From the NCBI RefSeq assembly GCF_001907695.1, contig NZ_KV880637.1, positions 1,612,001 to 1,676,000 of the forward strand: DNA of 64,000 bases. The letters run 5' to 3'. This DNA is from Thalassospira sp. TSL5-1 (lineage in GTDB: Bacteria; Pseudomonadota; Alphaproteobacteria; Rhodospirillales; Thalassospiraceae). A model generated the notes under the pieces. It did not search any database, was not told the DNA's origin, and saw nothing but the letters and a program-made list of their open reading frames with translations. The position numbers and the translations under genes were made by a program. This document shows positions 1-64,000 of this stretch, piece after piece. Every line of letters begins with the position of its first letter. The first letter of the stretch is position 1.

Positions 1-1
1 G

Positions 2-982
2 CGGCAGGGTTTGGGAAGTTTTCCCGAAAATTTGTGGAATGAATTTCGCTGGCCCGATGACGATGCCGCCTTGCAAACCATACTTGGCATCGACGAAAAA
101 AAGGCGTTGCTGCCCACTGGCAAAAAGAAAATCGATTTGGCAAATATGCTAAAGAACGCCATTTCAAAAGAAGCAGTTTACGATTCCTGCCGCCGTCAGG
201 CCATTCTGGAAATTCGCGATACGCAGCGCGAAATTATCGGTCATGAATTATATTGTTCGCTGGATTTTCTGCGCCACAATCACTTGTCGAGCTTTCAGCT
301 TGAGGGGCCAGGTGAAATTGAAATCCTGTCGCGGGTGCTTGACGAAAAGGTGATGGCCTTAACCGAGCAATTGGCCCCGCGTATTTTGCCTGATGTGCTT
401 CATTTAAACATCCAGGTGCAAACCATCTTTTCCGATGCGTTTACCAGTTTCCTTGATAGTGGTGATAGCCGTTTTGCCCGTAATCTTGCCATCGAGGTAT
501 CGCTGGAAAATGCTATAGCCGACTGGTGGGAATTTGAAGATGCCTGCAAATTGCTGCAATCGGCAGGCGTGCGCGTGGGCCTGGATCGGATCACGCTGCC
601 GGCACTTGAATTTTTATCGCCGCGTAAAATCAAGGTCGATTTTCTTAAGGTTATTTGGGATCAAAATATTATTGGTTCCAAACGCGCAACAGTTGCCCAG
701 CGTCTGCGGGAATTTGCCACCGTGCTTGGAAGCCGCAATATGATCTTGACGCGCTGCGACACCCGAACTGCCTTGCGGATGGGGCGCAGCCTTGGTGTGG
801 ATGCCTTTCAGGGCAGTTATGTCGATGCCCTGTTGGGGGCTTATCTGGCTGAGGAATGTAATTCTCCACACGCAGCAGGAAACGAGCGCCGCTGTGCCGT
901 TTGCCAGTGGGCCCCGCGCGAAACCGAAAGCAACGGGTGCAGTTTCCATTTCCGTGCGGGCAAAGTCCTGCCCCCCTTGTGA
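2..982 (+). CDS. Degenerate EAL-domain protein, 5' end cut by the window edge
   Basis: The frame is open to the left edge and the first candidate start is only a TTG at 11, so the N-terminus is probably missing. Counting from 11, the fold markers of a cyclic-di-GMP phosphodiesterase (EAL) domain appear in order: HEL at 78-80 in place of EAL, HLN at 131-133, IEVS at 161-164, LDRIT at 191-195 where active enzymes have DDFG, KVD at 208-210 and FQGSY at 266-270. The second metal-binding Asp of the DD pair is Arg, and the catalytic Glu that follows is missing. The protein is therefore most likely not an active phosphodiesterase but a c-di-GMP sensor or an adaptor (inference). A Cys-rich tail (CAVC, then a third Cys) follows the domain. 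It ends about 155 bp before the FMN riboswitch. Confidence 0.6.
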   Translation, partial: RQGLGSFPENLWNEFRWPDDDAALQTILGIDEKKALLPTGKKKIDLANMLKNAISKEAVYDSCRRQAILEIRDTQREIIGHELYCSLDFLRHNHLSSFQLEGPGEIEILSRVLDEKVMALTEQLAPRILPDVLHLNIQVQTIFSDAFTSFLDSGDSRFARNLAIEVSLENAIADWWEFEDACKLLQSAGVRVGLDRITLPALEFLSPRKIKVDFLKVIWDQNIIGSKRATVAQRLREFATVLGSRNMILTRCDTRTALRMGRSLGVDAFQGSYVDALLGAYLAEECNSPHAAGNERRCAVCQWAPRETESNGCSFHFRAGKVLPPL

Positions 983-1136
983 TGCCCTAAAATGGGGCTA
1001 AATATTTGGTTTCTTCCGTTTATATCCGGTCTGTCACAAGCAGTTGTTAAGGTTTGCGCTTGCCAAGCCCGGTTTGATTTTTTACTGTCGCGCTATCGGT
1101 CAAATGTTGGCCGGTATGTCGTTATTAAACGGCGCT

Positions 1137-1285
1137 TATTCTCAGGGCAGGGTGTAATTCCTGACCGGCGGTAACCCCAAAAGGGAAGCCCGCGAGCGCC
1201 TGGCGGTTCATCTGCCAGGGTCTAGCAGATCTGGTGTAAATCCAGAGCCGACGGTAATAGTCCGGATGGGAGAGGATAAAGCGTG
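1137..1285 (+). promoter_or_regulatory. FMN riboswitch (RFN element) upstream of ribB
   Basis: The conserved RFN blocks are present in order: TCAGGGCAGGGTG near 1142, CCTGACCGGCGGT near 1161, AAGCCCGCGAGCG near 1187, the variable CTGGC / GCCAG-type arm at 1200-1218, GATCTGGTG near 1228, CCAGAGCCGACGGT near 1242 and GTCCGGATGGGAGAGGAT near 1261. This aptamer binds FMN and normally represses riboflavin genes. It lies about 145 nt before ribB, so it controls that gene. In 983-1136 I see no gene. Between the aptamer and ribB there is a hairpin (1299-1316) that may be the expression platform. Confidence 0.95.
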
Positions 1286-1298
1286 ACAAAATGGGACG

Positions 1299-1325
1299 GG
1301 CGGAAATTTTTTCGCCTTATTGTTC
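1299..1325 (+). terminator. Possible expression-platform terminator of the FMN riboswitch
   Basis: A short stem GGCGGAA / TTTCGCC-type hairpin spans 1299-1316 and is followed by a T-rich stretch (TTATTGTTCTGTTTT). Its place just downstream of the RFN aptamer fits a conditional terminator, although the stem is short and contains a G-U pair. Confidence 0.4.
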
Positions 1326-1428
1326 TGTTTTGTCGGGTATCGACAAAGGACGGTACAGCTTTGTGCCGGGTCTTTGACCTTTCTTGCGTGCCCTGATTCG
1401 TAAGCCGCCATTATTATGGAGGACGGTT

Positions 1429-2097
1429 ATGAATCAGAGTGTTCATCAGGAACCCACATTGTCGCTGTTTGGCGATCCAATGGCCCGTATGGAACGTGCC
1501 ATTGCCGATTTGCAGGCGGGCAAAGGGGTTCTGGTTGTCGATGACGAAGATCGCGAAAATGAAGGCGATCTGATTTTTTCAGCACAGCATCTTACCAATG
1601 AACAGATGGCGATGATGATTCGCGACTGTTCCGGCATTGTGTGCCTGTGTTTGACGGATGCCCAGGCCACGGTGCTTGATTTGCCGCCAATGGTGGCAAA
1701 CAATACATCAAGCATGGGAACGGGCTTTACCGTATCGATCGAGGCCAGGGTTGGTGTGACCACCGGTGTTTCGGCTGCCGACCGTGTTACCACGGTCAAG
1801 GCTGCGACCGCTGACGGGGCAAAAGCCGATGATTTGGCCCGTCCGGGGCATATTTTCCCGCTGCGCGCCCGCGCCGGTGGTGTTCTGGAACGCCGGGGCC
1901 ATACCGAAGCCACGGTTGATTTGATGCGTCTTTCCGGCCTGAAACCGTCGGGTGTCCTGTGCGAAGTGACCAACCCGGATGGTACAATGGCGCGGTTGCC
2001 TGAACTGGTGGCTTATGCACAAAAGCACGATATGGTCGTGATCAGTATTGAAGATATTGCGGCCTATCGTCTTTCTATGCAGGAAGCAGCTGAATAG
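1429..2097 (+). CDS. ribB: 3,4-dihydroxy-2-butanone-4-phosphate synthase
   Basis: It converts ribulose 5-phosphate to 3,4-dihydroxy-2-butanone 4-phosphate and formate, supplying the four-carbon unit of riboflavin. The 222-residue protein has the acidic metal/substrate loop [10 protein letters not shown] at about 38-47, the CSGI region at 67-70 and RGHTEA at 156-161. It is the single-domain form: there is no C-terminal GTP cyclohydrolase II domain, so this is RibB and not a RibBA fusion. The ATG at 1429 is preceded by GGAGG 5-6 nt upstream; the frame is open back to 1384 but the upstream residues are not family-like. It is controlled by the FMN riboswitch and ends in a hairpin terminator at 2128. 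Confidence 0.96.
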
Positions 2098-2127
2098 GCT
2101 TTATACGCCAGGCCAATATGATGATTG

Positions 2128-2160
2128 AAAAAGGGACGGCGTTTATGCTGTCCCTTTTTG
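2128..2160. terminator. Bidirectional intrinsic terminator between ribB and xthA
   Basis: Stem AAAAAGGGACGGC / GCTGTCCCTTTTT (one G-U pair) with a 6-nt loop, A-run on one side and T-run on the other. It sits between the convergent ribB and xthA and can serve both. Confidence 0.85.
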
Positions 2161-2186
2161 TGGTTCATGCCAGATATTAGTCGCGA

Positions 2187-2966
2187 TCAATCGTCGATCA
2201 TGCACCAGACAGGGGTGTGGTCTGATGCCTTTTCCTTGCCGCGCGGTTCGCGGTCGATGTCGGATGCGCTTAATCTGTCTGCTGCTGCCGGCGTTAGCAA
2301 TAAATGGTCAATGCGCAGGCCATTATCCTTGTTCCAGGCACCGGCGCGATAATCCCACCAGCTATATTGATGGCCGCTGGCATTGAAAGTGCGGAAGGCA
2401 TCAGTATAACCCATATTCATCATGGTACGCAGGCGCTTGCGTTCCTGGGTGGAGCACAGGACCTTTTCGTGCAGCTTTTCCGGGTCGTAAACATCGGAAT
2501 CATCGGGCGCGATGTTATAATCGCCGCCCATCACGGCAGCTTCACCGCTGGCAAAAATGTCGTCAAAGCGGGTAATCAACCGGTCGAGGAAATTTAGTTT
2601 ATAGGCAAATTTTTCGGACCCGACTTCGGTGCCCATCGGCACATAGATGGAGGCAACCCGAACCGGGTTTTCACCGGAAATGACGGCTTCTATATATCGT
2701 GCCTGGTCATCTTCATCATTGCCGGGAAGGCCACGCTGCACATCCTCGATCGGGAATTTCGATAGAATGGCAACACCGTTATAGGTTTTTTGCCCGTGGA
2801 CCGCGATGTTATAGCCCAGATCCTCGATTTCCATTGCTGGGAAACCGTCATCCACGGTTTTGGTTTCCTGTAGCAAAACAACATCGGGTGCTGCGGCTTC
2901 CAGCCATTCGAGGATATTGGGCAGGCGTGCCTTGATCGAGTTGACGTTCCAGGTGGCGATTTTCAT
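2187..2966 (-). CDS. xthA: Exodeoxyribonuclease III
   Basis: An apurinic/apyrimidinic endonuclease and 3'-5' exonuclease of base-excision repair. The 259-residue protein starts MKIATWNVNSIKARL, has the metal-binding Glu in QETK (residue 34), the GGDYNIAP motif with the catalytic Asp and Asn near 150, and the C-terminal SDHTPV motif with the catalytic Asp-His pair. Length and order fit bacterial ExoIII. It lies 95 bp downstream of the ErpA-like gene on the same strand, an arrangement common in Alphaproteobacteria. Confidence 0.95.
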   Translation of the reverse strand: MKIATWNVNSIKARLPNILEWLEAAAPDVVLLQETKTVDDGFPAMEIEDLGYNIAVHGQKTYNGVAILSKFPIEDVQRGLPGNDEDDQARYIEAVISGENPVRVASIYVPMGTEVGSEKFAYKLNFLDRLITRFDDIFASGEAAVMGGDYNIAPDDSDVYDPEKLHEKVLCSTQERKRLRTMMNMGYTDAFRTFNASGHQYSWWDYRAGAWNKDNGLRIDHLLLTPAAADRLSASDIDREPRGKEKASDHTPVWCMIDD

Positions 2967-3061
2967 TGGGTCCTCGAATTTGCCTAAACAGTGCCGAAAA
3001 AGAAAACGGGACCTGCGATACCACAGGTCCCGAAAATATTTAACGCTTTAACAGCGGCCGA

Positions 3062-3403
3062 TCAAATCGAGAAACTTGATCCGCAGCCACACGAGGACGA
3101 CGCATTGGGGTTATTCACCCGGAATGCAGCGCCCACCAGTTCACGGACAAAGTCGATTTCGGCACCGCCCAACAGGTCAAGCGACACTTCGTCGACAACC
3201 ATTTTGGCACCGTGATTTTCAAAGACATGGTCGTCGCTGCCGTTTTTGTCATCCAGCGAGAATTCATACTGAAAACCGCTGCAACCACCGCCTGAAACCT
3301 GAAGGCGCAGCATAAGGTCGCTGTTGCCTTCATTTTTGATCAGTTCCTGAATCCGCGTTGCGGCACTTTCTGTCATCTGTACTTGCCGGGATGCTTCCGC
3401 CAT
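3062..3403 (-). CDS. erpA: A-type iron-sulfur carrier (ErpA/IscA family)
   Basis: A small carrier that binds a nascent Fe-S cluster and hands it to target enzymes. The 113-residue protein has the family's three cysteines: one in GGGCSGFQYEF near residue 41 and two in the C-terminal SCGCG. Family members also act as iron donors. Its place next to xthA and opposite argS is the usual alphaproteobacterial site of the ErpA-like paralogue, so I use erpA rather than iscA; the sequence alone does not separate the two with certainty. The intergenic stretch 3404-3647 that follows shows no gene, only a GGCTGCC / GGCAGCC hairpin at 3535-3556. Confidence 0.85.
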   Translation of the reverse strand: MAEASRQVQMTESAATRIQELIKNEGNSDLMLRLQVSGGGCSGFQYEFSLDDKNGSDDHVFENHGAKMVVDEVSLDLLGGAEIDFVRELVGAAFRVNNPNASSSCGCGSSFSI

Positions 3404-3647
3404 TTACATGCTCCTTGACGCTCAACCCAACGAAGGGGAATTTTCATTCTGAACATGATTTTACCATATTCAGACATATGTGTTTAAGCTGTATTTAGCG
3501 CGTCTGTGCCAAATGTCAAAACACAGGATCGGCAAGGCTGCCATGTTGTTGGCAGCCGCTGCTTGCGTTTTGCGATGAAATGGCTCAAAACACCGGCAGA
3601 CTGTTGGCCTTTGGTCACAACTCACAACCGCAAAAGTCTTTAATGTC

Positions 3648-5399
3648 ATGAATGTTTTCAGCCAGTTGAAAAGCGATATCGAAGGGCAAATTGCCGCCCT
3701 TCAAACCGAGGGCGTCCTGAGTGGCGAAATTGATACCGCACGTATCACGGTCGAACCGCCGCGCGACCCGTCGCACGGGGATGCCGCAACCAATGCCGCC
3801 ATGCTGCTGGCGAAGCCTGCGGGGATGAAGCCGCGCGATCTGGCCGAAAAGCTGGCCGAAAAATTGCGCACCGTTCCCGGTATTGCCGCTGTTGAAATTG
3901 CCGGTCCCGGTTTTATCAATTTGCGTATGGCAAATGATTTTTGGCTCTCGCAAATTACCGAGGTTCTGAATGTCGGCACGGCCTATGGCAACAGCGACCT
4001 GGGGCAGGGCGAACGTGTAAACGTCGAATATGTTTCTGCCAATCCGACGGGGCCAATGCATGTTGGTCACTGCCGTGGGGCCGTTGTTGGTGATGTTTTG
4101 GCAAACCTGCTGGCAAAGGCAGGGTACGACGTTACCAAGGAATATTATGTCAATGATGCCGGTGCCCAGGTTGATGTTTTGGCCCGCTCCCTGCATTTGC
4201 GCTATCGCGAGGCATTGGGCCAGGATATTGGTAAAATTCCAGCTGGCCTGTATCCTGGCGACTATCTGGTGGCGCCGGGCAAGAAACTTGCCGCGCGTGA
4301 CGGGGATAAATGGCTTGATCAGCCGGAAGATGCTTGGCTACAGGAATTCAGGGGCTTCGCCATTTCTGAAATGATGGGGCTGATCCGCGAAGATCTGGCC
4401 CAGCTTGGTGTCGAGCATGACGTGTTCACATCTGAAGCCGCTTTGGTTGCTGCGGGCAAGGTTCAGTCTGCCTTTGATTATCTGGAAGGTAAGGGCGATA
4501 TTTATGTCGGTGTGCTCGAGCCGCCAAAAGGCAAAACGCCTGATGACTGGGAACCGCGTCCGCAAACCCTGTTTCGTTCAACCGATTTTGGCGACGATGT
4601 TGACCGTCCGCTGAAAAAGTCAGACGGAAGCTGGACTTATTTTGCCTCTGACATTGCCTGCCATTTCGATAAATATGAACGTGGTTTTGCGACCATGATT
4701 GATATTTTTGGTGCCGATCACGGCGGATATGTCAAACGCATGAAGGCCGCCACCAAGGCCATCACCAATGGCAAAGGCGAACTTGATGTCAAACTTTGCC
4801 AGTTGGTGAACCTTTTTGACAACGGCGAACCGGTTAAGATGTCAAAACGTTCCGGCACGTTTGTCACCCTGAAAGAGGTGGTTGAAACGGTTGGCAAGGA
4901 TGTTGTCCGTTTCATCATGCTGACGCGCAAAAATGATGCGACGCTGGATTTTGATTTTGCCAAAGTGACAGAGCAGTCAAAAGACAACCCGGTCTTTTAT
5001 GTGCAATATGCTCATGCCCGGATCAGCTCGGTATTCCGTCAGGCGCGCGAAGCCTTTACCAATGTCAATTTTTCCGATGCAGCCCTGGCTGGATGTGATC
5101 TTTCGGTGCTGAATTCGGAAGAAGAAATGCGCTTGGTGCGTCGCGTTGCCGAATGGCCGCGTATCATCGAGCAGGCAGCAACCGCGCATGAACCGCATCG
5201 TATTGCCTTTTTCCTTGGCGAAGTGGCAGCAGATTTCCATTCCCTGTGGAACCGGGGCCGCGATAACACCGAACTGCGTTTTATCAAGGCTGATGACCTT
5301 GCCGCAACCCAGGCCCGGCTGGCGATGATTCGTGCGGTCGCCCTGGTGATTGCATCGGGTCTGGCCGTTGTTGGTGTTAGCCCGCTCGAGGAGATGTAA
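3648..5399 (+). CDS. argS: Arginyl-tRNA synthetase
   Basis: It charges tRNA-Arg with arginine. The 583-residue class I synthetase has an N-terminal Add-1 domain (roughly 1-110), the HIGH-type motif as HVGH at 138-141 inside [14 protein letters not shown], a KMSKR loop in [12 protein letters not shown] near 395, and a C-terminal DALR anticodon-binding domain from about 465. The ATG at 3648 gives the standard N-terminus; no strong ribosome-binding site is visible. In many Alphaproteobacteria dgt (dGTPase) stands directly upstream, but here there is none. The SPOR-domain gene follows after 2 nt, so they are probably co-transcribed. Confidence 0.97.
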
Positions 5400-5401
5400 G
5401 C

Positions 5402-6253
5402 ATGTCCGGGGATCACAGCCGCGGATTATACGCCGAAAACCGCCGCACACCGCCGGGAACACCGGGCGGGAGTGGATGGAAACGGGGTGCCGCGACTGTG
5501 ATCCTGGGTATTGCCGTTATTGGGGGTGGTATTGGTTTTGGGGCCTGGTGGTTTTATGGTCATGGCCAGCATGTCATGCAGGAAGGCGACCTTCCTGTCC
5601 TGATGCCGGAAGGCGGACCGGTCAAGGTTCGGCCAGACAATCCTGGCGGCATGGAAGTGCCCCATCGTGATACCACCATTTATCAGGAACTTGATGATAG
5701 CGGCGGGGATGTTGCCGTTGTCATTGAACCCATTCCCGATATGCCACGGGCACCCGAGGCATCCGAACTGGGGCCGCCACCTGATGCGCGCAAAATTGTT
5801 GGTGGTGAAATGGACATTTCCGCTGGCACGGATATGAATGGCCCTGAAAGTGGGGAACCGGCAACGGACCCGCAAAAACAGGCCGCCACGACGCCGGTAA
5901 AGCCAACGGTTCCTGTAACGTCCAACCCGCAAACTTCAACAGGCACGCCGGGTGTAAAAGCAGATGGTGCTGGCGTTCCGGCTACGGTTGATGCTGGATC
6001 TGAAGGGGAATTTCGTATCCAGATGGCTTCCTTTCGCGAGCAGGGGCAAGCCAGTGTGGCATGGAATAAAATATCTTCCGAGAACAAAGATTTACTGAGT
6101 AATCTTAAGATGTTTGTCCAGAAAGTCGATTTGGGCGACAAAGGTATTTTCTATCGGTTGCAGGCGGGGCCACTGGATGGTCGGGCGGCAGCCGATAAAA
6201 TCTGTTCTGAACTGAAACAACGTAATGTGGGGTGCCTCAGTGTCCGGCCTTGA
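5402..6253 (+). CDS. SPOR-domain inner-membrane protein
   Basis: The 283-residue protein has a short cytoplasmic N-terminus, one membrane segment at about 31-52 (GAATVILGIAVIGGGIGFGA), a long Pro/Thr/Gly-rich periplasmic linker (about 60-200) and a C-terminal SPOR domain from about 204 (EFRIQMASF ... YRLQAGPLDGRAAADKIC ... RNVGCLSV). SPOR domains bind denuded peptidoglycan glycan strands, usually at the division septum, so a role in septal wall metabolism is likely (family knowledge). It stands between argS and nagZ, the last of which also acts on peptidoglycan sugars. Its end overlaps nagZ. Confidence 0.85.
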   Translation: MSGDHSRGLYAENRRTPPGTPGGSGWKRGAATVILGIAVIGGGIGFGAWWFYGHGQHVMQEGDLPVLMPEGGPVKVRPDNPGGMEVPHRDTTIYQELDDSGGDVAVVIEPIPDMPRAPEASELGPPPDARKIVGGEMDISAGTDMNGPESGEPATDPQKQAATTPVKPTVPVTSNPQTSTGTPGVKADGAGVPATVDAGSEGEFRIQMASFREQGQASVAWNKISSENKDLLSNLKMFVQKVDLGDKGIFYRLQAGPLDGRAAADKICSELKQRNVGCLSVRP

Positions 6254-7313
6254 GTTAAAGCGACCCAAAGCCTGTATCCTTGGACTTGAAGGAACGGCAT
6301 TAAGTAATTGGGAAAAAGGTTTTTTTCGCGAGGCAGATCCGTATGGTTTCATCCTATTCGCGCGCAATGTGGTCGACCCTGACCAGCTGAAACGGCTGAC
6401 CATGGAATTGCGCGACATGACCGGGCGCAGCAATTTGCCCATTCTGGTCGATCAGGAGGGCGGGCGTGTTGCGCGGTTAAAGCCGCCGCATTGGCGCAAA
6501 ATGCCCGCTGCGGGCGTATTTGGACAGTTATATGAGCAACGGCCCGAAGATGCCCGCGAGGCGGCCTATCTGAATGCGCGCCTGCTGGCTGCCGATCTGG
6601 TGGATGTTGGCATTTCGGTTGTTTGCGCCCCTGTGCTGGATCTTTATTTCCCGGGCATGAGCGATGTTGTCGGCGATCGTTCCTATGGCAGCGAAGTTGC
6701 CAATGTTGTCGCCCTTGCCAGTGCCGTTTCCGCGGGTTTGCTTGATGGCGGGATTATTCCCGTGATCAAGCATATTCCGGGCCACGGGCGTGCCGCCGTT
6801 GATAGCCACAAGGATTTGCCGGTGGTGACGGCTTCTAAAAGCAGCCTTTCGGTCAATGATTTTGAACCGTTCCGCCAGATGAAGGATATTTTGGCGGGAA
6901 TGTCGGCACATATTCTGTTTACTGCGATTGATGATCAGCGTCCTGCAACGGTGTCACCAACGGTGATTCGGGATGTTATTCGCGGCGATATTGGCTTTGA
7001 AAACCTGCTGATCAGCGATGATTTGTCGATGGAGGCCCTTGGAGGGTCCATTGCCAGCCGGACGCATGAATGCCTGGCCGCAGGATGTGATATTGCGCTT
7101 CATTGCAATGGCAAACGCACGGAACTGGAACAGATTGTTTCCATGTCGCCCGCACTTGATGGTGTGGCTCTGGAACGTGCATTGGCTGTGACCAACCGTA
7201 TATCTTCACTGAAAGGGGACGTGCCCGCCCGCCCGGTATTGGCGGACTGGAATGCGCGTCTTGCTCAGTTGCTTGCCCCTGTCTGGGCCCCGGCACAAGG
7301 AGAAGGTGCTTGA
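6225..7313 (+). CDS. nagZ: Beta-N-acetylhexosaminidase, glycoside hydrolase family 3
   Basis: A cytoplasmic enzyme that removes N-acetylglucosamine from anhydro-muropeptides in cell-wall recycling. The 362-residue protein has LVDQEGGRVARL at 74-85, the KHIPGHG loop with the catalytic His at 182-188, and the nucleophile region SDDLSMEAL near 265. It is single-domain, as NagZ should be. The ATG at 6225 overlaps the SPOR gene by 29 bp; an in-frame GTG at 6240 is an alternative start. The stop codon overlaps the start of the M50 protease gene. GlcNAc released here could also feed the amino-sugar kinase encoded at 35 kb (inference). Confidence 0.93.
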   Translation: MWGASVSGLELKRPKACILGLEGTALSNWEKGFFREADPYGFILFARNVVDPDQLKRLTMELRDMTGRSNLPILVDQEGGRVARLKPPHWRKMPAAGVFGQLYEQRPEDAREAAYLNARLLAADLVDVGISVVCAPVLDLYFPGMSDVVGDRSYGSEVANVVALASAVSAGLLDGGIIPVIKHIPGHGRAAVDSHKDLPVVTASKSSLSVNDFEPFRQMKDILAGMSAHILFTAIDDQRPATVSPTVIRDVIRGDIGFENLLISDDLSMEALGGSIASRTHECLAAGCDIALHCNGKRTELEQIVSMSPALDGVALERALAVTNRISSLKGDVPARPVLADWNARLAQLLAPVWAPAQGEGA

Positions 7314-7993
7314 ACCACGTCTTTGAAATGATTGTTTCGGCAACCACTTGGGTTTTGCCGGTGTTGTTTGCTGTGACATTTCACGAGGCTGCGCATGGTT
7401 TTGCTGCCAAGGCGTTTGGTGACGACACAGCCCAGCGTGCCGGGCGTCTGAGCCTTAATCCGATCCGCCATATTGACCCGGTGGGAACAATTGTTATTCC
7501 CGGTCTTTTGCTTTTGACAGGTGCGCCGTTTCTGTTTGGTTATGCCAAGCCTGTTCCGGTGGCCTTTCATCGACTGAGCCCGCAACGCCTGGGCATTATT
7601 GGTGTGGCCATTGCCGGACCGGCAATCAATATCGTTTTGGCGATTATTTCGATCATGCTGTTGGCCTGGCTGCCGTCGTTTTCGCCGGTTGTGAATGACT
7701 GGCTAGGCCGCACGTTGCAAAATTCGGTGGCACTCAATTGCGTCTTGGCCGTTTTCAACATGTTGCCCATTCCGCCTTTGGATGGCGGGCGCGTGTTAAC
7801 TGCCATTTCACCCGCCCCGATGGCCCGTGTCTTGATGCGGATGGAAAAAGCAGGCATGGTTCTTCTGATTGCGCTGGTATTTCTGTTGCCTTATGCCACC
7901 GCCCAATTTGGTATTGATTTGCCGATTTTTCAGTGGCTTGTCATCGAACCGGCTTCGGCGTTGATCAATTTTCTGGCCAATATCATTACCTGA
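7310..7993 (+). CDS. Site-2-protease-family (M50) intramembrane metalloprotease
   Basis: The 227-residue multi-spanning protein carries the zinc-binding HEAAH motif at 25-29 in the first membrane segment and the conserved NMLPIPPLDGGRV motif (Asn-Pro-Asp type, with the third metal ligand) at about 145-157. It lacks a PDZ domain, so it belongs to the small Rip/YwhC-like group rather than RseP. Substrates cannot be read from the sequence. The start is a TTG overlapping the nagZ stop (TTGA) with AAGGAGAAGG just upstream, which decides the start and indicates translational coupling. scpA follows after 38 bp. Confidence 0.88.
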   Translation: MNHVFEMIVSATTWVLPVLFAVTFHEAAHGFAAKAFGDDTAQRAGRLSLNPIRHIDPVGTIVIPGLLLLTGAPFLFGYAKPVPVAFHRLSPQRLGIIGVAIAGPAINIVLAIISIMLLAWLPSFSPVVNDWLGRTLQNSVALNCVLAVFNMLPIPPLDGGRVLTAISPAPMARVLMRMEKAGMVLLIALVFLLPYATAQFGIDLPIFQWLVIEPASALINFLANIIT

Positions 7994-8031
7994 TCATGCG
8001 ATCCATTTTATTGCCGTTACACGAGAGTTGA

Positions 8032-9015
8032 ATGGCCGAACCCGTTTCACCAGAAGCAAATATCAGTGACGAAGCTTTTGATGTTGCCCCCGTTGACGGG
8101 GGCAGTCTGGCGGATCGTCTTGTGCTGGATCTGGACGGTTTTGAAGGGCCGATCGACGTTCTGCTGGAACTGGCCCGAGATCAGAAGGTTGATATTATTC
8201 GTATATCGATCCTTGATCTGGCCGAACAGTTTTTACAATTTATCAGCCGCGCCCAGGAAATGCGCCTTGAACTGGCGGCGGATTATCTGGTCATGGCGGC
8301 ATGGCTGGCCTATCTGAAATCCCGTTTGCTGTTGCCCAAACAGGATGACGACGAGGAAGAACTGAGTGCTGAAGAAATGGCCGAACTTTTGGCCTTTCAG
8401 TTGCGCCGTCTCGAAGCGATGAAAGCCGCCGGGGCAAAGCTATTGGAAGGCCCCAATCTGGGCCGTGATTTTTTTGCCCGTGGCGCGCCCGAGGAAATGA
8501 AGATTACGACATCATCGGTTTACGATGCGTCGCTTTATGACCTTTTGAAAGCCTATGCCCAGATCATGCTGACCGCCGAGGCCAAAACCCTCGAAATCGA
8601 GGCATTTGACCTTTATGCGATGGATGATGCCATTCGCCGCCTGCGTGACCTGTTTGGACGGCGGATTGTACCGCAATGGACATTGTTGCTGCAATTTATG
8701 CCACGCGGCCTGGGAACGCCTTTAAAAGCACGTTCGGCCCTTGCGGCCCATTTTGTTGCCAGCCTTGAAATGTGCCGCGATGGCGAACTTGAGATTTCGC
8801 AGGAGAAGGTTTTTGGGCCAATCATGCTGCGATCACCGCAAAAAAGGCGGGATGCCGACGGGGGCCGGTATGAGGGTGACAGTGCTGACGACGAGAATAC
8901 GTTAACGGACGGGCAGGGCGGGCTGCCGGAAGATGTGATCGATGATGATCCATCCGGGGATTGGGACGAAGACGACGTAATTGAACGCAACGGGGACGAT
9001 GATGAGCGCGGATAG
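8032..9015 (+). CDS. scpA: Segregation and condensation protein A (kleisin)
   Basis: The kleisin subunit of the SMC-ScpAB chromosome-condensing complex. The 327-residue protein shows the family signature LDGFEGPIDVLLELARDQKVDI near 37-57, the AADYLVMAAWLAYLKSRLLLP helix near 83-103, and a C-terminal winged-helix part near 215-265. Compared with the usual 250-280 residues it has an extended N-terminus and an acidic, Asp-rich C-terminal tail of about 60 residues. It overlaps scpB by 14 bp, so the two are co-translated. Confidence 0.94.
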   Translation: MAEPVSPEANISDEAFDVAPVDGGSLADRLVLDLDGFEGPIDVLLELARDQKVDIIRISILDLAEQFLQFISRAQEMRLELAADYLVMAAWLAYLKSRLLLPKQDDDEEELSAEEMAELLAFQLRRLEAMKAAGAKLLEGPNLGRDFFARGAPEEMKITTSSVYDASLYDLLKAYAQIMLTAEAKTLEIEAFDLYAMDDAIRRLRDLFGRRIVPQWTLLLQFMPRGLGTPLKARSALAAHFVASLEMCRDGELEISQEKVFGPIMLRSPQKRRDADGGRYEGDSADDENTLTDGQGGLPEDVIDDDPSGDWDEDDVIERNGDDDERG

Positions 9016-9757
9016 CACCCAACAGCTTGAAATGGATGGCATGAACCAGAAACCTGCCATTGATTTGCAGCATTTGCGCATCATCGAAGCTGTGTTGTTT
9101 GCCTCAAGCGAGCCCCTGAGCGAAAAGCTGCTTGCCGCGCGATTGCCTGAGGATGCCAACATTGGCGAGATTCTGGCGGAATTACAGGAAACCTATGCTG
9201 AACGTGGGATCAATCTGGTGCATGTTGGCGAGAAATGGGCCTTTCGGACCGCCCTTGATCTTGCCGGGGACCTTCATGTTGAGGTCGAAAAGTCCAAAAA
9301 GATGACGCGCGCGACGCTGGAGACACTGGCGATCATTGCCTATCATGAACCCGTAACCCGTTCGGAAATCGAAGAAATTCGTGGTGTTGCCCTGTCCAAG
9401 GGGACACTTGATATTTTGCTTGAAGCAAAATGGATTCGTCCGCGTGGGCGCAAGCGTGTCCCGGGGCGCCCGGTTTTATGGGCTACGACGGATGAATTCC
9501 TCGATCATTTTGGCTTGCAAAATCGTGATGACCTGCCAGGGCTCTCGGATCTCAAGGCCGCTGGTTTGCTCGATAGCCGGCCTGGCATGGGCCGTTACGG
9601 GGCCAGTTCGGGCGAAGACAGCCTGCTTCCCGAGCCCGAGGATGACCCGGCGAGCACGGAATCCGCCGTGGAAGAGGCGCTTACCAGCCGGAACCTGGCC
9701 GAGCTGGATGCCGAGATTTATGCGGATTCTTTGCCCGGTGATGATCTGGAGTCCTGA
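9002..9757 (+). CDS. scpB: Segregation and condensation protein B
   Basis: The winged-helix accessory partner of ScpA in the SMC complex. The protein has two winged-helix domains, with the signatures IIEAVLFASSEPLSEKLLAA near the N-terminus and LETLAIIAYHEPVTRSEIEEIRG, then PGRPVLWATTDEFLDHFGL near the centre, and an acidic C-terminal tail (after about 190). I choose the ATG at 9002 because GGGG at 8992-8995 gives normal spacing; an ATG at 8999 and a TTG at 8981 are in frame. It overlaps the 3' end of scpA. Usually tatA follows directly; here an ABC ATPase gene intervenes. Confidence 0.93.
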   Translation: MSADSTQQLEMDGMNQKPAIDLQHLRIIEAVLFASSEPLSEKLLAARLPEDANIGEILAELQETYAERGINLVHVGEKWAFRTALDLAGDLHVEVEKSKKMTRATLETLAIIAYHEPVTRSEIEEIRGVALSKGTLDILLEAKWIRPRGRKRVPGRPVLWATTDEFLDHFGLQNRDDLPGLSDLKAAGLLDSRPGMGRYGASSGEDSLLPEPEDDPASTESAVEEALTSRNLAELDAEIYADSLPGDDLES

Positions 9758-9898
9758 CAGTGTGTCATTATGGTCTGCTCGGCAAACTATTGCATGCCAC
9801 GGATCATGCCGTTAAACCTGAAGCCGTAATTGAATTTCATTCGCATTACTGTATTAGGCCGTGATGCGCTGTCCGATAGAATCGCAAAAGGGTGTATA

Positions 9899-10942
9899 AT
9901 GCCGGTTGGCCTGAGCCTTAGAAATGTCAGTCACGAATTTGGCAGCAGCCGGGTCCTGCGCGACATCAATTTTGATGTTGAACCGGGGGAACTGGTATGC
10001 CTGCTGGGGCCATCAGGTTGCGGTAAAACCACGGCCCTGCGCATTGCAGCGGGGCTGGAGCGGTTGCAGACCGGCACGGTTTTAATCCATGACGAGGTTG
10101 TGGCGTCCGCCGGCCAATATCTGGAACCCGAAAAGCGGGGCGTCGGGCTGGTTTTTCAGGATTATGCGCTGTTTCCGCATCTTGATGTAGCGGGAAATAT
10201 CGGCTTCGGCTTGCGCCATATGGGAAATGCGCAACGCCAGCAGGCCGTTATCAACGCGCTGGAGCGGGTCGGTATGGCGGATTACGTTAACGCCTTTCCT
10301 CATCAATTGTCTGGCGGGCAGCAGCAGCGTATTGCGCTGGCCCGTGCTTTGGCTCCGGTGCCCCGCGTGATGTTGCTGGACGAGCCCTTTTCCGGGCTGG
10401 ATGTTGCGCGCCGGGCGGAGCTACGCGACACGACGCTGCATGTTTTGAAAAATGCCGGTATTGCCACTGTAATGGTCACACATGACCCGGAAGAGGCCAT
10501 GTATATGGGTGATCGCATTATTGTGATGAATGAAGGGCAGGTGATGCAGGATGGCACACCCGAGGATCTTTATTTTCATCCCGAAAACCATTTCGTCGCA
10601 TCATTCTTTGGGGAGGTAAATGTTTTTCCATCACGGGTGGAGGGGACTGTTGCATCGACCCCGTTGGGGGATGTGGTTGTTGAAAATATGCCCAGTGGAA
10701 CTGCAGTTGACGTACTGATCCGCCCTGAAGGACTGCGCATTGGATCACATGGCCGCGATGGGGATGTGCTTGCCAATATTGACGCCGTGCGTTCGCTGGG
10801 CGGTGTCAGTTTGATGCACCTTTCCATTCAGAACGGGCCCCATGTTCATGCCCGTGTCCCGCGTCCGCAGGTGGTTGATAAAGGCGGAGTGGTCTCTATA
10901 ACGCTTGATCCCGAGATGACCTTCGTGTTTCCTAGAGACTAG
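9899..10942 (+). CDS. FbpC/PotA-like ABC transporter ATP-binding protein, without partner genes
   Basis: The 347-residue ATPase has a Walker A GPSGCGKTT at 37-45, the Q-loop in VFQDYALFPH, the signature LSGGQQQRIALARAL, Walker B VMLLDEPFSGLD and the H-loop VTHDPEEAMYMGD. Its C-terminal third is a TOBE-type regulatory domain. The overall form resembles ATPases of iron(III), spermidine/putrescine or sulfate/molybdate importers; I cannot decide the substrate. No permease or binding protein lies next to it: it sits alone between scpB and tatA, which are usually neighbours. The ATG at 9899 is chosen because the family N-terminus begins there; the frame is open back to 9830. Confidence 0.85.
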   Translation: MPVGLSLRNVSHEFGSSRVLRDINFDVEPGELVCLLGPSGCGKTTALRIAAGLERLQTGTVLIHDEVVASAGQYLEPEKRGVGLVFQDYALFPHLDVAGNIGFGLRHMGNAQRQQAVINALERVGMADYVNAFPHQLSGGQQQRIALARALAPVPRVMLLDEPFSGLDVARRAELRDTTLHVLKNAGIATVMVTHDPEEAMYMGDRIIVMNEGQVMQDGTPEDLYFHPENHFVASFFGEVNVFPSRVEGTVASTPLGDVVVENMPSGTAVDVLIRPEGLRIGSHGRDGDVLANIDAVRSLGGVSLMHLSIQNGPHVHARVPRPQVVDKGGVVSITLDPEMTFVFPRD

Positions 10943-10948
10943 AAAGGT

Positions 10949-11027
10949 GGCAGAAGCGTTAAATTGACAAACACCGCGTTGCGCGGTCACAGGCTTTCTG
11001 CCATTATCCCTTACCCCGTTTAAGGGG
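10949..11027 (+). repeat. Nested inverted repeats between the ABC ATPase gene and tatA
   Basis: Three inverted repeats lie here. An outer pair GGCAGAAGC (10949-10957) / GCTTTCTGCC (10993-11002) has one bulge. Inside it is a perfect stem ACCGCG (10973-10978) / CGCGGT (10982-10987) with a TTG loop. A third is CCCC / GGGG at 11014-11027. There is no T-run, so an efficient terminator is doubtful; it may be an RNA processing or regulatory structure in front of tatA. Confidence 0.4.
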
Positions 11028-11055
11028 AGAGTACCGTATTGGGAGTAATAAGGTT

Positions 11056-11277
11056 ATGAGTATCGGCGTCTGGCAAATTGTTCTGATCCTGGCCATCGTT
11101 CTGATTATTTTTGGTGCGGGCAAGCTGCCGCGTGTCATGGGAGATATGGGCAAGGGTATTCGTAGCTTTAAAGCCGGTATCAACGAAAAAGACGATGATG
11201 AATCCGGCAAAATCAGCAATAATAGCTCCGCTTCCGTTTCTAACGAAAGCAAAGACCAGGACTCGGTTAAGTCCTGA
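11056..11277 (+). CDS. tatA: Twin-arginine translocase subunit TatA
   Basis: It forms the size-variable pore element of the Tat system, which exports folded proteins. The 73-residue protein has a short N-terminus, one membrane helix (about 5-20), the FGAGKLP hinge, an amphipathic helix (VMGDMGKGIRSFKAGI) and a Ser/Asp-rich tail, the exact TatA plan. AAGG stands 6-7 nt before the ATG. tatB and tatC follow, giving the common tatABC operon. Confidence 0.96.
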   Translation: MSIGVWQIVLILAIVLIIFGAGKLPRVMGDMGKGIRSFKAGINEKDDDESGKISNNSSASVSNESKDQDSVKS

Positions 11278-11318
11278 TCCCGTCTGTCTGACTGGCCTTG
11301 CTCTAATAGGCGCTTTTC

Positions 11319-11792
11319 ATGTTTGATATCGGTTGGACCGAAATGGCACTTGTGGCCGTCGTCGCGCTTTTTGTCGTCGGCCCCAAGGATCTGCCCCATG
11401 TTCTCTATAAAATGGCTCATTACTGGAAAAAAGTGCGCGGTATGGCGCGCGAATTCCAGGGTGGTATCGACAGCTTGATCCGAGAGGCCGAGCTTGACGA
11501 ACTGCGCAAGCAGGCCAGTAGCGTTAATACCAGTGCCACCGAATTTCTGGAAAAGCAGATTGGTGGTGCTGACAGCAAGTCCGCTTCATCTGCTGAAAAA
11601 AAGGCAGATACTCCGTCGGTTCCGGCGGATGCGAAAATCCCGGCAAAATCTGATTCTGATAAAACGGCGACACCGGAAAAGCCGTCGTCAGATGCGGCGG
11701 CACAGCCCGCGACAGAAGCCGGAGATGGCGCGCAAGATAAACCCAAAGATCAACCTGAACCGGCAACCGTCCGGACCCAGCCGGAGAAATAG
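11319..11792 (+). CDS. tatB: Twin-arginine translocase subunit TatB
   Basis: It is the partner of TatC in the Tat signal-peptide receptor. The 157-residue protein opens MFDIGWTEMALVAVVALFVV with the Glu at position 8 typical of TatB, followed by GPKDLP and a long amphipathic helix (about 30-75). The last 70 residues are a low-complexity Ala/Ser/Lys/Pro tail. It is longer than TatA and sits directly between tatA and tatC, so the assignment is firm. Confidence 0.95.
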   Translation: MFDIGWTEMALVAVVALFVVGPKDLPHVLYKMAHYWKKVRGMAREFQGGIDSLIREAELDELRKQASSVNTSATEFLEKQIGGADSKSASSAEKKADTPSVPADAKIPAKSDSDKTATPEKPSSDAAAQPATEAGDGAQDKPKDQPEPATVRTQPEK

Positions 11793-11794
11793 GC

Positions 11795-12775
11795 GTGAAT
11801 ATGCAGCTTCAAGACCCGCAGATGCCGATCATGGAGCATCTGATAGAGTTGCGGAATCGCCTGACCTGGTCGGTGCTGGCACTCTTTGTGACGTTTGGCA
11901 TCTGCTATTATTTCGTCGAAGATATATATGGTTTTCTGGTGCGTCCCCTGGCTCAGGCGATGGGACCGGGCAGTGACCGACGGATGATTTATACCGCCTT
12001 GACGGAAGTTTTTTTCACTTACGTCAAGGTTTCGTTTTTTGCGGCCTGTTTCATCTCGACGCCGGTTGTGTTGGGCCAGATATGGGCGTTTGTCGCACCA
12101 GGGCTTTATAAAAACGAACGCAAGGCATTTTATCCGTTTCTGTTTGCCACCCCCATCCTGTTTTTTCTGGGCGGGGCGATGGTTTATTATTTCATTATGC
12201 CGCTGGCCTGGAAGTTCTTCCTCAGCTTTGAATCAACAGGTAGCCAGACGGGCCTGGCCATTCAGCTTGAAGCCAAGGTGGGGGAATATCTCTCGCTGGT
12301 GATGAAGCTGATTTTTGCTTTTGGCCTTAGTTTCCAGTTACCGGTTCTGCTTACCCTGATGGCGCGTGCCGGTTTGGTCACAGCACAGGGGCTGGCGAAA
12401 AAACGCAAATACGCCGTTGTTATTACATTCATTGCTGCCGCTATCATGACGCCGCCTGACCTGATTTCGCAGATCGGTCTCGCGGTGCCAATTATGCTGC
12501 TTTATGAAATCTCCATCATCATGGCCCGTATGAGCGAGCGCAAGCGCGCAGCAAGCATGGAAGAGGATGATCTGGACGATGAGGGCGCGCAGGATCATAG
12601 TGAGGATGATGTGAATGCGCAGTCTGCTGCTGCGGCGTCGGCTGGCAATATGGATGGTTCCTCCTCACGCGACGCTAGCGATGAAACATCGTCCAATGCC
12701 AAAAAGCAGTCAGATTCGTCTGCTTCCCGAATGTCGGGGGATGATGACGAAGATGATTTCAATAATGCCCGGTAA
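11795..12775 (+). CDS. tatC: Twin-arginine translocase subunit TatC
   Basis: The six-helix receptor subunit of the Tat translocase. Signatures are [11 protein letters not shown] near 14-24, the [12 protein letters not shown] loop near 100 and the region [17 protein letters not shown] near 210-225. Core TatC ends at about residue 250; the remaining 75 residues form an acidic Ser/Asp/Glu tail (DEDDFNNAR end) that the E. coli protein lacks. The GTG at 11795 has GGAGA 8-9 nt upstream; an ATG at 11801 is a weaker alternative. It starts 2 nt after tatB. Confidence 0.96.
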
Positions 12776-12804
12776 TTAGACCTCGCAAAATACAAGAAAT
12801 GCTT

Positions 12805-12833
12805 GGCGGGGTGGACCAACGGTTCACCCCGTC
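12805..12833 (+). other. Strong RNA hairpin between tatC and serS
   Basis: A 13-bp stem spans 12805-12817 and 12821-12833 with an AAC loop: GGCGGGGTGGACC pairs with GGTTCACCCCGTC (two G-U pairs). No T-run follows, so it does not look like a classical terminator. It lies 43 nt upstream of the serS start and could stabilise or regulate the serS message. Confidence 0.5.
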
Positions 12834-12876
12834 GTATAAGCAGCCCGAAAAATTCAGACAAATAAGGTGCGGTTTC

Positions 12877-14154
12877 ATGCACGACATAAAATGGATTCGT
12901 GAAAATCCCGAGGCATTTGACGCAGCCATGAGCATGCGCAATGCCGATATTACAGCGGCACGCCTGATTGATATTGATGCCGAACGGCGCCGGCTGATGA
13001 CCGAACATCAGGAATTGCTCGCACGCCGCAAAACCATTTCCGGTGACATCGGCAAGGCAAAAAAGAACGGAGAAAATGCCGACGAACTGATGGCTGAAAT
13101 GGGTGGTCTTAAGGATCGCATCAAGGCCGCCGAAGATGGCCAGGCTGCGTTGAATGATCAGCTTGATCTTTTGTTGATGTCTTTCCCCAATATTCTTGAT
13201 GCGTCGGTGCCCAAGGGGGCAGATGAAGACGAGAATGTTGAAATGCGTCGCTGGGGCACACCGGCCGAATTTGCCTTTACCCCGGCCGAACATTTCGACC
13301 TTGGCGAAAAGCTTGGCATGATGGATTTTGCCACGGCTGCGAAATTATCGGGATCGCGCTTTGTGATTTTGCGGGGCCAACTGGCGCGCCTTGAGCGGGC
13401 ACTGGCACAGTTCATGATTGACCTGCATGTTAATGAGCATGGCTATGAGGAAACCACCACGCCGATGCTGGTGAAGGACGACGCCATGTTTGGTACAGGT
13501 CAGTTGCCAAAATTTGCCGAAGATTCCTTTAAAACCACCAATGACATGTGGCTGATTCCGACCTCGGAAGTCACCCTGACCAACCAGGTGGCAGGCGATA
13601 TTATCGATGTGGCAAGTCTGCCGTTGCGTTATACCGCACTAACACAGTGTTTCCGCTCCGAGGCAGGCTCGGCCGGGCGTGATACCCGCGGCATGATCCG
13701 TCAGCATCAGTTTTCCAAGGTGGAAATGGTGTCGATTGTCGATCCCGATCAATCGGATGCCGAACTGGAACGCAAAACCAAATGCGCCGAAGAAGTGCTT
13801 GAGCGCCTTGGCCTGCCATATCGCACGATTTTGTTGTGTTCGGGCGATACTGGTTTTTCGGCCATGAAAACCTATGACATCGAAGTCTGGCTGCCGGGGC
13901 AGGGACGGTATCGCGAAATTTCCTCGTGTTCGAATACTGGTGAATTTCAGGCACGTCGCATGAATGCGCGTTGCCGTGGCCAGGGCGACAAGAAAAGCCG
14001 TTTTGTCCATACCCTGAATGGGTCGGGGCTGGCTGTCGGGCGGTGTTTAATTGCCGTCATGGAAAATTATCAGCAGGCTGATGGCTCCATTAAGGTTCCC
14101 GAAGCATTGTTGCCTTATATGGGCGGGCTGACTGAAATTTCCGCGACGAAGTAA
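12877..14154 (+). CDS. serS: Seryl-tRNA synthetase
   Basis: It charges tRNA-Ser and tRNA-Sec with serine. The 425-residue class II enzyme has the N-terminal antiparallel coiled-coil tRNA-binding arm (about 30-100), motif 2 ([21 protein letters not shown], near 262-282) and motif 3 with [10 protein letters not shown] near 380. The ATG at 12877 opens [15 protein letters not shown], the normal start, with AAGG 9-10 nt upstream; the frame is open to 12799 but without family sequence. surE follows after 9 nt. Confidence 0.97.
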
Positions 14155-14163
14155 GGTTTCTCG

Positions 14164-14931
14164 ATGATCGATCTGCACAAGGCCCGCATTCTGATTTGCA
14201 ATGATGATGGCATCGATGCACCGGGTATCAAACTGCTTGAAAGTCTGGCCCGGCAATTTTCAGATGATGTGTGGGTTGTGGCACCGTCGATTGAGCAAAG
14301 TGGCGCAGGGCATTCGCTTACCCTGCGTCGCCCGTTGCGCATTCATCAGCGTGATGATCGCCATTACGCTGTTGATGGCACACCGACGGATTGCGTTTTG
14401 CTTGCCCTGCAGGTGATCATGCGCGAAACACCCCCGGATATTGTTTTTTCCGGCATTAATCGCGGCGGCAATCTTGGCGAAGATGTGACCTATTCGGGTA
14501 CGGTTGCCGCAGCAATGGAATCCGCATTGCTGAATGTTCCCGCTATGGCCTTTTCACAATATTTCACCCAAAAAATGGTCGATTGGGAAATTGCCAGGGC
14601 CCATTTGACCAACGTGGTTTCTTCACTTGTTACACAAGGGTGGCCGCGTAACGTTCTGATGAATGTGAATTTTCCAGAAAAGGAACGCGAGGGGGGTGCC
14701 AAAATTCGCATCACCCGACAGGGGCAGCGCAAAATTGGCGATCATGTTGCCCAACGTCTGGACCCGCACGGCGAACCCTATTATTGGGTGGGGGCCATTC
14801 GTTCGGAATTGCCCGAAAATGAAAACGCTGATTTACATGTGATCGAAAAGGGCGATATTTCTGTTACGCCCATCGGCCTTGATTTTACCGATAATGTGAC
14901 CCTCGAAAAACTGACAAAGGCATTTCAGTGA
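14164..14931 (+). CDS. surE: 5'/3'-nucleotidase SurE
   Basis: A metal-dependent phosphatase acting on nucleoside monophosphates, linked to stationary-phase survival. The 255-residue protein has the metal-binding NDDGIDAPG near 13-21, the phosphate-loop serine in APSIEQSGAGHSLTL near 41-55, GTPTDCVLLAL near 79-89 and SGINRGGNLGEDVTYSGTVAAA near 98-119. The stop overlaps the pcm start by 4 bp (GTGA), a pairing seen widely in Proteobacteria and consistent with a shared damage-repair role. Confidence 0.96.
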   Translation: MIDLHKARILICNDDGIDAPGIKLLESLARQFSDDVWVVAPSIEQSGAGHSLTLRRPLRIHQRDDRHYAVDGTPTDCVLLALQVIMRETPPDIVFSGINRGGNLGEDVTYSGTVAAAMESALLNVPAMAFSQYFTQKMVDWEIARAHLTNVVSSLVTQGWPRNVLMNVNFPEKEREGGAKIRITRQGQRKIGDHVAQRLDPHGEPYYWVGAIRSELPENENADLHVIEKGDISVTPIGLDFTDNVTLEKLTKAFQ

Positions 14932-15581
14932 GTACGTCTGCCATTGCCCGTACAGCCGAAATTGAAGTCCTGCTTGGCATTCTGCGCCAGGACGGCATTC
15001 ATGACGAAGCCGTTTTAAGTGCTTTGGCAGATATTCCACGCGAATTGTTTGTTGCACCGCCCTTTGCCAGCCGCGCCTGGGAAAATGTTGCTTTGCCCAT
15101 CAGCAAGGGGCAAACCATTTCCCAACCCTATATCGTTGCCCTGATGACCCAGGCGCTTCAGTTAAATGACCGCATGAAGGTGCTGGAGGTTGGTACGGGT
15201 TCAGGCTATCAGGCGGCCATCCTGGCCCGCCTTGCCCGTCGTGTGTACACCCTGGAACGCCACAAACCGCTGCTGCGCGAGGCTGAAGAACGGTTTCGCA
15301 CGTTGGGGCTTCATACCATTTCAACCCTGCATGCCGATGGCGGGCTGGGCTGGAAGGCGCAGGCGCCTTTTGACCGTATCATCGTTACGGCATCTGCCCA
15401 GGATGTGCCGCCGGTTCTGGTCGATCAGCTGGCTATTGGTGGCATTATGGTGGTTCCGGTCGGCGAGGTTTCCCACACCCAGATTTTGTTGCGTGTGATG
15501 CGCACCCCGACCGGTATTGATGTAACGGAACTGATGCCGGTGCGTTTTGTGCCCATGCTGGCTGGTACCGAAGAATTTTAA
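14928..15581 (+). CDS. pcm: Protein-L-isoaspartate O-methyltransferase
   Basis: It methylates L-isoaspartyl residues with S-adenosylmethionine to start repair of aged proteins. The 217-residue protein carries the SAM-binding motif VLEVGTGSGYQAAILA near 85-100, the substrate-binding stretch LPISKGQTISQPYIVA near 56-71 and the post-motif FDRIIVTAS near 145. It starts at a GTG overlapping the surE stop. The downstream region before 15652 holds no further gene. Confidence 0.95.
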   Translation: MSTSAIARTAEIEVLLGILRQDGIHDEAVLSALADIPRELFVAPPFASRAWENVALPISKGQTISQPYIVALMTQALQLNDRMKVLEVGTGSGYQAAILARLARRVYTLERHKPLLREAEERFRTLGLHTISTLHADGGLGWKAQAPFDRIIVTASAQDVPPVLVDQLAIGGIMVVPVGEVSHTQILLRVMRTPTGIDVTELMPVRFVPMLAGTEEF

Positions 15582-15651
15582 AATCCCGTATTTTGTGAAA
15601 ATTTCAATCTCGTTACCGATTGTTAACCGGTGATGCGGGAAAATCTGCGAC

Positions 15652-16788
15652 ATGATGAAAAATTATGTCAAACGCGTCGTTCATAATGTCCGGACGTTGC
15701 TGTTTGTCTGCGGGACAGCAGCAGCCCTTGGTGGGTGTTTGCTTAATTCCAAGCCCGTTCCGGTCGTTTATGGCGATGGCTCCAATTATTCGCTTTCGGC
15801 CATGCCGGATCTGCGCAATGGGGAACGTGTCATTACTGTTAAGCGCGGGGACAGCGTTTCGTTGCTGGCCGAACGGTATCATGCCGACTTTCGCAAGTTT
15901 GCTGCCAGAAACAATCTTAGCGCACCTTACGTGATTTACCCCGGCCAGCGGCTGGTTTTACCGCCCTGGCAGGCCGATTATGACAGCAGCCCGCCGGAAA
16001 CGGCTGTGGCGCAATCCCGGTCCCGGTCGTCGGGTCGGAAAAATGTTGTTATTGCGGGGCGGTCCCAATCAGTTGAAATCACGTCGTCACCGTTGGCTTC
16101 ACCCGCGCGGAGCGGGGAATCGCCTGACGATTCTTCGGCACAATCGGATCTCAGCCCGGTTACGGATATTACCGCATCCAAAAGCAAAGTTATTGCTGGC
16201 GCACGATTGCCTGTTCCTGGGATTAAACCGCAGGATATGGCAGCAAAGGCCGAACGGCAGTTTGCTTCGGCCAATAACTGGCATGAGTCAACAAAGAACA
16301 CGGCTTCCAATAGCGGTGAGGGCGCAAGCACTGTTGCGTCGCGTGCGGTACCGCGGCCATCAAAAGTCAATGTTGATGATATTGTGCCAGCCGGTCGCCA
16401 GGGCTTTATCTGGCCGGTGCAGGGCAAGGTTGTGCTGGGTTATGGTGCAGGACCAGGCGGGCTGTTTAATGACGGCATTAACATTGCTGCCGAACGTGGC
16501 ACGGCCATTATGGCAACGGATAATGGTGTTGTGACCTATGTTGGCAATGAACTGCGCGGTTTTGGCAATCTGATATTGATCAAGCATGCCGACGGTTATG
16601 TCTCGGCCTATGCCCATACTGAAAATCCGCTAGTGGCGCGCGGTGATATTGTCAGGCGGGGGCAGCAAATTTCCTCTGTCGGCTCTACCGGGGCGGTGAA
16701 CCGGCCACAGCTTCATTTTGAAATTCGCCAAGGGCGCAAATCGCGCGATCCGGTAAAATATCTGCCTCAAGCCGTGGCTTCGCGTTAA
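15652..16788 (+). CDS. NlpD-like lipoprotein with LysM and degenerate LytM (M23) domains
   Basis: The 378-residue protein has a lipoprotein signal peptide with lipobox LGGC at 26-29, a LysM peptidoglycan-binding domain at about 60-104, a long low-complexity linker and a C-terminal LytM/M23 domain (about 251-370). In active M23 peptidases the first zinc ligands form HxGxD; here the site reads FNDGINI at 272-278, so His and Asp are replaced by Asn. The AYAH and LHFEIR parts remain. This matches E. coli NlpD, which is non-catalytic and activates a cell-wall amidase. A similar activator role in cell separation is inferred. It follows surE-pcm, the same order as in Gammaproteobacteria (surE-pcm-nlpD). 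Confidence 0.85.
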   Translation: MMKNYVKRVVHNVRTLLFVCGTAAALGGCLLNSKPVPVVYGDGSNYSLSAMPDLRNGERVITVKRGDSVSLLAERYHADFRKFAARNNLSAPYVIYPGQRLVLPPWQADYDSSPPETAVAQSRSRSSGRKNVVIAGRSQSVEITSSPLASPARSGESPDDSSAQSDLSPVTDITASKSKVIAGARLPVPGIKPQDMAAKAERQFASANNWHESTKNTASNSGEGASTVASRAVPRPSKVNVDDIVPAGRQGFIWPVQGKVVLGYGAGPGGLFNDGINIAAERGTAIMATDNGVVTYVGNELRGFGNLILIKHADGYVSAYAHTENPLVARGDIVRRGQQISSVGSTGAVNRPQLHFEIRQGRKSRDPVKYLPQAVASR

Positions 16789-16792
16789 CAGT

Positions 16793-16834
16793 CAACAAAC
16801 CGGCCTGAATATGATCAGGCCGGTTTGTTGTTTT
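16793..16834. terminator. Bidirectional terminator after the nlpD-like gene
   Basis: Perfect 16-bp stem CAACAAACCGGCCTGA / TCAGGCCGGTTTGTTG with a 6-nt loop, followed by TTTT. It lies between the convergent nlpD-like and DUF815 genes. Confidence 0.92.
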
Positions 16835-16852
16835 AGTGTGCCAGCGGAATGG

Positions 16853-17716
16853 TCAGGAAATGTGTTTGCCCTGTTCGCCCGCAATTTCCTGAATGAACTG
16901 CCATGCGACTCGCCCAGAACGACTGCCGCGTGTGACCGTCCATTCCTTGGCCCGGGCAAACAGGGCGTCTTGCGGCATATCCAGGCCGTATTCTTTTGCG
17001 TAACCGGCAATGATCTCGAAATAGACATCCTGGGAAATATTGTGGAACCCAAGCCACAGGCCGAAACGGTCAGATAGAGAGACTTTTTCTTCGACCGCTT
17101 CCGACGGATTGATCGCGGTTGAACGTTCGTTTTCAATCATGTCCCGTGCCATCAAATGGCGACGATTGGATGTGGCATAGAAAATCACGTTTTCCGGGCG
17201 TCCTTCGATCCCGCCATCCAGCACAGCTTTAAGCGATTTGTATGATTCGTCTTGCAAATCAAACGACAGGTCATCGCAAAACAGAACGGTTTTGCGTCCG
17301 CTGTCTTGCAGGATTTTTAACAAAACGGGCAGGGTGGGAATATCTTCGCGGTGAATTTCCACCAGGGCCAGCGATGACGGCGCTTCCTGGTTAATCAGCG
17401 CGTGCATTGCCTTGACGATAGAGCTTTTGCCCGTGCCGCGCGCGCCCCATAACAGCGCATTATTTGCAGGCAGGCCCCGGGCAAACCGTTTGGTATTATT
17501 ATAAAGAATGTTTTTCTGTTGTTCGATCCCCTGCAAAAGACCGATATCAACCCGGTTCACCTGCTTGACGGGCTGCAAATATCCGGTCTCGGCATGCCAG
17601 ACGAAGGCATCTGCGATGGACAGGTCGTTTTGCTGGCGCGGCGGCGGCGCCATTCGTTCAAGCGCATCGGCAATGCGGGTTAATGTTGGCAGCAAATCGG
17701 CAAGGGTGTCGGTCAT
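16853..17716 (-). CDS. AAA-type ATPase of the DUF815 family
   Basis: The 287-residue protein contains a Walker A motif LLWGARGTGKSSIVKAM at about 88-104, a Walker B-like VLFCDDLSFD near 145-154, an arginine-bearing sensor stretch YATSNRRHLMARD near 178 and DRFGLWLGF near 215. This is the DUF815 family, whose biochemical role is not established. Its place between the surE-pcm-nlpD block and yajC is common in Alphaproteobacteria. It is transcribed away from yajC, and its 5' side borders a 305-bp region that holds the yajC promoter. I assign no function beyond ATP binding. Confidence 0.85.
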   Translation of the reverse strand: MTDTLADLLPTLTRIADALERMAPPPRQQNDLSIADAFVWHAETGYLQPVKQVNRVDIGLLQGIEQQKNILYNNTKRFARGLPANNALLWGARGTGKSSIVKAMHALINQEAPSSLALVEIHREDIPTLPVLLKILQDSGRKTVLFCDDLSFDLQDESYKSLKAVLDGGIEGRPENVIFYATSNRRHLMARDMIENERSTAINPSEAVEEKVSLSDRFGLWLGFHNISQDVYFEIIAGYAKEYGLDMPQDALFARAKEWTVTRGSRSGRVAWQFIQEIAGEQGKHIS

Positions 17717-17950
17717 CGGGGCCTCTTGGATGTTTTCGTTTTTGGTGGCAGGGAAGGTTCTTCACTACGCTTTATGGCCGAACCCTAGCACAGCATGGTT
17801 TGCGTGGAATAGTCCGTATGAACCTGCATGATTACTGTGAATCTGGTCACAAAGACGCCTGAAGACAGGAAATTCAACCGCCAATGCGCAATGATGTGTG
17901 ATTTATAAGGCACGGGCTGGCGAGTTTAAGGCAAAAAGAAGCGATCTTTC

Positions 17951-17978
17951 TTGCAACGGCGCATTACACCGTTATATT
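17951..17978 (+). promoter_or_regulatory. Likely sigma-70 promoter for yajC-secD-secF
   Basis: TTGCAA at 17951-17956 and TATATT at 17973-17978 are separated by 16 nt, about 45 nt upstream of yajC. The rest of the 17717-18021 gap shows no gene. Confidence 0.5.
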
Positions 17979-18008
17979 CCGGCAGTTGATTGGTTTTTCT
18001 GTTTTAGG

Positions 18009-18022
18009 TTAGGAGTTCCTAA
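18009..18022 (+). promoter_or_regulatory. Palindrome over the yajC ribosome-binding site
   Basis: TTAGGAGTTCCTAA is a perfect 14-nt palindrome that contains the Shine-Dalgarno AGGAG and ends on the first base of the yajC start codon. In RNA it can fold as TTAGG / CCTAA around an AGTT loop, which would hide the ribosome-binding site. Confidence 0.5.
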
Positions 18023-18411
18023 TGTTGATTTCACCGGCTTTTGCTCAGGGTGCTGGTGGCGCTGCTGGCGGAGCGGATATGCTGACCAGCTTTCTGCCGC
18101 TGATCCTGATTTTTGTGGTTTTCTACTTTTTGCTCATTCGTCCGCAGCAGAAGAAACAGAAAGAACACAAAGCAATGCTGGCTGCGGTTCGCCGCGGTGA
18201 TAAAATTGTTACGGCTGGTGGGATCATCGGAACCGTCGCCAAGGTTGTTTCGGACGAAGAAGTCTCTGTCGAGATTGCTGATGGTGTGAAAGTCAAAGTC
18301 GCACGCGGCATGATCTCCAATGTTCTGTCGCGCACTGAACCGGCCAAGGGTGGTTCGGATGCCGAAGACAAGGCAGACGATAAAAAAACTGACGAAGTCA
18401 AAAAAGACTGA
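18022..18411 (+). CDS. yajC: Sec translocon accessory protein YajC
   Basis: A small inner-membrane subunit of the SecDF-YajC complex that assists preprotein export. The 129-residue protein has a short Ala/Gly-rich periplasmic start, one membrane helix (about 20-41, ending FLLIRPQQKKQKEHK) and the cytoplasmic signature GDKIVTAGGIIGTVAKV near 60-76, followed by a charged tail of about 25 residues. The start codon overlaps a palindrome holding the ribosome-binding site. secD follows after a hairpin at 18429. Confidence 0.96.
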   Translation: MLISPAFAQGAGGAAGGADMLTSFLPLILIFVVFYFLLIRPQQKKQKEHKAMLAAVRRGDKIVTAGGIIGTVAKVVSDEEVSVEIADGVKVKVARGMISNVLSRTEPAKGGSDAEDKADDKKTDEVKKD

Positions 18412-18428
18412 TTTTTGTCAAAGTTTCG

Positions 18429-18455
18429 GGCGGAACCAACAGGTTCCGCCTTTCT
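18429..18455 (+). terminator. Intercistronic hairpin (attenuator) between yajC and secD
   Basis: Perfect stem GGCGGAACC / GGTTCCGCC with an AACA loop, followed by TTTCT. The short T-run suggests partial termination, which would give more YajC than SecDF. Confidence 0.6.
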
Positions 18456-18558
18456 GCATATTACTGGCGGTCGGCCGGGCAAGTTCTTCCTTATTATCCT
18501 GATTGAGCCCTGAGCCCGATGTCGCAATGTTCCCCAGACATCTCTGGTTAAAGGACAC

Positions 18559-20130
18559 ATGCTTTATTTTACCAAATGGAAAGCAACGCTGGTTTTGCTG
18601 GTGTGTGCTTTGGGCGTGATATATGCCGCGCCAAACTTTCTTCCCAAGGGCACTTTTCCTACCGAAGCAAGCTGGATGCCCGGCAAGCAGATTAGCCTGG
18701 GTCTGGACCTGCGGGGCGGGTCACACATGCTTTTGGAAGTCGGGGTCGATAGCGTTATTCGTGAGCGTTATGATGCCCTGACGGAAAATATGCGTGATGC
18801 CCTGCGTGAAGCCCGTATTCGCTATCGCGGTTTGCGTGGGTCGGCTGACGGGGCATCTGTCACCATCGTTAATGATGATGATGTTGAAAAGGCCCGCTCG
18901 CTGATTGCAAAGCTGGACCCGCAGACGGTTGTTGGCGGTGAAGGCAATCACATCATGTTGACCTACAACGAAAAAACGCGCCGGGAAATGGTCGATCGGG
19001 CCATTAGCCAGTCGCTTGAAGTTGTGCGTCGGCGTGTTGATGAATTGGGAACGACGGAACCGTCAATCCAGCGTCAGGGTGAAGACCGCATCGTTGTGCA
19101 GGTTCCCGGGCTGAATGATCCTTCTCGTTTGCGGGACATTCTGGGCCGGACGGCAAAGATGAATTTTCATCTGATCAACGAAAGCAAAACGCCGCAACAG
19201 GCGCGCGAGACCGGTATTCCGCCAGGCGCTGTTATTATGCCGGGGGCTGATGATGCGTCAGCAGGTGCGCCGCAGGAATATCTTGTGGATCGTCGCGTTG
19301 TTGTTTCTGGCGACAACCTGATTGACAGTCAGCCGACCTTTAATGACGGACGTCCGGTTGTGTCCTTCCGTTTTGATGCGGCAGGCGGGGCGCGTTTTGG
19401 CGATGTGACCAGTAAAAACACCGGCCGGCGTCTTGCCATTGTGCTTGATGGCAAGGTGATTTCGGCACCGCGTATCAATGAACCCATTATGGGCGGAAGC
19501 GGCATTATTACCGGCCAGTTCAGCGTACAGGAAGCAAATGACCTGTCACTGCTGCTGCGTGCCGGTGCTTTGCCAGCACCAATGAAAATTCTGGAAGAAC
19601 GCTCTATTGGTCCGGGGCTTGGTCAGGATTCCATTGAATCGGGTGAAATCGCCTCTATCCTTGGTATGGTTTTCGTCATTGTGTTCATGGCGATCAGCTA
19701 TGGCCTGTTTGGTATTTTTGCCAATATTGCCCTGATGATAAACCTGATCCTGATTCTGGCGGTCATGTCGATCTTGCAGGCGACACTGACATTGCCGGGC
19801 ATTGCCGGTATTGTTTTGACAGTGGGGATGGCGGTTGATGCCAACGTTCTGATTTTTGAGCGCATCCGCGAAGAACGCAAGATAGGCCGGTCAATCATCA
19901 GTTCGATTGATGCGGGCTACCGTAGTGCGATGTCGACCATTCTTGATGCCAACATTACCACGCTGATTGCAGCTTTGGTGTTGTTTAGCTTCGGTTCAGG
20001 CCCGATCAAGGGTTTTGCCGTGACACTGGCTATCGGGATCATCACATCGATGTTTGCCGCCATTTGGGTGACACGACTGATTGTGGCCTCTTGGGTCAAA
20101 TATCGTCGTCCCACCGAGCTGGTATTGTGA
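18559..20130 (+). CDS. secD: Protein translocase subunit SecD
   Basis: It works with SecF to pull exported proteins across the membrane using the proton gradient. The 523-residue protein has one N-terminal membrane segment (about 9-25), the motif ISLGLDLRGGSHMLLEV near 46-62, a large periplasmic domain, then five membrane helices from about 365 with the RND signature GMAVDANVLIFERIREE near 425-441. It is the separate-gene form, not a SecDF fusion. secF starts 19 nt after its stop, behind a strong GGAAGGGAG. Confidence 0.97.
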   Translation: MLYFTKWKATLVLLVCALGVIYAAPNFLPKGTFPTEASWMPGKQISLGLDLRGGSHMLLEVGVDSVIRERYDALTENMRDALREARIRYRGLRGSADGASVTIVNDDDVEKARSLIAKLDPQTVVGGEGNHIMLTYNEKTRREMVDRAISQSLEVVRRRVDELGTTEPSIQRQGEDRIVVQVPGLNDPSRLRDILGRTAKMNFHLINESKTPQQARETGIPPGAVIMPGADDASAGAPQEYLVDRRVVVSGDNLIDSQPTFNDGRPVVSFRFDAAGGARFGDVTSKNTGRRLAIVLDGKVISAPRINEPIMGGSGIITGQFSVQEANDLSLLLRAGALPAPMKILEERSIGPGLGQDSIESGEIASILGMVFVIVFMAISYGLFGIFANIALMINLILILAVMSILQATLTLPGIAGIVLTVGMAVDANVLIFERIREERKIGRSIISSIDAGYRSAMSTILDANITTLIAALVLFSFGSGPIKGFAVTLAIGIITSMFAAIWVTRLIVASWVKYRRPTELVL

Positions 20131-20149
20131 GGAAGGGAGCAAATCGCAC

Positions 20150-21088
20150 ATGAAACCTTTGCATATGGTTCCGGATGACGTGAACATCCCGTTCCTCAAA
20201 TTCCGGAAACTGTTTTATATCTTCTCGCTCTCGATGGTTATTGTTTCGGGGGTCCTGTTCTTCACAAAGGGTCTTAATTTCGGTATCGATTTTCGCGGCG
20301 GTATTCTGCTCGAAATCAAAACCGAGGGCCCGGCAGACGTAACGGCCCTGCGGACTAATCTTGGCAGTCTGGGGCTGGGTGACGTTTCCATTCAGCAGTT
20401 TGGTGAACCTGACGACGTTCTGATTCAGCTTCAGCGCCAGGATGGCGATGAAAAGGCCCAGATGGCGGCACTGGAAACTGTGACCAAGGCTCTTGGTGAC
20501 GGTGTCAGCATCCGCCGCTCCGAACTTGTGGGGCCGAAAGTCGGTGGGGAGCTAAAGGAAGCCGGTTTATATTCGGTTGTGATCTCGCTTGCGCTGATCA
20601 TGATTTATATCTGGCTACGCTTTGAATGGCAGTTCGCCGTGGCGTCGGTCGTTGCCTTGCTGCATGACGTGATCATTACGGTTGGTCTGTTTGTGGTTTC
20701 CGGTATTCAGTTTGACCTGGCAACGCTTGCCGCCATTCTGACGGTTGGCGGCTATTCGATTAACGATACCGTTGTGGTTTTTGACCGTATCCGCGAATTC
20801 ATGCGCAAATATCGCAAAATGGATTTGCCGGAACTTCTGGATCTGTCGATCAATACAACGCTTTCGCGTACCGTGATGACATCCTTTACAACGTTGTTGG
20901 CCCTGATTGCGCTGTTTTTGTTTGGCGGCGAAGCCATTCGCGGTTTCACCTTCGCACTCATTTTCGGTATCGTGGTGGGGACATATTCCTCGATCTGTGT
21001 GGCATCGCCCTTGCTCGTCGTGCTGAAATTGCGCCGCAAGATTCCCGAAGGCGAAGAAGCCAGCACTGAAGAGGCAAATGCGCTGTAA
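20150..21088 (+). CDS. secF: Protein translocase subunit SecF
   Basis: Partner of SecD in preprotein export. The 312-residue protein has an N-terminal membrane segment (about 22-42), LNFGIDFRGGILLEI near 43-57, a small periplasmic domain and five C-terminal helices with the motif GYSINDTVVVFDRIRE near 201-216. The ATG at 20150 follows GGAAGGGAG at the usual distance; the frame is open upstream into secD but without family sequence. A strong terminator follows at 21131. Confidence 0.97.
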   Translation: MKPLHMVPDDVNIPFLKFRKLFYIFSLSMVIVSGVLFFTKGLNFGIDFRGGILLEIKTEGPADVTALRTNLGSLGLGDVSIQQFGEPDDVLIQLQRQDGDEKAQMAALETVTKALGDGVSIRRSELVGPKVGGELKEAGLYSVVISLALIMIYIWLRFEWQFAVASVVALLHDVIITVGLFVVSGIQFDLATLAAILTVGGYSINDTVVVFDRIREFMRKYRKMDLPELLDLSINTTLSRTVMTSFTTLLALIALFLFGGEAIRGFTFALIFGIVVGTYSSICVASPLLVVLKLRRKIPEGEEASTEEANAL

Positions 21089-21130
21089 TTTTGTATTGCA
21101 GTAAGATTTGATCCTACCAGATATTTACAG

Positions 21131-21170
21131 AAAGGCCGGGTTCGTGCGACAACGACCCGGCCTTTTTTGT
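21131..21170 (+). terminator. Terminator of the yajC-secDF operon
   Basis: Perfect 11-bp stem AAAGGCCGGGT / ACCCGGCCTTT followed by a run of T. Confidence 0.92.
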
Positions 21171-21225
21171 GCCTAATGCAGACGCTATAAGGCTGTCCCA
21201 TCCGTTATCATAAGCGAGGTCTCCC

Positions 21226-21606
21226 ATGTCGATGGACGTTACACCGATGGTCGCATCGGGTCGCAAACTTGTTTCCAGTTACGGGGATGGTCTGTTCCGA
21301 TTTGGCAATGAGAAGGCGGTCGGGTCCGTTTTGCTGTTTCCGGGTGAATTCCTGTCCTGGCCGCACCAGGATATCGCCACTGTCACCGAGGAGTCCTTTG
21401 CCGAGGTCATTTCCCGTGCCGGGCAGGTTGATATATTGCTGTTGGGGATGGGCCCCAGAATGCAGCCGGTGAAAACCGCCTGGCGCAATGCCTTGCGTCC
21501 ACATGGTATCGTTATTGAACCAATGGATACCGGAGCGGCCTGCCGGACTTTTAATGTGCTGCTTTCCGAGGAACGCCGGGTGGCTGCGGCATTGATCGCC
21601 GTCTGA
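21226..21606 (+). CDS. Mth938-like domain protein (DUF498)
   Basis: The 126-residue protein matches the Mth938/NDUFAF3-like fold family: a beta-rich start (ISGxGLFRFG-type, here GDGLFRFG near 21-28), the SVLLFPGEFLSWP segment, then LLLGMGPRMQP and GIVIEPMDTGAACRTFNVLLSEERRVAAALI. In mitochondria the NDUFAF3 relative helps assemble respiratory complex I; the bacterial role is not established. The neighbouring squalene/phytoene synthase-like gene is related to NDUFAF6, another complex I assembly factor, so the pairing may reflect a shared role (inference). Confidence 0.82.
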   Translation: MSMDVTPMVASGRKLVSSYGDGLFRFGNEKAVGSVLLFPGEFLSWPHQDIATVTEESFAEVISRAGQVDILLLGMGPRMQPVKTAWRNALRPHGIVIEPMDTGAACRTFNVLLSEERRVAAALIAV

Positions 21607-21756
21607 CGGTTGTTTTTAGATCCTCTGAGCGGATGGTTTATTTGCCATTGCGGGAACATTTCCCGCTCTCTGGTGCGTTGTATGGATAGAGATATCACTG
21701 CAGACAGGGGACGGTGCAGGCTGTTTTGCTGGCAGGGCAGGCTGCATTTCTAGTAT

Positions 21757-22965
21757 ATGGAAGAACTGACTTCGGGGTTGCACAGCCTGACCGAACAGAT
21801 TGTTGCAAAATTTACCGACTGGGCTGACCTGTTGGGCGGCGACGGTGTTGGGCGCGTGATTGTCGCCATTGCCGTTTTGCTGTTTTTTATTCTGGTTCGC
21901 AAATTGCTGGCGCATGGTGTTGTTGGTGGTGCTCGCCGGCTTGCCGATAAGCGAAAACACCAAACACTTGCGATGATTTTCAATGCCATACAAACACCTG
22001 TTGAAGTGTTTGTTGTGTTGCTTGGTTTCTATTTTTCAACCGAAGTAATCGACTTCTCAGACAAAACCGACGCCGTTATTTTCAGCATTTTGCGGGTTTT
22101 TGTCATTGCCACGATTTTCTGGGCATTTTACCGCGTTGTAGAGCCGCTTGCGCTTGGCTTTAATACCTTTGCCGGTCGTTTTGGGGCCGGCCTGGCCGAT
22201 GATTTGCGACAGTTTTTTATTCGCTGTGTGCGGACCTTGGTGGTTGTGCTGGCCGGTGTTGCCCTGCTGGAAGATTGGGGCATCAATGTTACGGCCTTTT
22301 TGGGCGGGTTGGGGCTGGCCGGTATGGCCATTGCTCTGGCGGCAAAGGATTCGGTTGCCAATGTTTTTGGCGGATTAACCATTTTTGCCGACAAATTGTT
22401 TAAGCGCGGCGACTGGATTGAAACGCCACATTTTGAAGGTGTTGTCGAATTTGTTGGCTTGCGGGCAACCAAGGTTCGTACCTTTTCCAAGGCGCTGGTG
22501 GTGATGCCCAATGCCGAAATCGTGGATTCACCGGTGATTAACTGGAGCCGCATGACTCATCGCCGTATCAAAATGGTGATTGGCGTCGAATATCGCACCA
22601 CTGCCGACCAGATTGAAAAAATCATTGAGCGTTTGCGCAGCTTTTTACAGGAAGACGAGGATGTGGCGCAGGAAGATGTGCCACAGATGGTGCATTTGGC
22701 CAATTTTGGCAGCAGTTCGATTAATATCGACCTTTACTATTTTACGCATACCACCGACTGGCTGAAATGGCGCGACATTCGCAACCGGCATATCATTGCT
22801 TTTAAACGCATCATCGAAGAAGAAGGGGCAGCATTTGCATTCCCCTCCCAGTCTCTGTATGTGGAGAGCATGCCGGATGTGAAAATGTCCGGAATGGCGG
22901 CCGATCGTGATGAGCAGAACAGGAATGCGCACCGACACTCTCAAGCAACCGGACAGGTTGAATGA
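21757..22965 (+). CDS. Small-conductance mechanosensitive channel (MscS family)
   Basis: The 402-residue protein has membrane segments near 30-50, 78-95, 110-130 and 155-175, and the pore helix with the glycine/alanine pattern GGLGLAGMAIALAAKDSVANVFGGL near 185-210, which is diagnostic of MscS. A beta domain (IFADKLFKRGDWIE) and a C-terminal alpha/beta domain follow. Such channels release osmolytes on hypo-osmotic shock. It stands between the Mth938-like and squalene-synthase-like genes, which are adjacent in many Alphaproteobacteria. The last ~25 residues are hydrophilic and His/Asn-rich. Confidence 0.92.
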   Translation: MEELTSGLHSLTEQIVAKFTDWADLLGGDGVGRVIVAIAVLLFFILVRKLLAHGVVGGARRLADKRKHQTLAMIFNAIQTPVEVFVVLLGFYFSTEVIDFSDKTDAVIFSILRVFVIATIFWAFYRVVEPLALGFNTFAGRFGAGLADDLRQFFIRCVRTLVVVLAGVALLEDWGINVTAFLGGLGLAGMAIALAAKDSVANVFGGLTIFADKLFKRGDWIETPHFEGVVEFVGLRATKVRTFSKALVVMPNAEIVDSPVINWSRMTHRRIKMVIGVEYRTTADQIEKIIERLRSFLQEDEDVAQEDVPQMVHLANFGSSSINIDLYYFTHTTDWLKWRDIRNRHIIAFKRIIEEEGAAFAFPSQSLYVESMPDVKMSGMAADRDEQNRNAHRHSQATGQVE

Positions 22966-22983
22966 GCGTGTTGCGTTTGAGCG

Positions 22984-23847
22984 ATGGATAATTCAAAATT
23001 GATGAGTGATACACCTAGCCTTTCCTATTGTGCCGATTATGTGCGGCGGAACGACAAGGATCGTTTCCTGTGTGCGCTTTTTGCGCCGCCAGACAGGCGC
23101 GAGGATTTGTTTACGCTTTATGCCTTTAATCAGGAAATATCGAAAACCCGCGAAATGGTGAGCGAGGCCATGCTGGGGCAAATCCGCCTGCAGTGGTGGC
23201 GGGATGCCCTGGCAGATATTGCCAAAGGCAAAATTCGTAAACACGAGGTTGTTGAACCATTGGCGGCGCTGATCGGGCAGGGGCGCCTTGCACCCAAAAC
23301 CCTTGAAGCCATGATTGATGCCCGCGAGTTTGATCTGTTTGATCAGGCCCCCAAAGATATGACCGCCCTTGAAGGCTATATTGATGAAACATCAGGAAAG
23401 CTAAGCCAAGCTGCCGCGACATTGCTGGGGGCAGAGGATGATGCCGCGCTAAAAGCAGCACGCCTTGCCGGGAATGCCTATGGTTTGGTGGGGATTTTAC
23501 GTGCGATGGTGTTTCATGGGCGGGCCAAACGCCAATATGTGCCCGAGGATCATTTGCATAAACATGGTGTCGCGACGGGCGATATTTTTGAATTTCGCAA
23601 GACCGATGCGGTAAAAGCCATGACCCGTGACCTTGCCCATCAGGCGCAGGATAAAATCAACGCGGCACGTAAAATGCGCCGCCATTTACCGAAAAAAGCT
23701 GCACCGGCAGCCTTGCCCGTTACCCTTGCGGAAAATTATTTAAAGAAGCTGAAAAAGGCGGATTTTGACCCGTTTTCTGCCGAATTTGGTCTGGCGCGCC
23801 CGGCCAGTTTCAGGCTGACGCTCCGGGCACTTTCGGGATATTGGTAA
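22984..23847 (+). CDS. Squalene/phytoene synthase family protein (NDUFAF6-like)
   Basis: The 287-residue protein belongs to the all-helical squalene/phytoene synthase superfamily: CADYVRRNDKDRFLCALFAP near 12-31, LYAFNQEISKTREMVSEAMLGQIRLQWWRDAL near 42-73 and a second helix block GNAYGLVGILRAM near 162-174. The Asp-rich DxxxD motifs needed for prenyl-diphosphate binding are poorly preserved (the first site reads NQEIS), so prenyl transfer is doubtful. It more resembles the NDUFAF6 group linked to complex I assembly. A start at 23002 is also possible. Confidence 0.8.
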   Translation: MDNSKLMSDTPSLSYCADYVRRNDKDRFLCALFAPPDRREDLFTLYAFNQEISKTREMVSEAMLGQIRLQWWRDALADIAKGKIRKHEVVEPLAALIGQGRLAPKTLEAMIDAREFDLFDQAPKDMTALEGYIDETSGKLSQAAATLLGAEDDAALKAARLAGNAYGLVGILRAMVFHGRAKRQYVPEDHLHKHGVATGDIFEFRKTDAVKAMTRDLAHQAQDKINAARKMRRHLPKKAAPAALPVTLAENYLKKLKKADFDPFSAEFGLARPASFRLTLRALSGYW

Positions 23848-23954
23848 GGCTGTATCTTTACAACCGACAAAAAGGTTATAAATCTTTCTAGATCAACCGG
23901 TTCATAACCTGTCTTTGTTGGGTGTCCGGCGATCAGAGGCTGCGGGGTCCCGAA

Positions 23955-24518
23955 ATGAAAATATTCAGAAATATCGCGATTTTGGTCATCATCCCGGTGG
24001 GTTTGTTGATGGTGGTCTGGTCGCATAACAACCGGGCAGCAGCTACCTCGATTGATCCTTTTGTCGGAACCTATCACGGAACGGCCATTTCCGAAGAGAC
24101 TGACGAATTGAAGGCGCGTGACCTGGATGTGACGATCCGGAAAAAAGATGAGGCCTTTACAGTCGATTGGTCAACCGTGATTTACAAGTCTGACGGTCGG
24201 GAAAAAAAGTCGGCCCTTAGCATTGAGTTTTTCAATACCGACCGCCCCGAAATTTATGGCAGCGCCATGCGGACCGGCCTGTTTGGCAAGCGTGTACCCA
24301 ATGACCCGTTAAAAGGCCAGCCCTTTGTCTGGGCGCGCATCGTGGGCAAAACCCTGACGGTGCATGCAATGTATATTCTGGATGATGGCGGCTATGAAAT
24401 GCAGGTCTATGAACGCACGCTGGATGCCAATGGCAACCTGGACCTGATTTTTAAACGGTTTCGCAATGGCAAAAGCATTCGCGAAATTACCGGTAAGTTG
24501 ACTCGCGTTAACTATTAG
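23955..24518 (+). CDS. Uncharacterised membrane-anchored or exported protein
   Basis: I do not recognise this 187-residue protein. It opens MKIFRNIAILVIIPVGLLMVV, a signal peptide or membrane anchor, then FVGTYHGTAISE and a predicted beta-rich domain with ITGKLTRV at the end; the pattern of beta strands beginning at a GTYxGxA motif recalls lipocalin-like or calycin-like folds (weak inference). I choose the ATG at 23955 because the hydrophobic start begins there; the frame is open to 23922. It is monocistronic: a terminator follows at 24538 and the gene upstream ends 107 bp away. Confidence 0.7.
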   Translation: MKIFRNIAILVIIPVGLLMVVWSHNNRAAATSIDPFVGTYHGTAISEETDELKARDLDVTIRKKDEAFTVDWSTVIYKSDGREKKSALSIEFFNTDRPEIYGSAMRTGLFGKRVPNDPLKGQPFVWARIVGKTLTVHAMYILDDGGYEMQVYERTLDANGNLDLIFKRFRNGKSIREITGKLTRVNY

Positions 24519-24537
24519 TTGTCGCGCTAAGTCACGT

Positions 24538-24572
24538 AAAAACGCCCGCGCAGTTTGCGCAGGCGTTTTATT
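24538..24572. terminator. Bidirectional terminator between the 23955 gene and trmFO
   Basis: Stem AAAACGCC-GCGC / GCGC-GGCGTTTT with one C-A mismatch and an AGTTT loop, A-run before and T-run after, between convergent genes. Confidence 0.82.
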
Positions 24573-24592
24573 GCGTTGTTAAGGCTGTTGCC

Positions 24593-25936
24593 TTAATTGC
24601 CGATTTCAGCAAGCCATTCATCAAAGGCGGGAATGGCGCGGTCAGTATAAAGCTTTTTGCGATCCCGGCCTTTCACCCGTTTTGTTAGTTCCAGTTCCGG
24701 GAACAGCCCAAAATTCACATTCATTGGCTGGAAGCTATCGGCATCCGCGCCACCGGTAATATGTCCCAAAAGTGCGCCCATTGCCGTTACCGCCGGGGGC
24801 AGGGGCAATTCGCGGCCCAGCTTTTCAGCCGCGGTAAAGCGGCCCGTCATCAGGCCAACGGCCGCACTTTCCACATAGCCTTCACAGCCGGTAATTTGCC
24901 CGGCAAACCGGATGTCCCGGCGCGATTTAAGCCGCAGGGTCGGGTCAAGCAGGCGCGGGGAATTCAGGAAGGTGTTACGGTGAATGCCGCCGAGGCGGGC
25001 AAATTCGGCATTTTCCAAACCGGGAATGGTTTTGAACACCTCGACCTGGGCGCCGTATTTCAGTTTCGTCTGGAAACCGACCATATTGTAGAGCGTACCC
25101 AGGGCATTGTCCTGGCGAAGCTGCACAATCGCATAGGATTTAACGGTTGGATCATGCGGGTTGGTCAGGCCAACCGGTTTCATCGGGCCGTGGCGCAGGG
25201 TTTCGCGCCCGCGTTCGGCCATCACTTCAATGGGCAGGCAGCCGTCAAAATAGGGCGTGTCTTTTTCCCAGTCCTTGAATTCGGTTTTTTCACCGGCCAG
25301 CAGCGCATCAATGAAATTGTTGTACTGCTCTTTGTTCATCGGGCAGTTGATATAATCCTTGCCATCGCCCTTGTCATAGCGCGACTGGAACCAGGCCTTA
25401 TCAAAATCGATGCTTTCCTTATACAGGATCGGGGCAATGGCATCGAAAAACGCCAGCGACTGTTCGCCGGTTTGTTCCAAAATGGCAGCAGCCAGAGAGC
25501 CCGAAGTCAACGGGCCGGTGGCAATGATGGTATTGCCCCATTCAACAGGCGGCAGGCCGTCAATCTCGCCACGTTCCATTGATATCAGGGGGTGGTTTAT
25601 CAAGGCATCTGTAACGGCCTGTGAAAAGCCCTCACGGTCCACCGCCAATGCAGCGCCGGCTGGGACCTTGTGTTTATCCGCACAGCGCAGAATAAGCGAA
25701 TTTGCCCGGCGCATTTCATCGTGGATCAGGCCCACGGCATTATATTCTTTGTCGTCCGAGCGGAACGAGTTGGAACATACCAGCTCGGCGCATTTGTCCG
25801 TCTGGTGAGCATCGGTCGGGCGTTCCGGGCGCATTTCGTGAATGATCACGGGGATGCCGGCTTCGGCCAGTTGCCAGGCCGCTTCGCTACCGGCCAAGCC
25901 AGCGCCAATGATATGAACAGGTGTAACCGTTTCCAA
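24593..25936 (-). CDS. trmFO: Folate-dependent tRNA (uracil-54-C5) methyltransferase TrmFO
   Basis: It methylates U54 in the T-loop of tRNA to ribothymidine using methylenetetrahydrofolate and FADH2. The 447-residue flavoprotein has the dinucleotide-binding motif [19 protein letters not shown] at 9-27, the cysteine region [14 protein letters not shown] near 49-62, and [18 protein letters not shown] and [16 protein letters not shown] in the C-terminal half. These are specific to TrmFO and separate it from its homologue GidA/MnmG. It is transcribed alone. Confidence 0.95.
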
Positions 25937-26155
25937 GCTGAACCTCCGTCAGAACAGGTTTTGGCATCAAGCCAAGTTTGGCCCCACACATAGCGGTCCA
26001 AGGGCACAAATATCAAGTCAATTGCAGAAAATTACCGGGTTTGAGGAATGGATGAATGTCCTAAACGTGTTCCGTATCACATTTGTCATCCTTCCGCGTC
26101 GATCAGGACAGTCTGACAACACATCAGCATTGTTCATCAGGGATAGATACAAACC

Positions 26156-26824
26156 ATGATTGATCCAGCAAGTGCCCAAAAATCTGTGGTCGCCCACCCA
26201 ACAGATACGAATATCGGTTCTGACAATGTCAGGAAAAGTGCTTCATCCGTTCCGAACAATTTTTTATCGGTTCTGGTGTCTGGGGGTGATGTTGCCCGGT
26301 TATCGGCAGCCAGCCTTGCGCTGGTATTGTCACCGGTGGTGTTGCTTGCCATCCTGGCGATATTTTTCGCGATCGACGTGATCGTCAGTTCGTGGGGCGG
26401 GCGCTTGTTCGGTTTCAGTTATGATTTGGTTTTCTTCGTGGGGATATTTGGCGCATTAGGCGCGATGGTCAGCGTCATGTTGCACATCAGTGACCCGCAG
26501 GAATGGCAAAATTTAACACCACTTGATGTTTTCTTTCGCTTTCTGTTTCGTCCGTTTTTAGGGTTTGTTTATGCCGTGCTGGCCTTGTTGATCGTAAGGG
26601 CGAATATAATTCCCGACAACCTGGACCAGCTTCAGGCTATTCGTGACCTTAATGACCTTGGATCGCTCAAACTTGATGCCGATAGCGGACAGCAGGTGGC
26701 CATCATGTTGCTGATTGCCTTTCTGGCGGGCTTTAGCGAACGGCTGGTCAAGGTCATTCTGCAAACGGTCGAAGGCCGCATCCGTGCTCTGGCGATCGGT
26801 TCCGATAGTGCCAAAACAACCTGA
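26156..26824 (+). CDS. Uncharacterised three-helix membrane protein
   Basis: I do not recognise this 222-residue protein. It has a 55-residue hydrophilic N-terminus, then hydrophobic segments at about 57-75, 85-105 and 138-155 and a further one near 183-195 (VAIMLLIAFLAGFSERLVKVIL). The GFSERL-type end, in which a membrane helix is followed by SERLV, occurs in several bacterial membrane proteins of unknown function. CAGGGA about 12 nt before the ATG may be its ribosome-binding site. It ends 25 bp from the 3' end of uvrA (convergent). Confidence 0.7.
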   Translation: MIDPASAQKSVVAHPTDTNIGSDNVRKSASSVPNNFLSVLVSGGDVARLSAASLALVLSPVVLLAILAIFFAIDVIVSSWGGRLFGFSYDLVFFVGIFGALGAMVSVMLHISDPQEWQNLTPLDVFFRFLFRPFLGFVYAVLALLIVRANIIPDNLDQLQAIRDLNDLGSLKLDADSGQQVAIMLLIAFLAGFSERLVKVILQTVEGRIRALAIGSDSAKTT

Positions 26825-26849
26825 TGCAGTCCAACGGTCAAATTGAATA

Positions 26850-29678
26850 TTACGATAGACGCAAATGCCGTTTCAGATATTTACCAGTATAGCTGCGGTC
26901 ATTTTTCATGATGTCTTCGGGCGTGCCGGCACCAACCAGTTCACCACCGCCATCCCCGCCTTCGGGGCCAATATCAATAATCCAGTCCGCTGTTTTGATC
27001 ACATCAAGGTTATGTTCAATCACAACAACCGTATTGCCCTGATCGGCCAGGGTATGCAGCACTTCCAGTAATTTGCGAATATCATGAAAATGCAGGCCCG
27101 TTGTCGGCTCATCCAAAATGTAAATTGTTCTGCCAGTCGCGCGTTTTGAAAGCTCCTTGGCAAGTTTGACGCGCTGTGCCTCACCCCCGGAAAGGGTGGT
27201 GGCCTGCTGGCCCAAATGAACGTAACTTAACCCCACCTGTTTCAGGGTTTCCATCTTGTCACGAATGCTGGGAACGGCTTTGAAAAAGTCTGCACCTTCC
27301 TCGACTGTCATATCAAGAACGTCGGATATTGATTTGCCTTTAAAAGATATTTCCAGCGTTTCACGGTTATAGCGTTTGCCTTTGCACTGATCACACGTCA
27401 CATAAACGTCGGGCAAAAAGTGCATTTCAATTTTGATCACGCCATCGCCCTGGCAGGCCTCGCACCGGCCACCCTTGACGTTAAAGGAAAACCGTCCTGG
27501 CTTGTAGCCACGGGTTTTTGCCTCGGGCAATTGGGCGAACCATTCCCGAATGGGGGTAAAGGCCCCGGTATAGGTGACAGGGTTGGAACGCGGGGTGCGG
27601 CCAATCGGGCTTTGGTCGATATCGATAATCTTGTCGATATGCTCAACACCTGAAATGCTGTCATGCGCACCGGGCTGGGTGCGGGCATTGTGCATCCGTT
27701 TTGCCAGCGATTTATACAGCGTTTCAATCACCAGGCTGGATTTACCACCACCAGAGACACCGGTCACGCACACGAATTTACCCAGCGGAAAATCAACATC
27801 GATATTTTGCAGGTTATTGGCCCGGGCACCTTTAATGGTAATGGCCTTGCCATTGCCATCACGCCGTTTGTCGGGCACGGCAATTTGTTCAATCCCGGTC
27901 AGATATTTACCTGTCAGGCTTGCCGGGTTTTGCTGAATTTCCTCTGGCGTGCCCTGGGCCACAATACGGCCGCCGTGAATACCGGCACCCGGGCCCATAT
28001 CGACAACATAATCGGCCGCGCGAATGGCGTCTTCGTCATGTTCAACAACCAGCACCGTGTTGCCAAGGTCACGCAGGCGTTTCAGGGTTTCCAGCAGGCG
28101 GTCATTGTCGCGCTGATGCAGGCCGATGGAGGGTTCATCGAGCACATATAAAACACCCGTCAGGCCCGAGCCGATTTGTGATGCCAGGCGAATACGCTGG
28201 CTTTCCCCGCCCGAAAGCGTGCCCGATGTGCGCGACATGGACAGATAATTCAGCCCCACGTCACTCAGGAATTTCAGGCGGTCGTTAATTTCGCGCAAAA
28301 TACGGCGGGCAATTTCGGTCTGTTTTTCATCCAGCTTGGGTTCAAGGGCGGCAAACCATTCCACGGCCTTGCCAATAGACAGGGCGGTGATTTCGGAAAT
28401 GGTGCATTGATCAACCTTGACCGCCAGGGCTTCGGGCTTTAGGCGCTGACCGTGGCAGGCGTCACAGTCGGAAATGGTTTGGTATTTTGCCAGTTCATCG
28501 CGGGCCCACTGGCTGTCGGTTTCACGCCAGCGCCGTGACATGTTGGGAATAACCCCTTCAAAGGGGCGTGTTACCTTATAGCTGCGCGAACCGTCATCAT
28601 AGGTGACGGTGACTTCTTCGTTGCCTGACCCATGCAGAATGATGTGCTTGGCCTTTTCCGGAAGCTTTTCCCACGCCACATTGGTTTTAAACCCAAAATG
28701 CTTGGCAATGGCGCGCAATGTTTGCAGGTAATATTTCGATGTACTGCTGGCCCAGGGCGCAATTGCACCGTCATCAAGCGTTTTTGTCGAGTCAGGCACC
28801 ACCAGTTCCGGGTCAAATTCCATTTGTGTGCCAAGGCCATCACAAACCGGGCAGGCACCAAACGGGTTGTTGAACGAAAACAGGCGCGGTTCAATTTCCT
28901 CGATGGTGAAACCCGAAACCGGGCAGGCGAACTTGGCCGAAAACAGGGTGCTTTCACCGCTGCGGGCATCTTCGGCAAAGACGATGCCGTCGGTCAGCTC
29001 CAGGGCAGTTTCAAAGCTGTCGGCAAGGCGTGTCTGAATGCCATCCTTGACCACCAAACGGTCGACCACGACGGAAATATCGTGTTTCAGCTTTTTGTTC
29101 AGCTCTGGTGCTTCGTCGATGTCATACATCTCGCCATCGATTTTCACGCGCTGAAAACCACGTACACGAAGGTCTTTAAGTTCTTTTTTATATTCACCCT
29201 TGCGGCCGCGCACGATGGGGGCCAGCAAATAAAGCCGGGTGCCTTCTTCCATTTCCATGACGCGGTCCACCATTTGCGAAACCGTCTGGCTGACAATGGG
29301 AAGGCCGGTTGCCGGGGAATAGGGGATGCCGACACGCGCCCACAACAGTCGCATATAGTCGTAAATTTCGGTCACAGTCCCCACGGTCGAACGCGGATTA
29401 CGCGATGTGGTTTTCTGTTCAATCGAAATGGCAGGCGACAGACCGTCGATATATTCGACATCCGGTTTTTGCATCATTTCAAGGAACTGTCGCGCATAAG
29501 CCGACAGGCTTTCGACATAACGCCGCTGACCTTCGGCATAGATGGTGTCAAAAGCCAGCGAGCTTTTGCCCGATCCCGACAGGCCGGTTATGACCACCAG
29601 CGAATCCCGTGGCAGTTCGACATCAATGTTCTGCAGATTGTGTTCTTTCGCACCGCGAACTGAAATTTTTGTCAGCAT
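26850..29678 (-). CDS. uvrA: Excinuclease ABC subunit A
   Basis: The damage-recognition ATPase of nucleotide excision repair. The 942-residue protein has two ABC modules: Walker [10 protein letters not shown] at about 32-40 and GVSGGGKSS in the second half, signature motifs [13 protein letters not shown] and [13 protein letters not shown], and Walker [11 protein letters not shown] and [10 protein letters not shown]. Zinc-finger cysteines are seen as CPVCDGLG in the first half and CEACQGDG / CDQCKGKR in the second. The second P-loop has Gly for the usual Ser, a conservative change. The gene starts 13 nt from a perfect SOS box, so it is expected to be LexA-regulated. Confidence 0.98.
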
Positions 29679-29690
29679 ATCCGGCCTTTT

Positions 29691-29705
29691 GTTCCTGAAT
29701 TGTTC
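29691..29705. promoter_or_regulatory. SOS (LexA) box of uvrA
   Basis: GTTC-CTGAATT-GTTC is a perfect match to the alphaproteobacterial LexA operator GTTC-N7-GTTC, placed 13-27 nt upstream of the uvrA start codon. Confidence 0.85.
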
Positions 29706-29821
29706 GGGGAATGTATAGAGGAGCCAGTGGTTATACGCAAGTGCGCCCCCGACAGTTCCTGTCAGGATCTGTCAGCATGACTGATATGCGATCAGCACAC
29801 GCGAATTTTGCGCCGCAAAAA

Positions 29822-29853
29822 CAAAACCCGCCAGATCTCTCTGACGGGTTTTG
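29822..29853 (-). terminator. Terminator downstream of fba
   Basis: Stem CAAAACCCG-CAGA / TCTG-CGGGTTTTG with one C-A mismatch; on the minus strand it is followed by TTTTTG. It closes the amino-sugar / fba operon. Confidence 0.85.
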
Positions 29854-29870
29854 GTAGCAGCTATTTAGGC

Positions 29871-30950
29871 TTAACCTTTGGCAATCGACTTGCCCGTAGC
29901 GCCCAAATCCTTGAAGGCTTCTTCAAGGCGGGCTGCCATTGAAAGTTCGGCTTCACGAACCCAAACGCGCGGATCGTACTGTTTTTTGTAGGGTTTGTCG
30001 TCGTCCGGATCGACCTGGTATTTAAAGGCCCGTTCGTTTTCTTCGACATATTTGCCAACGGCTGTCGCATAGGCAAACTGGGTGTCGGTATCGATATTCA
30101 TTTTGAAAACGCCGTAACCAACGGCTTCCTCGATCTTTTCTTTTTCCGAACCGGAACCACCGTGGAAAACGAAATCAAGCGGGAAGCCATCCAAACCATG
30201 TTTTTCGGCAACGTATTTTTGCGATTCCAGCAGGATTTCCGGGCGCAGTTTCACATTGCCGGGTTTGTAAACGCCGTGAACGTTGCCAAATGCTGCCGCG
30301 ACCGAAAAATGGCCCAGCGGTTTGAGGCGACGATAGGCTTCTTCAACTTCTTCCGGGCGGGTATAAAGGCGTGGATCGATATCGTCCTGACTGGTATCGA
30401 GTTCCTTGCCAATCCCGTCCTCTTCACCGCCGGTTACACCCAGTTCGATTTCCAGGCTCATATCGACAGCGGAAAGACGTTTCAGGAATTCCTCGCAGGT
30501 TGCCAGATTTTCTTCAAGCGGTTCTTCGGAAAGATCCAGCATATGCGAGCTAAACAAAGGCTTGCCGGTTTCCTTATACGCCTTTTCGCCCCAGCTCAGC
30601 ATACCATCGACCCACGGAACGAATTTCCGGTTGGCGTGATCGGTATGAAGAACAACGGCGACACCATAATATTCAGCCAGAAGCTGGGCATGGCGGGCGG
30701 CGGAAACAGCGCCAATAACACGGGCCGCATTGGCATCCTTGATGCCCTTGCCGGCAAAGAACTGCGCACCACCATTTGAAAGCTGAATGATAATGTCAGA
30801 ACCGGCATTGGCAGCAGCTTCAAGGGCTGCGTTCAGCGTGCTCGAGGACGTAATATTAACTGCGGGTAGAGCGTATCCGTCCTGCTTGCAGGCAGCAACG
30901 AGATCACGATAGGCCGCACCGGTTACAACACCGGGTTTAACGGAAGGCAT
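29871..30950 (-). CDS. fba: Class II fructose-bisphosphate aldolase
   Basis: It cleaves fructose 1,6-bisphosphate to dihydroxyacetone phosphate and glyceraldehyde 3-phosphate. The 359-residue protein is of the long FbaA type: the catalytic Asp and zinc His are in VLHTDHANRKF near 106-116, the LEIELGVTGGEEDG motif near 170-183, a zinc His in FGNVHGVYKPG near 232-242 and the DFVFHGGSGSEKE phosphate loop near 263-275. It starts 20 bp after the Gfo/Idh gene on the same strand, so it is probably the last gene of the amino-sugar operon, an unusual location. A promoter of its own cannot be excluded. Confidence 0.95.
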   Translation of the reverse strand: MPSVKPGVVTGAAYRDLVAACKQDGYALPAVNITSSSTLNAALEAAANAGSDIIIQLSNGGAQFFAGKGIKDANAARVIGAVSAARHAQLLAEYYGVAVVLHTDHANRKFVPWVDGMLSWGEKAYKETGKPLFSSHMLDLSEEPLEENLATCEEFLKRLSAVDMSLEIELGVTGGEEDGIGKELDTSQDDIDPRLYTRPEEVEEAYRRLKPLGHFSVAAAFGNVHGVYKPGNVKLRPEILLESQKYVAEKHGLDGFPLDFVFHGGSGSEKEKIEEAVGYGVFKMNIDTDTQFAYATAVGKYVEENERAFKYQVDPDDDKPYKKQYDPRVWVREAELSMAARLEEAFKDLGATGKSIAKG

Positions 30951-30970
30951 GTGGGTACTCCTCCTGGGGG

Positions 30971-32044
30971 TCAGAGCATTATAACATTCCCCGTGCGGAC
31001 CGACTGGTCCGCCGCTAGGGCGATCCGTAAGGAGCCCAATCCATCCGCCATATGCTGCGTAAGGTCAAGATTTTCCGTAATAGACTTTAGGAAAAACTGC
31101 TGCTCACGCAGACACAAACCATCATGATCGGGCTCGTCATCGGTTTTGATGATTTCGTCCGAATGTGAAAATTTTCCGTCCTGATCTGTGGCAGCATGGT
31201 GCAATTTTAAGGCATTCGTCTTGGTATGTGTGTCGACATTGGCCGATCCAGCGCCTTTTTCTTCTACATCTGTGATTGATACCGACCCCTTGGGCCCGAT
31301 CACATCCTTAACGAAAAATGCCGTTTCGCTGATCATCGGGCCCCAGCCCGCTTCGTACCAGCCAATCGACCCGTCATCAAACCGGACCTGCAATTGTCCG
31401 TAATTATACATGTCCTCGGCCACATCGGGCGACAGGCGCACACCCATTGCATGAACCGAAACCGGTTTGGCCCCCGTCATCAGGCACATCATATCCAGGT
31501 AATGCACCCCACAATCGACAATCGGCGACACGCTGTTTAACAGGCGTTTATGGGTTTCCCAAAATTCACCACTGCTTTGCTGGTTCAAATTCATCCGCAT
31601 CACCAGCGGTTTGCCCAGTGTTTGGGCCAGTTCAACGAATTTCTCCCACGACGGATGATGGCGCAGGATATAGCCGATCACCAGTTTACGGCCGTGTTTG
31701 ACTGCACTTTCGATAACCCTCTCGGCATCCTCAACCGTTGCCGCGAGTGTTTTTTCGATAAACACATGCGCACCTGCTTCAAAGGCGGTAATGGCGAAAT
31801 CGGCATGTGTTTCGGTATAGGTATTGATCGAAACCGCATCGGGTCGGGTTTCGGCCAAGGCGGTTTCGTAATCGGTAAATTGCGGATAGGATTCAAATCC
31901 GGCGGGCAGGGTGCCTTGTGAAATGGGGGACCGGGTGCATAGGCCTACGATCTCGAATCCGTCAAGGGCATGATAGGCTTTGGCATGGGACATCCCCATA
32001 TTGCCCAGTCCGACAACAAGGATGCGTACGGGTTTCGACGTCAT
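30971..32044 (-). CDS. Gfo/Idh/MocA-family oxidoreductase
   Basis: An NAD(P)-dependent dehydrogenase of sugar-type substrates. The 357-residue protein opens with a Rossmann fold, ILVVGLGNMGMSHAKAYHAL near 8-27, followed by the EKTLAATVEDAERVI motif with the family's conserved EK(P) near 91-105 and a C-terminal beta-sheet substrate domain. YLDMMCLMTGAKP near 185 carries the active-site HxxD-type region (VHYLDM, His and Asp present). The substrate is not readable from sequence. Its place between nagA and fba suggests an amino-sugar or related derivative. Confidence 0.88.
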   Translation of the reverse strand: MTSKPVRILVVGLGNMGMSHAKAYHALDGFEIVGLCTRSPISQGTLPAGFESYPQFTDYETALAETRPDAVSINTYTETHADFAITAFEAGAHVFIEKTLAATVEDAERVIESAVKHGRKLVIGYILRHHPSWEKFVELAQTLGKPLVMRMNLNQQSSGEFWETHKRLLNSVSPIVDCGVHYLDMMCLMTGAKPVSVHAMGVRLSPDVAEDMYNYGQLQVRFDDGSIGWYEAGWGPMISETAFFVKDVIGPKGSVSITDVEEKGAGSANVDTHTKTNALKLHHAATDQDGKFSHSDEIIKTDDEPDHDGLCLREQQFFLKSITENLDLTQHMADGLGSLRIALAADQSVRTGNVIML

Positions 32045-32086
32045 GGGGATGCCTCCTGATCTTATGTTTTAGATAAAATTTTTGCT

Positions 32087-33223
32087 TTATTTACCTGAAA
32101 TCCAAGTGTTTTTAACCTCGAATGTTTCCGGGTCAAACAAAACCATATCGGCATCAAAACCCGGCAGGATTTTGCCTTTGCAATCATCAAGTTTCAGGAA
32201 CGTTGCCGGATACTGCGACGCCATTCGCAAGGCTTCGCCAAGGTCAACACCGATCATTTCAACACTATTTTTGACTGCCGACATCATGTCCAGGTCCGAC
32301 CCGGCCAGTGTACCATCAGCAAGGGCGCAACGCCCGCCAGAGGCTGTAATTTCTTCACCACCTAACACAAAGCTTTTGGTTTTTGCACCCACCGTCGGCA
32401 TGGCATCGGTTACCAGCATAATCTTGCCTGTTTTCTTGGCCCGGACGGCTACTTGCATGGCCGCCGGATGAACATGATAGCCATCGGCGATCAGGCCACA
32501 CCATGTGGTTTCGTCTGCCATTGCCGCCCCGGCAACACCGGGTTCACGGTGGGCAAGGGGGCTCATGGCATTAAACAAATGGGTGAAACCGCGTAATCCT
32601 TCGCCGATTGCCTTTTGCATGTCATCATAGGTGCCAGCTGTATGACCTGCGCACACCAGCACACCTTTGGCGGTTAATTTTTCTATGGTGCCCTTGGCAG
32701 CCTTTTCAGGTGCCAGCGTTACCAGAATGCGGCCATTTGGCAGGCTGGACAGAACCTCGATCGCATCATCTTCCATCGGGCGGATGATGTTTGGGTCATG
32801 CACGCCTTTGCGTTCCGTGTTCAGGTATGGGCCTTCAAGATGGATGCCAACGATGCCAGGTACGCCTTCATTAATGGCGTTTTTAACCGCGTCAATGGCG
32901 GCCAGCATTTTTTCGCGTGTGTCGGTAATCAGGGTCGGCAGCATGGCCGTGGTGCCAAATTTGCGGTGCCCCGCCATAATCTGGCGAATGCCGTCAACGC
33001 TAGGCGAGTGGTTTAACAAAACGCCGCCGCCACCATTGACCTGAACATCAATAAATCCCGGTGCCAGTACATTCCCTCGGGCGTCAAAAATATCAGCCCC
33101 ATCGGGTATGCTGGCTGGTGACACAGCACTGATTTTACTGTTTTCAACGATCACAGTGCTATTTTCGTGAAACTGCTCGCCATCGAACAGCCGGGCATTT
33201 TTAATGGCAAGAATCTTCATCAA
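32087..33223 (-). CDS. nagA: N-acetylglucosamine-6-phosphate deacetylase
   Basis: It removes acetate from GlcNAc-6-phosphate to give glucosamine 6-phosphate. The 378-residue amidohydrolase has GFIDVQVNGGGG near 57-68, the metal-binding Glu in IHLEGPYLN near 128-136, His in CAGHTAGT near 192-199, HLFNAMSPLAHREPG near 214-228 and the catalytic Asp in LVTDAMPTVG near 275-284. The start overlaps the stop of the SIS-domain gene by 4 bp, so the two are translationally coupled. The product is the substrate of the SIS-domain enzyme next door. Confidence 0.96.
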   Translation of the reverse strand: MMKILAIKNARLFDGEQFHENSTVIVENSKISAVSPASIPDGADIFDARGNVLAPGFIDVQVNGGGGVLLNHSPSVDGIRQIMAGHRKFGTTAMLPTLITDTREKMLAAIDAVKNAINEGVPGIVGIHLEGPYLNTERKGVHDPNIIRPMEDDAIEVLSSLPNGRILVTLAPEKAAKGTIEKLTAKGVLVCAGHTAGTYDDMQKAIGEGLRGFTHLFNAMSPLAHREPGVAGAAMADETTWCGLIADGYHVHPAAMQVAVRAKKTGKIMLVTDAMPTVGAKTKSFVLGGEEITASGGRCALADGTLAGSDLDMMSAVKNSVEMIGVDLGEALRMASQYPATFLKLDDCKGKILPGFDADMVLFDPETFEVKNTWISGK

Positions 33224-34263
33224 TGCGTCTCCGTTACCTTGGAAAGATGCGGCGGTGCATCGGGGTTGCAGCCGCGCAGCAACGCAACATGTTCAGCCAG
33301 GGTATAAAATGTCTGGATCATCGCAATCGGGGCCAGCAGCGGGTGAATGTCTTCGACGACCGGTAAATGCCCCTTGGCAATTGCGTCGCCGGTTTCGGCG
33401 GCAAACAGGTTGTCGGTTTTTGCGCGCATTTCCGTCAGGAAACCCTCAACGCTTTCGCGGGTGGCGTCATCCTGTGAAAAAACCAGCAACGGAAATTCCC
33501 GCGTTACCAGCGCCATTGGCCCGTGTTTGACTTCGGCTGCACTAAAGGCTTCGGCATGCAGGCTGCTGGTTTCCTTGAATTTCAGGGCAGCTTCCTGGGC
33601 AATGGCAAAGGCCGGGCCACGGCCGATTACATAAAGCCCTTGTGACTTTGCAAGGGGCTCTGCCGCATCCAGCCAGTCTTTATCAAGGGCCTGGGTTAAT
33701 TGGTCGGGCAGGGTGGCAAGGCCCGCATTCAATGCCGGGTCATCGCCCCAGCGCGCGACGATCTGGGCGATGGCCGATAATGTTGCGATATAGGATTTGG
33801 TTGCGGCAACACTGGTTTCGGACCCGGCCATAAGGGGAATGACATGATCAACCGTTTGCGCCAGTGGTGAATCGACAACATTGACCAGCGCCACGGTGCG
33901 GGCTCCGGCCTTTTTTGCAGCCATTGCACTTTGCACCAGATCGGGACTTTTGCCGGACTGCGAAACGGCAATAAACAATGCCCCCTTAACAGCCAGCGTC
34001 TTGCCATAGATGGACGTGATCGACGGTGCCGCCGACACCACAGGAATGCCAAGCTGGCTTTCGATCAGATATTTGGCATAAAGCGTTGCATGGTCCGAAC
34101 TGCCGCGGCCACATGTCATGACAAAGGCAGGTGGTTGGGCGCGCAATTCATGCACCAGATCGTTGATCGGGCCAAGATTGGCAGCAAGCTGCGCCTTGAT
34201 AACGGACGGTGCCTCGGCGGTTTCGCGCCCCATCTGGGTTTGCGGTTTCCAGCGTGTGGTCAT
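33220..34263 (-). CDS. SIS-domain glucosamine-6-phosphate deaminase (NagB-II/AgaS type)
   Basis: The 347-residue protein consists of two SIS sugar-isomerase domains: CGRGSSDHATLYAKYLIE near 51-68 and ISVSQSGKSPDLV-type SQSGKSPDLVQSAM near 102-115 in the first, and YVIGRGPAFAIAQEAALKFKETS near 209-231 in the second. It resembles the isomerase half of GlmS but has no glutaminase domain. In Proteobacteria lacking classical NagB such proteins (NagB-II) convert glucosamine 6-phosphate to fructose 6-phosphate and ammonia. The overlap with nagA and the kinase gene nearby support that role over galactosamine metabolism, but the latter is not excluded. Confidence 0.88.
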   Translation of the reverse strand: MTTRWKPQTQMGRETAEAPSVIKAQLAANLGPINDLVHELRAQPPAFVMTCGRGSSDHATLYAKYLIESQLGIPVVSAAPSITSIYGKTLAVKGALFIAVSQSGKSPDLVQSAMAAKKAGARTVALVNVVDSPLAQTVDHVIPLMAGSETSVAATKSYIATLSAIAQIVARWGDDPALNAGLATLPDQLTQALDKDWLDAAEPLAKSQGLYVIGRGPAFAIAQEAALKFKETSSLHAEAFSAAEVKHGPMALVTREFPLLVFSQDDATRESVEGFLTEMRAKTDNLFAAETGDAIAKGHLPVVEDIHPLLAPIAMIQTFYTLAEHVALLRGCNPDAPPHLSKVTETH

Positions 34264-34315
34264 GTCGGAGTTCCTTGCATGTCATGTAAGGTTTATATGC
34301 AAAAAGGCGCATGGA

Positions 34316-35077
34316 CTATCGTGTATCGACCTGCATTTCGGCGATAAAATCGTAACTGTCGCCGCGATAATAAGATCGGGTGAATTCAACAGGGGTCCCG
34401 TTGGCCAGAAACGACCGCCGTTCGATATAAAGCGCGGCACTTCCTTCTGGCACCCCCAGTGCGCGGGCGGTTTCGCTGGTAAACAGTTCCGCGCGCAATC
34501 GCTGCAGGGCGCGATCAGGCTTTTTGCCATTTTTTGCCAGCGCATCATAAAGCGATCTGTCCACCGCCTCGGGGTCCGGGATAAATTGTTTGGGGATAAC
34601 GGCAAATTCCAGCGCCATCGGTTTGTCATTCGCGGTTCGCAAGCGGCGAAACCGGGCAACTTCCGTGCCGGGTGACAGGTTTAAGGCCATTGCTTCTTCT
34701 GGCGAGGCATAGCCAACCGATTTTTCCAGCCAGATCGCTCCGGGGTTAAGGCCCCGGGTTGTCATATCCTCGGTAAAGGATGTCAGTCGGGACAGGGCCT
34801 GCTCGACGCGTGGGGCAACAAAGGTGCCAGCACCGTGACGCTGGATCAAAACGCCATCTTCCACCAGGGCCCGCACGGCATTGCGCACCGTCACGCGCGA
34901 AATTTTCAGTTCGGTTGCCAATTCGCGTTCGCTGGGCAGGGCATCTTCGACCTTTAAAATGCCATCATCGATGATGGCCTTGATGGCGGTTTGCAAACGG
35001 CGATAGAGCGGACCATGCCCTGTATTTTCAAAATCCCGGGTGCGCAGGCTGTTTAAAACGTCATCTGTTGCAATCAC
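34316..35077 (-). CDS. GntR-family regulator of amino-sugar use (HutC/NagR type)
   Basis: The 253-residue protein has an N-terminal winged helix-turn-helix (about 23-90; LPSERELATELKISRVTVRNAV at 47-68) and a C-terminal UTRA effector domain of the HutC group (about 105-245; LEFAVIPKQFIPD, YIERRSFLANGTPVEFTRSYYRGD). Regulators of this group beside nag genes bind GlcNAc-6-phosphate or glucosamine 6-phosphate and release DNA. Its likely operator, TGGTAT-N11-ATACCA, lies at the promoter of its own operon at 36001-36023. The start overlaps the kinase stop by 4 bp. Confidence 0.9.
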   Translation of the reverse strand: MIATDDVLNSLRTRDFENTGHGPLYRRLQTAIKAIIDDGILKVEDALPSERELATELKISRVTVRNAVRALVEDGVLIQRHGAGTFVAPRVEQALSRLTSFTEDMTTRGLNPGAIWLEKSVGYASPEEAMALNLSPGTEVARFRRLRTANDKPMALEFAVIPKQFIPDPEAVDRSLYDALAKNGKKPDRALQRLRAELFTSETARALGVPEGSAALYIERRSFLANGTPVEFTRSYYRGDSYDFIAEMQVDTR

Positions 35078-35964
35078 TGGCGTTCCTCCTGCAGGTGTTT
35101 GGCCATCAGGATGGCCCCCTCCAGCGCATCTCCGACCGCAGGGACAAGTTTGGCCTGAATGTCATCTGACATCAAATCGGCCATGCGCCGGGCGATACCC
35201 CCCATCAGGCTCAGCTTTGGGGCCCCAAAGGCCATAAGGTGACGTAAAATTTTCTCATTTGCCAATCTGGCCTGTCCGACAATGTCGCGGGCAATCGCAT
35301 CCCCCTCATCCAGGGCGTCAAAAACCGTTAAGGCGAACTGGCCAAAATCTGACGGGCAGGCGGTTTCGGCAAAGGAAACCATTTCCTCGGGGCTGTGGTG
35401 GAAATGCGCCATAAGCTGGTGTGTCAGGCTGGTTGCCATACCAATTTTTTCATGGGCCAGCAGGGCTTTTTCCAGGGCCTGTTTGCCAATGCGGGCACTG
35501 CCGCCAATGTCTGAAATCTCAAATCCCCAACCCGCAATAGCAAGCTGTCTGCCATCGACAATTGCCTGCCCGCAGGTGCCGGTTCCCACAATCAGGATGG
35601 CACCATCCTCGTCGTTATGGGCGCCCAGGCAGGCTGTATAGGCGTCGGTTTCAAAAACAGCACTGGCAAAGGGATGGGGGTAAGCGGCAATATGTTTGCG
35701 TTCGCGCTCCAGCGATAATCCCGCCAACCCCATACCGGCATGAATATCCCTGATGCGCTCGCGGGGGATAGCAGCCTGGTCAAGGGTGTCGTGTGCTGCG
35801 GCGGTGATTTCCGAAAAGATTTTATCAAGTCCCAGACGGGTGTTTGCGCCGCCCCGAACGGCTTCGCCCAAAATATTTCCCAACCCGTCGCGCAGGCGTA
35901 CCCGGCAGCGCGTACCGCCGCCATCGACGCCAAGAAAAAGACCATCAGAATCCGGTTTATTCAT
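35074..35964 (-). CDS. N-acetylglucosamine kinase, BadF/BadG-type ATPase
   Basis: First gene of the amino-sugar operon. The 296-residue actin-like ATPase has the phosphate-1 motif FLGVDGGGTRCRVRL at 11-25, an adenosine/phosphate-2 motif ILIVGTGTCGQAIV near 122-135, GWGFEISDIGGSARIG near 146-161 and LMGGIARRM near 251. BadF-type kinases next to nagA and a nag regulator phosphorylate GlcNAc (or glucosamine) at C6. Its presence implies that the sugar enters the cytoplasm unphosphorylated, by an ABC transporter or by wall recycling, and not by a phosphotransferase system. Confidence 0.87.
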   Translation of the reverse strand: MNKPDSDGLFLGVDGGGTRCRVRLRDGLGNILGEAVRGGANTRLGLDKIFSEITAAAHDTLDQAAIPRERIRDIHAGMGLAGLSLERERKHIAAYPHPFASAVFETDAYTACLGAHNDEDGAILIVGTGTCGQAIVDGRQLAIAGWGFEISDIGGSARIGKQALEKALLAHEKIGMATSLTHQLMAHFHHSPEEMVSFAETACPSDFGQFALTVFDALDEGDAIARDIVGQARLANEKILRHLMAFGAPKLSLMGGIARRMADLMSDDIQAKLVPAVGDALEGAILMAKHLQEERQ

Positions 35965-35988
35965 TGTTTGTCACCCCTAACTGCCTGC

Positions 35989-36023
35989 ACCATAGCAGAG
36001 TGGTATCAATATTTGCAATACCA
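35989..36023 (-). promoter_or_regulatory. Promoter and GntR-type operator of the amino-sugar operon
   Basis: On the minus strand TTGCAA (36018-36013) and TATGGT (35994-35989) are spaced by 18 nt, just upstream of the kinase gene. TGGTAT at 36001-36006 and ATACCA at 36018-36023 form an inverted repeat with an 11-nt spacer that covers the -35 element. The TGGTAT / ATACCA half-sites resemble those of HutC-family regulators such as NagQ/NagR. Confidence 0.6.
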
Positions 36024-36181
36024 ATATAGGTCCAGTTGAGTGCAAGTTCCGAGTTTGCGCGTTCCGCGGTCTTGTCATTCTTTGCCGATAGATGATAAAA
36101 TATTTCGCATATCTGTATGAAATTTAAACATTTATCTGGTTATATGTGCTGGATTTTGATTGGGTAAGGGAGAGTAGGAAA

Positions 36182-36370
36182 ATGGCGTTAAGCACCTTGA
36201 TGCTGGTGGGCTCGGATGCGCCTTTGACCATCGCCATGTTTGACCGTTTAAAGCAGGGGTCAACACCCGTTCTTAACGCGCTTTCATTGCTGTTGATGGT
36301 GGTTTCCGGGGTGCTGGCCCTGCTTTCTGTTTTTGCCCAGCGGGATCGCACGGAAAAAAGCGAGGGGTAG
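36182..36370 (+). pseudogene. Remnant of an ABC permease C-terminus (or a small membrane protein)
   Basis: The 62-residue frame starts at an ATG with a good ribosome-binding site (AAGGGAGAG about 9 nt upstream). Its residues SDAPLTIAMFDRLKQGSTPV followed by NALSLLLMVVSGVLALLS look like the last 55 residues of a PotC/PhnV-type ABC permease, where a PLxxFxxLxxGxTPxxNA motif precedes the final membrane helix. A stop at 36125 closes the frame upstream, so the remaining ~200 residues are absent. A terminator follows at 36416. I read it as the tail of a deleted transporter operon; expression as an independent small membrane protein remains possible. Confidence 0.5.
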
Positions 36371-36415
36371 CTTCGCGCCGTTTAAACCAGTTTTGAAATG
36401 AACATTGTTGAAACA

Positions 36416-36446
36416 AGCGGCCCGATTAGGTCGCTTTTTCTTTTGT
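36416..36446 (+). terminator. Terminator after the permease remnant
   Basis: Stem AGCGGCC / GGTCGCT (one G-U pair) with a CGATTA loop followed by TTTTTCTTTT. Confidence 0.78.
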
Positions 36447-36602
36447 TGATTCAGTGTTAAGGTAAAAATGATAGAAATAATTCTCCGTAAATCAACCTTA
36501 AGTAATTAATTTCTGAGTGACTGGCATGTTTGGAGCCAAAATGATGTTGTGTTTCGATAATATGACATCATTGAATGCTGGTGATTTAGCTATTGACTGA
36601 GC

Positions 36603-36722
36603 TGAAACATCCTCAGTTTCGTTTCACTTGCCGATCAAGTGAAAATTTAATTGTTTATTTATGCGCCAAATGAAAATGAAATTTGTTTAAAACATAAGTT
36701 TCCGAAAACTGTCACTTGAGTG
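36603..36722 (+). promoter_or_regulatory. Operator-like palindromes upstream of the ugpB-like gene
   Basis: A perfect inverted repeat TTTCACTTG / CAAGTGAAA with spacer CCGAT lies at 36622-36644. A related element TCACT-TG-AGTGA lies at 36711-36722, and a TGAAAC / GTTTCA pair at 36603-36626. The shared half-site TCACTTG suggests one dimeric repressor or activator. The surrounding stretch 36371-36818 is AT-rich, contains no gene, and must hold the promoter of the transporter operon. Confidence 0.5.
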
Positions 36723-36818
36723 AATGGGCTCTGCATTGGAAAAAATAGCCGTGTTGTTTGGCCTGGTAGACAGCGGGTCAAAGCAGGCTATTTATTTTAT
36801 TTGGGAGTTCACAGAACC

Positions 36819-38120
36819 ATGTTTCGCAAAACGCTGATGGCGGCTGCGGCGCTGTTTGCTATGGCAAGTTCGGCCAACGCAACGACGGAAATTACCTGGT
36901 GGCACGCAATGGATGGCGCCCTTGGTGACGTCGTTAATCATATTGCTGACGATTTCAACAAAAGCCAGTCAGAATACAAAATCGTGCCGGTCAACAAGGG
37001 CGGTTACGAAGACACGATGACGGCCGGTATCGCAGCGTTCCGTGCGAAAAATCAGCCCAACATCATCCAGATCTTTGATGCCGGTGCCGCCACCATCATC
37101 AATGCGAAGGGGGCTGTTTATCCGGTTCAGGATCTTTTGGAAAAATACGGCTCCAAATTCGATATTAACGACTACATCCCGGGTGTGCGTTATTTCTATG
37201 CCGATTCCAAAGGCAAAATGATCGGTCTGCCGTTCAACAGCTCGACCCCGCTTTTGTATTTCAACAAGGATGCCCTGGCAAAAGCCGGTATTCAAAACCC
37301 GCCGAAAACCTGGCAGGAATTTGAAGAAATGGCTCCGAAGCTGAAAGAAGCCGGTTATCAGGGCCTTGCTGAATCCCATAGCCCGTGGATCTTCTTTGAA
37401 AACTTCATGTCGCGCCATAACCTGCAATTGGCAACCGCCAATAATGGCTATGACAGCACCGACGTCAAACTCCTTTACAACAATGAAAACCTTAAAAATC
37501 ATTGGAAAAAAGTGAAGGAATGGAAGGACAAGGACTATTTCGGTTATTATGGCCGTGCCTGGGGTGCAAACCAGGATGCCTTCCTGCAGCAGAAAGCTGC
37601 CATGTGGCTAGGGTCTTCGGGCTCGTTCGGGGGCTTGCGCAAAAGTGCGACCTTTGATTTTGGCACATCGACCCTTCCTTACTGGAAAGGTGTTGGCGAT
37701 GCACCGAAAAGCACCTTTATCGGTGGTGCAGCCCTGTTTGCCTTTACCGGTCATTCGGAAGAAGAAAACAAGGGTGTGGCCAAGTTCTTTGAATTTCTGA
37801 CCAAACCGCAGACCCAGTATTACTGGCACAAGGAAACCGGTTACGTTCCGATCACGAACGCAGCCTATGAACTGGCCAAAAAAGACGGCTATTACAAACA
37901 AAGCCCGGATGCCGAAGTTGGCATCAAGCAGCTTTCCGAAGAAGGCGGGGAGTGGACCAAGGGCTATCGTCTTGGCTATTATGTCCAGATTCGCGAAGTC
38001 ATCTATGCCGAAGTTGATAAAATGATGAATGGTGACGAAACCGTTGATCAGGCCTTTGATGTGATCGAAACCGAAGGCAACAAGCTGCTGAAGCGTTTCC
38101 ACGACACCTACAGCAACTAA
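36819..38120 (+). CDS. ugpB: UgpB-like extracellular solute-binding protein
   Basis: Periplasmic binding protein of the ABC importer encoded downstream. The 433-residue precursor has a signal peptide ending SSANA, then ITWWHAMDGALGDVVN. Throughout it parallels E. coli UgpB, the glycerol-3-phosphate binder: KGGYEDTMTAGIAAFR, LPFNSSTPLLYFNKDAL, the Trp in SPWIFFENF, SSGSFGGL and KGYRLGYYVQIR all correspond to ligand-site regions of that protein. Adjacent nag genes raise the alternative of an amino-sugar ligand. The ATG at 36819 is chosen for the signal peptide and GGGAG upstream; the frame is open to 36720. A hairpin follows its stop codon. Confidence 0.85.
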   Translation: MFRKTLMAAAALFAMASSANATTEITWWHAMDGALGDVVNHIADDFNKSQSEYKIVPVNKGGYEDTMTAGIAAFRAKNQPNIIQIFDAGAATIINAKGAVYPVQDLLEKYGSKFDINDYIPGVRYFYADSKGKMIGLPFNSSTPLLYFNKDALAKAGIQNPPKTWQEFEEMAPKLKEAGYQGLAESHSPWIFFENFMSRHNLQLATANNGYDSTDVKLLYNNENLKNHWKKVKEWKDKDYFGYYGRAWGANQDAFLQQKAAMWLGSSGSFGGLRKSATFDFGTSTLPYWKGVGDAPKSTFIGGAALFAFTGHSEEENKGVAKFFEFLTKPQTQYYWHKETGYVPITNAAYELAKKDGYYKQSPDAEVGIKQLSEEGGEWTKGYRLGYYVQIREVIYAEVDKMMNGDETVDQAFDVIETEGNKLLKRFHDTYSN

Positions 38121-38136
38121 CATTATCCTTGCGGGG

Positions 38137-38168
38137 CAGGGCGACGTTTATTGTCGCCCTGTCTTTTT
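38137..38168 (+). terminator. Attenuator hairpin between binding-protein and permease genes
   Basis: Perfect stem CAGGGCGAC / GTCGCCCTG with a GTTTATT loop followed by TCTTTTTGGTTTTT. Partial termination here would give an excess of binding protein over permease. Confidence 0.75.
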
Positions 38169-38201
38169 GGTTTTTCCGTTTCTCTCAGGCCGATATTTGT
38201 C

Positions 38202-39080
38202 ATGAAACGCGTTCAGTTCGGGCATAGCCCGGTGCCATATCTGTTTGTGGCACCTCAAATCATTATTATTGCCATCTTTTTTCTATGGCCCGCCGCACAG
38301 GCGATCCATCAGTCATTCTTGCTTGAGGATGCGTTTGGCATGTCTTCGCAATTTGTCTGGTTTCGCAATTTCGAGGATGTGCTCTCGAATCCCGCCTGGC
38401 TAAGGTCTGCCTGGTTTACTGTCATTTTTTCGGCGCTGGTGGCCGTTCTTTCAATTGCCATTTCACTGTTTCTGGCCGTGCGTGCCGATGAAGTCATTCG
38501 CGGGGCAAAGGTTTATAAAACCCTGTTGATGTGGGGCTATGCCGTGGCACCGCCCGTTGCCGGGCTTTTGGGCATCATGATGTTCAACCCCTTGATGGGG
38601 GACCTTTACCTGTTCATTAACCGCATCGGGATTGATTTCAACCATATTCAGAATGCCAATGATGCCACCTTTGTCGTGGTGCTGATTGCGGTTTGGAAAC
38701 AGGTTAGTGTGAATTTCATTTTCTTTCTGTCCGGCTTGCAGGGTATTCCCAAATCTGTGACCGAGGCGGCAACGCTGGACTGCAAAAGTGCCGAACGCCG
38801 GTTCTGGACCATTACCTTCCCATTACTGGCCCCGACGACCTTTTTCCTCATGGTCATCAACCTGACCTATGCCTTCTTTGAAACCTTCGGGATCATCGAT
38901 GTTTCGACCAAAGGGGCGCCGGGTGGTGCCACGGCAACCCTGGTTTACAAGGTCTATGTCGATGGTTTCCTGGGCGCGGATATGGGCGGCAGTTCGGCAC
39001 AATCGGTGCTGCTGATGATCATGGTCAGTATTTTGACCGTGTTCCAGTTCCGCTTCATTGAACGCAAAGTCCATTACTAG
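38202..39080 (+). CDS. ugpA: UgpA-like ABC transporter permease
   Basis: The first membrane subunit of the importer. The 292-residue protein has six predicted membrane helices (the first at about 15-35, PYLFVAPQIIIIAIFFLWPA) and the ATPase-docking EAA loop TEAATLDCKSAERRFWTITFPLLAP near 187-211 in the fourth cytoplasmic stretch. It follows the binding-protein gene after an attenuator hairpin. I choose the ATG at 38202 because it gives the usual short N-terminus; the frame is open to 38151. Confidence 0.86.
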   Translation: MKRVQFGHSPVPYLFVAPQIIIIAIFFLWPAAQAIHQSFLLEDAFGMSSQFVWFRNFEDVLSNPAWLRSAWFTVIFSALVAVLSIAISLFLAVRADEVIRGAKVYKTLLMWGYAVAPPVAGLLGIMMFNPLMGDLYLFINRIGIDFNHIQNANDATFVVVLIAVWKQVSVNFIFFLSGLQGIPKSVTEAATLDCKSAERRFWTITFPLLAPTTFFLMVINLTYAFFETFGIIDVSTKGAPGGATATLVYKVYVDGFLGADMGGSSAQSVLLMIMVSILTVFQFRFIERKVHY

Positions 39081-39094
39081 GAAAGGGCATCGTT

Positions 39095-39949
39095 ATGTAT
39101 CAGTCAAAATGGCGGTCCCTGACCAACCATATCATCCTAATTCTCGGTTCGCTTTTCATGATCATGCCGGTCTGGATTGCCTTTGCATCCTCGACCCACA
39201 CAAGGGAATTTCTGTTCCAGCATGGTTTGCAGCTCTTGCCGGGTGGGCATTTCTTTGAAAATTACGGCAAAATCCTGTTTGATGCCGAGGCGACCAAAGG
39301 CCGTGTCACGGCCCTGCAAATGCTGTTTAACAGTATGGTTCTGGGCCTGGGCTTTGCCATTGGCAAGGTCATCATTTCCATGATGGCAGCCTATGCCATT
39401 GTTTATTTCAGGTTCCGTTTTGCCGTGCCGTTGTTCTGGGTGATTTTTTCTACCCTTTTGTTGCCGCTTGAAGTGCGCATCGTGCCGTCTTACGAGGTCG
39501 TCTCAAATCTCGGCCTGCTGAATACCTATACCGGTTTGATCCTGCCTTTGATTGCTTCGGCCACCGGTACTTTTTTCTTCCGGCAGTTTTTCCGTTCCGT
39601 ACCGGATGAATTGCTTGAAGCTGCCCGTTTGGACGGGGCAGGGCCGCTGCGCTTTTTCATCGATATTCTGGTGCCCCTTTCTGTCACCATGATTGCCGCC
39701 ATCTTCATCATCATGTTTGTGGTTGGCTGGAACCAGTATCTGTGGCCGCTTTTGATGACGACGGATGATCAGCTTTACACCATCGTGATCGGCATCAAGC
39801 AGGTTTACAACTCGCTTTATGAAGGTGGGCAGGTCCCGCAATTTCCCAAGGCTTTCGCCCTGACCATCATGGCATCCATTCCGCCGGTTCTGGTGGTGGT
39901 GATCTTTCAGCGCATGTTCATCCGGGGGCTGGTTGAGACGGAAAAATAA
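39095..39949 (+). CDS. ugpE: UgpE-like ABC transporter permease
   Basis: The second membrane subunit. The 284-residue protein has six membrane helices, the first at about 14-34, and the EAA motif LLEAARLDGAGPLRFFIDILVPLS near 172-195. It pairs with the UgpA-like protein to form the channel. It follows that gene after 14 bp and a GGAAAGG ribosome-binding site. Gene order B-A-E-C is the same as in the E. coli ugp operon. Confidence 0.88.
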   Translation: MYQSKWRSLTNHIILILGSLFMIMPVWIAFASSTHTREFLFQHGLQLLPGGHFFENYGKILFDAEATKGRVTALQMLFNSMVLGLGFAIGKVIISMMAAYAIVYFRFRFAVPLFWVIFSTLLLPLEVRIVPSYEVVSNLGLLNTYTGLILPLIASATGTFFFRQFFRSVPDELLEAARLDGAGPLRFFIDILVPLSVTMIAAIFIIMFVVGWNQYLWPLLMTTDDQLYTIVIGIKQVYNSLYEGGQVPQFPKAFALTIMASIPPVLVVVIFQRMFIRGLVETEK

Positions 39950-40017
39950 ATCGTTTCAATACCCTGATATTATCTTTTGAACAAAAACATCAGTCCCCGT
40001 GACGACAGGATAAGAGA

Positions 40018-41088
40018 ATGGCGACGTTAAATTTGAAACAGGTCGAAAAGACCTATGCCAACGGTTTTAAGGCAATTCATGGTGTCGATATTGAGATTGC
40101 CGATGGCGAATTTGCTGTACTGGTTGGCCCGTCCGGCTGTGGTAAGTCAACTTTGCTGCGCATGATTGCCGGCCTTGAAACCATTACTGGCGGCGAAATA
40201 TCGATTGATGGCAGGGTGGTGAATAATGTGGCCCCGGCAGATCGCGACATTGCAATGGTGTTCCAGAATTATGCGCTTTATCCGCATATGTCGAACTATG
40301 CCAATATGGCTTACGGCCTTAAAAACCGGGGCTATAGCAAGGACGAGATTGACCGTCGTGTGCGCGAAGCGGCCGGGATATTGCAATTAAGCGAGCTGCT
40401 TGAGCGCAAACCCCGCCAGCTTTCGGGCGGGCAACGCCAGCGTGTGGCAATGGGCCGCGCCATTGTGCGTGAACCCAAGGTGTTTTTGTTTGACGAACCC
40501 TTGTCAAACCTGGATGCCAAGCTGCGTGTTGATATGCGCCTGGAAATTAAGAACCTGCAAAAACGCCTTGGTACGACATCGGTTTATGTGACCCACGACC
40601 AGGTGGAAGCCATGACACTTGCGGATCGGTTGATTGTCATGAATGGCGGTGTTGCAGAACAGATCGGAACCCCGATCGAGCTTTATGAAAAGCCGGAAAC
40701 GCGGTTTGTTGCCGGGTTTATCGGCTCACCTGCAATGAATTTCATCGATGGTACCGTTTCGGATGATTGCAGCCATGTTGTCCTCAATGACGGTACACGA
40801 CTGGACCTGGATCATAATGTCGCGGCCAATCGACCAGTTGTTGTTGGCATTCGTCCCGAACATCTGTCGTTGAACACACCGAGCAACAGCAAGATTACCG
40901 CCCGTGTGCGCATCATCGAGGCCCTGGGGGCGGAAACCCTGGTTTATCTGAATTTTGGGGATAAAAACGAAGCCATCACCATTCGGATGCAGGGAACGCA
41001 CCAGTTTGAAACGGGGGCGGAACTGGTGCTGTATTCCAATCCGCAGCAAATCCATTTGTTTGACCGGGAAAGCGGCCATCGAATTTAA
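40018..41088 (+). CDS. ugpC: UgpC-like ABC transporter ATP-binding protein (MalK group)
   Basis: It energises the importer. The 356-residue protein has Walker [10 protein letters not shown] near 37-45, Q-loop [11 protein letters not shown], signature [16 protein letters not shown], Walker [13 protein letters not shown], the H-loop [13 protein letters not shown] and a C-terminal OB/TOBE regulatory domain (about 240-350). MalK-group ATPases often serve several sugar importers. No ugpQ phosphodiesterase gene follows, unlike in E. coli. A terminator lies at 41120. Confidence 0.9.
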
Positions 41089-41119
41089 ACTGGTCAACAG
41101 GATTAAAATCGTGCGAAAC

Positions 41120-41147
41120 CACCCGTAACTTTTGCGGGTGATTTTTC
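41120..41147 (+). terminator. Terminator of the Ugp-type operon
   Basis: Stem CACCCG / CGGGTG with a 9-nt loop followed by ATTTTTC. Confidence 0.75.
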
Positions 41148-41254
41148 TGCGTTCGGGCTGAATGCGGGCCGGCTTTGCGTATGCGACCATTTTGTCCTTG
41201 TTTCCGGGCAAGCGAAACGTTAGTTCCATGCCTAAGCAAGACAGGAGCATGATC

Positions 41255-41728
41255 GTGAACAGCGACCAGAAAAACGCACTTTATGCGGATGCGACAAAAG
41301 AACTGACAAGCATTACCGAAGGCGAAACCAATGTGACTGCATTGATGGCCACGGTTTGCTGTGTACTGGCAGAAAAGTTCGACTATTATTTCTGGACCGG
41401 CTTCTATATCGTTGATCCGGTCAAAGAAAATGAATTGGTGGTTGGCCCCTATCAGGGCACACTTGGATGTCTGCGTATTCCGTTTGGTCGCGGGGTTTGT
41501 GGCACGGTGGCATCTTCACGAAAAAGCAGCGTTGTCGAGGATGTGCATGCCTTTCCAGGGCATATTGCCTGCGACAGCCGTTCAAATTCGGAAATCGTGG
41601 TGCCGGTGTTTGACCGGCAGGGGTCCCTGATTGCCGTTTTTGATGTCGACAGTGTGGAAACTGGATCGTTTGACGAAACTGATCAAAAGGCACTGGAAAC
41701 CATCATGGCGCAGGTATTTGCGCGCTGA
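41255..41728 (+). CDS. msrC: Free methionine-(R)-sulfoxide reductase, GAF domain
   Basis: It reduces free L-methionine-(R)-sulfoxide, repairing oxidised methionine. The protein (about 157 residues) is a single GAF domain with the family's cysteines in GCLRIPFGRGVCG and GHIACDSRSNSEIVVP; they correspond to the catalytic and resolving Cys of E. coli YebR. WTGFYIVD and FDVDSVETGSFDETD complete the fold. I take the GTG at 41255 because AGGAG lies 7 nt upstream and the alignment with YebR begins there; ATGs at 41249 and 41228 are in frame. Confidence 0.9.
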   Translation: MNSDQKNALYADATKELTSITEGETNVTALMATVCCVLAEKFDYYFWTGFYIVDPVKENELVVGPYQGTLGCLRIPFGRGVCGTVASSRKSSVVEDVHAFPGHIACDSRSNSEIVVPVFDRQGSLIAVFDVDSVETGSFDETDQKALETIMAQVFAR

Positions 41729-41796
41729 CCGCTTATATTCATTCGCCGGTTCTGACACGGAATCGCAAGCTAACATCGAACTCTGGAAGATAACTC

Positions 41797-42342
41797 ATGG
41801 CAGGCAGTGTCAATAAAGTCATTCTCGTCGGTAATCTGGGCCGCGACCCGGAAATCCGTTTTACGCAGGCAGGCAAGAAAATTGCCAATTTCAGCATTGC
41901 GACATCTGAACAGTGGCGTGACCGCCAAAGTGGCGAGCGTCGTGAGCGGACGGAATGGCACCGCATCGTTGTCTTCAACGAAGGCCTGGCCGATGTTGTC
42001 GAACGCTTTGTGAAAAAAGGCAGCAAGCTTTATATCGAAGGCGCATTGCGCACCCGCAAATGGCAGGGGCAGGACGGCAAAGACAACTACACCACCGAAA
42101 TCGTTCTGGAAGGCTTTAACAGCACCTTGACCATGCTTGATGGCCGTGGTGATGGCAGCGGCGGCGGCGGATCGTCGTCTGGCGGCGGTAACTATGGCAA
42201 TGATAGCGGCGGCGGATATGGCGGCGGTTATGATAATGGCGGCGATGCCGGTTGGGGTAATTCTTCTTCGTCTTCGCGCAGCGGCGGCGGCAATTCCGGC
42301 CCCGGTGGCGCCCCGGACCTGGATGACGACATCCCGTTCTGA
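41797..42342 (+). CDS. ssb: Single-stranded DNA-binding protein
   Basis: It coats single-stranded DNA in replication and repair and recruits partners through its tail. The 181-residue protein has an N-terminal OB fold (1-112: SVNKVILVGNLGRDPEIRF, WHRIVVFNEGLADVV, GKDNYTTEIVLEGF), a Gly/Ser-rich linker of about 55 residues and the acidic tip DLDDDIPF that binds partner proteins. In many Alphaproteobacteria ssb is adjacent and divergent to uvrA; here an island of about 12 kb lies between them. I see no GTTC-N7-GTTC box in front of it. Confidence 0.97.
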   Translation: MAGSVNKVILVGNLGRDPEIRFTQAGKKIANFSIATSEQWRDRQSGERRERTEWHRIVVFNEGLADVVERFVKKGSKLYIEGALRTRKWQGQDGKDNYTTEIVLEGFNSTLTMLDGRGDGSGGGGSSSGGGNYGNDSGGGYGGGYDNGGDAGWGNSSSSSRSGGGNSGPGGAPDLDDDIPF

Positions 42343-42405
42343 TTTTTACTTGCGGCGTTAACCGTTTGTAAGGCGACGCCCTTATGGGGCACAACAGGCA
42401 GTTTT

Positions 42406-42440
42406 AAGGCAGCATCCATCGTGGTGCTGCCTTTCTTTTT
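42406..42440 (+). terminator. Terminator after ssb
   Basis: Perfect stem AAGGCAGCA / TGCTGCCTT with a 10-nt loop followed by TCTTTTTA. Confidence 0.88.
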
Positions 42441-42502
42441 ATCATTCCAAAGTGAATGTATGTTGACATGAAAATTCATTCGGTTCACTTCGACATGTCG
42501 TG

Positions 42503-42994
42503 ATGAAATTGCAGTGCCTGCGGACTGCCAATGGAGAAAACTGTGTGATCGGCCCTATATTTGGCAGCCCGGAGCCGGGCAGGTTTTATGATATTCAGGA
42601 TTGTGCTTATGCTGTCATCCCTGACGGGAAGGGGATGCTGGGCGTTGTTCGGACGCCCAAGGGCATTATGCTGATTGGCGGGGGGATCGAGCGTAATGAA
42701 ACCGCTGTTGATGCCCTGATCCGTGAAACCATCGAGGAAACCGGCAGGACAATCCGTATTGTTTCCCGGCTTGGTTTGGCGACCCAATATGTCAATAATC
42801 GCGCCAAGGGCAAATACCGCCTGAAGCGCGCGGTATTTTTTGTTGCCGAAATTTTGGCAAAGTCTGCCAAGCCTGTTGACCAGGACCACGAGTTTTTATG
42901 GCTTCCCGTACAGGATGCCGAACAGCAGCTCGTACGGTCCTTTCATAAATGGGCCGTGCAACAACATGTCAATGTGACAGATACGCTGTATTAG
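42503..42994 (+). CDS. Nudix hydrolase
   Basis: The 163-residue protein has a complete Nudix box, GGGIERNETAVDALIRETIE followed by ETG, near 60-83, with all metal-binding Glu residues. Such enzymes cleave nucleoside diphosphates linked to another group; the target cannot be named. The start codon choice (ATG at 42503 or GTG at 42500) is not supported by a clear ribosome-binding site. It is convergent with the SixA-Nudix fusion gene, from which only 41 bp separate it. Confidence 0.85.
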   Translation: MKLQCLRTANGENCVIGPIFGSPEPGRFYDIQDCAYAVIPDGKGMLGVVRTPKGIMLIGGGIERNETAVDALIRETIEETGRTIRIVSRLGLATQYVNNRAKGKYRLKRAVFFVAEILAKSAKPVDQDHEFLWLPVQDAEQQLVRSFHKWAVQQHVNVTDTLY

Positions 42995-43035
42995 GATTTT
43001 GCTTTTGGCGGGTCGTTTCGGGATGTTGCCGCCGC

Positions 43036-44025
43036 TTAATGAAGGGCTTGAACTTGCCGGGCAAAGGTCTTGAGGATTTTGCGTAAACCATCTTCCCGAA
43101 CGATCTCGATGGCTTGCGCAAGGGTAACCCATTTCCGCCCGCGATGCGCTTCTTCCCAGTCTGTTTCAGGTAACAGTTCCGTAACCTTCATGGCAAAAAC
43201 CTCAACGTCGCAGCGTGCACCCCATTTCTGGTAATGATAGCTGCCAATGGCAGGCTCAAGGGCTGTGCCGATACAACCTGCTTCTTCGCGGGCTTCTTTT
43301 TGCGCGCTTTCAACCGCACTCATCCCGGGGTCAATTGCACCCTTGGGGATGACAAAATGTTTGCCGCTGCTGGAAAGCGTCATCAGGATTTCAATATTTT
43401 CGCCTGCGTCATCATCTTGCTTAACTCGGAACGGAATGACCGATGATTGCCGGTAAAAGTAAGGCGGGCGTTTGCGCCTTTCCGTACCATCCTTATCCGG
43501 CCAGGGAAAATCCTGCGGGACCTTGGAGGGGTCCACCTGCTGCAAAATACGCCCGGAAGAGGTTTCCAGATCAGCCCAGTTTCCTGTCATTTCGATCATG
43601 ATCATTGCCGCAGGTTTTAATGACGGAAACATGCGTTTTTTGCGGATGTCCGCGCCCGCGATAAGGGTGGGCAGGGCGCTGATACCGGGATTATGCCCGA
43701 CCATCACAACATGATGCACGTCATCAGCCAGATTTTGCAAAACGTTCCGCAATGTCTGCGCATCGGCATTATAAAGCTGGCGATCGAGGCTAATGGCCGG
43801 TTTCAGGCCGGGAAACAGCATTTTATGCAGTTTTTCGGCTGAATGCTGGGTGCGCTGTGTGGGGGAAGCCAGGATCAGGTCTGGGTAAAGCCCCTGTCTT
43901 TCCAGAAATGCGCCAATACGCTGGATATTCAGTTTACCATCTTCGGTGAGCGGTCGGTAAAAATCGCCCCGGGCGTCATAGGTGACAGCTTCACCGTGCC
44001 GCAAAAGGGTGATTAAACGTTTCAT
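43036..44025 (-). CDS. SixA-like histidine phosphatase fused to a Nudix domain
   Basis: The 329-residue protein has two domains. The N-terminal one (about 1-160) is a histidine phosphatase of the SixA type, with the catalytic RHG in ITLLRHGEAV at 5-14 and the second His in MVGHNPG near 108-114. The C-terminal one (about 185-320) is a Nudix domain with FVIPKGAIDPGMSAVESAQK followed by EAREEAG, where the first Glu of the canonical box is Met, as in diphosphoinositol-polyphosphate-hydrolase-like members. Mycobacterial MutT1 has the same two domains in the opposite order. Substrates are unknown; cleavage of a diphosphate and removal of the resulting phosphate by one chain is a plausible scheme. 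Confidence 0.85.
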   Translation of the reverse strand: MKRLITLLRHGEAVTYDARGDFYRPLTEDGKLNIQRIGAFLERQGLYPDLILASPTQRTQHSAEKLHKMLFPGLKPAISLDRQLYNADAQTLRNVLQNLADDVHHVVMVGHNPGISALPTLIAGADIRKKRMFPSLKPAAMIMIEMTGNWADLETSSGRILQQVDPSKVPQDFPWPDKDGTERRKRPPYFYRQSSVIPFRVKQDDDAGENIEILMTLSSSGKHFVIPKGAIDPGMSAVESAQKEAREEAGCIGTALEPAIGSYHYQKWGARCDVEVFAMKVTELLPETDWEEAHRGRKWVTLAQAIEIVREDGLRKILKTFARQVQALH

Positions 44026-44252
44026 GCCGCTGTCCTTGATATCTGATGTCCATGTGGTTCGGTTTGTGGGAAACCGGATGTTTCTTGCTGTAAAAACAAA
44101 CCGAAACGTGCGGTGTCTGTCAAAGTAAGTACATCGCTATCGTTAGTTACTTATGCAAGTAGAAAGTACGGTCGCCGTATTACATATATCGCTAATTGAA
44201 TCTATGAAATTTTTGTGACGGGAGCGCGGCCAGCCCTACGCATTGCTGGCTT

Positions 44253-44675
44253 TTAGGGCAGAAATTCCCCATCCATGTAAAGCCATTTGCCATTTTGGCG
44301 CACGAAGCGTGATTTTTCATGGTGCGCACCCGAACGGCCTTTTTCCTTAAACCGTGCAATGAATTCAACATATCCGGTCTGGTCAAAAAGCCCGCCTGCT
44401 TCGGTGCTGACAATCTCAAGCCCGGTCCATTTTGTTTGCTGGCGGGCAAGACTGTCACTGTCATAGCCTGCACTGTTTTGTGCAGGCACGGTATCGGCAA
44501 GATACGGTGCATTGCCAAATACAAAGGCGCTATAGCGCGATCGCATCAGTTGTTCGGCCGTGGCGGGCAATTTTACGCCCTGGTGAAACGGGCCGCAGCA
44601 GGCACCATAATTCTTGGTGCTTCCGCAAGGACAGGGCAGGGAAATATCCTGTTGTAAAGGGATCGCAGTTGTCAT
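44253..44675 (-). CDS. ychJ: YchJ-family protein with SEC-C zinc motif
   Basis: The 140-residue protein opens with the SEC-C metal-binding motif CPCGSTKNYGACCGPFH near 15-31, then the family signature AEQLMRSRYSAFVFGNAPYLADT near 41-63 and a C-terminal NTF2-like part ending VRQNGKWLYMDGEF. YchJ/UPF0225 proteins have no proven function. The ATG at 44675 follows AGGTG and begins the conserved region; the frame is open to 44762. It is divergent from rpoH across a 567-bp region. Confidence 0.85.
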   Translation of the reverse strand: MTTAIPLQQDISLPCPCGSTKNYGACCGPFHQGVKLPATAEQLMRSRYSAFVFGNAPYLADTVPAQNSAGYDSDSLARQQTKWTGLEIVSTEAGGLFDQTGYVEFIARFKEKGRSGAHHEKSRFVRQNGKWLYMDGEFLP

Positions 44676-44826
44676 TTCAAAGGCACCTGGTTTGCGAGTT
44701 GAACACGAAATAGAAGGGAACTTTACGGGTCTCACAGCGTTGTGAACATAGAGTGACCGCACCAGAAAGCAAATTGCCTTTTTTTCGCCTTATATCATTT
44801 CTACCGTGAACTTACGGGAAAGATAC

Positions 44827-44851
44827 ATATCCGACTATATCAGTCGGGTAT
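44827..44851. promoter_or_regulatory. IscR type-1-like operator, site 1
   Basis: The 25-bp element has arms ATATCCGACT and AGTCGGGTAT around the core ATATC. It matches the E. coli IscR type-1 motif (left half ATASYYGACT, middle RWWW and Y, right half AGTCRRSTAT) at 24 of 25 positions by my reading. It lies in the divergent region between the ychJ-like gene and rpoH. No Rrf2-family regulator is encoded in this window. Confidence 0.7.
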
Positions 44852-44904
44852 ATTTGATAAAGGACTGATATCATGTCCGAATTTGACGTCAGGTTTCGTG
44901 TTTT

Positions 44905-44938
44905 TAACTTGACGAAATTAGTCGGGTTTAGGTATATT
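44905..44938 (+). promoter_or_regulatory. IscR type-1-like site 2 overlapping a sigma-70-like promoter
   Basis: The element at 44905-44929 (core TTGACG, AAAT, TAGTCGGG) matches the IscR type-1 motif at about 21 of 25 positions. It contains the -35 sequence TTGACG (44909-44914). An 18-nt spacer leads to the -10 sequence TATATT (44933-44938). Binding here would block this promoter, which points toward rpoH. The -35 region CTTGAC could also suit a sigma-32 promoter. Confidence 0.6.
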
Positions 44939-44969
44939 AGTCTTAAAGCGGGTGGGGGCCCATTAGGCA

Positions 44970-45131
44970 CCGCCGGATTTCAGTCCGGCCAGGTTTGGCG
45001 GACGTAATGTCGATTTGCTTCAGAGTAAGGATGAGACGTATCATGAATACAGTTATCTGCTTCAGTCGTCCTCTCGCATAGGCGTTTTGCGAAATGGCAC
45101 TTTTCGGGGACCCAACGCCCCGCCGCCATTT
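44970..45131 (+). other. Structured leader region upstream of rpoH
   Basis: Two structured elements follow the promoter. At 44970-45001, CCGCC can pair with GGCGG, or GCCGGA with TCCGGC; the arms overlap, so the folds compete. At 45092-45131, AAATGGC / GCCATTT encloses CGGGG / CCCCG. No T-run follows either. The rest of 44676-45242 holds no convincing gene. The strong AGGAGG before rpoH lies outside these hairpins. Confidence 0.45.
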
Positions 45132-45242
45132 CTGTCTATGACGTGTTTTGTTTACACAATTACGAGGTCGCGTATCGTTTCCGGTTTTGACATCAGACCC
45201 AGGATATACCGGATACGTTGACCTCCCAGGAGGACAAGAACC

Positions 45243-46112
45243 ATGAGCACCCTTAAATTGCCTGCCGTCCCCCAGGATGACGGTTTCTCAGGATATCTTC
45301 GCCAGGTATGGAAATTCCCGATGCTGACCGCAGACGAGGAATATATGCTGGCACGCCGCTACGTGGAACATCAGGATACTGAAGCAGCCCACAAAATGGT
45401 GACGAGTCATCTGCGTCTTGTCGCAAAAATCGCCTTTGGTTATCGTGGCTATGGGTTGCCGCTGCCTGATCTGGTAGCCGAGGGCAATACCGGCCTGATG
45501 CGTGCGGTTCAGAAATTTGATCCGGAAAAGGGTTTCCGTCTGTCAACTTACGCCATGTGGTGGATCCGTGCCGCTGTGACGGAATATATCCTGCATAGCT
45601 GGTCGATGGTGAAGCTGGGCACGATGGCTGCACAGAAGAAACTGTTCTTTAGTCTGCGCAAAGCCAAGAAGCAGCTTAATATTTACGATAATGGTGAATT
45701 GACCCCGGAACAGGCCGGTGAAGTTGCACAGCGTCTGGGTGTGACCGACAAGGAAGCCCTGGACATGAACCGTCGTTTGGCGGCGCGTGACTTCTCGCTC
45801 AATACTCCGATGCCCAAGGACGAGGGTATGGAGTATCTCGATACCCTGGCATCCGAGGCACCGTCACCCGAGGCCCTGGTGGCAGATTCCGAAGAGCGGA
45901 CCCTGCATAACGGCATGCTGAAAAATGCGCTTGGCGAATTGCCGGATCGGGAACGTGAAATCATTATGGCCCGTTTCCTGAGCGATGATCCGATCACGCT
46001 GGAAAAACTGGGTGAACGTTTTGGCGTTAGCCGTGAACGTGTCCGTCAGTTGGAAGCCCGCGCTTTCAAGAAGTTGCAGGAATCTGTTCTGACACAGCAT
46101 CAGGCAGCTTAA
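45243..46112 (+). CDS. rpoH: RNA polymerase sigma-32 factor (heat shock)
   Basis: It directs RNA polymerase to heat-shock promoters. The 289-residue protein has region 2 (HLRLVAKIAFGYRGYGLPLPD, GNTGLMRAVQKFDPEKGFRL, STYAMWWIRAAVTEYIL), the RpoH box QKKLFFSLRKAKKQL near 136-150 that is diagnostic of sigma-32 and used for degradation control, and region 4 with the helix-turn-helix TLEKLGERFGVSRERVRQLE near 250-269. CCCAGGAGGACAAGAACC gives a very strong ribosome-binding site. A leader of about 300 nt separates it from the promoter carrying the IscR-like site. A terminator follows at 46149. Confidence 0.97.
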   Translation: MSTLKLPAVPQDDGFSGYLRQVWKFPMLTADEEYMLARRYVEHQDTEAAHKMVTSHLRLVAKIAFGYRGYGLPLPDLVAEGNTGLMRAVQKFDPEKGFRLSTYAMWWIRAAVTEYILHSWSMVKLGTMAAQKKLFFSLRKAKKQLNIYDNGELTPEQAGEVAQRLGVTDKEALDMNRRLAARDFSLNTPMPKDEGMEYLDTLASEAPSPEALVADSEERTLHNGMLKNALGELPDREREIIMARFLSDDPITLEKLGERFGVSRERVRQLEARAFKKLQESVLTQHQAA

Positions 46113-46148
46113 CCGGATTTCCGGCCTCCCGTAACATGATCAAGATTT

Positions 46149-46178
46149 AAGGGTGGTAACATTGCCACCCTTTTTTTG
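46149..46178. terminator. Bidirectional terminator after rpoH
   Basis: Perfect stem AAGGGTGG / CCACCCTT with an 8-nt loop and a run of seven T, between convergent rpoH and a Nudix gene. Confidence 0.92.
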
Positions 46179-46194
46179 TGTTTGGATTGTTTGT

Positions 46195-46668
46195 TTAAGA
46201 CGAAGGAAGCCGATTCCGCCGGCCGTGCGCCTGGCGCGATTTTTCGATCACCCGCAAAGTCACGGTCCATAAATTATAGGTTTCAAGCCTGTCGGGATCA
46301 GCCCAGATGGCATCACTGGCATCGTCACCGGCAATAGGCAGGGCTGTGCCGGTCACCGCATCGGCCGAAAAATCCAGAAGCGTATAATGATAAAGCGGTT
46401 TGCCATGTGCGCCGCCCGGCGTGATCAAATCGATAATCTCGAGAAATTCGATATTGGTGATACGAATGCCGGTTTCTTCAAAAACTTCGCGTTCCAGTGC
46501 CTGTTGCACGGTTTCCCCCAGTTCCTGGGCACCGCCTGGCAGACTCCATTCGCCCGCTTTGGGCGGCCGCCCCCGGCGGATCAACAGAACCTTGCCCTCA
46601 TGCCAGACAACGGCCCCAACGCCAATCATGGGCCGTAACGGATTTTCCCGACCAGCAGATACAGTCAT
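46195..46668 (-). CDS. Nudix hydrolase (ADP-ribose pyrophosphatase-like)
   Basis: The 157-residue protein has the complete Nudix box GGAQELGETVQQALEREVFE followed by ETG near 45-67, after VLLIRRGRPPKAGEWSLP. This N-terminal pattern is seen in small ADP-ribose or nucleoside-diphosphate-sugar hydrolases; the exact substrate is undecided. Its ATG follows directly after the stop codon of the upstream small gene, so the two are co-translated. Confidence 0.87.
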   Translation of the reverse strand: MTVSAGRENPLRPMIGVGAVVWHEGKVLLIRRGRPPKAGEWSLPGGAQELGETVQQALEREVFEETGIRITNIEFLEIIDLITPGGAHGKPLYHYTLLDFSADAVTGTALPIAGDDASDAIWADPDRLETYNLWTVTLRVIEKSRQAHGRRNRLPSS

Positions 46669-46938
46669 TTACAGGTCGCCATTTTCATCTTCATCTTCAT
46701 CTTCGGGATCCGGGATGTCGCTTATGATTTTGCCAGTCATTTCATGGGCCTGAATAACGGTGCGCCCTAAAAACTGTTCTTCAGACTGCGGGCGCACGGA
46801 CATGACAAAGTCCTGGGCGGGGGCATTGGCAACGGCAAAGGACCGGGCTGTTTCATAATCCTTGGCCCGTATATTGGCCGTGTTGATGCGAACAGCACCG
46901 TCATCATCGTAAATATATTCAACAATCCAAACCTGCAA
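46669..46938 (-). CDS. Uncharacterised small acidic protein
   Basis: I do not recognise this protein. From a TTG at 46938 (AGGA about 7 nt upstream) it is 89 residues: QVWIVEYIYDDDGAVRIN, then AKDYETARSFAVANAPAQDF, and a strongly acidic tail (DIPDPEDEDEDENGD). A further TTG at 46983 is in frame. The fold looks like a short alpha/beta domain. It abuts the Nudix gene with no intergenic base, so the two products may work together. Confidence 0.6.
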   Translation of the reverse strand: MQVWIVEYIYDDDGAVRINTANIRAKDYETARSFAVANAPAQDFVMSVRPQSEEQFLGRTVIQAHEMTGKIISDIPDPEDEDEDENGDL

Positions 46939-47135
46939 AACGGATCCTTTTTTCTGGCGGCTTTTTGTTTGGTTGCGCTGCAAAAGCCGTTGCTGCTATC
47001 ACTGTTCTAAAGAGGCCTGCTGTGACATTGATCAAATCGGGGAATGGCCGTCGCAGCAATGCCACAATTTTTCAGGCAGACTTTCAAAACATATTTGTAG
47101 TGTCTCGTTACAGTACAACCTATCAAAGGTGATAA

Positions 47136-47978
47136 ATGAACGCCAAGCGTGATGATTCTCCCGACCATAATAACGGCGCCCCAACGCCCCCCATGCCTTC
47201 GTTGGGAATTTTAGGCCGACTGCGCACCTATTTTCTAACGGGAGTTCTGGTAAGCGCACCGCTGGCAATAACGTTTGGCCTGGCCTGGTGGTTCATCGAA
47301 TTTGTCGATGGTTCTGTCATGCCGCTGATTCCGTCCAAATATAATCCTGAAATTTACCTGCCTGATGCCTATCAAAGCTATGGTATCCCGGGCTTTGGCC
47401 TGTTGGTTGTGGTTATCGCCATAACGCTGGTTGGCTGGCTGACCACCAATTTTGCCGGTCGAGCGCTCATCAAGGTTTATGAACGCATTCTCGGTCGTAT
47501 TCCGGCTGTGCGCAGTATTTATGGTGCAATCAAGCAAATTCTTGAAACGGTTCTCGCCAATCAATCCAATGCCTTTCGCCAGGCTGTTTTGCTGGAATAT
47601 CCGCGTCGCGGTATGTGGGCGATCGGGTTTATTACCGGCGAAACCAAGGGTGAAGTGCAGCACCTGACCGAAGATACCGTCATCAATGTGTTTTTGCCGA
47701 CAACACCAAATCCAACATCGGGATTTTTGCTGTTTGTCCCGAAGCGGGATGTCATCGTGCTGGACATGACGGTCGAGGAAGCCATTAAAATGGTGATGTC
47801 GGGCGGGATCGTCACACCGGTGGACCGCCGCCCTGCCGAAGAACAGGACAAGCCCCAGGTATCGGCAAAAACCTATGAGGATGTCGATATTTTGCGCGAA
47901 AAGGAAAAAGCCCCTGTGCTGGTATCCCGTCATGAACCGGGGGCAGCACCACAGGAACCTGAAAAACAGAATTCCTGA
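47136..47978 (+). CDS. DUF502-family membrane protein
   Basis: The 280-residue protein has two membrane segments, about 34-58 (GVLVSAPLAITFGLAWWFIEF) and 90-112 (GFGLLVVVIAITLVGWLTTNF), then the DUF502 signature RIPAVRSIYGAIKQILETVL near 130-149 and [36 protein letters not shown] near 188-223. The family function is unknown. In Alphaproteobacteria this gene typically lies beside recG, as here (convergent). The C-terminal 45 residues are charged. Confidence 0.85.
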   Translation: MNAKRDDSPDHNNGAPTPPMPSLGILGRLRTYFLTGVLVSAPLAITFGLAWWFIEFVDGSVMPLIPSKYNPEIYLPDAYQSYGIPGFGLLVVVIAITLVGWLTTNFAGRALIKVYERILGRIPAVRSIYGAIKQILETVLANQSNAFRQAVLLEYPRRGMWAIGFITGETKGEVQHLTEDTVINVFLPTTPNPTSGFLLFVPKRDVIVLDMTVEEAIKMVMSGGIVTPVDRRPAEEQDKPQVSAKTYEDVDILREKEKAPVLVSRHEPGAAPQEPEKQNS

Positions 47979-48026
47979 AATTGGCCGCAACCATCGCCAA
48001 CATTTTGATCCGCACGAATTAGTATC

Positions 48027-48058
48027 AAGGGCAGGGGCATATTCCTGCCCTTTTTGTT
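48027..48058. terminator. Bidirectional terminator between the DUF502 gene and recG
   Basis: Stem AAGGGCAGG / CCTGCCCTT followed by TTTGTTTTG, between convergent genes. Confidence 0.87.
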
Positions 48059-48064
48059 TTGTGA

Positions 48065-50152
48065 TTAGCCAGAGCGAAAATAACGAACCGCTTCATCGCG
48101 CTCGAATAAATACAGGAGCAATCGAAGCGATTGGCCGCGCTCGGTTTGTAAATCGGGGTCACGTTCCACAATCAGCCGGGCATCATCACGGGCAATGGCT
48201 AAAAGGTCGCCGTGCAAATCCAGGCTTGCCAGGCGATAGGCCTGAAGGCCGCTTTGCCGGGTTCCCAGAACTTCACCCGCACCGCGCAGGCGCAAATCCT
48301 CCTCGGCGATGACAAAGCCATCTTCGGTTTCGCGCATGATTTTAAGCCGCGCCTTGGAAATCTCGCCCAGGGGGGAGCCATAAAGCAGCAAACATGTCGA
48401 CGCCCCGCTGCCGCGTCCGATGCGCCCGCGCAACTGGTGCAATTGCGCCAGGCCAAACCGTTCGGCATGCTCAATTACCATAACGGTGGCTTCGGGCACA
48501 TTTACCCCAACCTCGATCACGGTGGTGGCGACCAGAATGGACAAATCGCCGTGGGCAAATCTGTCCATGACCTCGTCTTTTTCCTTGCCCTTCATCTTGC
48601 CATGAACAAGGCCAACGCGCCCTTCGCCAAACTGGTCAACAAGGATACGGTGGCGTTCTTCTGCGGCTTGCAGATCGACGATTTCGGAATCTTCGACCAG
48701 GGGGCAAACCCAGTATATTTTTGCCCCCTGGCGCATGGCACGGCCAATACCGGCGGCAACATCTTCAACCTTGTCGATCGGGAGAACACGGGTATCAACC
48801 GGCTGGCGTCCCGGCGGTTTTTCATCCAACCGGGAAACTTCCATATCGCCAAAGGCCGTTAAAGTCAGGGTGCGCGGAATGGGGGTTGCCGTCATCACCA
48901 GCACATCAACCGCCGTGCCTTTGCCCGCCAGCATCAGGCGTTGATGCACGCCAAAACGATGCTGTTCATCAACCACAGCAAAGGCGAGGTCGTGAAAGGC
49001 GACACTTTCCTGAAACAGGGCGTGAGTGCCAACGGCCACGGCAAATTCACCATTTGCCAGTCCATCAAGGATTTTCTGCCGCGCCTTGCCTTTGTCTCGC
49101 CCGGTCAGAAGGGTGCAGGTAATGCCGATTTTTTCCAGCATCGGAGCAATGGTTTCAAAATGCTGCCGGGCCAAAATTTCGGTCGGGGCCATCAGGGCGG
49201 CTTGCCGCCCGGTTTCGACCGCATTTAGCATCGCCATTAAGGCAACAACCGTTTTGCCCGACCCGACATCCCCCTGCAGCAGGCGCAGCATACGGCCCGT
49301 GCTGGCCATATCTTCGTTAATATCGCTTAGCGCACGTTTTTGCGCCCCCGTCAGGGCAAAGGGCAATTGCTTTGCCAGCAAGTTTCGTAACCTTCCGTCA
49401 CCCTGAATGGAACGACCGCCCAGCTTTTTCATTTTCGCCCGAATCAGCGTTAAGGCCAGTTGGTTTGCCAGCAATTCATCATAGGCAAGCCGCGCCCGTG
49501 CGGCGTGATCTGGTAACAGATCACTTTCATTTTCCGGTTTATGTACTTGATAAAGGGCGGTTTTGAAATCCGGCCAGCCGTGACGTGCCTTCAGCGCCTT
49601 ATCATGCCATTCTGGCAAGTCTGGCACATGGCCCAAGGCAGCCAGGATGGCCTTGGTCAGGGTTTTTCCGGTCACACCTGCCGCCATCGGATATACCGGC
49701 TCGACCGTTTGAATGCTTTCGCGTTCGGCTTCGGTGCCAATGCGATCCGGATGGGTGATTTGATATTCGCCGCGATAATGGTCAATTTTACCGGAAATGA
49801 TGCGCTTTTCACCTTCGGGCAACACATCATTCAGATATTTGGCACGGGCATTAAAAAACACCAGCGTGATAAAGCCGTCCTCGGTGCGGCAGACAATACG
49901 GTAAGGGCGCCTGCGGTCTGGGGCGGGTTCGTGCCGCTCCACAACAACATCCAGGGTTACAATGGTACCATCAATGGTTTCGGCCAAAGGCGGGGAAAAA
50001 CGCCGGTCAATCAGCCCGCTTGGCAAATGCCACAAAAGATCAACCAGATGTTCGCCGCCAATAAGACGTTCCACCAAAGGTTTCAGGCGCGGCCCGATAC
50101 CGGGCAGGCTGTTGATTTCGGCAAATAGCGGAAACAGAATTTCGGGGCGCAT
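48065..50152 (-). CDS. recG: ATP-dependent DNA helicase RecG
   Basis: It remodels stalled replication forks and branched recombination intermediates. The 695-residue protein has the N-terminal wedge/OB domain (about 1-260), helicase motif I LLQGDVGSGKTVVALMAM near 290-307, motif II VVDEQHRFG, motif III TATPIPRTL, motif V ATTVIEVGVNVPEATVMVIEHAERFGLAQLHQLRGRIGR and the C-terminal TRG region. Length and motif order are standard. It is divergent from sdhE-mfd with 233 bp between, a region in which I see no further gene. Confidence 0.97.
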   Translation of the reverse strand: MRPEILFPLFAEINSLPGIGPRLKPLVERLIGGEHLVDLLWHLPSGLIDRRFSPPLAETIDGTIVTLDVVVERHEPAPDRRRPYRIVCRTEDGFITLVFFNARAKYLNDVLPEGEKRIISGKIDHYRGEYQITHPDRIGTEAERESIQTVEPVYPMAAGVTGKTLTKAILAALGHVPDLPEWHDKALKARHGWPDFKTALYQVHKPENESDLLPDHAARARLAYDELLANQLALTLIRAKMKKLGGRSIQGDGRLRNLLAKQLPFALTGAQKRALSDINEDMASTGRMLRLLQGDVGSGKTVVALMAMLNAVETGRQAALMAPTEILARQHFETIAPMLEKIGITCTLLTGRDKGKARQKILDGLANGEFAVAVGTHALFQESVAFHDLAFAVVDEQHRFGVHQRLMLAGKGTAVDVLVMTATPIPRTLTLTAFGDMEVSRLDEKPPGRQPVDTRVLPIDKVEDVAAGIGRAMRQGAKIYWVCPLVEDSEIVDLQAAEERHRILVDQFGEGRVGLVHGKMKGKEKDEVMDRFAHGDLSILVATTVIEVGVNVPEATVMVIEHAERFGLAQLHQLRGRIGRGSGASTCLLLYGSPLGEISKARLKIMRETEDGFVIAEEDLRLRGAGEVLGTRQSGLQAYRLASLDLHGDLLAIARDDARLIVERDPDLQTERGQSLRLLLYLFERDEAVRYFRSG

Positions 50153-50385
50153 TGGCTTATGACTTGAAACTCAGAAATGGAACATTATAAGAACAAAGGC
50201 TTGTTTCTGTTCGGTATACAGCATATTTTCACGCTCGCAACCATCGAGTTGGCCCCCTGGGGCAAAACAATTGTGCGCGGCATGGACCAATTTCGGATTT
50301 TACCGTACAAAGCATGCCATTGCCGCAAAGCACCATCGTGCCATATGAAAGCGGGCGCGAAAATAGTGACAGGAGAATAGGGTCC

Positions 50386-50673
50386 ATGAGCAACCAAGAC
50401 ACCGACCATGAAAATGAACTGGAATTGCGGCGCAAGAAACTGCAATTTCGCGGTGCGCATCGCGGGACCAAGGAAAACGATATTCTGATTGGCCGCTTTA
50501 TGGATGCCCACCTGGCGACCCTTAATGCCCGCCAGCTTGATGAATTTGAAGCCCTGATTGTCGAAGTGCCCGATGCCGACTTTTTTAAATGGGCCACCGG
50601 CAAGGAAAAGGCACCAGCCGCCTATGACACCGAAGTCCTGGCTATGATCAACGCCCTTAGCAACGCCCGATAA
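50386..50673 (+). CDS. sdhE: FAD assembly factor SdhE
   Basis: It promotes covalent attachment of FAD to succinate dehydrogenase SdhA. The 95-residue protein has the family motif KKLQFRGAHRGTKENDILIGRFMD near 17-40, including the RGTKE (RGxxE) site essential for flavinylation, and the acidic C-terminal half DEFEALIVEVPDADFFKWATG. The ATG at 50386 follows AGGAG; the frame is open to 50314 but without family sequence. mfd follows after 4 nt. Confidence 0.93.
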   Translation: MSNQDTDHENELELRRKKLQFRGAHRGTKENDILIGRFMDAHLATLNARQLDEFEALIVEVPDADFFKWATGKEKAPAAYDTEVLAMINALSNAR

Positions 50674-50677
50674 AGCA

Positions 50678-53600
50678 TTGAATAAAATCAACGATATCAT
50701 TTCGCGCCATGATCGTGTCCGTCTGGGCGGTGTTCCAGAAGGGTATGATGCACTTTTGCTGCGCGAACTGCTTGATGCAGCCAAAGGCAGTCGTACCATT
50801 TTGCATGTCGCACGCGATGACAAGCGAATGGCGCAAATGGCCGAAGGCCTGCAGTTTTTTGCCGGCGAGGTCGAGGTTTTGACATTCCCGGCCTGGGATT
50901 GCCTGCCTTATGACCGCGTATCGCCCATCGCCGAAGTCACCGCGCGCCGGGTGGAAACCCTGACCATCCTTGCCGATAAAAAACAGCCCGCCGGTGAATT
51001 TGGCCGTATTGTTTTAACAACCGCCGCTGCCGTCATGCAGCGTGTTCCGATGGTCGATGTGATGGAAAAGGGTAAATTGACCCTGACCACCGATCAGGAA
51101 TATTCGCGTGCGGACTTGACGGCTTATTTCGAGCGTATGGGCTATGGCCGTGCCGAGCAGGTTATGGAACCGGGCGATTATGCGGTGCGCGGTGATATTG
51201 TTGATATTTTTGCCCCCGGCATGAAAGAACCGGTGCGCCTGGACTTTTTTGGCGATGAAATTGAAAGTATTCGCCGCTTTGATGTTGAAAGCCAGCGCAC
51301 GGTTGGGCGGGTGAATTCGGTATCGCTGTTACCCGTTGGCGAAATCTATCTTGATGCCGATACCATTTCACTGTTTCGCAGCAAATATCGCGAATTGTTT
51401 GGCAATGTGTCGCAGACAGATCCGCTTTATGAATCGATCAGTGCCGGGCTGAAATATGGCGGCATGGAACATTGGCTGCCCCTGTTTCACGATGGGCTCG
51501 ATACCCTGTTTACCTATGTGCCGGATGCGATTGTCAGCCTGGATCATCAGGTGGACGAGGCGGTCGATAATCGCCTTGAAATGATCGACGATTATTATCA
51601 GGCCCGCCAGAACATCAAGGGCGGCGGTCTTTCGGGCGACAGCGTTTATAAACCCGTGCCGCCAGAACGCCTTTATCTGGATAGGGCGGAGCTGGAGCGC
51701 AATCTTGCCGGTCGGCTGGTAATGGATTTATCGCCCTATGTAGAAGAAGAAAATACCGAACGCGGTATTTTTGACATGGGGGCGCGTAAGGGCCGCGACT
51801 TTGGCGATATTCGCGCCCGGGCCGATGTGAACCTGTATGATGAATTGCGCGATTTTATCTCTGCCCAGCGTGGTAAGGATAACAAGGTCGTTATTGCTTC
51901 CTATTCCGATGGATCGCGGGACCGTATGGTCTCGCTTTTGCGCGAACATGGCGTTGGCAAGGTGGTGAATGCCGAATGCTGGGAAGACATTACCGATGAC
52001 CTGGGCAGCGAGCATTGCGCTGTTGTGATTCTGGATATCGAACATGGCTTTCGCCGTGAAGGCCTGTGGTTTTTAACCGAGCAGGACATTCTGGGCGACC
52101 GTATGAGTCGCCCGGGTGGCCGCCGACGCAAGGCCGAAAATTTCCTGCGTGAGGCTTCCGAAATTGCCGAAGGCGACCTGGTTGTTCACATCGAACATGG
52201 CATTGGCCGTTATCTGGGGCTGATGACTGTGACCGCCGGCGGTGCCCCGCATGACTGCTTGCAGCTGGAATATGATGGCGGTGACAAACTTTTTGTGCCG
52301 GTCGAAAATATCGAGGTTCTGTCGCGTTATGGCTCCGACGAGGGGCTGTCGATCCTGGATCGGTTGGGCGGTGTCGCCTGGCAGGCCCGTAAGGCCAAAT
52401 TGCGTGAACGTATTCGCGATATGGCCGATAAGCTGATCAAGGTGGCCGCTGCGCGACATTTGCGTAAAGGCGAGGCGCTCACCGTGCCCGAAGGCGCCTA
52501 TGACGAATTTTGTGCCCGTTTTCCCTTTACCGAAACCGAAGACCAGGCCCGCGCCATTCACGATACCCTGGGTGATTTGACTGCAGGCAAGCCGATGGAT
52601 CGCCTGGTATGTGGCGATGTTGGCTTTGGCAAAACCGAAGTCGCCCTGCGGGCCGCCTTCGCCGCTGTCATGTCGGGCAAGCAGGTGGCGGTTGTGGCCC
52701 CAACAACCTTGCTGTGCCGCCAGCATTACCTGAACTTCAAGGAACGCTTTAACGACCTGCCAGTACGTGTTGAACAGCTTTCGCGCCTTGTCACCGGCAA
52801 GAATGCCAAGCTGGTTAAGGATAACCTTGAAAGCGGGCATGTCGATATTGTGTGTGGCACTCATGCGCTTTTGGGGCAGGGTGTCAAATTCAAGGATCTG
52901 GGTCTTCTGATTGTCGATGAGGAACAGCATTTTGGTGTGAAGCACAAGGAACGGCTCAAAGAGCTTAAAACCGATGTGCATGTGTTAACGCTTACAGCAA
53001 CGCCTATTCCGCGGACTTTGCAATTGGCCCTGACCGGGGTGAAGGAACTTTCCATCATTGCAACGCCGCCGGTCGACCGGCTTGCAGTGCGCACCTATAT
53101 CACGCCTTATGACCCGGTTGTGGTGCGTGAGGCCATTTTGCGCGAACGCCATCGGGGCGGGCAGATTTTCTATGTTTGCCCCCGGGTTTCCGATATTGGC
53201 CGGGTGGCCAAGGAACTTGAAACACTGGTGCCGGAAATCAAATTTGATGTGGCACACGGGCAAATGGGGGCGCGCGACCTTGAACAGGTCATGACCGATT
53301 TTGTTGAACGCAAATTCGATTTGCTGTTGGCAACCAATATCATTGAATCGGGCATTGATGTGCCCAACGCCAATACCATGATTCTGCATCGTGCCGATAT
53401 GTTTGGCCTGGCCCAGCTTTATCAGCTGCGCGGGCGTATTGGCCGCTCCAAGCAGCGGGCTTATGCTTATTTGACGCTGCCAAATGGCAAAAAGCTGACG
53501 GCAACGGCGATGAAGCGCCTGGAAGTGATGCAAACCCTTGATAGCCTGGGGGCGGGCTTTAACCTGGCCTCGCATGACCTGGATATTCGCGGGGCAGGGA

Positions 53601-54175
53601 ACCTGCTGGGTGAAGAACAGTCCGGCCATATCAAGGAAGTCGGGATCGAGCTTTATCAGCAAATGATCGAAGAAGCCGTGGCCGAGGCCAAAGGGGAAAT
53701 CGAGGATGCCGCTGATGCCGGATTTGTGCCGCAAATCAATATCGGTATGCCGGTTTTGATCCCGGATCGTTATGTGCCGGATTTGGGGGTACGCCTTGGC
53801 CTGTATCGCCGTCTTTCCGAATTACGCACGCGCGAGGAAGTGGATCAGTTTGGCGCGGAAATGATCGACCGGTTTGGCAAACTGCCCAAAGAGGTTGAAA
53901 ACCTTCTGGATGTGGTGACGATCAAGCTTTGGTGCCGGGCATCCAACATCGAAAAACTTGATGCCGGGCCCAAGGGGGCGTTGATTACGTTGCATAACAA
54001 TGAATTCCCCAATCCGGCTGGTTTGATTGGATTTATCCAGCAGCAGGTCGGCGTTGCCCGCCTGCGGCCAGATCATAAAATTGTTTATACGGCAGGCTGG
54101 GACGGACCAACTGACCGATTGGAAGGTGTCAAACGCCTCATGCGTCGCTTGTCGGATATCGCGGCAAAGGCCTGA
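50678..54175 (+). CDS. mfd: Transcription-repair coupling factor
   Basis: It removes RNA polymerase stalled at lesions and recruits UvrA. The 1165-residue protein has a UvrB-like N-terminal module, the CarD/Tudor-type polymerase-interacting domain ([21 protein letters not shown] near 492-512), and a RecG-like motor: [18 protein letters not shown] near 644-661, [26 protein letters not shown], and [48 protein letters not shown]. A C-terminal UvrA-blocking domain follows. The start is a TTG, the only plausible start near sdhE. A strong terminator follows. Confidence 0.97.
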   Translation: [1165 protein letters not shown]

Positions 54176-54215
54176 TTTCAAAGGTTATTCATTTTTTGTA
54201 TCAGGGTGAAACAAT

Positions 54216-54250
54216 AATGGCGGCACCATATCTCGGTGCCGCCATTTGTT
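54216..54250. terminator. Bidirectional terminator between mfd and the FrnE-like gene
   Basis: Perfect 12-bp stem AATGGCGGCACC / GGTGCCGCCATT followed by TGTTTG, between convergent genes. Confidence 0.88.
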
Positions 54251-54268
54251 TGATTGTTCTGCGGGGAG

Positions 54269-54934
54269 TTATTGCAACATCAGGCTGTCTTCCTGGCGTG
54301 CCAGGCGGATCATGCGTTGTAAAATAGCCGGTTCCTGTGCGCCTGAAAGGGCATGGCGGCCATTAAACAAAAAACAGGGCACGCCACTGACACCCAATTG
54401 GTGGGCCAGGCGGCTTTCCTGCATAATGAATTCATGGTCCATATCGCCATGCAGATAATCAATGATCTCGCTGCGGTCTGCACCATGAGAAACCGCGATT
54501 TCGACAAGAATATTGCGATCTCCGATATCCTGGCCGTTCAAAAAATAGGCGGCAAAAATATCCTCTATCAAATCGCTGCCAATCGCGGGATTTTCGGCGC
54601 ACATTTTATAAATCAGCCGATGGGATTGTCTTGAATCCGGGGTTACGCGAATGGCATCAAAATCAAAATCGATACCAACACTGGCACCGGCGGCGGCGAT
54701 GGATTTATAAACGCGGTTCGCACTGTCCATGCCGCCGAATTTGGTGGATAAGTACCATTGCCGGTCAACGCCGCCTTCGGGAATATCGGGATTGAGCAAA
54801 AACGGCCGCCATTGAACGGCAAAGCCGGAAAGGTCTTCTTTTTTAAGGGCCTTTTCCAACCGTTTTTTGCCGATATAACACCACGGACATACAGTATCGA
54901 CAATCGCTTCGATGCGCATGGCGGAAAGCTGCAT
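54269..54934 (-). CDS. DsbA-family oxidoreductase (FrnE-like)
   Basis: A thioredoxin-fold protein with the redox pair CPWC at 16-19 in DTVCPWCYIGKKRLEKAL, a long helical insertion, and the cis-Pro loop GVSGVPCFLFNGRHALSGAQ near 180-199. It has no signal peptide, so it acts in the cytoplasm. FrnE-type members have been tied to polyketide isomerisation and oxidative-stress resistance, but the substrate is not shown here. It lies 30 bp downstream of deoB on the same strand. Confidence 0.88.
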   Translation of the reverse strand: MQLSAMRIEAIVDTVCPWCYIGKKRLEKALKKEDLSGFAVQWRPFLLNPDIPEGGVDRQWYLSTKFGGMDSANRVYKSIAAAGASVGIDFDFDAIRVTPDSRQSHRLIYKMCAENPAIGSDLIEDIFAAYFLNGQDIGDRNILVEIAVSHGADRSEIIDYLHGDMDHEFIMQESRLAHQLGVSGVPCFLFNGRHALSGAQEPAILQRMIRLARQEDSLMLQ

Positions 54935-54964
54935 GACCGTGATCCTTTCTTTTAAATACCAGCC

Positions 54965-56185
54965 TTAACCGTGCAGGAAAGACGTGCCGTGATCAAGCTT
55001 AACCCCAAGGTGATCCGCAACGGTTTGACCAATATCGGCAAAGGTATCGCGTCCGCCAATCGGGCCGGGCGCAATGGCCGGGCCAAATGCCAGAATGGGC
55101 ACCACTTCGCGGGTATGGTCATTGCCCCGCCAGGTTGGATCACAGCCATGATCGGCCGTAATAATCACCAGATCGCCGGGTTTTAATGCTGCCCGCAATT
55201 CGGGCAGGCGGGCGTCAAATTCTTCTAGCGCGTTGGCATAGCCTGGCACATCGCGGCGATGACCAAACTCCATGTCAAAATCAACCAGATTGGTGAAAAC
55301 CAGGCTGTTATCGGGGGCTTGCGCAATTTCACCCATCATGGCGTCAAACAACGCCATGTTGCCCGCCGCCTTGACCTTTTTGCTGATCCCGCGCTGGGCA
55401 TAAATATCGGCGATTTTACCCACCGAAATCACCGTGCCACCCGCCTTGGTAAAAATATCCAGCAAGGTGGGGTGGGGCGGCGGTACTGCAAGGTCACGAC
55501 GGTTGGCCGTGCGTTTGAAATCCGCCGGTGACGAGCCAACAAAAGGCCGGGCAATAACACGACCAATATTGTAAGGCTCCACCAAAGTGAACGCGGTTTC
55601 ACAAACCTCCATCAAACGGTCGAGGCCGAAATGTTCCTCGTGAGCGGCAATCTGAAACACGCTATCGGCCGAGGTATAACAAATCGGTTTGCCGGTCCGG
55701 ATATGTTCTTCGCCAAGACGGGCAATGATTTCGGTGCCTGATGCGTGGCAATTGCCCAGAATACCGGGAATGCCGGTTCGTTTGATCAATTCGTCGGTGA
55801 GCTCTGCCGGGAAGGTCGGGACTTCGGCGGGGAAATAGCCCCAGTCAAAATCCACCGGGACACCGGCAATTTCCCAATGGCCGCTGGGCGTGTCCTTGCC
55901 GCGCGAAACTTCGCGGGCAAAGCCATAGGCCCCGATGATGGCGCCACCATGTTCCAACCCCGGCGGCAGATGCCCGTTTACATCGCGCGCGGCCTCGCCA
56001 AGGCCAAGGGCCGTCATGTTCGGCACATTAAGTGGACCCTTGCGAAAATCGGTATCAGCCTGACCCCTGGCACAAAGTTCGGCGATATGGCCGAGGGTAT
56101 CGGAACCGGCATCGCCAAATTTTGCGGCATCCGGCGCGGCACCAATTCCAAAACTGTCGGCAACGATCAAAATGGCGCGTGCCAT
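54965..56185 (-). CDS. deoB: Phosphopentomutase
   Basis: It interconverts ribose or deoxyribose 1- and 5-phosphates, in nucleoside salvage. The 406-residue alkaline-phosphatase-fold enzyme has [13 protein letters not shown] near 7-19 (metal-binding Asp), SGHWEIAG near 100, the nucleophile Thr region near 85-95 ([10 protein letters not shown]), and [21 protein letters not shown] near 338-358 with metal ligands. The ATG at 56185 follows GAAAGGAT; the frame is open to 56209. deoC lies 79 bp upstream and supplies the next catabolic step. Confidence 0.95.
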
Positions 56186-56264
56186 GTAAAATCCTTTCGT
56201 GGTCGTCACAAAGGGCAGGGACCAAGTTTACCCGCCTGTCATGGCCCAAAGATAGGCATTAATA

Positions 56265-57101
56265 TCAATAGCTGCCAGCATCGTTTGCCGGGGTTTCACC
56301 ATTGTCAAAACCGCATGTCTTTAACAGATCCGTCAGCACACTGCTGGCACCAAAGCGGAACGTCGACGGGCACGCCCAGTCCGGTCCCATCATATCGTCT
56401 GCAATTGCCAGATAAAGGGCAGCATCCTGCGTATTGCGTACCCCGCCCGATGCCTTGAAACCACAATCCAGGTTTTGTTCGGCCTTGGCATCGCGGATAG
56501 CGGCCATCATGGCAACGGCAGCTTCGGGCGTTGCGCCTGTGGCAACTTTGCCGGTCGAGGTTTTGACAAAATGGGCACCGTTGGAAATGGCAAGCCGTGC
56601 TGCATCATAAATCGCCTGGGCATCAGGATATTCACCGGTTTCAAGAATAACCTTCAATGTCAGAATGGGGCCACAGGCCTGACGGGTGGCGGCAATAACC
56701 TCGGCCGTGGTATCATGATCCCCGGCAAGAAATGCGCGATAGGGCATGACAAGGTCAATTTCGTCGGCACCGGCGGCAACAGCGTTGGCCGTTTCATCTG
56801 CAACACGTTGGGCGGTTTCATCGCCTTTGGGAAAATTAACGACCGTTGCGGTTTTTATCCCGCTTTTGCCCAGTGTTTTCCAGGCTGTTTCAATAAAGGG
56901 AGCATAAATGCAAACAGCGGCAGTATGGCCCGCAGGGGTTTGGGCTTTATGGCACAGGGCCTCGATTTTCTCGGCAGTGTCATCATCATTCAGGCTGGTC
57001 AGATCCAGAACAGAAATCGCCCGTTTGGCTGTTTCCTGATTGGCAATTGATTTTTTGTGTGCGTTTTCAATTATTTCTGGAATGGTATTTATGTCGAACA
57101 T
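56265..57101 (-). CDS. deoC: Deoxyribose-phosphate aldolase
   Basis: It cleaves 2-deoxyribose 5-phosphate to acetaldehyde and glyceraldehyde 3-phosphate. The 278-residue protein has the Schiff-base lysine in FVKTSTGKVATGATPEA near 180 (the first Lys of the motif) and the second Lys in LDCGFKASGGVR near 217, with DLVMPYRAFLAGD near 120. The ATG at 57101 is 8 nt downstream of GAGG; the frame is open to 57185 but upstream residues are not family-like. Together with deoB it degrades deoxynucleosides; no nucleoside phosphorylase gene is present here. Confidence 0.95.
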   Translation of the reverse strand: MFDINTIPEIIENAHKKSIANQETAKRAISVLDLTSLNDDDTAEKIEALCHKAQTPAGHTAAVCIYAPFIETAWKTLGKSGIKTATVVNFPKGDETAQRVADETANAVAAGADEIDLVMPYRAFLAGDHDTTAEVIAATRQACGPILTLKVILETGEYPDAQAIYDAARLAISNGAHFVKTSTGKVATGATPEAAVAMMAAIRDAKAEQNLDCGFKASGGVRNTQDAALYLAIADDMMGPDWACPSTFRFGASSVLTDLLKTCGFDNGETPANDAGSY

Positions 57102-57221
57102 TATCATTGCCTCAAATAACCAGGTCGTTCCGTCGCCCTTATCGTCGCTGTTTGATCCATTCGGCTTTAGGGCGTCTCCCATCACGTTATACCGGATACT
57201 GCGTAAGGTTTCATAACCGAA

Positions 57222-57258
57222 AAAGGCCCGGCATCGATTAAATGCGCGGGCCTTTATT
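57222..57258 (-). terminator. Terminator after the AotO-like gene
   Basis: Stem AAAGGCCCG / CGGGCCTTT with a 16-nt loop; on the minus strand it is followed by TTTTTC. It closes the amino-acid uptake cluster. Confidence 0.75.
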
Positions 57259-57279
57259 CACTATGTTTGCGGATATCGT

Positions 57280-58419
57280 TTATCGGGCGGTCAGCAAATT
57301 GCCGCTTTTACCAGCCAGAATTTCAGCCCCGGCAATAGAGCATAACAGCCCGCCAGGCACCACCAGGCGTCCGCCGACGCGGGCATACATGAACCCATCG
57401 GTACGGCTGCTAAACGGTGTTTTTTCGCCGGTTTCAGTATCAAGAACATATCCCAGTTCCTGACCTGCTTTAACATGGTTACCGGGTTTGGCAGAAAATA
57501 CAATCACCCCGCCATGTGTTGCGGTAACGCGGTCTACACCTGCAAGCGGTGTTGCATCGCATTTTGCTGCCGGAAGCGGGCCGGGATCGCCGGCAATAAC
57601 TTTACGGCGTTGCAGGAACCGGAACAGATTGGCCGCATCCTCGGCGGCGTAATGGTCATAAACATCCTGTTCGCCGCGCAATTCGATGGTGGTGGCCAAT
57701 GTTGCCATCGGAATGGGATATGTATCGCCAAATTTGCGGCGTAGCTCCACCCAGGGGCGGCTAAAGGCTTCGTCGAACGGATTATCACCGGATTCCTCGG
57801 CGATCAGGCAGGCACCGGCCCCCAATTGCGCACTCAAATCCGCTGCATCAGGCCAGCTTGAATCGCTGGTATAAATGTGCATGGCGGCTTCCCAGTCGCA
57901 ATGCAGATCCAGCACCAGATCGGCATCAATTGCCAGTTCTGCCAGCGAAAAACGCAAATCCTGCAAATCGGTCAAGGGACCGGAGGTCACCCGGCGTTCC
58001 TTGATCAGGCGGCGCAGTTCAGCCCGGATCAGGGCAATATTCTCGTCGGCATTCTGGCCCAGCTTACCCTCAACTATGGCAAGAAGTTCGTCACATAAAT
58101 CGGGATAATGCCGGTTGAAGTTTTGCCCGGTACGCATTTCAAAGCGGCCCAGCGGTTTCATGTCCACATATTGCGTGAAACCGATCGGGTTGGCAAAGGG
58201 GACAACAACGACTTCACCCGTGATGTCACCTGTTGCTTCGGCATCTGCCAGCAGCTTTTCAAGATGGTGAAGCACCAGGACGCCCGGCAGTTCGTCGGCA
58301 TGCAGGGCTGCCTGGAGATAGGCCTTGGGGCCTTTGCCCGGCGTACCGTAGGTGCGAACGGTCAGGGCACGTTGGGTGCCCATTTGGGGGCGAAGAAGCT
58401 CAATGCGCTTTTGCTGCAT
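57280..58419 (-). CDS. Succinylglutamate desuccinylase / aspartoacylase family hydrolase (AotO-like)
   Basis: A zinc-dependent hydrolase of N-acyl amino acids. The 379-residue protein has the metal ligands in AALHADELPGVLVLHHL near 38-54 and the His of VLDLHCDWEAAMHIYT near 168-183, and the region TIELRGEQDVYDH near 240-252 with the catalytic Glu. It is longer than AstE or aspartoacylase, with a C-terminal beta domain of the biotinyl-lipoyl-like type (HGGVIVFSAKPGNHVKAGQELGYVLD). In Pseudomonas aeruginosa a homologue, aotO, stands in the arginine/ornithine uptake operon aotJQMOP; the neighbourhood here is comparable. Substrate not proven. Confidence 0.82.
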   Translation of the reverse strand: MQQKRIELLRPQMGTQRALTVRTYGTPGKGPKAYLQAALHADELPGVLVLHHLEKLLADAEATGDITGEVVVVPFANPIGFTQYVDMKPLGRFEMRTGQNFNRHYPDLCDELLAIVEGKLGQNADENIALIRAELRRLIKERRVTSGPLTDLQDLRFSLAELAIDADLVLDLHCDWEAAMHIYTSDSSWPDAADLSAQLGAGACLIAEESGDNPFDEAFSRPWVELRRKFGDTYPIPMATLATTIELRGEQDVYDHYAAEDAANLFRFLQRRKVIAGDPGPLPAAKCDATPLAGVDRVTATHGGVIVFSAKPGNHVKAGQELGYVLDTETGEKTPFSSRTDGFMYARVGGRLVVPGGLLCSIAGAEILAGKSGNLLTAR

Positions 58420-58479
58420 TTCATACCTTTGAATTTGTTGTCTCTGTCGGTGGCGCCGACGGATGGGGGTTTAACATAT

Positions 58480-60672
58480 TCAGTCCCGGCGAACACCCGA
58501 AAGAAACCCGTCAACGGCAGCTTTCAGGGAAATGCCCTGCTGACTTAGTTCGTCGGAAACGCGGGTGACTTCCCGCGATGCCAGGTCAGATTCTTCCGAT
58601 GCCTTGGCAACGCCGTCAATCGAAGAAATAACCGATTGTGTCCCATTGGCGGCCGAATTGGCACTTTGCGAAATTTCTGCCGTGGCACTGCCTTGCTGTT
58701 CGATGGCGGCCGAGATGCTGGCTGTCAGGGTGCTCAGCTCACTGATCGTCCGGGTGATGGTTTCGATTGCCTTGACGGCTTCGACGGTTTCACCCTGAAC
58801 TTCGGCGATCTGACGGCCGATTTCCTCGGTGGCCCGGGCTGTTTGCGAGGACAGGTTTTTAACCTCGCCCGCCACAACGGCAAATCCCTTGCCCGCATCC
58901 CCGGCACGGGCGGCCTCGATGGTGGCATTCAGGGCCAGAAGGTTAGTCTGTTCGGCAATTCCGCTGATCAGGGCAACAATTTCGCCAATCTTGTTAACGG
59001 ACTGATCCAGATCCTGGATTTTGCTATTGGCAGCCTGTGCCTCGCTAACGGCTTCTTCGGATTTGGTCAGGGCCGTTGCTGAATTGCGGCCAATTTCATC
59101 AATCGAGGAAGAAAGCTCGGTCGTGGCTGTTGATACGGTCGTTACGTCATTTGAGGCACTTTGCGAATGCCCCAGGGCATCACTGCCAAGGTTTCTTGTT
59201 CGTTCGGCAGCCGTTTTCATCGATTGCCCAGCGTGATCAAGATGGCCCATAGAGGCATTGAGTTTTGTCAGAATATCGGTGATTTCATCTTCAAACTGTT
59301 CGGTAAGGCGTTGAAGTCGCTGGCTATACTCAAGCTGCTGGGCTTTCTTTTCTTCTTCCTGGCGCCGCATGTTGCGCCGTTCCTGGATATTGTTTTTGAA
59401 AATAGCCAGTGCACGGGCAAATTCGCCGATTTCATCGGTGCGATCCGTCGAGGGAATTTCAGCCGTCAGGTCATCATCGGCAAGGCGCATCATGGTGGCC
59501 CGAACATCGTCAAGCTGGCGAATGACACGGCGAACAATAAACTGGCCGACAAGCCCGATCACCAGCAGAATTGCAATGGCCCGCATGATCATGGAATTGC
59601 GCAGATCAGCGACAGGCGCCATAATTTCACTGACCCGTGCTTCGGCGATCATGGCCCAGGTGTTGGTGCCATATTGAATGGGCTTGTAAGCCGCAACCTT
59701 TTCGACATTTTGATCATCCTGATAGGTCATTACACCACTATTGCCAGCCAGTGCTGCGTCAACCGGTGCTGTCGCATGAAGGGCGGTCAATACTGCCTGC
59801 GAACGTTCGTCGCCTCCTGTCATCTGACGATCAACCGTGCGTAAAAGCTTATCGGGGCCCACAAGATAAATAGAGCCGGTTTCACCCAATCCGGCGGGAT
59901 CGGCGGTGACTTCGCTGATTTCCGTAACCGGTTGCTCAACAACCAGATAACCACGGACATCGCCCTTGTCTGCCACAATCGGGGCAACGACAAAACGCGA
60001 AATCAGATTGGGAACATTGCGAACAAAATCGCCAAAGGCAACCGGTGTGTTGGCGGGATCGGCCATCACCCCCTTAATGAGGGTCGCCAACGCCGGATAC
60101 GGAAAATTACCATTGCTAATGTTTTGGGCAAATTCATCGCGTTTATTGACGGAATAAATCACATCACCGCTTAAGGATACCAGCATAAGGGAACGGTAAT
60201 GGCGTTCGTTTGCAATTGCTCTTAGATCAACGTGGAAACGGTTGTGATAGCGGGTATAAGGCGTGCGCTCTTCGGGCTTGGTCAGTTCGGCGCGTTTGTC
60301 TGCCGGGTTCGGATTTTCATCAATAAACAGACGACGCAGGTTTTTGGCACCTCCGTCGCCCTCTAGGGCCCAACCAGATGCAAAACTGTCATTGGCTTCC
60401 TTGATCTGCAAACTGTTGGCAAGGCGTTCTACCGACTGGTTTTCAACATTCAGCAAACGGTTAAGTGTTGACGTCCTGGCGTCAAGCAAGGCCGTTAGTT
60501 TTTCGGCTGAAAGAGTACGAATGTCTTTTGAAGCCAGCCAGTAATCGGCGGCGCCAAGCACCAGAATGGAAATCAGGGAACTGATGGCAACAAGCAACGG
60601 CAGCTTGACGGCCAGACGCATATTTTTCTTACGCGAATGGGTCGCAAGGCCAGCGGCGGATGAACGCGGCAT
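58480..60672 (-). CDS. Methyl-accepting chemotaxis protein with dCache-like sensor
   Basis: A transmembrane chemoreceptor. The 730-residue protein has a first membrane segment at about 21-42, a periplasmic region of about 310 residues (45-355) of Cache type with two blocks ([34 protein letters not shown]), a second membrane segment at about 361-380, a HAMP domain (about 382-434), a coiled coil, and the conserved signalling tip [20 protein letters not shown] with [22 protein letters not shown] at about 563-604. No C-terminal CheR-docking pentapeptide is present. It lies between the permease gene and the AotO-like gene, so its ligand may be the transported amino acid (inference). Confidence 0.93.
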
Positions 60673-60694
60673 GGTGGGCGAAAACCTTTAAAAT

Positions 60695-60722
60695 TGCGAC
60701 CGGCGGCAGGACACCGGTCGCA
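60695..60722 (-). terminator. Hairpin between permease and chemoreceptor genes
   Basis: Perfect 9-bp stem TGCGACCGG / CCGGTCGCA; on the minus strand it is followed by ATTTTAAAGG. The short T-run suggests partial termination, so the chemoreceptor may be expressed at a lower level than the transporter. Confidence 0.55.
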
Positions 60723-60744
60723 CGTAATGGAAAACCAGATCAGG

Positions 60745-61497
60745 TCAGGCCTGGATGTCCGTTTTGATGGGTTGTTTTTTGTTTGCCTGACGAACTTCAT
60801 TGCGGCGCAGATATTTCTCCACACCTTTGAAACCAAAGGTCAGCACATAGACGATGACCAAATAGATAAACCCGGCGGAAATAAAAGCCTCATAGGGCAG
60901 GGCGGTACGCGCGACAATTTTACGCGCGGCACCTGTCAATTCCATCATGGTGACGGTGGAGGCCAGAGACGTTGCCTTGAGCGTAAAAATGACGTCATTG
61001 GTATAGGCAGGCCAGATGATCTGCCACATACGCGGGAAAATGATCCGGCGGTAGGTGGTAACGGGTGTCATACCGCAGGCACGGGCGGCTTCAATTTCAC
61101 CGCTGGGAACGTTGTTGATGCCGCCGCGCATGATTTCAGCGACATAGGCCGCCGTGTTAAGCACAAAGGTTAGCAGGCAATACCAGTAGGGATCCCGCAG
61201 ATAGGTCCATGTCCAGCTGTCCTGAATGCCATCAATATTGGCAATCAGCTGCCCAACGCCATAATACATCATGAAAAGCTGCGCCAGCAGCGGTGTGCCG
61301 CGAAATACATAGATAAAGCTGAAAGGCACGGCCTGCACCCAGACCTTTTTGGAGGTGCGGGCGATGGCCAGAGGAATGGCAAGCAGGCTACCGAAAATCA
61401 CCGATATGACCAGAAGCTGAAGCGTGAGTCCCAAACCCTGGATCAGCCAGCCATGATATTTATCGAGAACATAAATCAGATCTTCAAACATGATCAT
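60745..61497 (-). CDS. hisM: Polar amino-acid ABC permease, HisM-type
   Basis: The 250-residue protein is a HisM/ArtM/AotM-type permease: membrane segments near 19-45, 57-85, 100-120, 155-180 and 200-225, with the EAA motif GEIEAARACGMTPVTTYRRIIFPRMW near 132-157. It pairs with the HisQ-type gene, whose stop it overlaps (ATGA). The C-terminus (QANKKQPIKTDIQA) is hydrophilic. The specificity within the basic/polar amino-acid group cannot be read from the permease. The symbol is by family resemblance. Confidence 0.85.
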   Translation of the reverse strand: MIMFEDLIYVLDKYHGWLIQGLGLTLQLLVISVIFGSLLAIPLAIARTSKKVWVQAVPFSFIYVFRGTPLLAQLFMMYYGVGQLIANIDGIQDSWTWTYLRDPYWYCLLTFVLNTAAYVAEIMRGGINNVPSGEIEAARACGMTPVTTYRRIIFPRMWQIIWPAYTNDVIFTLKATSLASTVTMMELTGAARKIVARTALPYEAFISAGFIYLVIVYVLTFGFKGVEKYLRRNEVRQANKKQPIKTDIQA

Positions 61498-62186
61498 GCC
61501 CTCGCAATACCACGGGAAGCCCGCTTTTCAAGATAATGGAAAGCAATCAGCGATACCGTGGTAAAGGCCAAAAACATCAACATTGCCGTTAAATAAAAGG
61601 TGAAAGGTGCCTTTTCAGTCCCGGCACCAATTGCGGCCATGCGCAAAATCTCCTCAAGGCCAACAACCGAAATCAGCGCGGTATCCTTGATCAGAACCTG
61701 AAACAAATTGTTTAGCCCTGGCAGGGCAAAGCGCCAAAGCTGCGGCAGCTTGATGCGGTAAAATATTTGTGTGGGCGTCATGCCGCAGGCAATTGCCGCC
61801 TCGATCTGGCCCTTGGGAATGGCCAGCATGGCTGCGCGGAACACTTCGGATGCAAAAGCCCCCTGAACCAGTGCCAGGGCGGCAACACCAGACCAGAACG
61901 CCGGAATGTCAACGCGGGCGGACTCACCACTGATCAATTCAGCGATTTTTTGAACCGCAATCGTGCCGCCAAAATAGATAAGTAAAATGACCAAAAGTTC
62001 GGGAATGCCCCGGATAATAACCGTATAGCTTTCGCCAATCAGGCGCAGAACTTTATAGCGCGACAATTTTGCCGACGCTCCCAGCAGGCCAATAATAATC
62101 ATAAAGGGCAGGACGGTCAGGCATAATTTGATGGTGACAAGCCCACCATCAAGCATCTGGTCGCCACGCCCGTATAAATCAAACAT
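61494..62186 (-). CDS. hisQ: Polar amino-acid ABC permease, HisQ-type
   Basis: The 230-residue protein has five membrane segments and the EAA motif GQIEAAIACGMTPTQIFYRIKLPQLW near 125-150, after the typical IRGIPELLVILLIYFG near 58-73. Together with the HisM-type protein it forms the heterodimeric channel of the importer. It lies 88 bp downstream of the binding-protein gene, behind a terminator-like hairpin. The symbol is by family resemblance. Confidence 0.85.
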   Translation of the reverse strand: MFDLYGRGDQMLDGGLVTIKLCLTVLPFMIIIGLLGASAKLSRYKVLRLIGESYTVIIRGIPELLVILLIYFGGTIAVQKIAELISGESARVDIPAFWSGVAALALVQGAFASEVFRAAMLAIPKGQIEAAIACGMTPTQIFYRIKLPQLWRFALPGLNNLFQVLIKDTALISVVGLEEILRMAAIGAGTEKAPFTFYLTAMLMFLAFTTVSLIAFHYLEKRASRGIARA

Positions 62187-62217
62187 GTTTTCTCTCGCAA
62201 GCCTTGATGCCGGTTAG

Positions 62218-62272
62218 AAAAAGGACCGGCAATAAGGGAAGGGCGACACCAGAGTGCCGCCCTTTTCCGGTC
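62218..62272 (-). terminator. Attenuator hairpin after the amino-acid binding-protein gene
   Basis: On the minus strand GACCGG at one end pairs with CCGGTC at the other, enclosing the stem AAGGGCGGCAC / GTGTCGCCCTT, and CTTTTT follows. Its position between binding protein and permease suggests partial termination. Confidence 0.7.
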
Positions 62273-62274
62273 AA

Positions 62275-63072
62275 TCACCGCGGATGCAGGTTGATATTCG
62301 GGAAATATTTCTTGTTCAGTTTTTCATAGGAGCCGTTGCCCAGCATTTCAGCCAGAGCCTTGTTGAACATTTCTTTCAGGTCCTGGTCTTCTTTGCGCAG
62401 ACCAATGCCAACGCCTTCACCAAACCATTCAGACGGCGCAAATGTATCGGAAACGAAGCTGTAGCCCTTGCCTGCATCCGATTCTACCCATTTAACCAAA
62501 ACGCCGGAATCAGCCAGGGTTGCATCAATACGGCCAGCCGTCAGGTCAAGCAGAGCGTTATCCTGGGTGTCATACATGCGGATTTCGGCATTCGGGAAGT
62601 TGTCTTCCAGGAAGTTTGCATGCGTCGTGGAACGCTGAACACCAATGACCATGCCATCAAGTGCGTCTTCCATAACCTTGCCGTCTTTATAGGCTTCGAT
62701 TTTCATGCCATCTTTGCCAACAAAAACTGCCGGTGTAATGCAGTAATAGTTGGTGAAATCGATGGAACGCTTGCGTTCTTCAGTAATCGACATCTGGGCA
62801 ATGATGGCATCATATTTTTTTGCCAGAAGGCCCGGAATAATGCCGTCCCAGTCCTGGGCGACGATTTCGCATTCAACGCCAGCAGTTTTGCAAAGCTCTT
62901 TGGTGAAATCGACATCAAAACCCTGAAGGTTTCCGTCTTTGTCGATGAAGTTGAACGGAGGATAGGCACCTTCCGTTGCAACGACGACTTTTTCCCAGGC
63001 GGCACTTGCGGCAGATGCGCTAAGTGCAATACCGACAGCTGCAGCCGCAGCAGCCTTAATCCAGTTCTTCAT
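62275..63072 (-). CDS. Periplasmic amino-acid-binding protein (lysine/arginine/ornithine/histidine group)
   Basis: The 265-residue precursor has a signal peptide (MKNWIKAAAAAAVGIALSAS then AASA) and the class 3 binding-protein signature VVVATEGAYPPFNFIDKDGNLQGFDVDFTKELC near 30-62. It also has the ligand-site segments WDGIIPGLLAKKYDAIIAQMSIT near 78-100, TAGRIDATLADSG near 160-172 and GVGIGLRKEDQDLKEMFNKAL near 218-238. The FDVDxxKELC / QDWDGIIPGL pattern is that of HisJ/ArgT/AotJ, so a basic amino acid is likely. GGGAG stands 7 nt before the ATG. The gene lies 85 bp after the ATPase gene. Confidence 0.88.
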   Translation of the reverse strand: MKNWIKAAAAAAVGIALSASAASAAWEKVVVATEGAYPPFNFIDKDGNLQGFDVDFTKELCKTAGVECEIVAQDWDGIIPGLLAKKYDAIIAQMSITEERKRSIDFTNYYCITPAVFVGKDGMKIEAYKDGKVMEDALDGMVIGVQRSTTHANFLEDNFPNAEIRMYDTQDNALLDLTAGRIDATLADSGVLVKWVESDAGKGYSFVSDTFAPSEWFGEGVGIGLRKEDQDLKEMFNKALAEMLGNGSYEKLNKKYFPNINLHPR

Positions 63073-63157
63073 TCATAGTCTCCCTTGTTGTAACGGAAAG
63101 GCAACTTATGCTGCATCTTCCCTGTCCGGTCTGCCACCGCCAACCGGTATATCCAGA

Positions 63158-63931
63158 TCAGAAATCGCGCTGAAGAAATTGTTTCATGCGTTCCGATTTT
63201 GGATTCTCGAAAACCTCTTTCGGGTCTCCGGATTCTTCGACAATTCCCTGATGAAGGAACATGACCTTGTTTGATACCCCTTTGGCAAAGCCCATTTCGT
63301 GGGTTACCACCAGCATGGTACGGCCTTCCTCCGCAAGATCTGTCATTACCTTGAGAACTTCGCCAACCAGTTCCGGGTCGAGTGCCGAGGTCGGTTCGTC
63401 AAACAGCATGACTTCGGGTTCGATCGCAAGCGCCCGGGCAATGGCAGCACGCTGCTGTTGGCCCCCGGAAATATGACCGGGATAATAATCGCGGCGTTCA
63501 TACATGCCGACCTTGTGCAACAGGGCATCGGCACGTTCTATTGCCTGTTTGCGCGGTACACCCAAAACATGCACCGGCGCCTCAATCACATTTTGCAAAA
63601 TGGTAAGGTGGCTCCAGAGATTGAAGCTCTGGAAAACCATTGCCAGCTTGGTGCGGATACGCTGAAGCTGTTTTTTGTCGGCAGGTTCCTGGCCTCCATC
63701 GGCCAATGCGCGCATCTTGATCAATTCGCCATGTACATAGACATGGCCTGAATCGGGTGTTTCAAGAAGATTTATGCAGCGCAGGAAGGTACTTTTACCG
63801 GACCCCGATGAGCCAATAATGGAAATGACATCTCCGGTATTGGCAGTCAGATCAATGCCTTTGAGCACTTCGTGATCACCAAAATTCTTGTGCATCCCCT
63901 CGACTTTAAGGGCGGGTGTTGCTGTGCTCAT
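63158..63931 (-). CDS. hisP: Polar amino-acid ABC transporter ATPase, HisP-type
   Basis: First gene of the uptake cluster. The 257-residue ATPase has Walker [10 protein letters not shown] near 38-46, the HisP/AotP-specific insertion [28 protein letters not shown] near 82-109, signature [17 protein letters not shown] near 153-169, Walker [16 protein letters not shown] and the H-loop [12 protein letters not shown]. The insertion separates it from GlnQ-type proteins and supports a basic amino-acid substrate. The window ends 69 bp upstream, so any regulator gene lies outside. The symbol is by family resemblance. Confidence 0.88.
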
Positions 63932-64000
63932 AACGATAAAAAGAGCCCCCTGTTGGTATTTGTCAGCGTGTCTAGGACATCTGGATACAGAGAAACGTCA

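Follow-up and report, generated by a model that had tools for sequence, protein, structure and literature searches.

Genes and features upstream of rpoH

The DNA analyzed here, which we call the window, is a stretch of 64,000 nucleotides from the genome of Thalassospira sp. TSL5-1. Our interest is in the space between two divergently oriented genes, a ychJ-like gene on the minus strand and, on the plus strand, rpoH, which encodes the heat-shock sigma factor sigma-32. Between them lie two palindromes resembling operators for IscR, a promoter-like sequence reading toward rpoH, and a predicted leader with a short open reading frame (ORF). In coordinates of the window, the features are as follows.

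44253 to 44675, minus strand: divergent ychJ-like (SEC-C) gene, matched by NCBIfam YchJ-type models below their cut-offs
44827 to 44851, no strand assigned: site 1, the more upstream of the two palindromes, an IscR type-1-like operator that matches the Escherichia coli consensus at 24 of 25 positions
44905 to 44929, plus strand: site 2, an IscR type-1-like operator over the -35 element, 21 of 25 to the same consensus
44909 to 44938, plus strand: sigma-70-like promoter, TTGACG, 18 nt, TATATT, reading toward rpoH
44948 to 44999, plus strand: 5' portion of the conserved leader RNA, with GC-rich predicted hairpins and long runs invariant among the genus loci
45008 to 45038, plus strand: ROSE-like hairpin, with the anti-Shine-Dalgarno sequence UUGCU (45015 to 45019) opposite AAGGA (45027 to 45031)
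45043 to 45081, plus strand: leader ORF of 12 codons, MNTVICFSRPLA
45068 to 45074, plus strand: GTCCTCT at the end of the leader ORF, complementary to the rpoH Shine-Dalgarno sequence and invariant in all 29 genus loci
45091 to 45132, plus strand: hairpin after the leader ORF, arms 45091 to 45098 and 45125 to 45132
45229 to 45235, plus strand: Shine-Dalgarno sequence of rpoH, GGAGGAC
45243 to 46112, plus strand: rpoH, RNA polymerase sigma-32, TIGR02392 at 337.3 bits (cut-off 323.1)

The original prediction, made from the sequence of the window, had named rpoH as the next gene downstream of the promoter. Its identity holds, by TIGR02392, and the gene also matches NF005143 (354.7 bits, cut-off 241). 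The 12-codon ORF, which had gone unmentioned, lies in between. The predicted transcript would begin with a leader of approximately 300 nt that carries the ROSE-like hairpin, this ORF and, at the end of the ORF, the complement of the rpoH Shine-Dalgarno sequence. No terminator was listed by our scan in the interval from the promoter to rpoH.

The promoter had been predicted from the TTGACG contained in site 2 and the TATATT at 44933. We found this pair (TTGACG at 44909 to 44914, an 18-nt spacer, and TATATT at 44933 to 44938) to be the best sigma-70-like site within 44000 to 46500, scoring 10/12. As a class, promoter-like sites show no clear excess in that interval, with four found and a mean of 2.6 (standard deviation 1.7) in shuffled sequence.

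Two predicted IscR-type operators

The type-1 consensus of E. coli IscR is the 25-bp palindrome ATASYYGACTRWWWYAGTCRRSTAT. Rescoring the two sites against it reproduced the counts that had first been obtained by hand, 24 of 25 for site 1 and about 21 of 25 for site 2, and among all 25-mers of the window on both strands these are the sole places with 20 or more matches, the next best having 19. With at most three mismatches allowed, site 1 is the only match in the 64-kb window, where none of 100 shuffled versions has a match, and it is also the only match in the whole 4.97-Mb genome.

A bare E. coli pattern nevertheless failed as a test of regulon membership, missing this genome's own isc operon at three mismatches. 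It was too strict for the purpose, and we therefore built a motif from the isc promoters of the group itself. The resulting weight matrix draws on isc promoters from 25 of 30 genomes examined in other families of the order, and includes neither Thalassospira nor any rpoH sequence. Of the 127,952 25-mers in the window, site 2 scores highest with this matrix (27.0 bits), followed by site 1 (22.1 bits), and the next unrelated place has 8.9 bits. The training sites themselves score at least 23.0 bits (median 32.1), which puts site 1 just under the training range. For the whole genome we used a site model made from 24 of the 25 matrix sites, with 150 of 1,609 first-look candidates scored. It returned two matches at E ≤ 10 in 4.97 Mb, one at the isc promoter (E 0.0249), the other at site 2 (E 0.0259).

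The claim that both sites are of the IscR type is supported by a matrix derived from the isc promoters of other genomes, and the expectation that the isc operon would carry the same kind of box agrees with the two matches of the genome-wide model. That sites 1 and 2 look like real IscR-type operators is well supported by these comparisons, most firmly for site 2. We also tried a loose half-site pattern, which proved to be without signal (148 matches versus 281 in a reversed control). A pattern drawn from the isc and rpoH boxes, with at most one mismatch allowed, gave six matches, including two perfect ones that are its own sources, versus 21 in the reversed control; no further IscR targets therefore stand out.

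The isc operon and IscR of the same genome

In the TSL5-1 genome, cysE, iscR and two iscS-like genes form a single run, and the promoter precedes cysE. Of the 28 isc loci examined in the genus, 26 have the promoter, with the sequence ATACTTGAC...GTTACTCGGTTATCCTATATT; one genome (G020), in which only a cysE paralogue was available, was left out of this comparison, and the two promoter-less loci (L071 and L077) are shortened ones. The common design is CTTGAC..TCGG..TATATT together with an upstream site of the CCGAG type, which a loose pattern finds in 25 of the 26. The upstream box starts approximately 55 nt before CTTGAC at isc and approximately 78 nt before it at rpoH in the genus. By the E. 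coli pattern, the isc sites of the genus score 20 to 22 of 25. Of 30 iscR loci from the order, 27 contain, within approximately 1,500 upstream bases, a place that matches the E. coli consensus at 18 or more positions, compared with 3 of 53,865 positions downstream, and the sites typically read ATACTTGACYNNNTTAGTCGGGCAT followed by a TATAT box.

The regulator encoded in this operon is one of four Rrf2-type proteins of the genome. Its best NCBIfam match is TIGR02010 (IscR), at 185.6 bits, below the cut-off of 207.55. Its translation holds the three cysteines and one histidine expected of the [2Fe-2S] site. In alignment with E. coli IscR 4hf1, a chain in which the cysteines are mutated, the contact segments slsyleqlf and svrgpgggy are kept; a homologue with the expected contact residues is encoded, as the original prediction supposed. 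The protein also keeps the S, Y, E, Q and R contact residues named in PMC11475020.

Conservation of the operators at rpoH

We compared the region upstream of rpoH in a genus set of 29 Thalassospira genomes, whose sequences are closely related and not independent of each other. TTGAC and TATATT stand at the same place in all 29. Site 2 scores at least 19 bits in 27, the exceptions being a weak site at 15.8 bits and a degraded one at 8.2 bits. Site 1 scores highest in the TSL5-1 genome (22.1 bits) and between 4.6 and 20.8 bits in the other 28; it starts 77 to 78 nt before CTTGAC, and 27 of the 29 loci have it by a loose pattern. Thalassospira belongs to the Rhodospirillales, and upstream of 63 rpoH loci from other families of this order the best score of the isc matrix on either strand was 12.0 bits, so the IscR box at rpoH looks restricted to the genus. 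Conservation of the sites among relatives, on which the original prediction depended, consequently holds within the genus, well for site 2 and loosely for site 1, but not in these other families. At the level of sequence comparison, then, the identity of the operators, the sharing of one kind of box between isc and rpoH in the TSL5-1 genome, and the conservation of site 2 and its promoter within the genus are results rather than conjecture.

A conserved leader with a ROSE-like hairpin

Downstream of the promoter lie approximately 135 nt that are strongly conserved in the genus, and the leader that begins there ranks with the best-conserved DNA of the alignment. A model of this leader finds one copy in each of the 29 genus genomes, and one weak match (E 0.005), which we judged by eye to be spurious, in the rest of 297 genomes of the order. 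In a separate collection, 22 of 23 leader stretches come from Thalassospira and one from a Rhodospirillales metagenome-assembled genome. No covariation was seen in the leader within the genus, because the base pairs do not vary.

The conserved stretch ends in the leader ORF, which UUGCUUC..AAGGA directly precedes. The corresponding stretch in other families has the form CATATTGCTTC-loop-GGAGGATATG and mostly lies 130 to 280 nt before rpoH. In seven other-family loci, the hairpin is instead placed directly at the rpoH start codon and carries the rpoH Shine-Dalgarno sequence itself, a position that fits an element acting in cis.

Other families also provide the variation that the genus lacks. 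A fixed rule finds the hairpin in 44 of 63 rpoH loci of the order, one of them misplaced, versus 59 of 1,260 sequences shuffled as single bases; under the same rule it occurs in one of the first 29 loci examined outside the order. The 63 loci (15 + 28 + 20) are a subset of those listed and include at least two second copies (L169 and L170); the misplaced match is in L160, whose likely hairpin lies elsewhere, and L157 was missed owing to a short flank. With the misplaced hairpin dropped, 41 distinct hairpins chosen by the rule remained, from rows picked for lower-stem pairing, which favors structure. In these, 94.1% of cells pair, and changes on both sides occur in 18 cells versus 5.9 after shuffling. 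Their covariation score is 0.307, compared with 0.196 (standard deviation 0.015) for shuffled and at most 0.144 for slid controls, and a repeat with one row exchanged by hand (L202 out, L201 in) gave nearly the same result. The number of pairs changed on both sides, four, was reached by 57 of 500 shuffles and is not exceptional. By these comparisons, the hairpin of the other families is a covarying one.

Searched against Rfam at a permissive E-value, the region of the window returned only poor, unrelated matches and ROSE was not recognized. For one relative (L156), the best Rfam match is a full-length one to RF00435 (ROSE), which scores 20.8 bits against a gathering threshold of 45; at gathering thresholds no match was found in eight relatives. 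We therefore describe the element as ROSE-like and do not assign it to the ROSE family. Simulated melting from 20 to 45 °C showed next to no opening: the unpaired value rose from 0.39 to 0.42 for the window and from 0.02 to 0.09 for L156, in a nearest-neighbor folding that omits the non-canonical pairs of ROSE elements. The plasmid copy of rpoH in Azospirillum B510 has no such hairpin by eye. A second rpoH-like gene, 51% identical, is present in the TSL5-1 genome (G000:C1:1416976-1417785), and the hairpin pattern was not found in the 450 bases upstream of it.

In the genus, the hairpin that follows the leader ORF occurs with at least three unrelated pairs of arm sequences, by eye GAAATGGC/GCCATTTC, CGACCGG/CCGGTCG and GAAGGCC/GGCCTTC, so its structure seems to be selected. 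Between the leader hairpin and rpoH, at approximately 45142 to 45159, 24 of the 29 genus loci have a GTG-N8-CAC palindrome (for example, GTGAATTAATTCAC), which we take to be CRP-like; it is degenerate in the other five, those of the clade to which the window belongs.

A leader ORF that ends in the complement of the rpoH Shine-Dalgarno sequence

Comparison of the 29 genus loci shows the leader ORF open in every one, with 12 or 13 codons and its own Shine-Dalgarno sequence, although the start codon shifts. Most of the hairpin-bearing loci in other families likewise have an ORF after the hairpin, of varied length and sequence. The leader peptide contains one to three cysteines in 28 of the 29 genus genomes and none in L010.

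The partner of the invariant GTCCTCT, the Shine-Dalgarno sequence of rpoH, reads GGAGGAC in 28 of the genus loci and GGAGGAT in one, and the mean predicted pairing probability of the helix between the two ranges from 0.20 to 0.93 in the genus. Covariation of the masking strand was absent from the 29 genus sequences, in which that strand never varies. A test of pairing between the leader ORF and the rpoH Shine-Dalgarno sequence against shuffled ORFs was mostly negative, with three of its 55 entries falling below 0.05. Seven or more of the 55 are invalid because the hairpin lies directly on rpoH, and some start codons were misassigned. A test of position, designed after this negative result and applied to related loci, placed the best anti-Shine-Dalgarno window at the end of the leader ORF in 25 of 26 distinct genus sequences (3.3 expected), and did so for 18 of the 40 loci from the order, where 7.0 were expected. 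In the order both partners can differ in sequence, for example CTGTCTCCCA opposite GGGAGA and TGTCCCGAAT opposite TTCGGGA. A relay from the leader ORF to the rpoH Shine-Dalgarno sequence is, on this evidence, plausible.

Alternative explanations

The operators might mainly serve the divergent ychJ-like gene, or both genes, with rpoH transcribed mostly from a closer promoter. A strict SEC-C pattern, found in 3 of the 29 genus loci, had suggested that ychJ is missing from most of the genus, but tblastn overturned this: a homologue is kept in the same place and orientation in all 29 loci and is equally conserved. A second, weak promoter-like site (45151 to 45178, 9/12) does lie closer to rpoH, and the GTG-N8-CAC palindrome is found near it in 24 of the 29 genus loci. 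Against this, site 2 lies on the -35 element of a promoter directed at rpoH, in nearly the geometry found at the isc operon; our scan for promoter-like sites lists none on the minus strand in the interval from the operators to the ychJ-like gene; and the leader that starts from the site 2 promoter is so highly conserved. We consider this explanation improbable. A binding protein other than IscR, from elsewhere in the Rrf2 family, seems very improbable indeed: the genome encodes four such proteins, but a box of this kind also occurs at the operon of which iscR is itself a member, and the IscR model TIGR02010 is the best match, though below its cut-off, of the protein encoded there.

Other explanations concern the RNA. 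The promoter might make a separate IscR-controlled small RNA, consisting of the leader of approximately 135 nt, with rpoH merely downstream. Its strong conservation, the single copy in each genus genome and the hairpin that follows the conserved leader would all suit such an RNA, which we nonetheless regard as rather unlikely, since the scan finds nothing to end it before rpoH, the element lies upstream of rpoH in the genus, and a related hairpin sits at the rpoH start codon in seven loci. One could also take the ROSE-like hairpin to be part of an ordinary structured leader that does not sense temperature, its ORF and complementarity being incidental. The failure of Rfam to recognize the window, the minimal simulated melting, the wide differences between families in the leader peptides and the mostly negative shuffled-ORF test speak for that interpretation. 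On the other side are the UUGCU opposite a Shine-Dalgarno sequence, the covariation in other families, the full-length match by which RF00435 is the best Rfam family for one relative, and the enrichment of the hairpin over shuffles, together with the relatives in which it carries the Shine-Dalgarno sequence of rpoH itself. An incidental leader of this kind strikes us as doubtful, but it deserves to be taken seriously.

Proposed mechanism

We think it likely, judging from the sequence, that an IscR-controlled promoter makes the rpoH mRNA and that a regulatory leader follows it. When Fe-S clusters are plentiful, [2Fe-2S]-IscR would occupy site 2 over the -35 element, helped by site 1, and keep the promoter low, as at isc; when clusters are short, repression would be lifted and more rpoH mRNA made. 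We infer this repression by the holo form from E. coli and from the operators that the two promoters share.

The leader probably adds control by heat. In the scheme that we propose, the ROSE-like hairpin would hide the Shine-Dalgarno sequence of the 12-codon ORF, while the end of that ORF would pair with, and so hide, the Shine-Dalgarno sequence of rpoH. Warming would open the hairpin, ribosomes would traverse the short ORF, and rpoH would then be translated. The wider proposal, to which we give slightly less than an even chance, is that across the Rhodospirillales a ROSE-like thermometer controls the translation of a short leader ORF, which in turn exposes the Shine-Dalgarno sequence of rpoH, that in some lineages the thermometer acts directly on rpoH, and that Thalassospira has put this device under an IscR promoter of the isc type, combining Fe-S shortage with heat. 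If true, it would offer a concrete mechanism for a connection between iron limitation and rpoH that has been seen but not explained in Caulobacter, it would add the master regulator of the heat-shock response to the small heat-shock genes as a target of ROSE-like thermometers, and it would suggest that a leader-ORF relay can stand between a thermometer and a sigma factor. Species of Thalassospira can be grown in ordinary laboratory culture.

Relation to known systems

The isc operon of E. coli is under the control of IscR, and its iscR promoter has palindromic type-1 sites, one of them over the -35 element of a sigma-70 promoter. The arrangement upstream of the Thalassospira rpoH is alike, with type-1-like boxes and one of them over a sigma-70 -35 element; unlike in E. 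coli, it forms a second promoter of the same design, placed before a heat-shock sigma gene.

The original prediction knew of no link between Fe-S status and sigma-32 in this group of bacteria, and as worded this is not supported. Caulobacter crescentus, an alphaproteobacterium with a single isc-suf operon, has an IscR that binds the rpoH regulatory region in electrophoretic mobility shift assays, as well as the dnaK region (PMC11475020), and its rpoH is up 5.16-fold in iron limitation, in a manner that the authors say remains to be determined (PMC3751524). The likeness is in the meeting of IscR with the rpoH region. The type-I motif of Caulobacter is A-rich, whereas the Thalassospira boxes resemble those of E. 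coli; and the paired boxes, the ROSE-like leader and the leader ORF of Thalassospira go unmentioned in the available text of PMC11475020. The operator architecture is therefore a new variant although the link itself is not wholly new, and the leader RNA may be the more original part. In the listed open-licence literature joining Thalassospira and IscR, as represented by titles and the starts of abstracts, there was nothing on IscR control of rpoH.

ROSE thermometers (RF00435) consist of several hairpins, with U(U/C)GCU opposite the Shine-Dalgarno sequence in the 3' hairpin as their mark (PMC3669281, PMC4166951), and the Thalassospira leader is similar in both respects. According to a 2014 account, the ROSE family is found with small heat-shock genes without exception (PMC4166951), and the ROSE elements of M. 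loti are placed at such genes (PMC3989490). The Thalassospira hairpin, by contrast, lies upstream of a leader ORF and rpoH and falls below the Rfam threshold; hairpins of this kind usually mask the Shine-Dalgarno sequence of a leader ORF. Among the matches listed in the open-licence literature, we noticed neither a ROSE element nor a thermometer-gated leader-ORF relay at an alphaproteobacterial rpoH.

The rpoH thermometer of E. coli likewise uses mRNA structure to restrict access to the Shine-Dalgarno sequence of rpoH, but that structure involves up to 229 nt of the coding region (PMC4166951); in Thalassospira we propose that the end of the leader ORF does the masking. In this respect the leader recalls another class of regulators, with a short translated leader ORF in a context able to hide the Shine-Dalgarno sequence of the next gene. 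Such are the erm leaders, translational attenuators that are triggered by a drug-stalled ribosome; the trigger proposed here would differ, being temperature, acting through the ROSE-like hairpin.

A further observation concerns the isc operon. The gene upstream of iscR, cysE, encodes serine acetyltransferase (L066:3889-4665), and an IscR box precedes it in 26 genus loci, an arrangement that would tie cysteine supply to cluster assembly.
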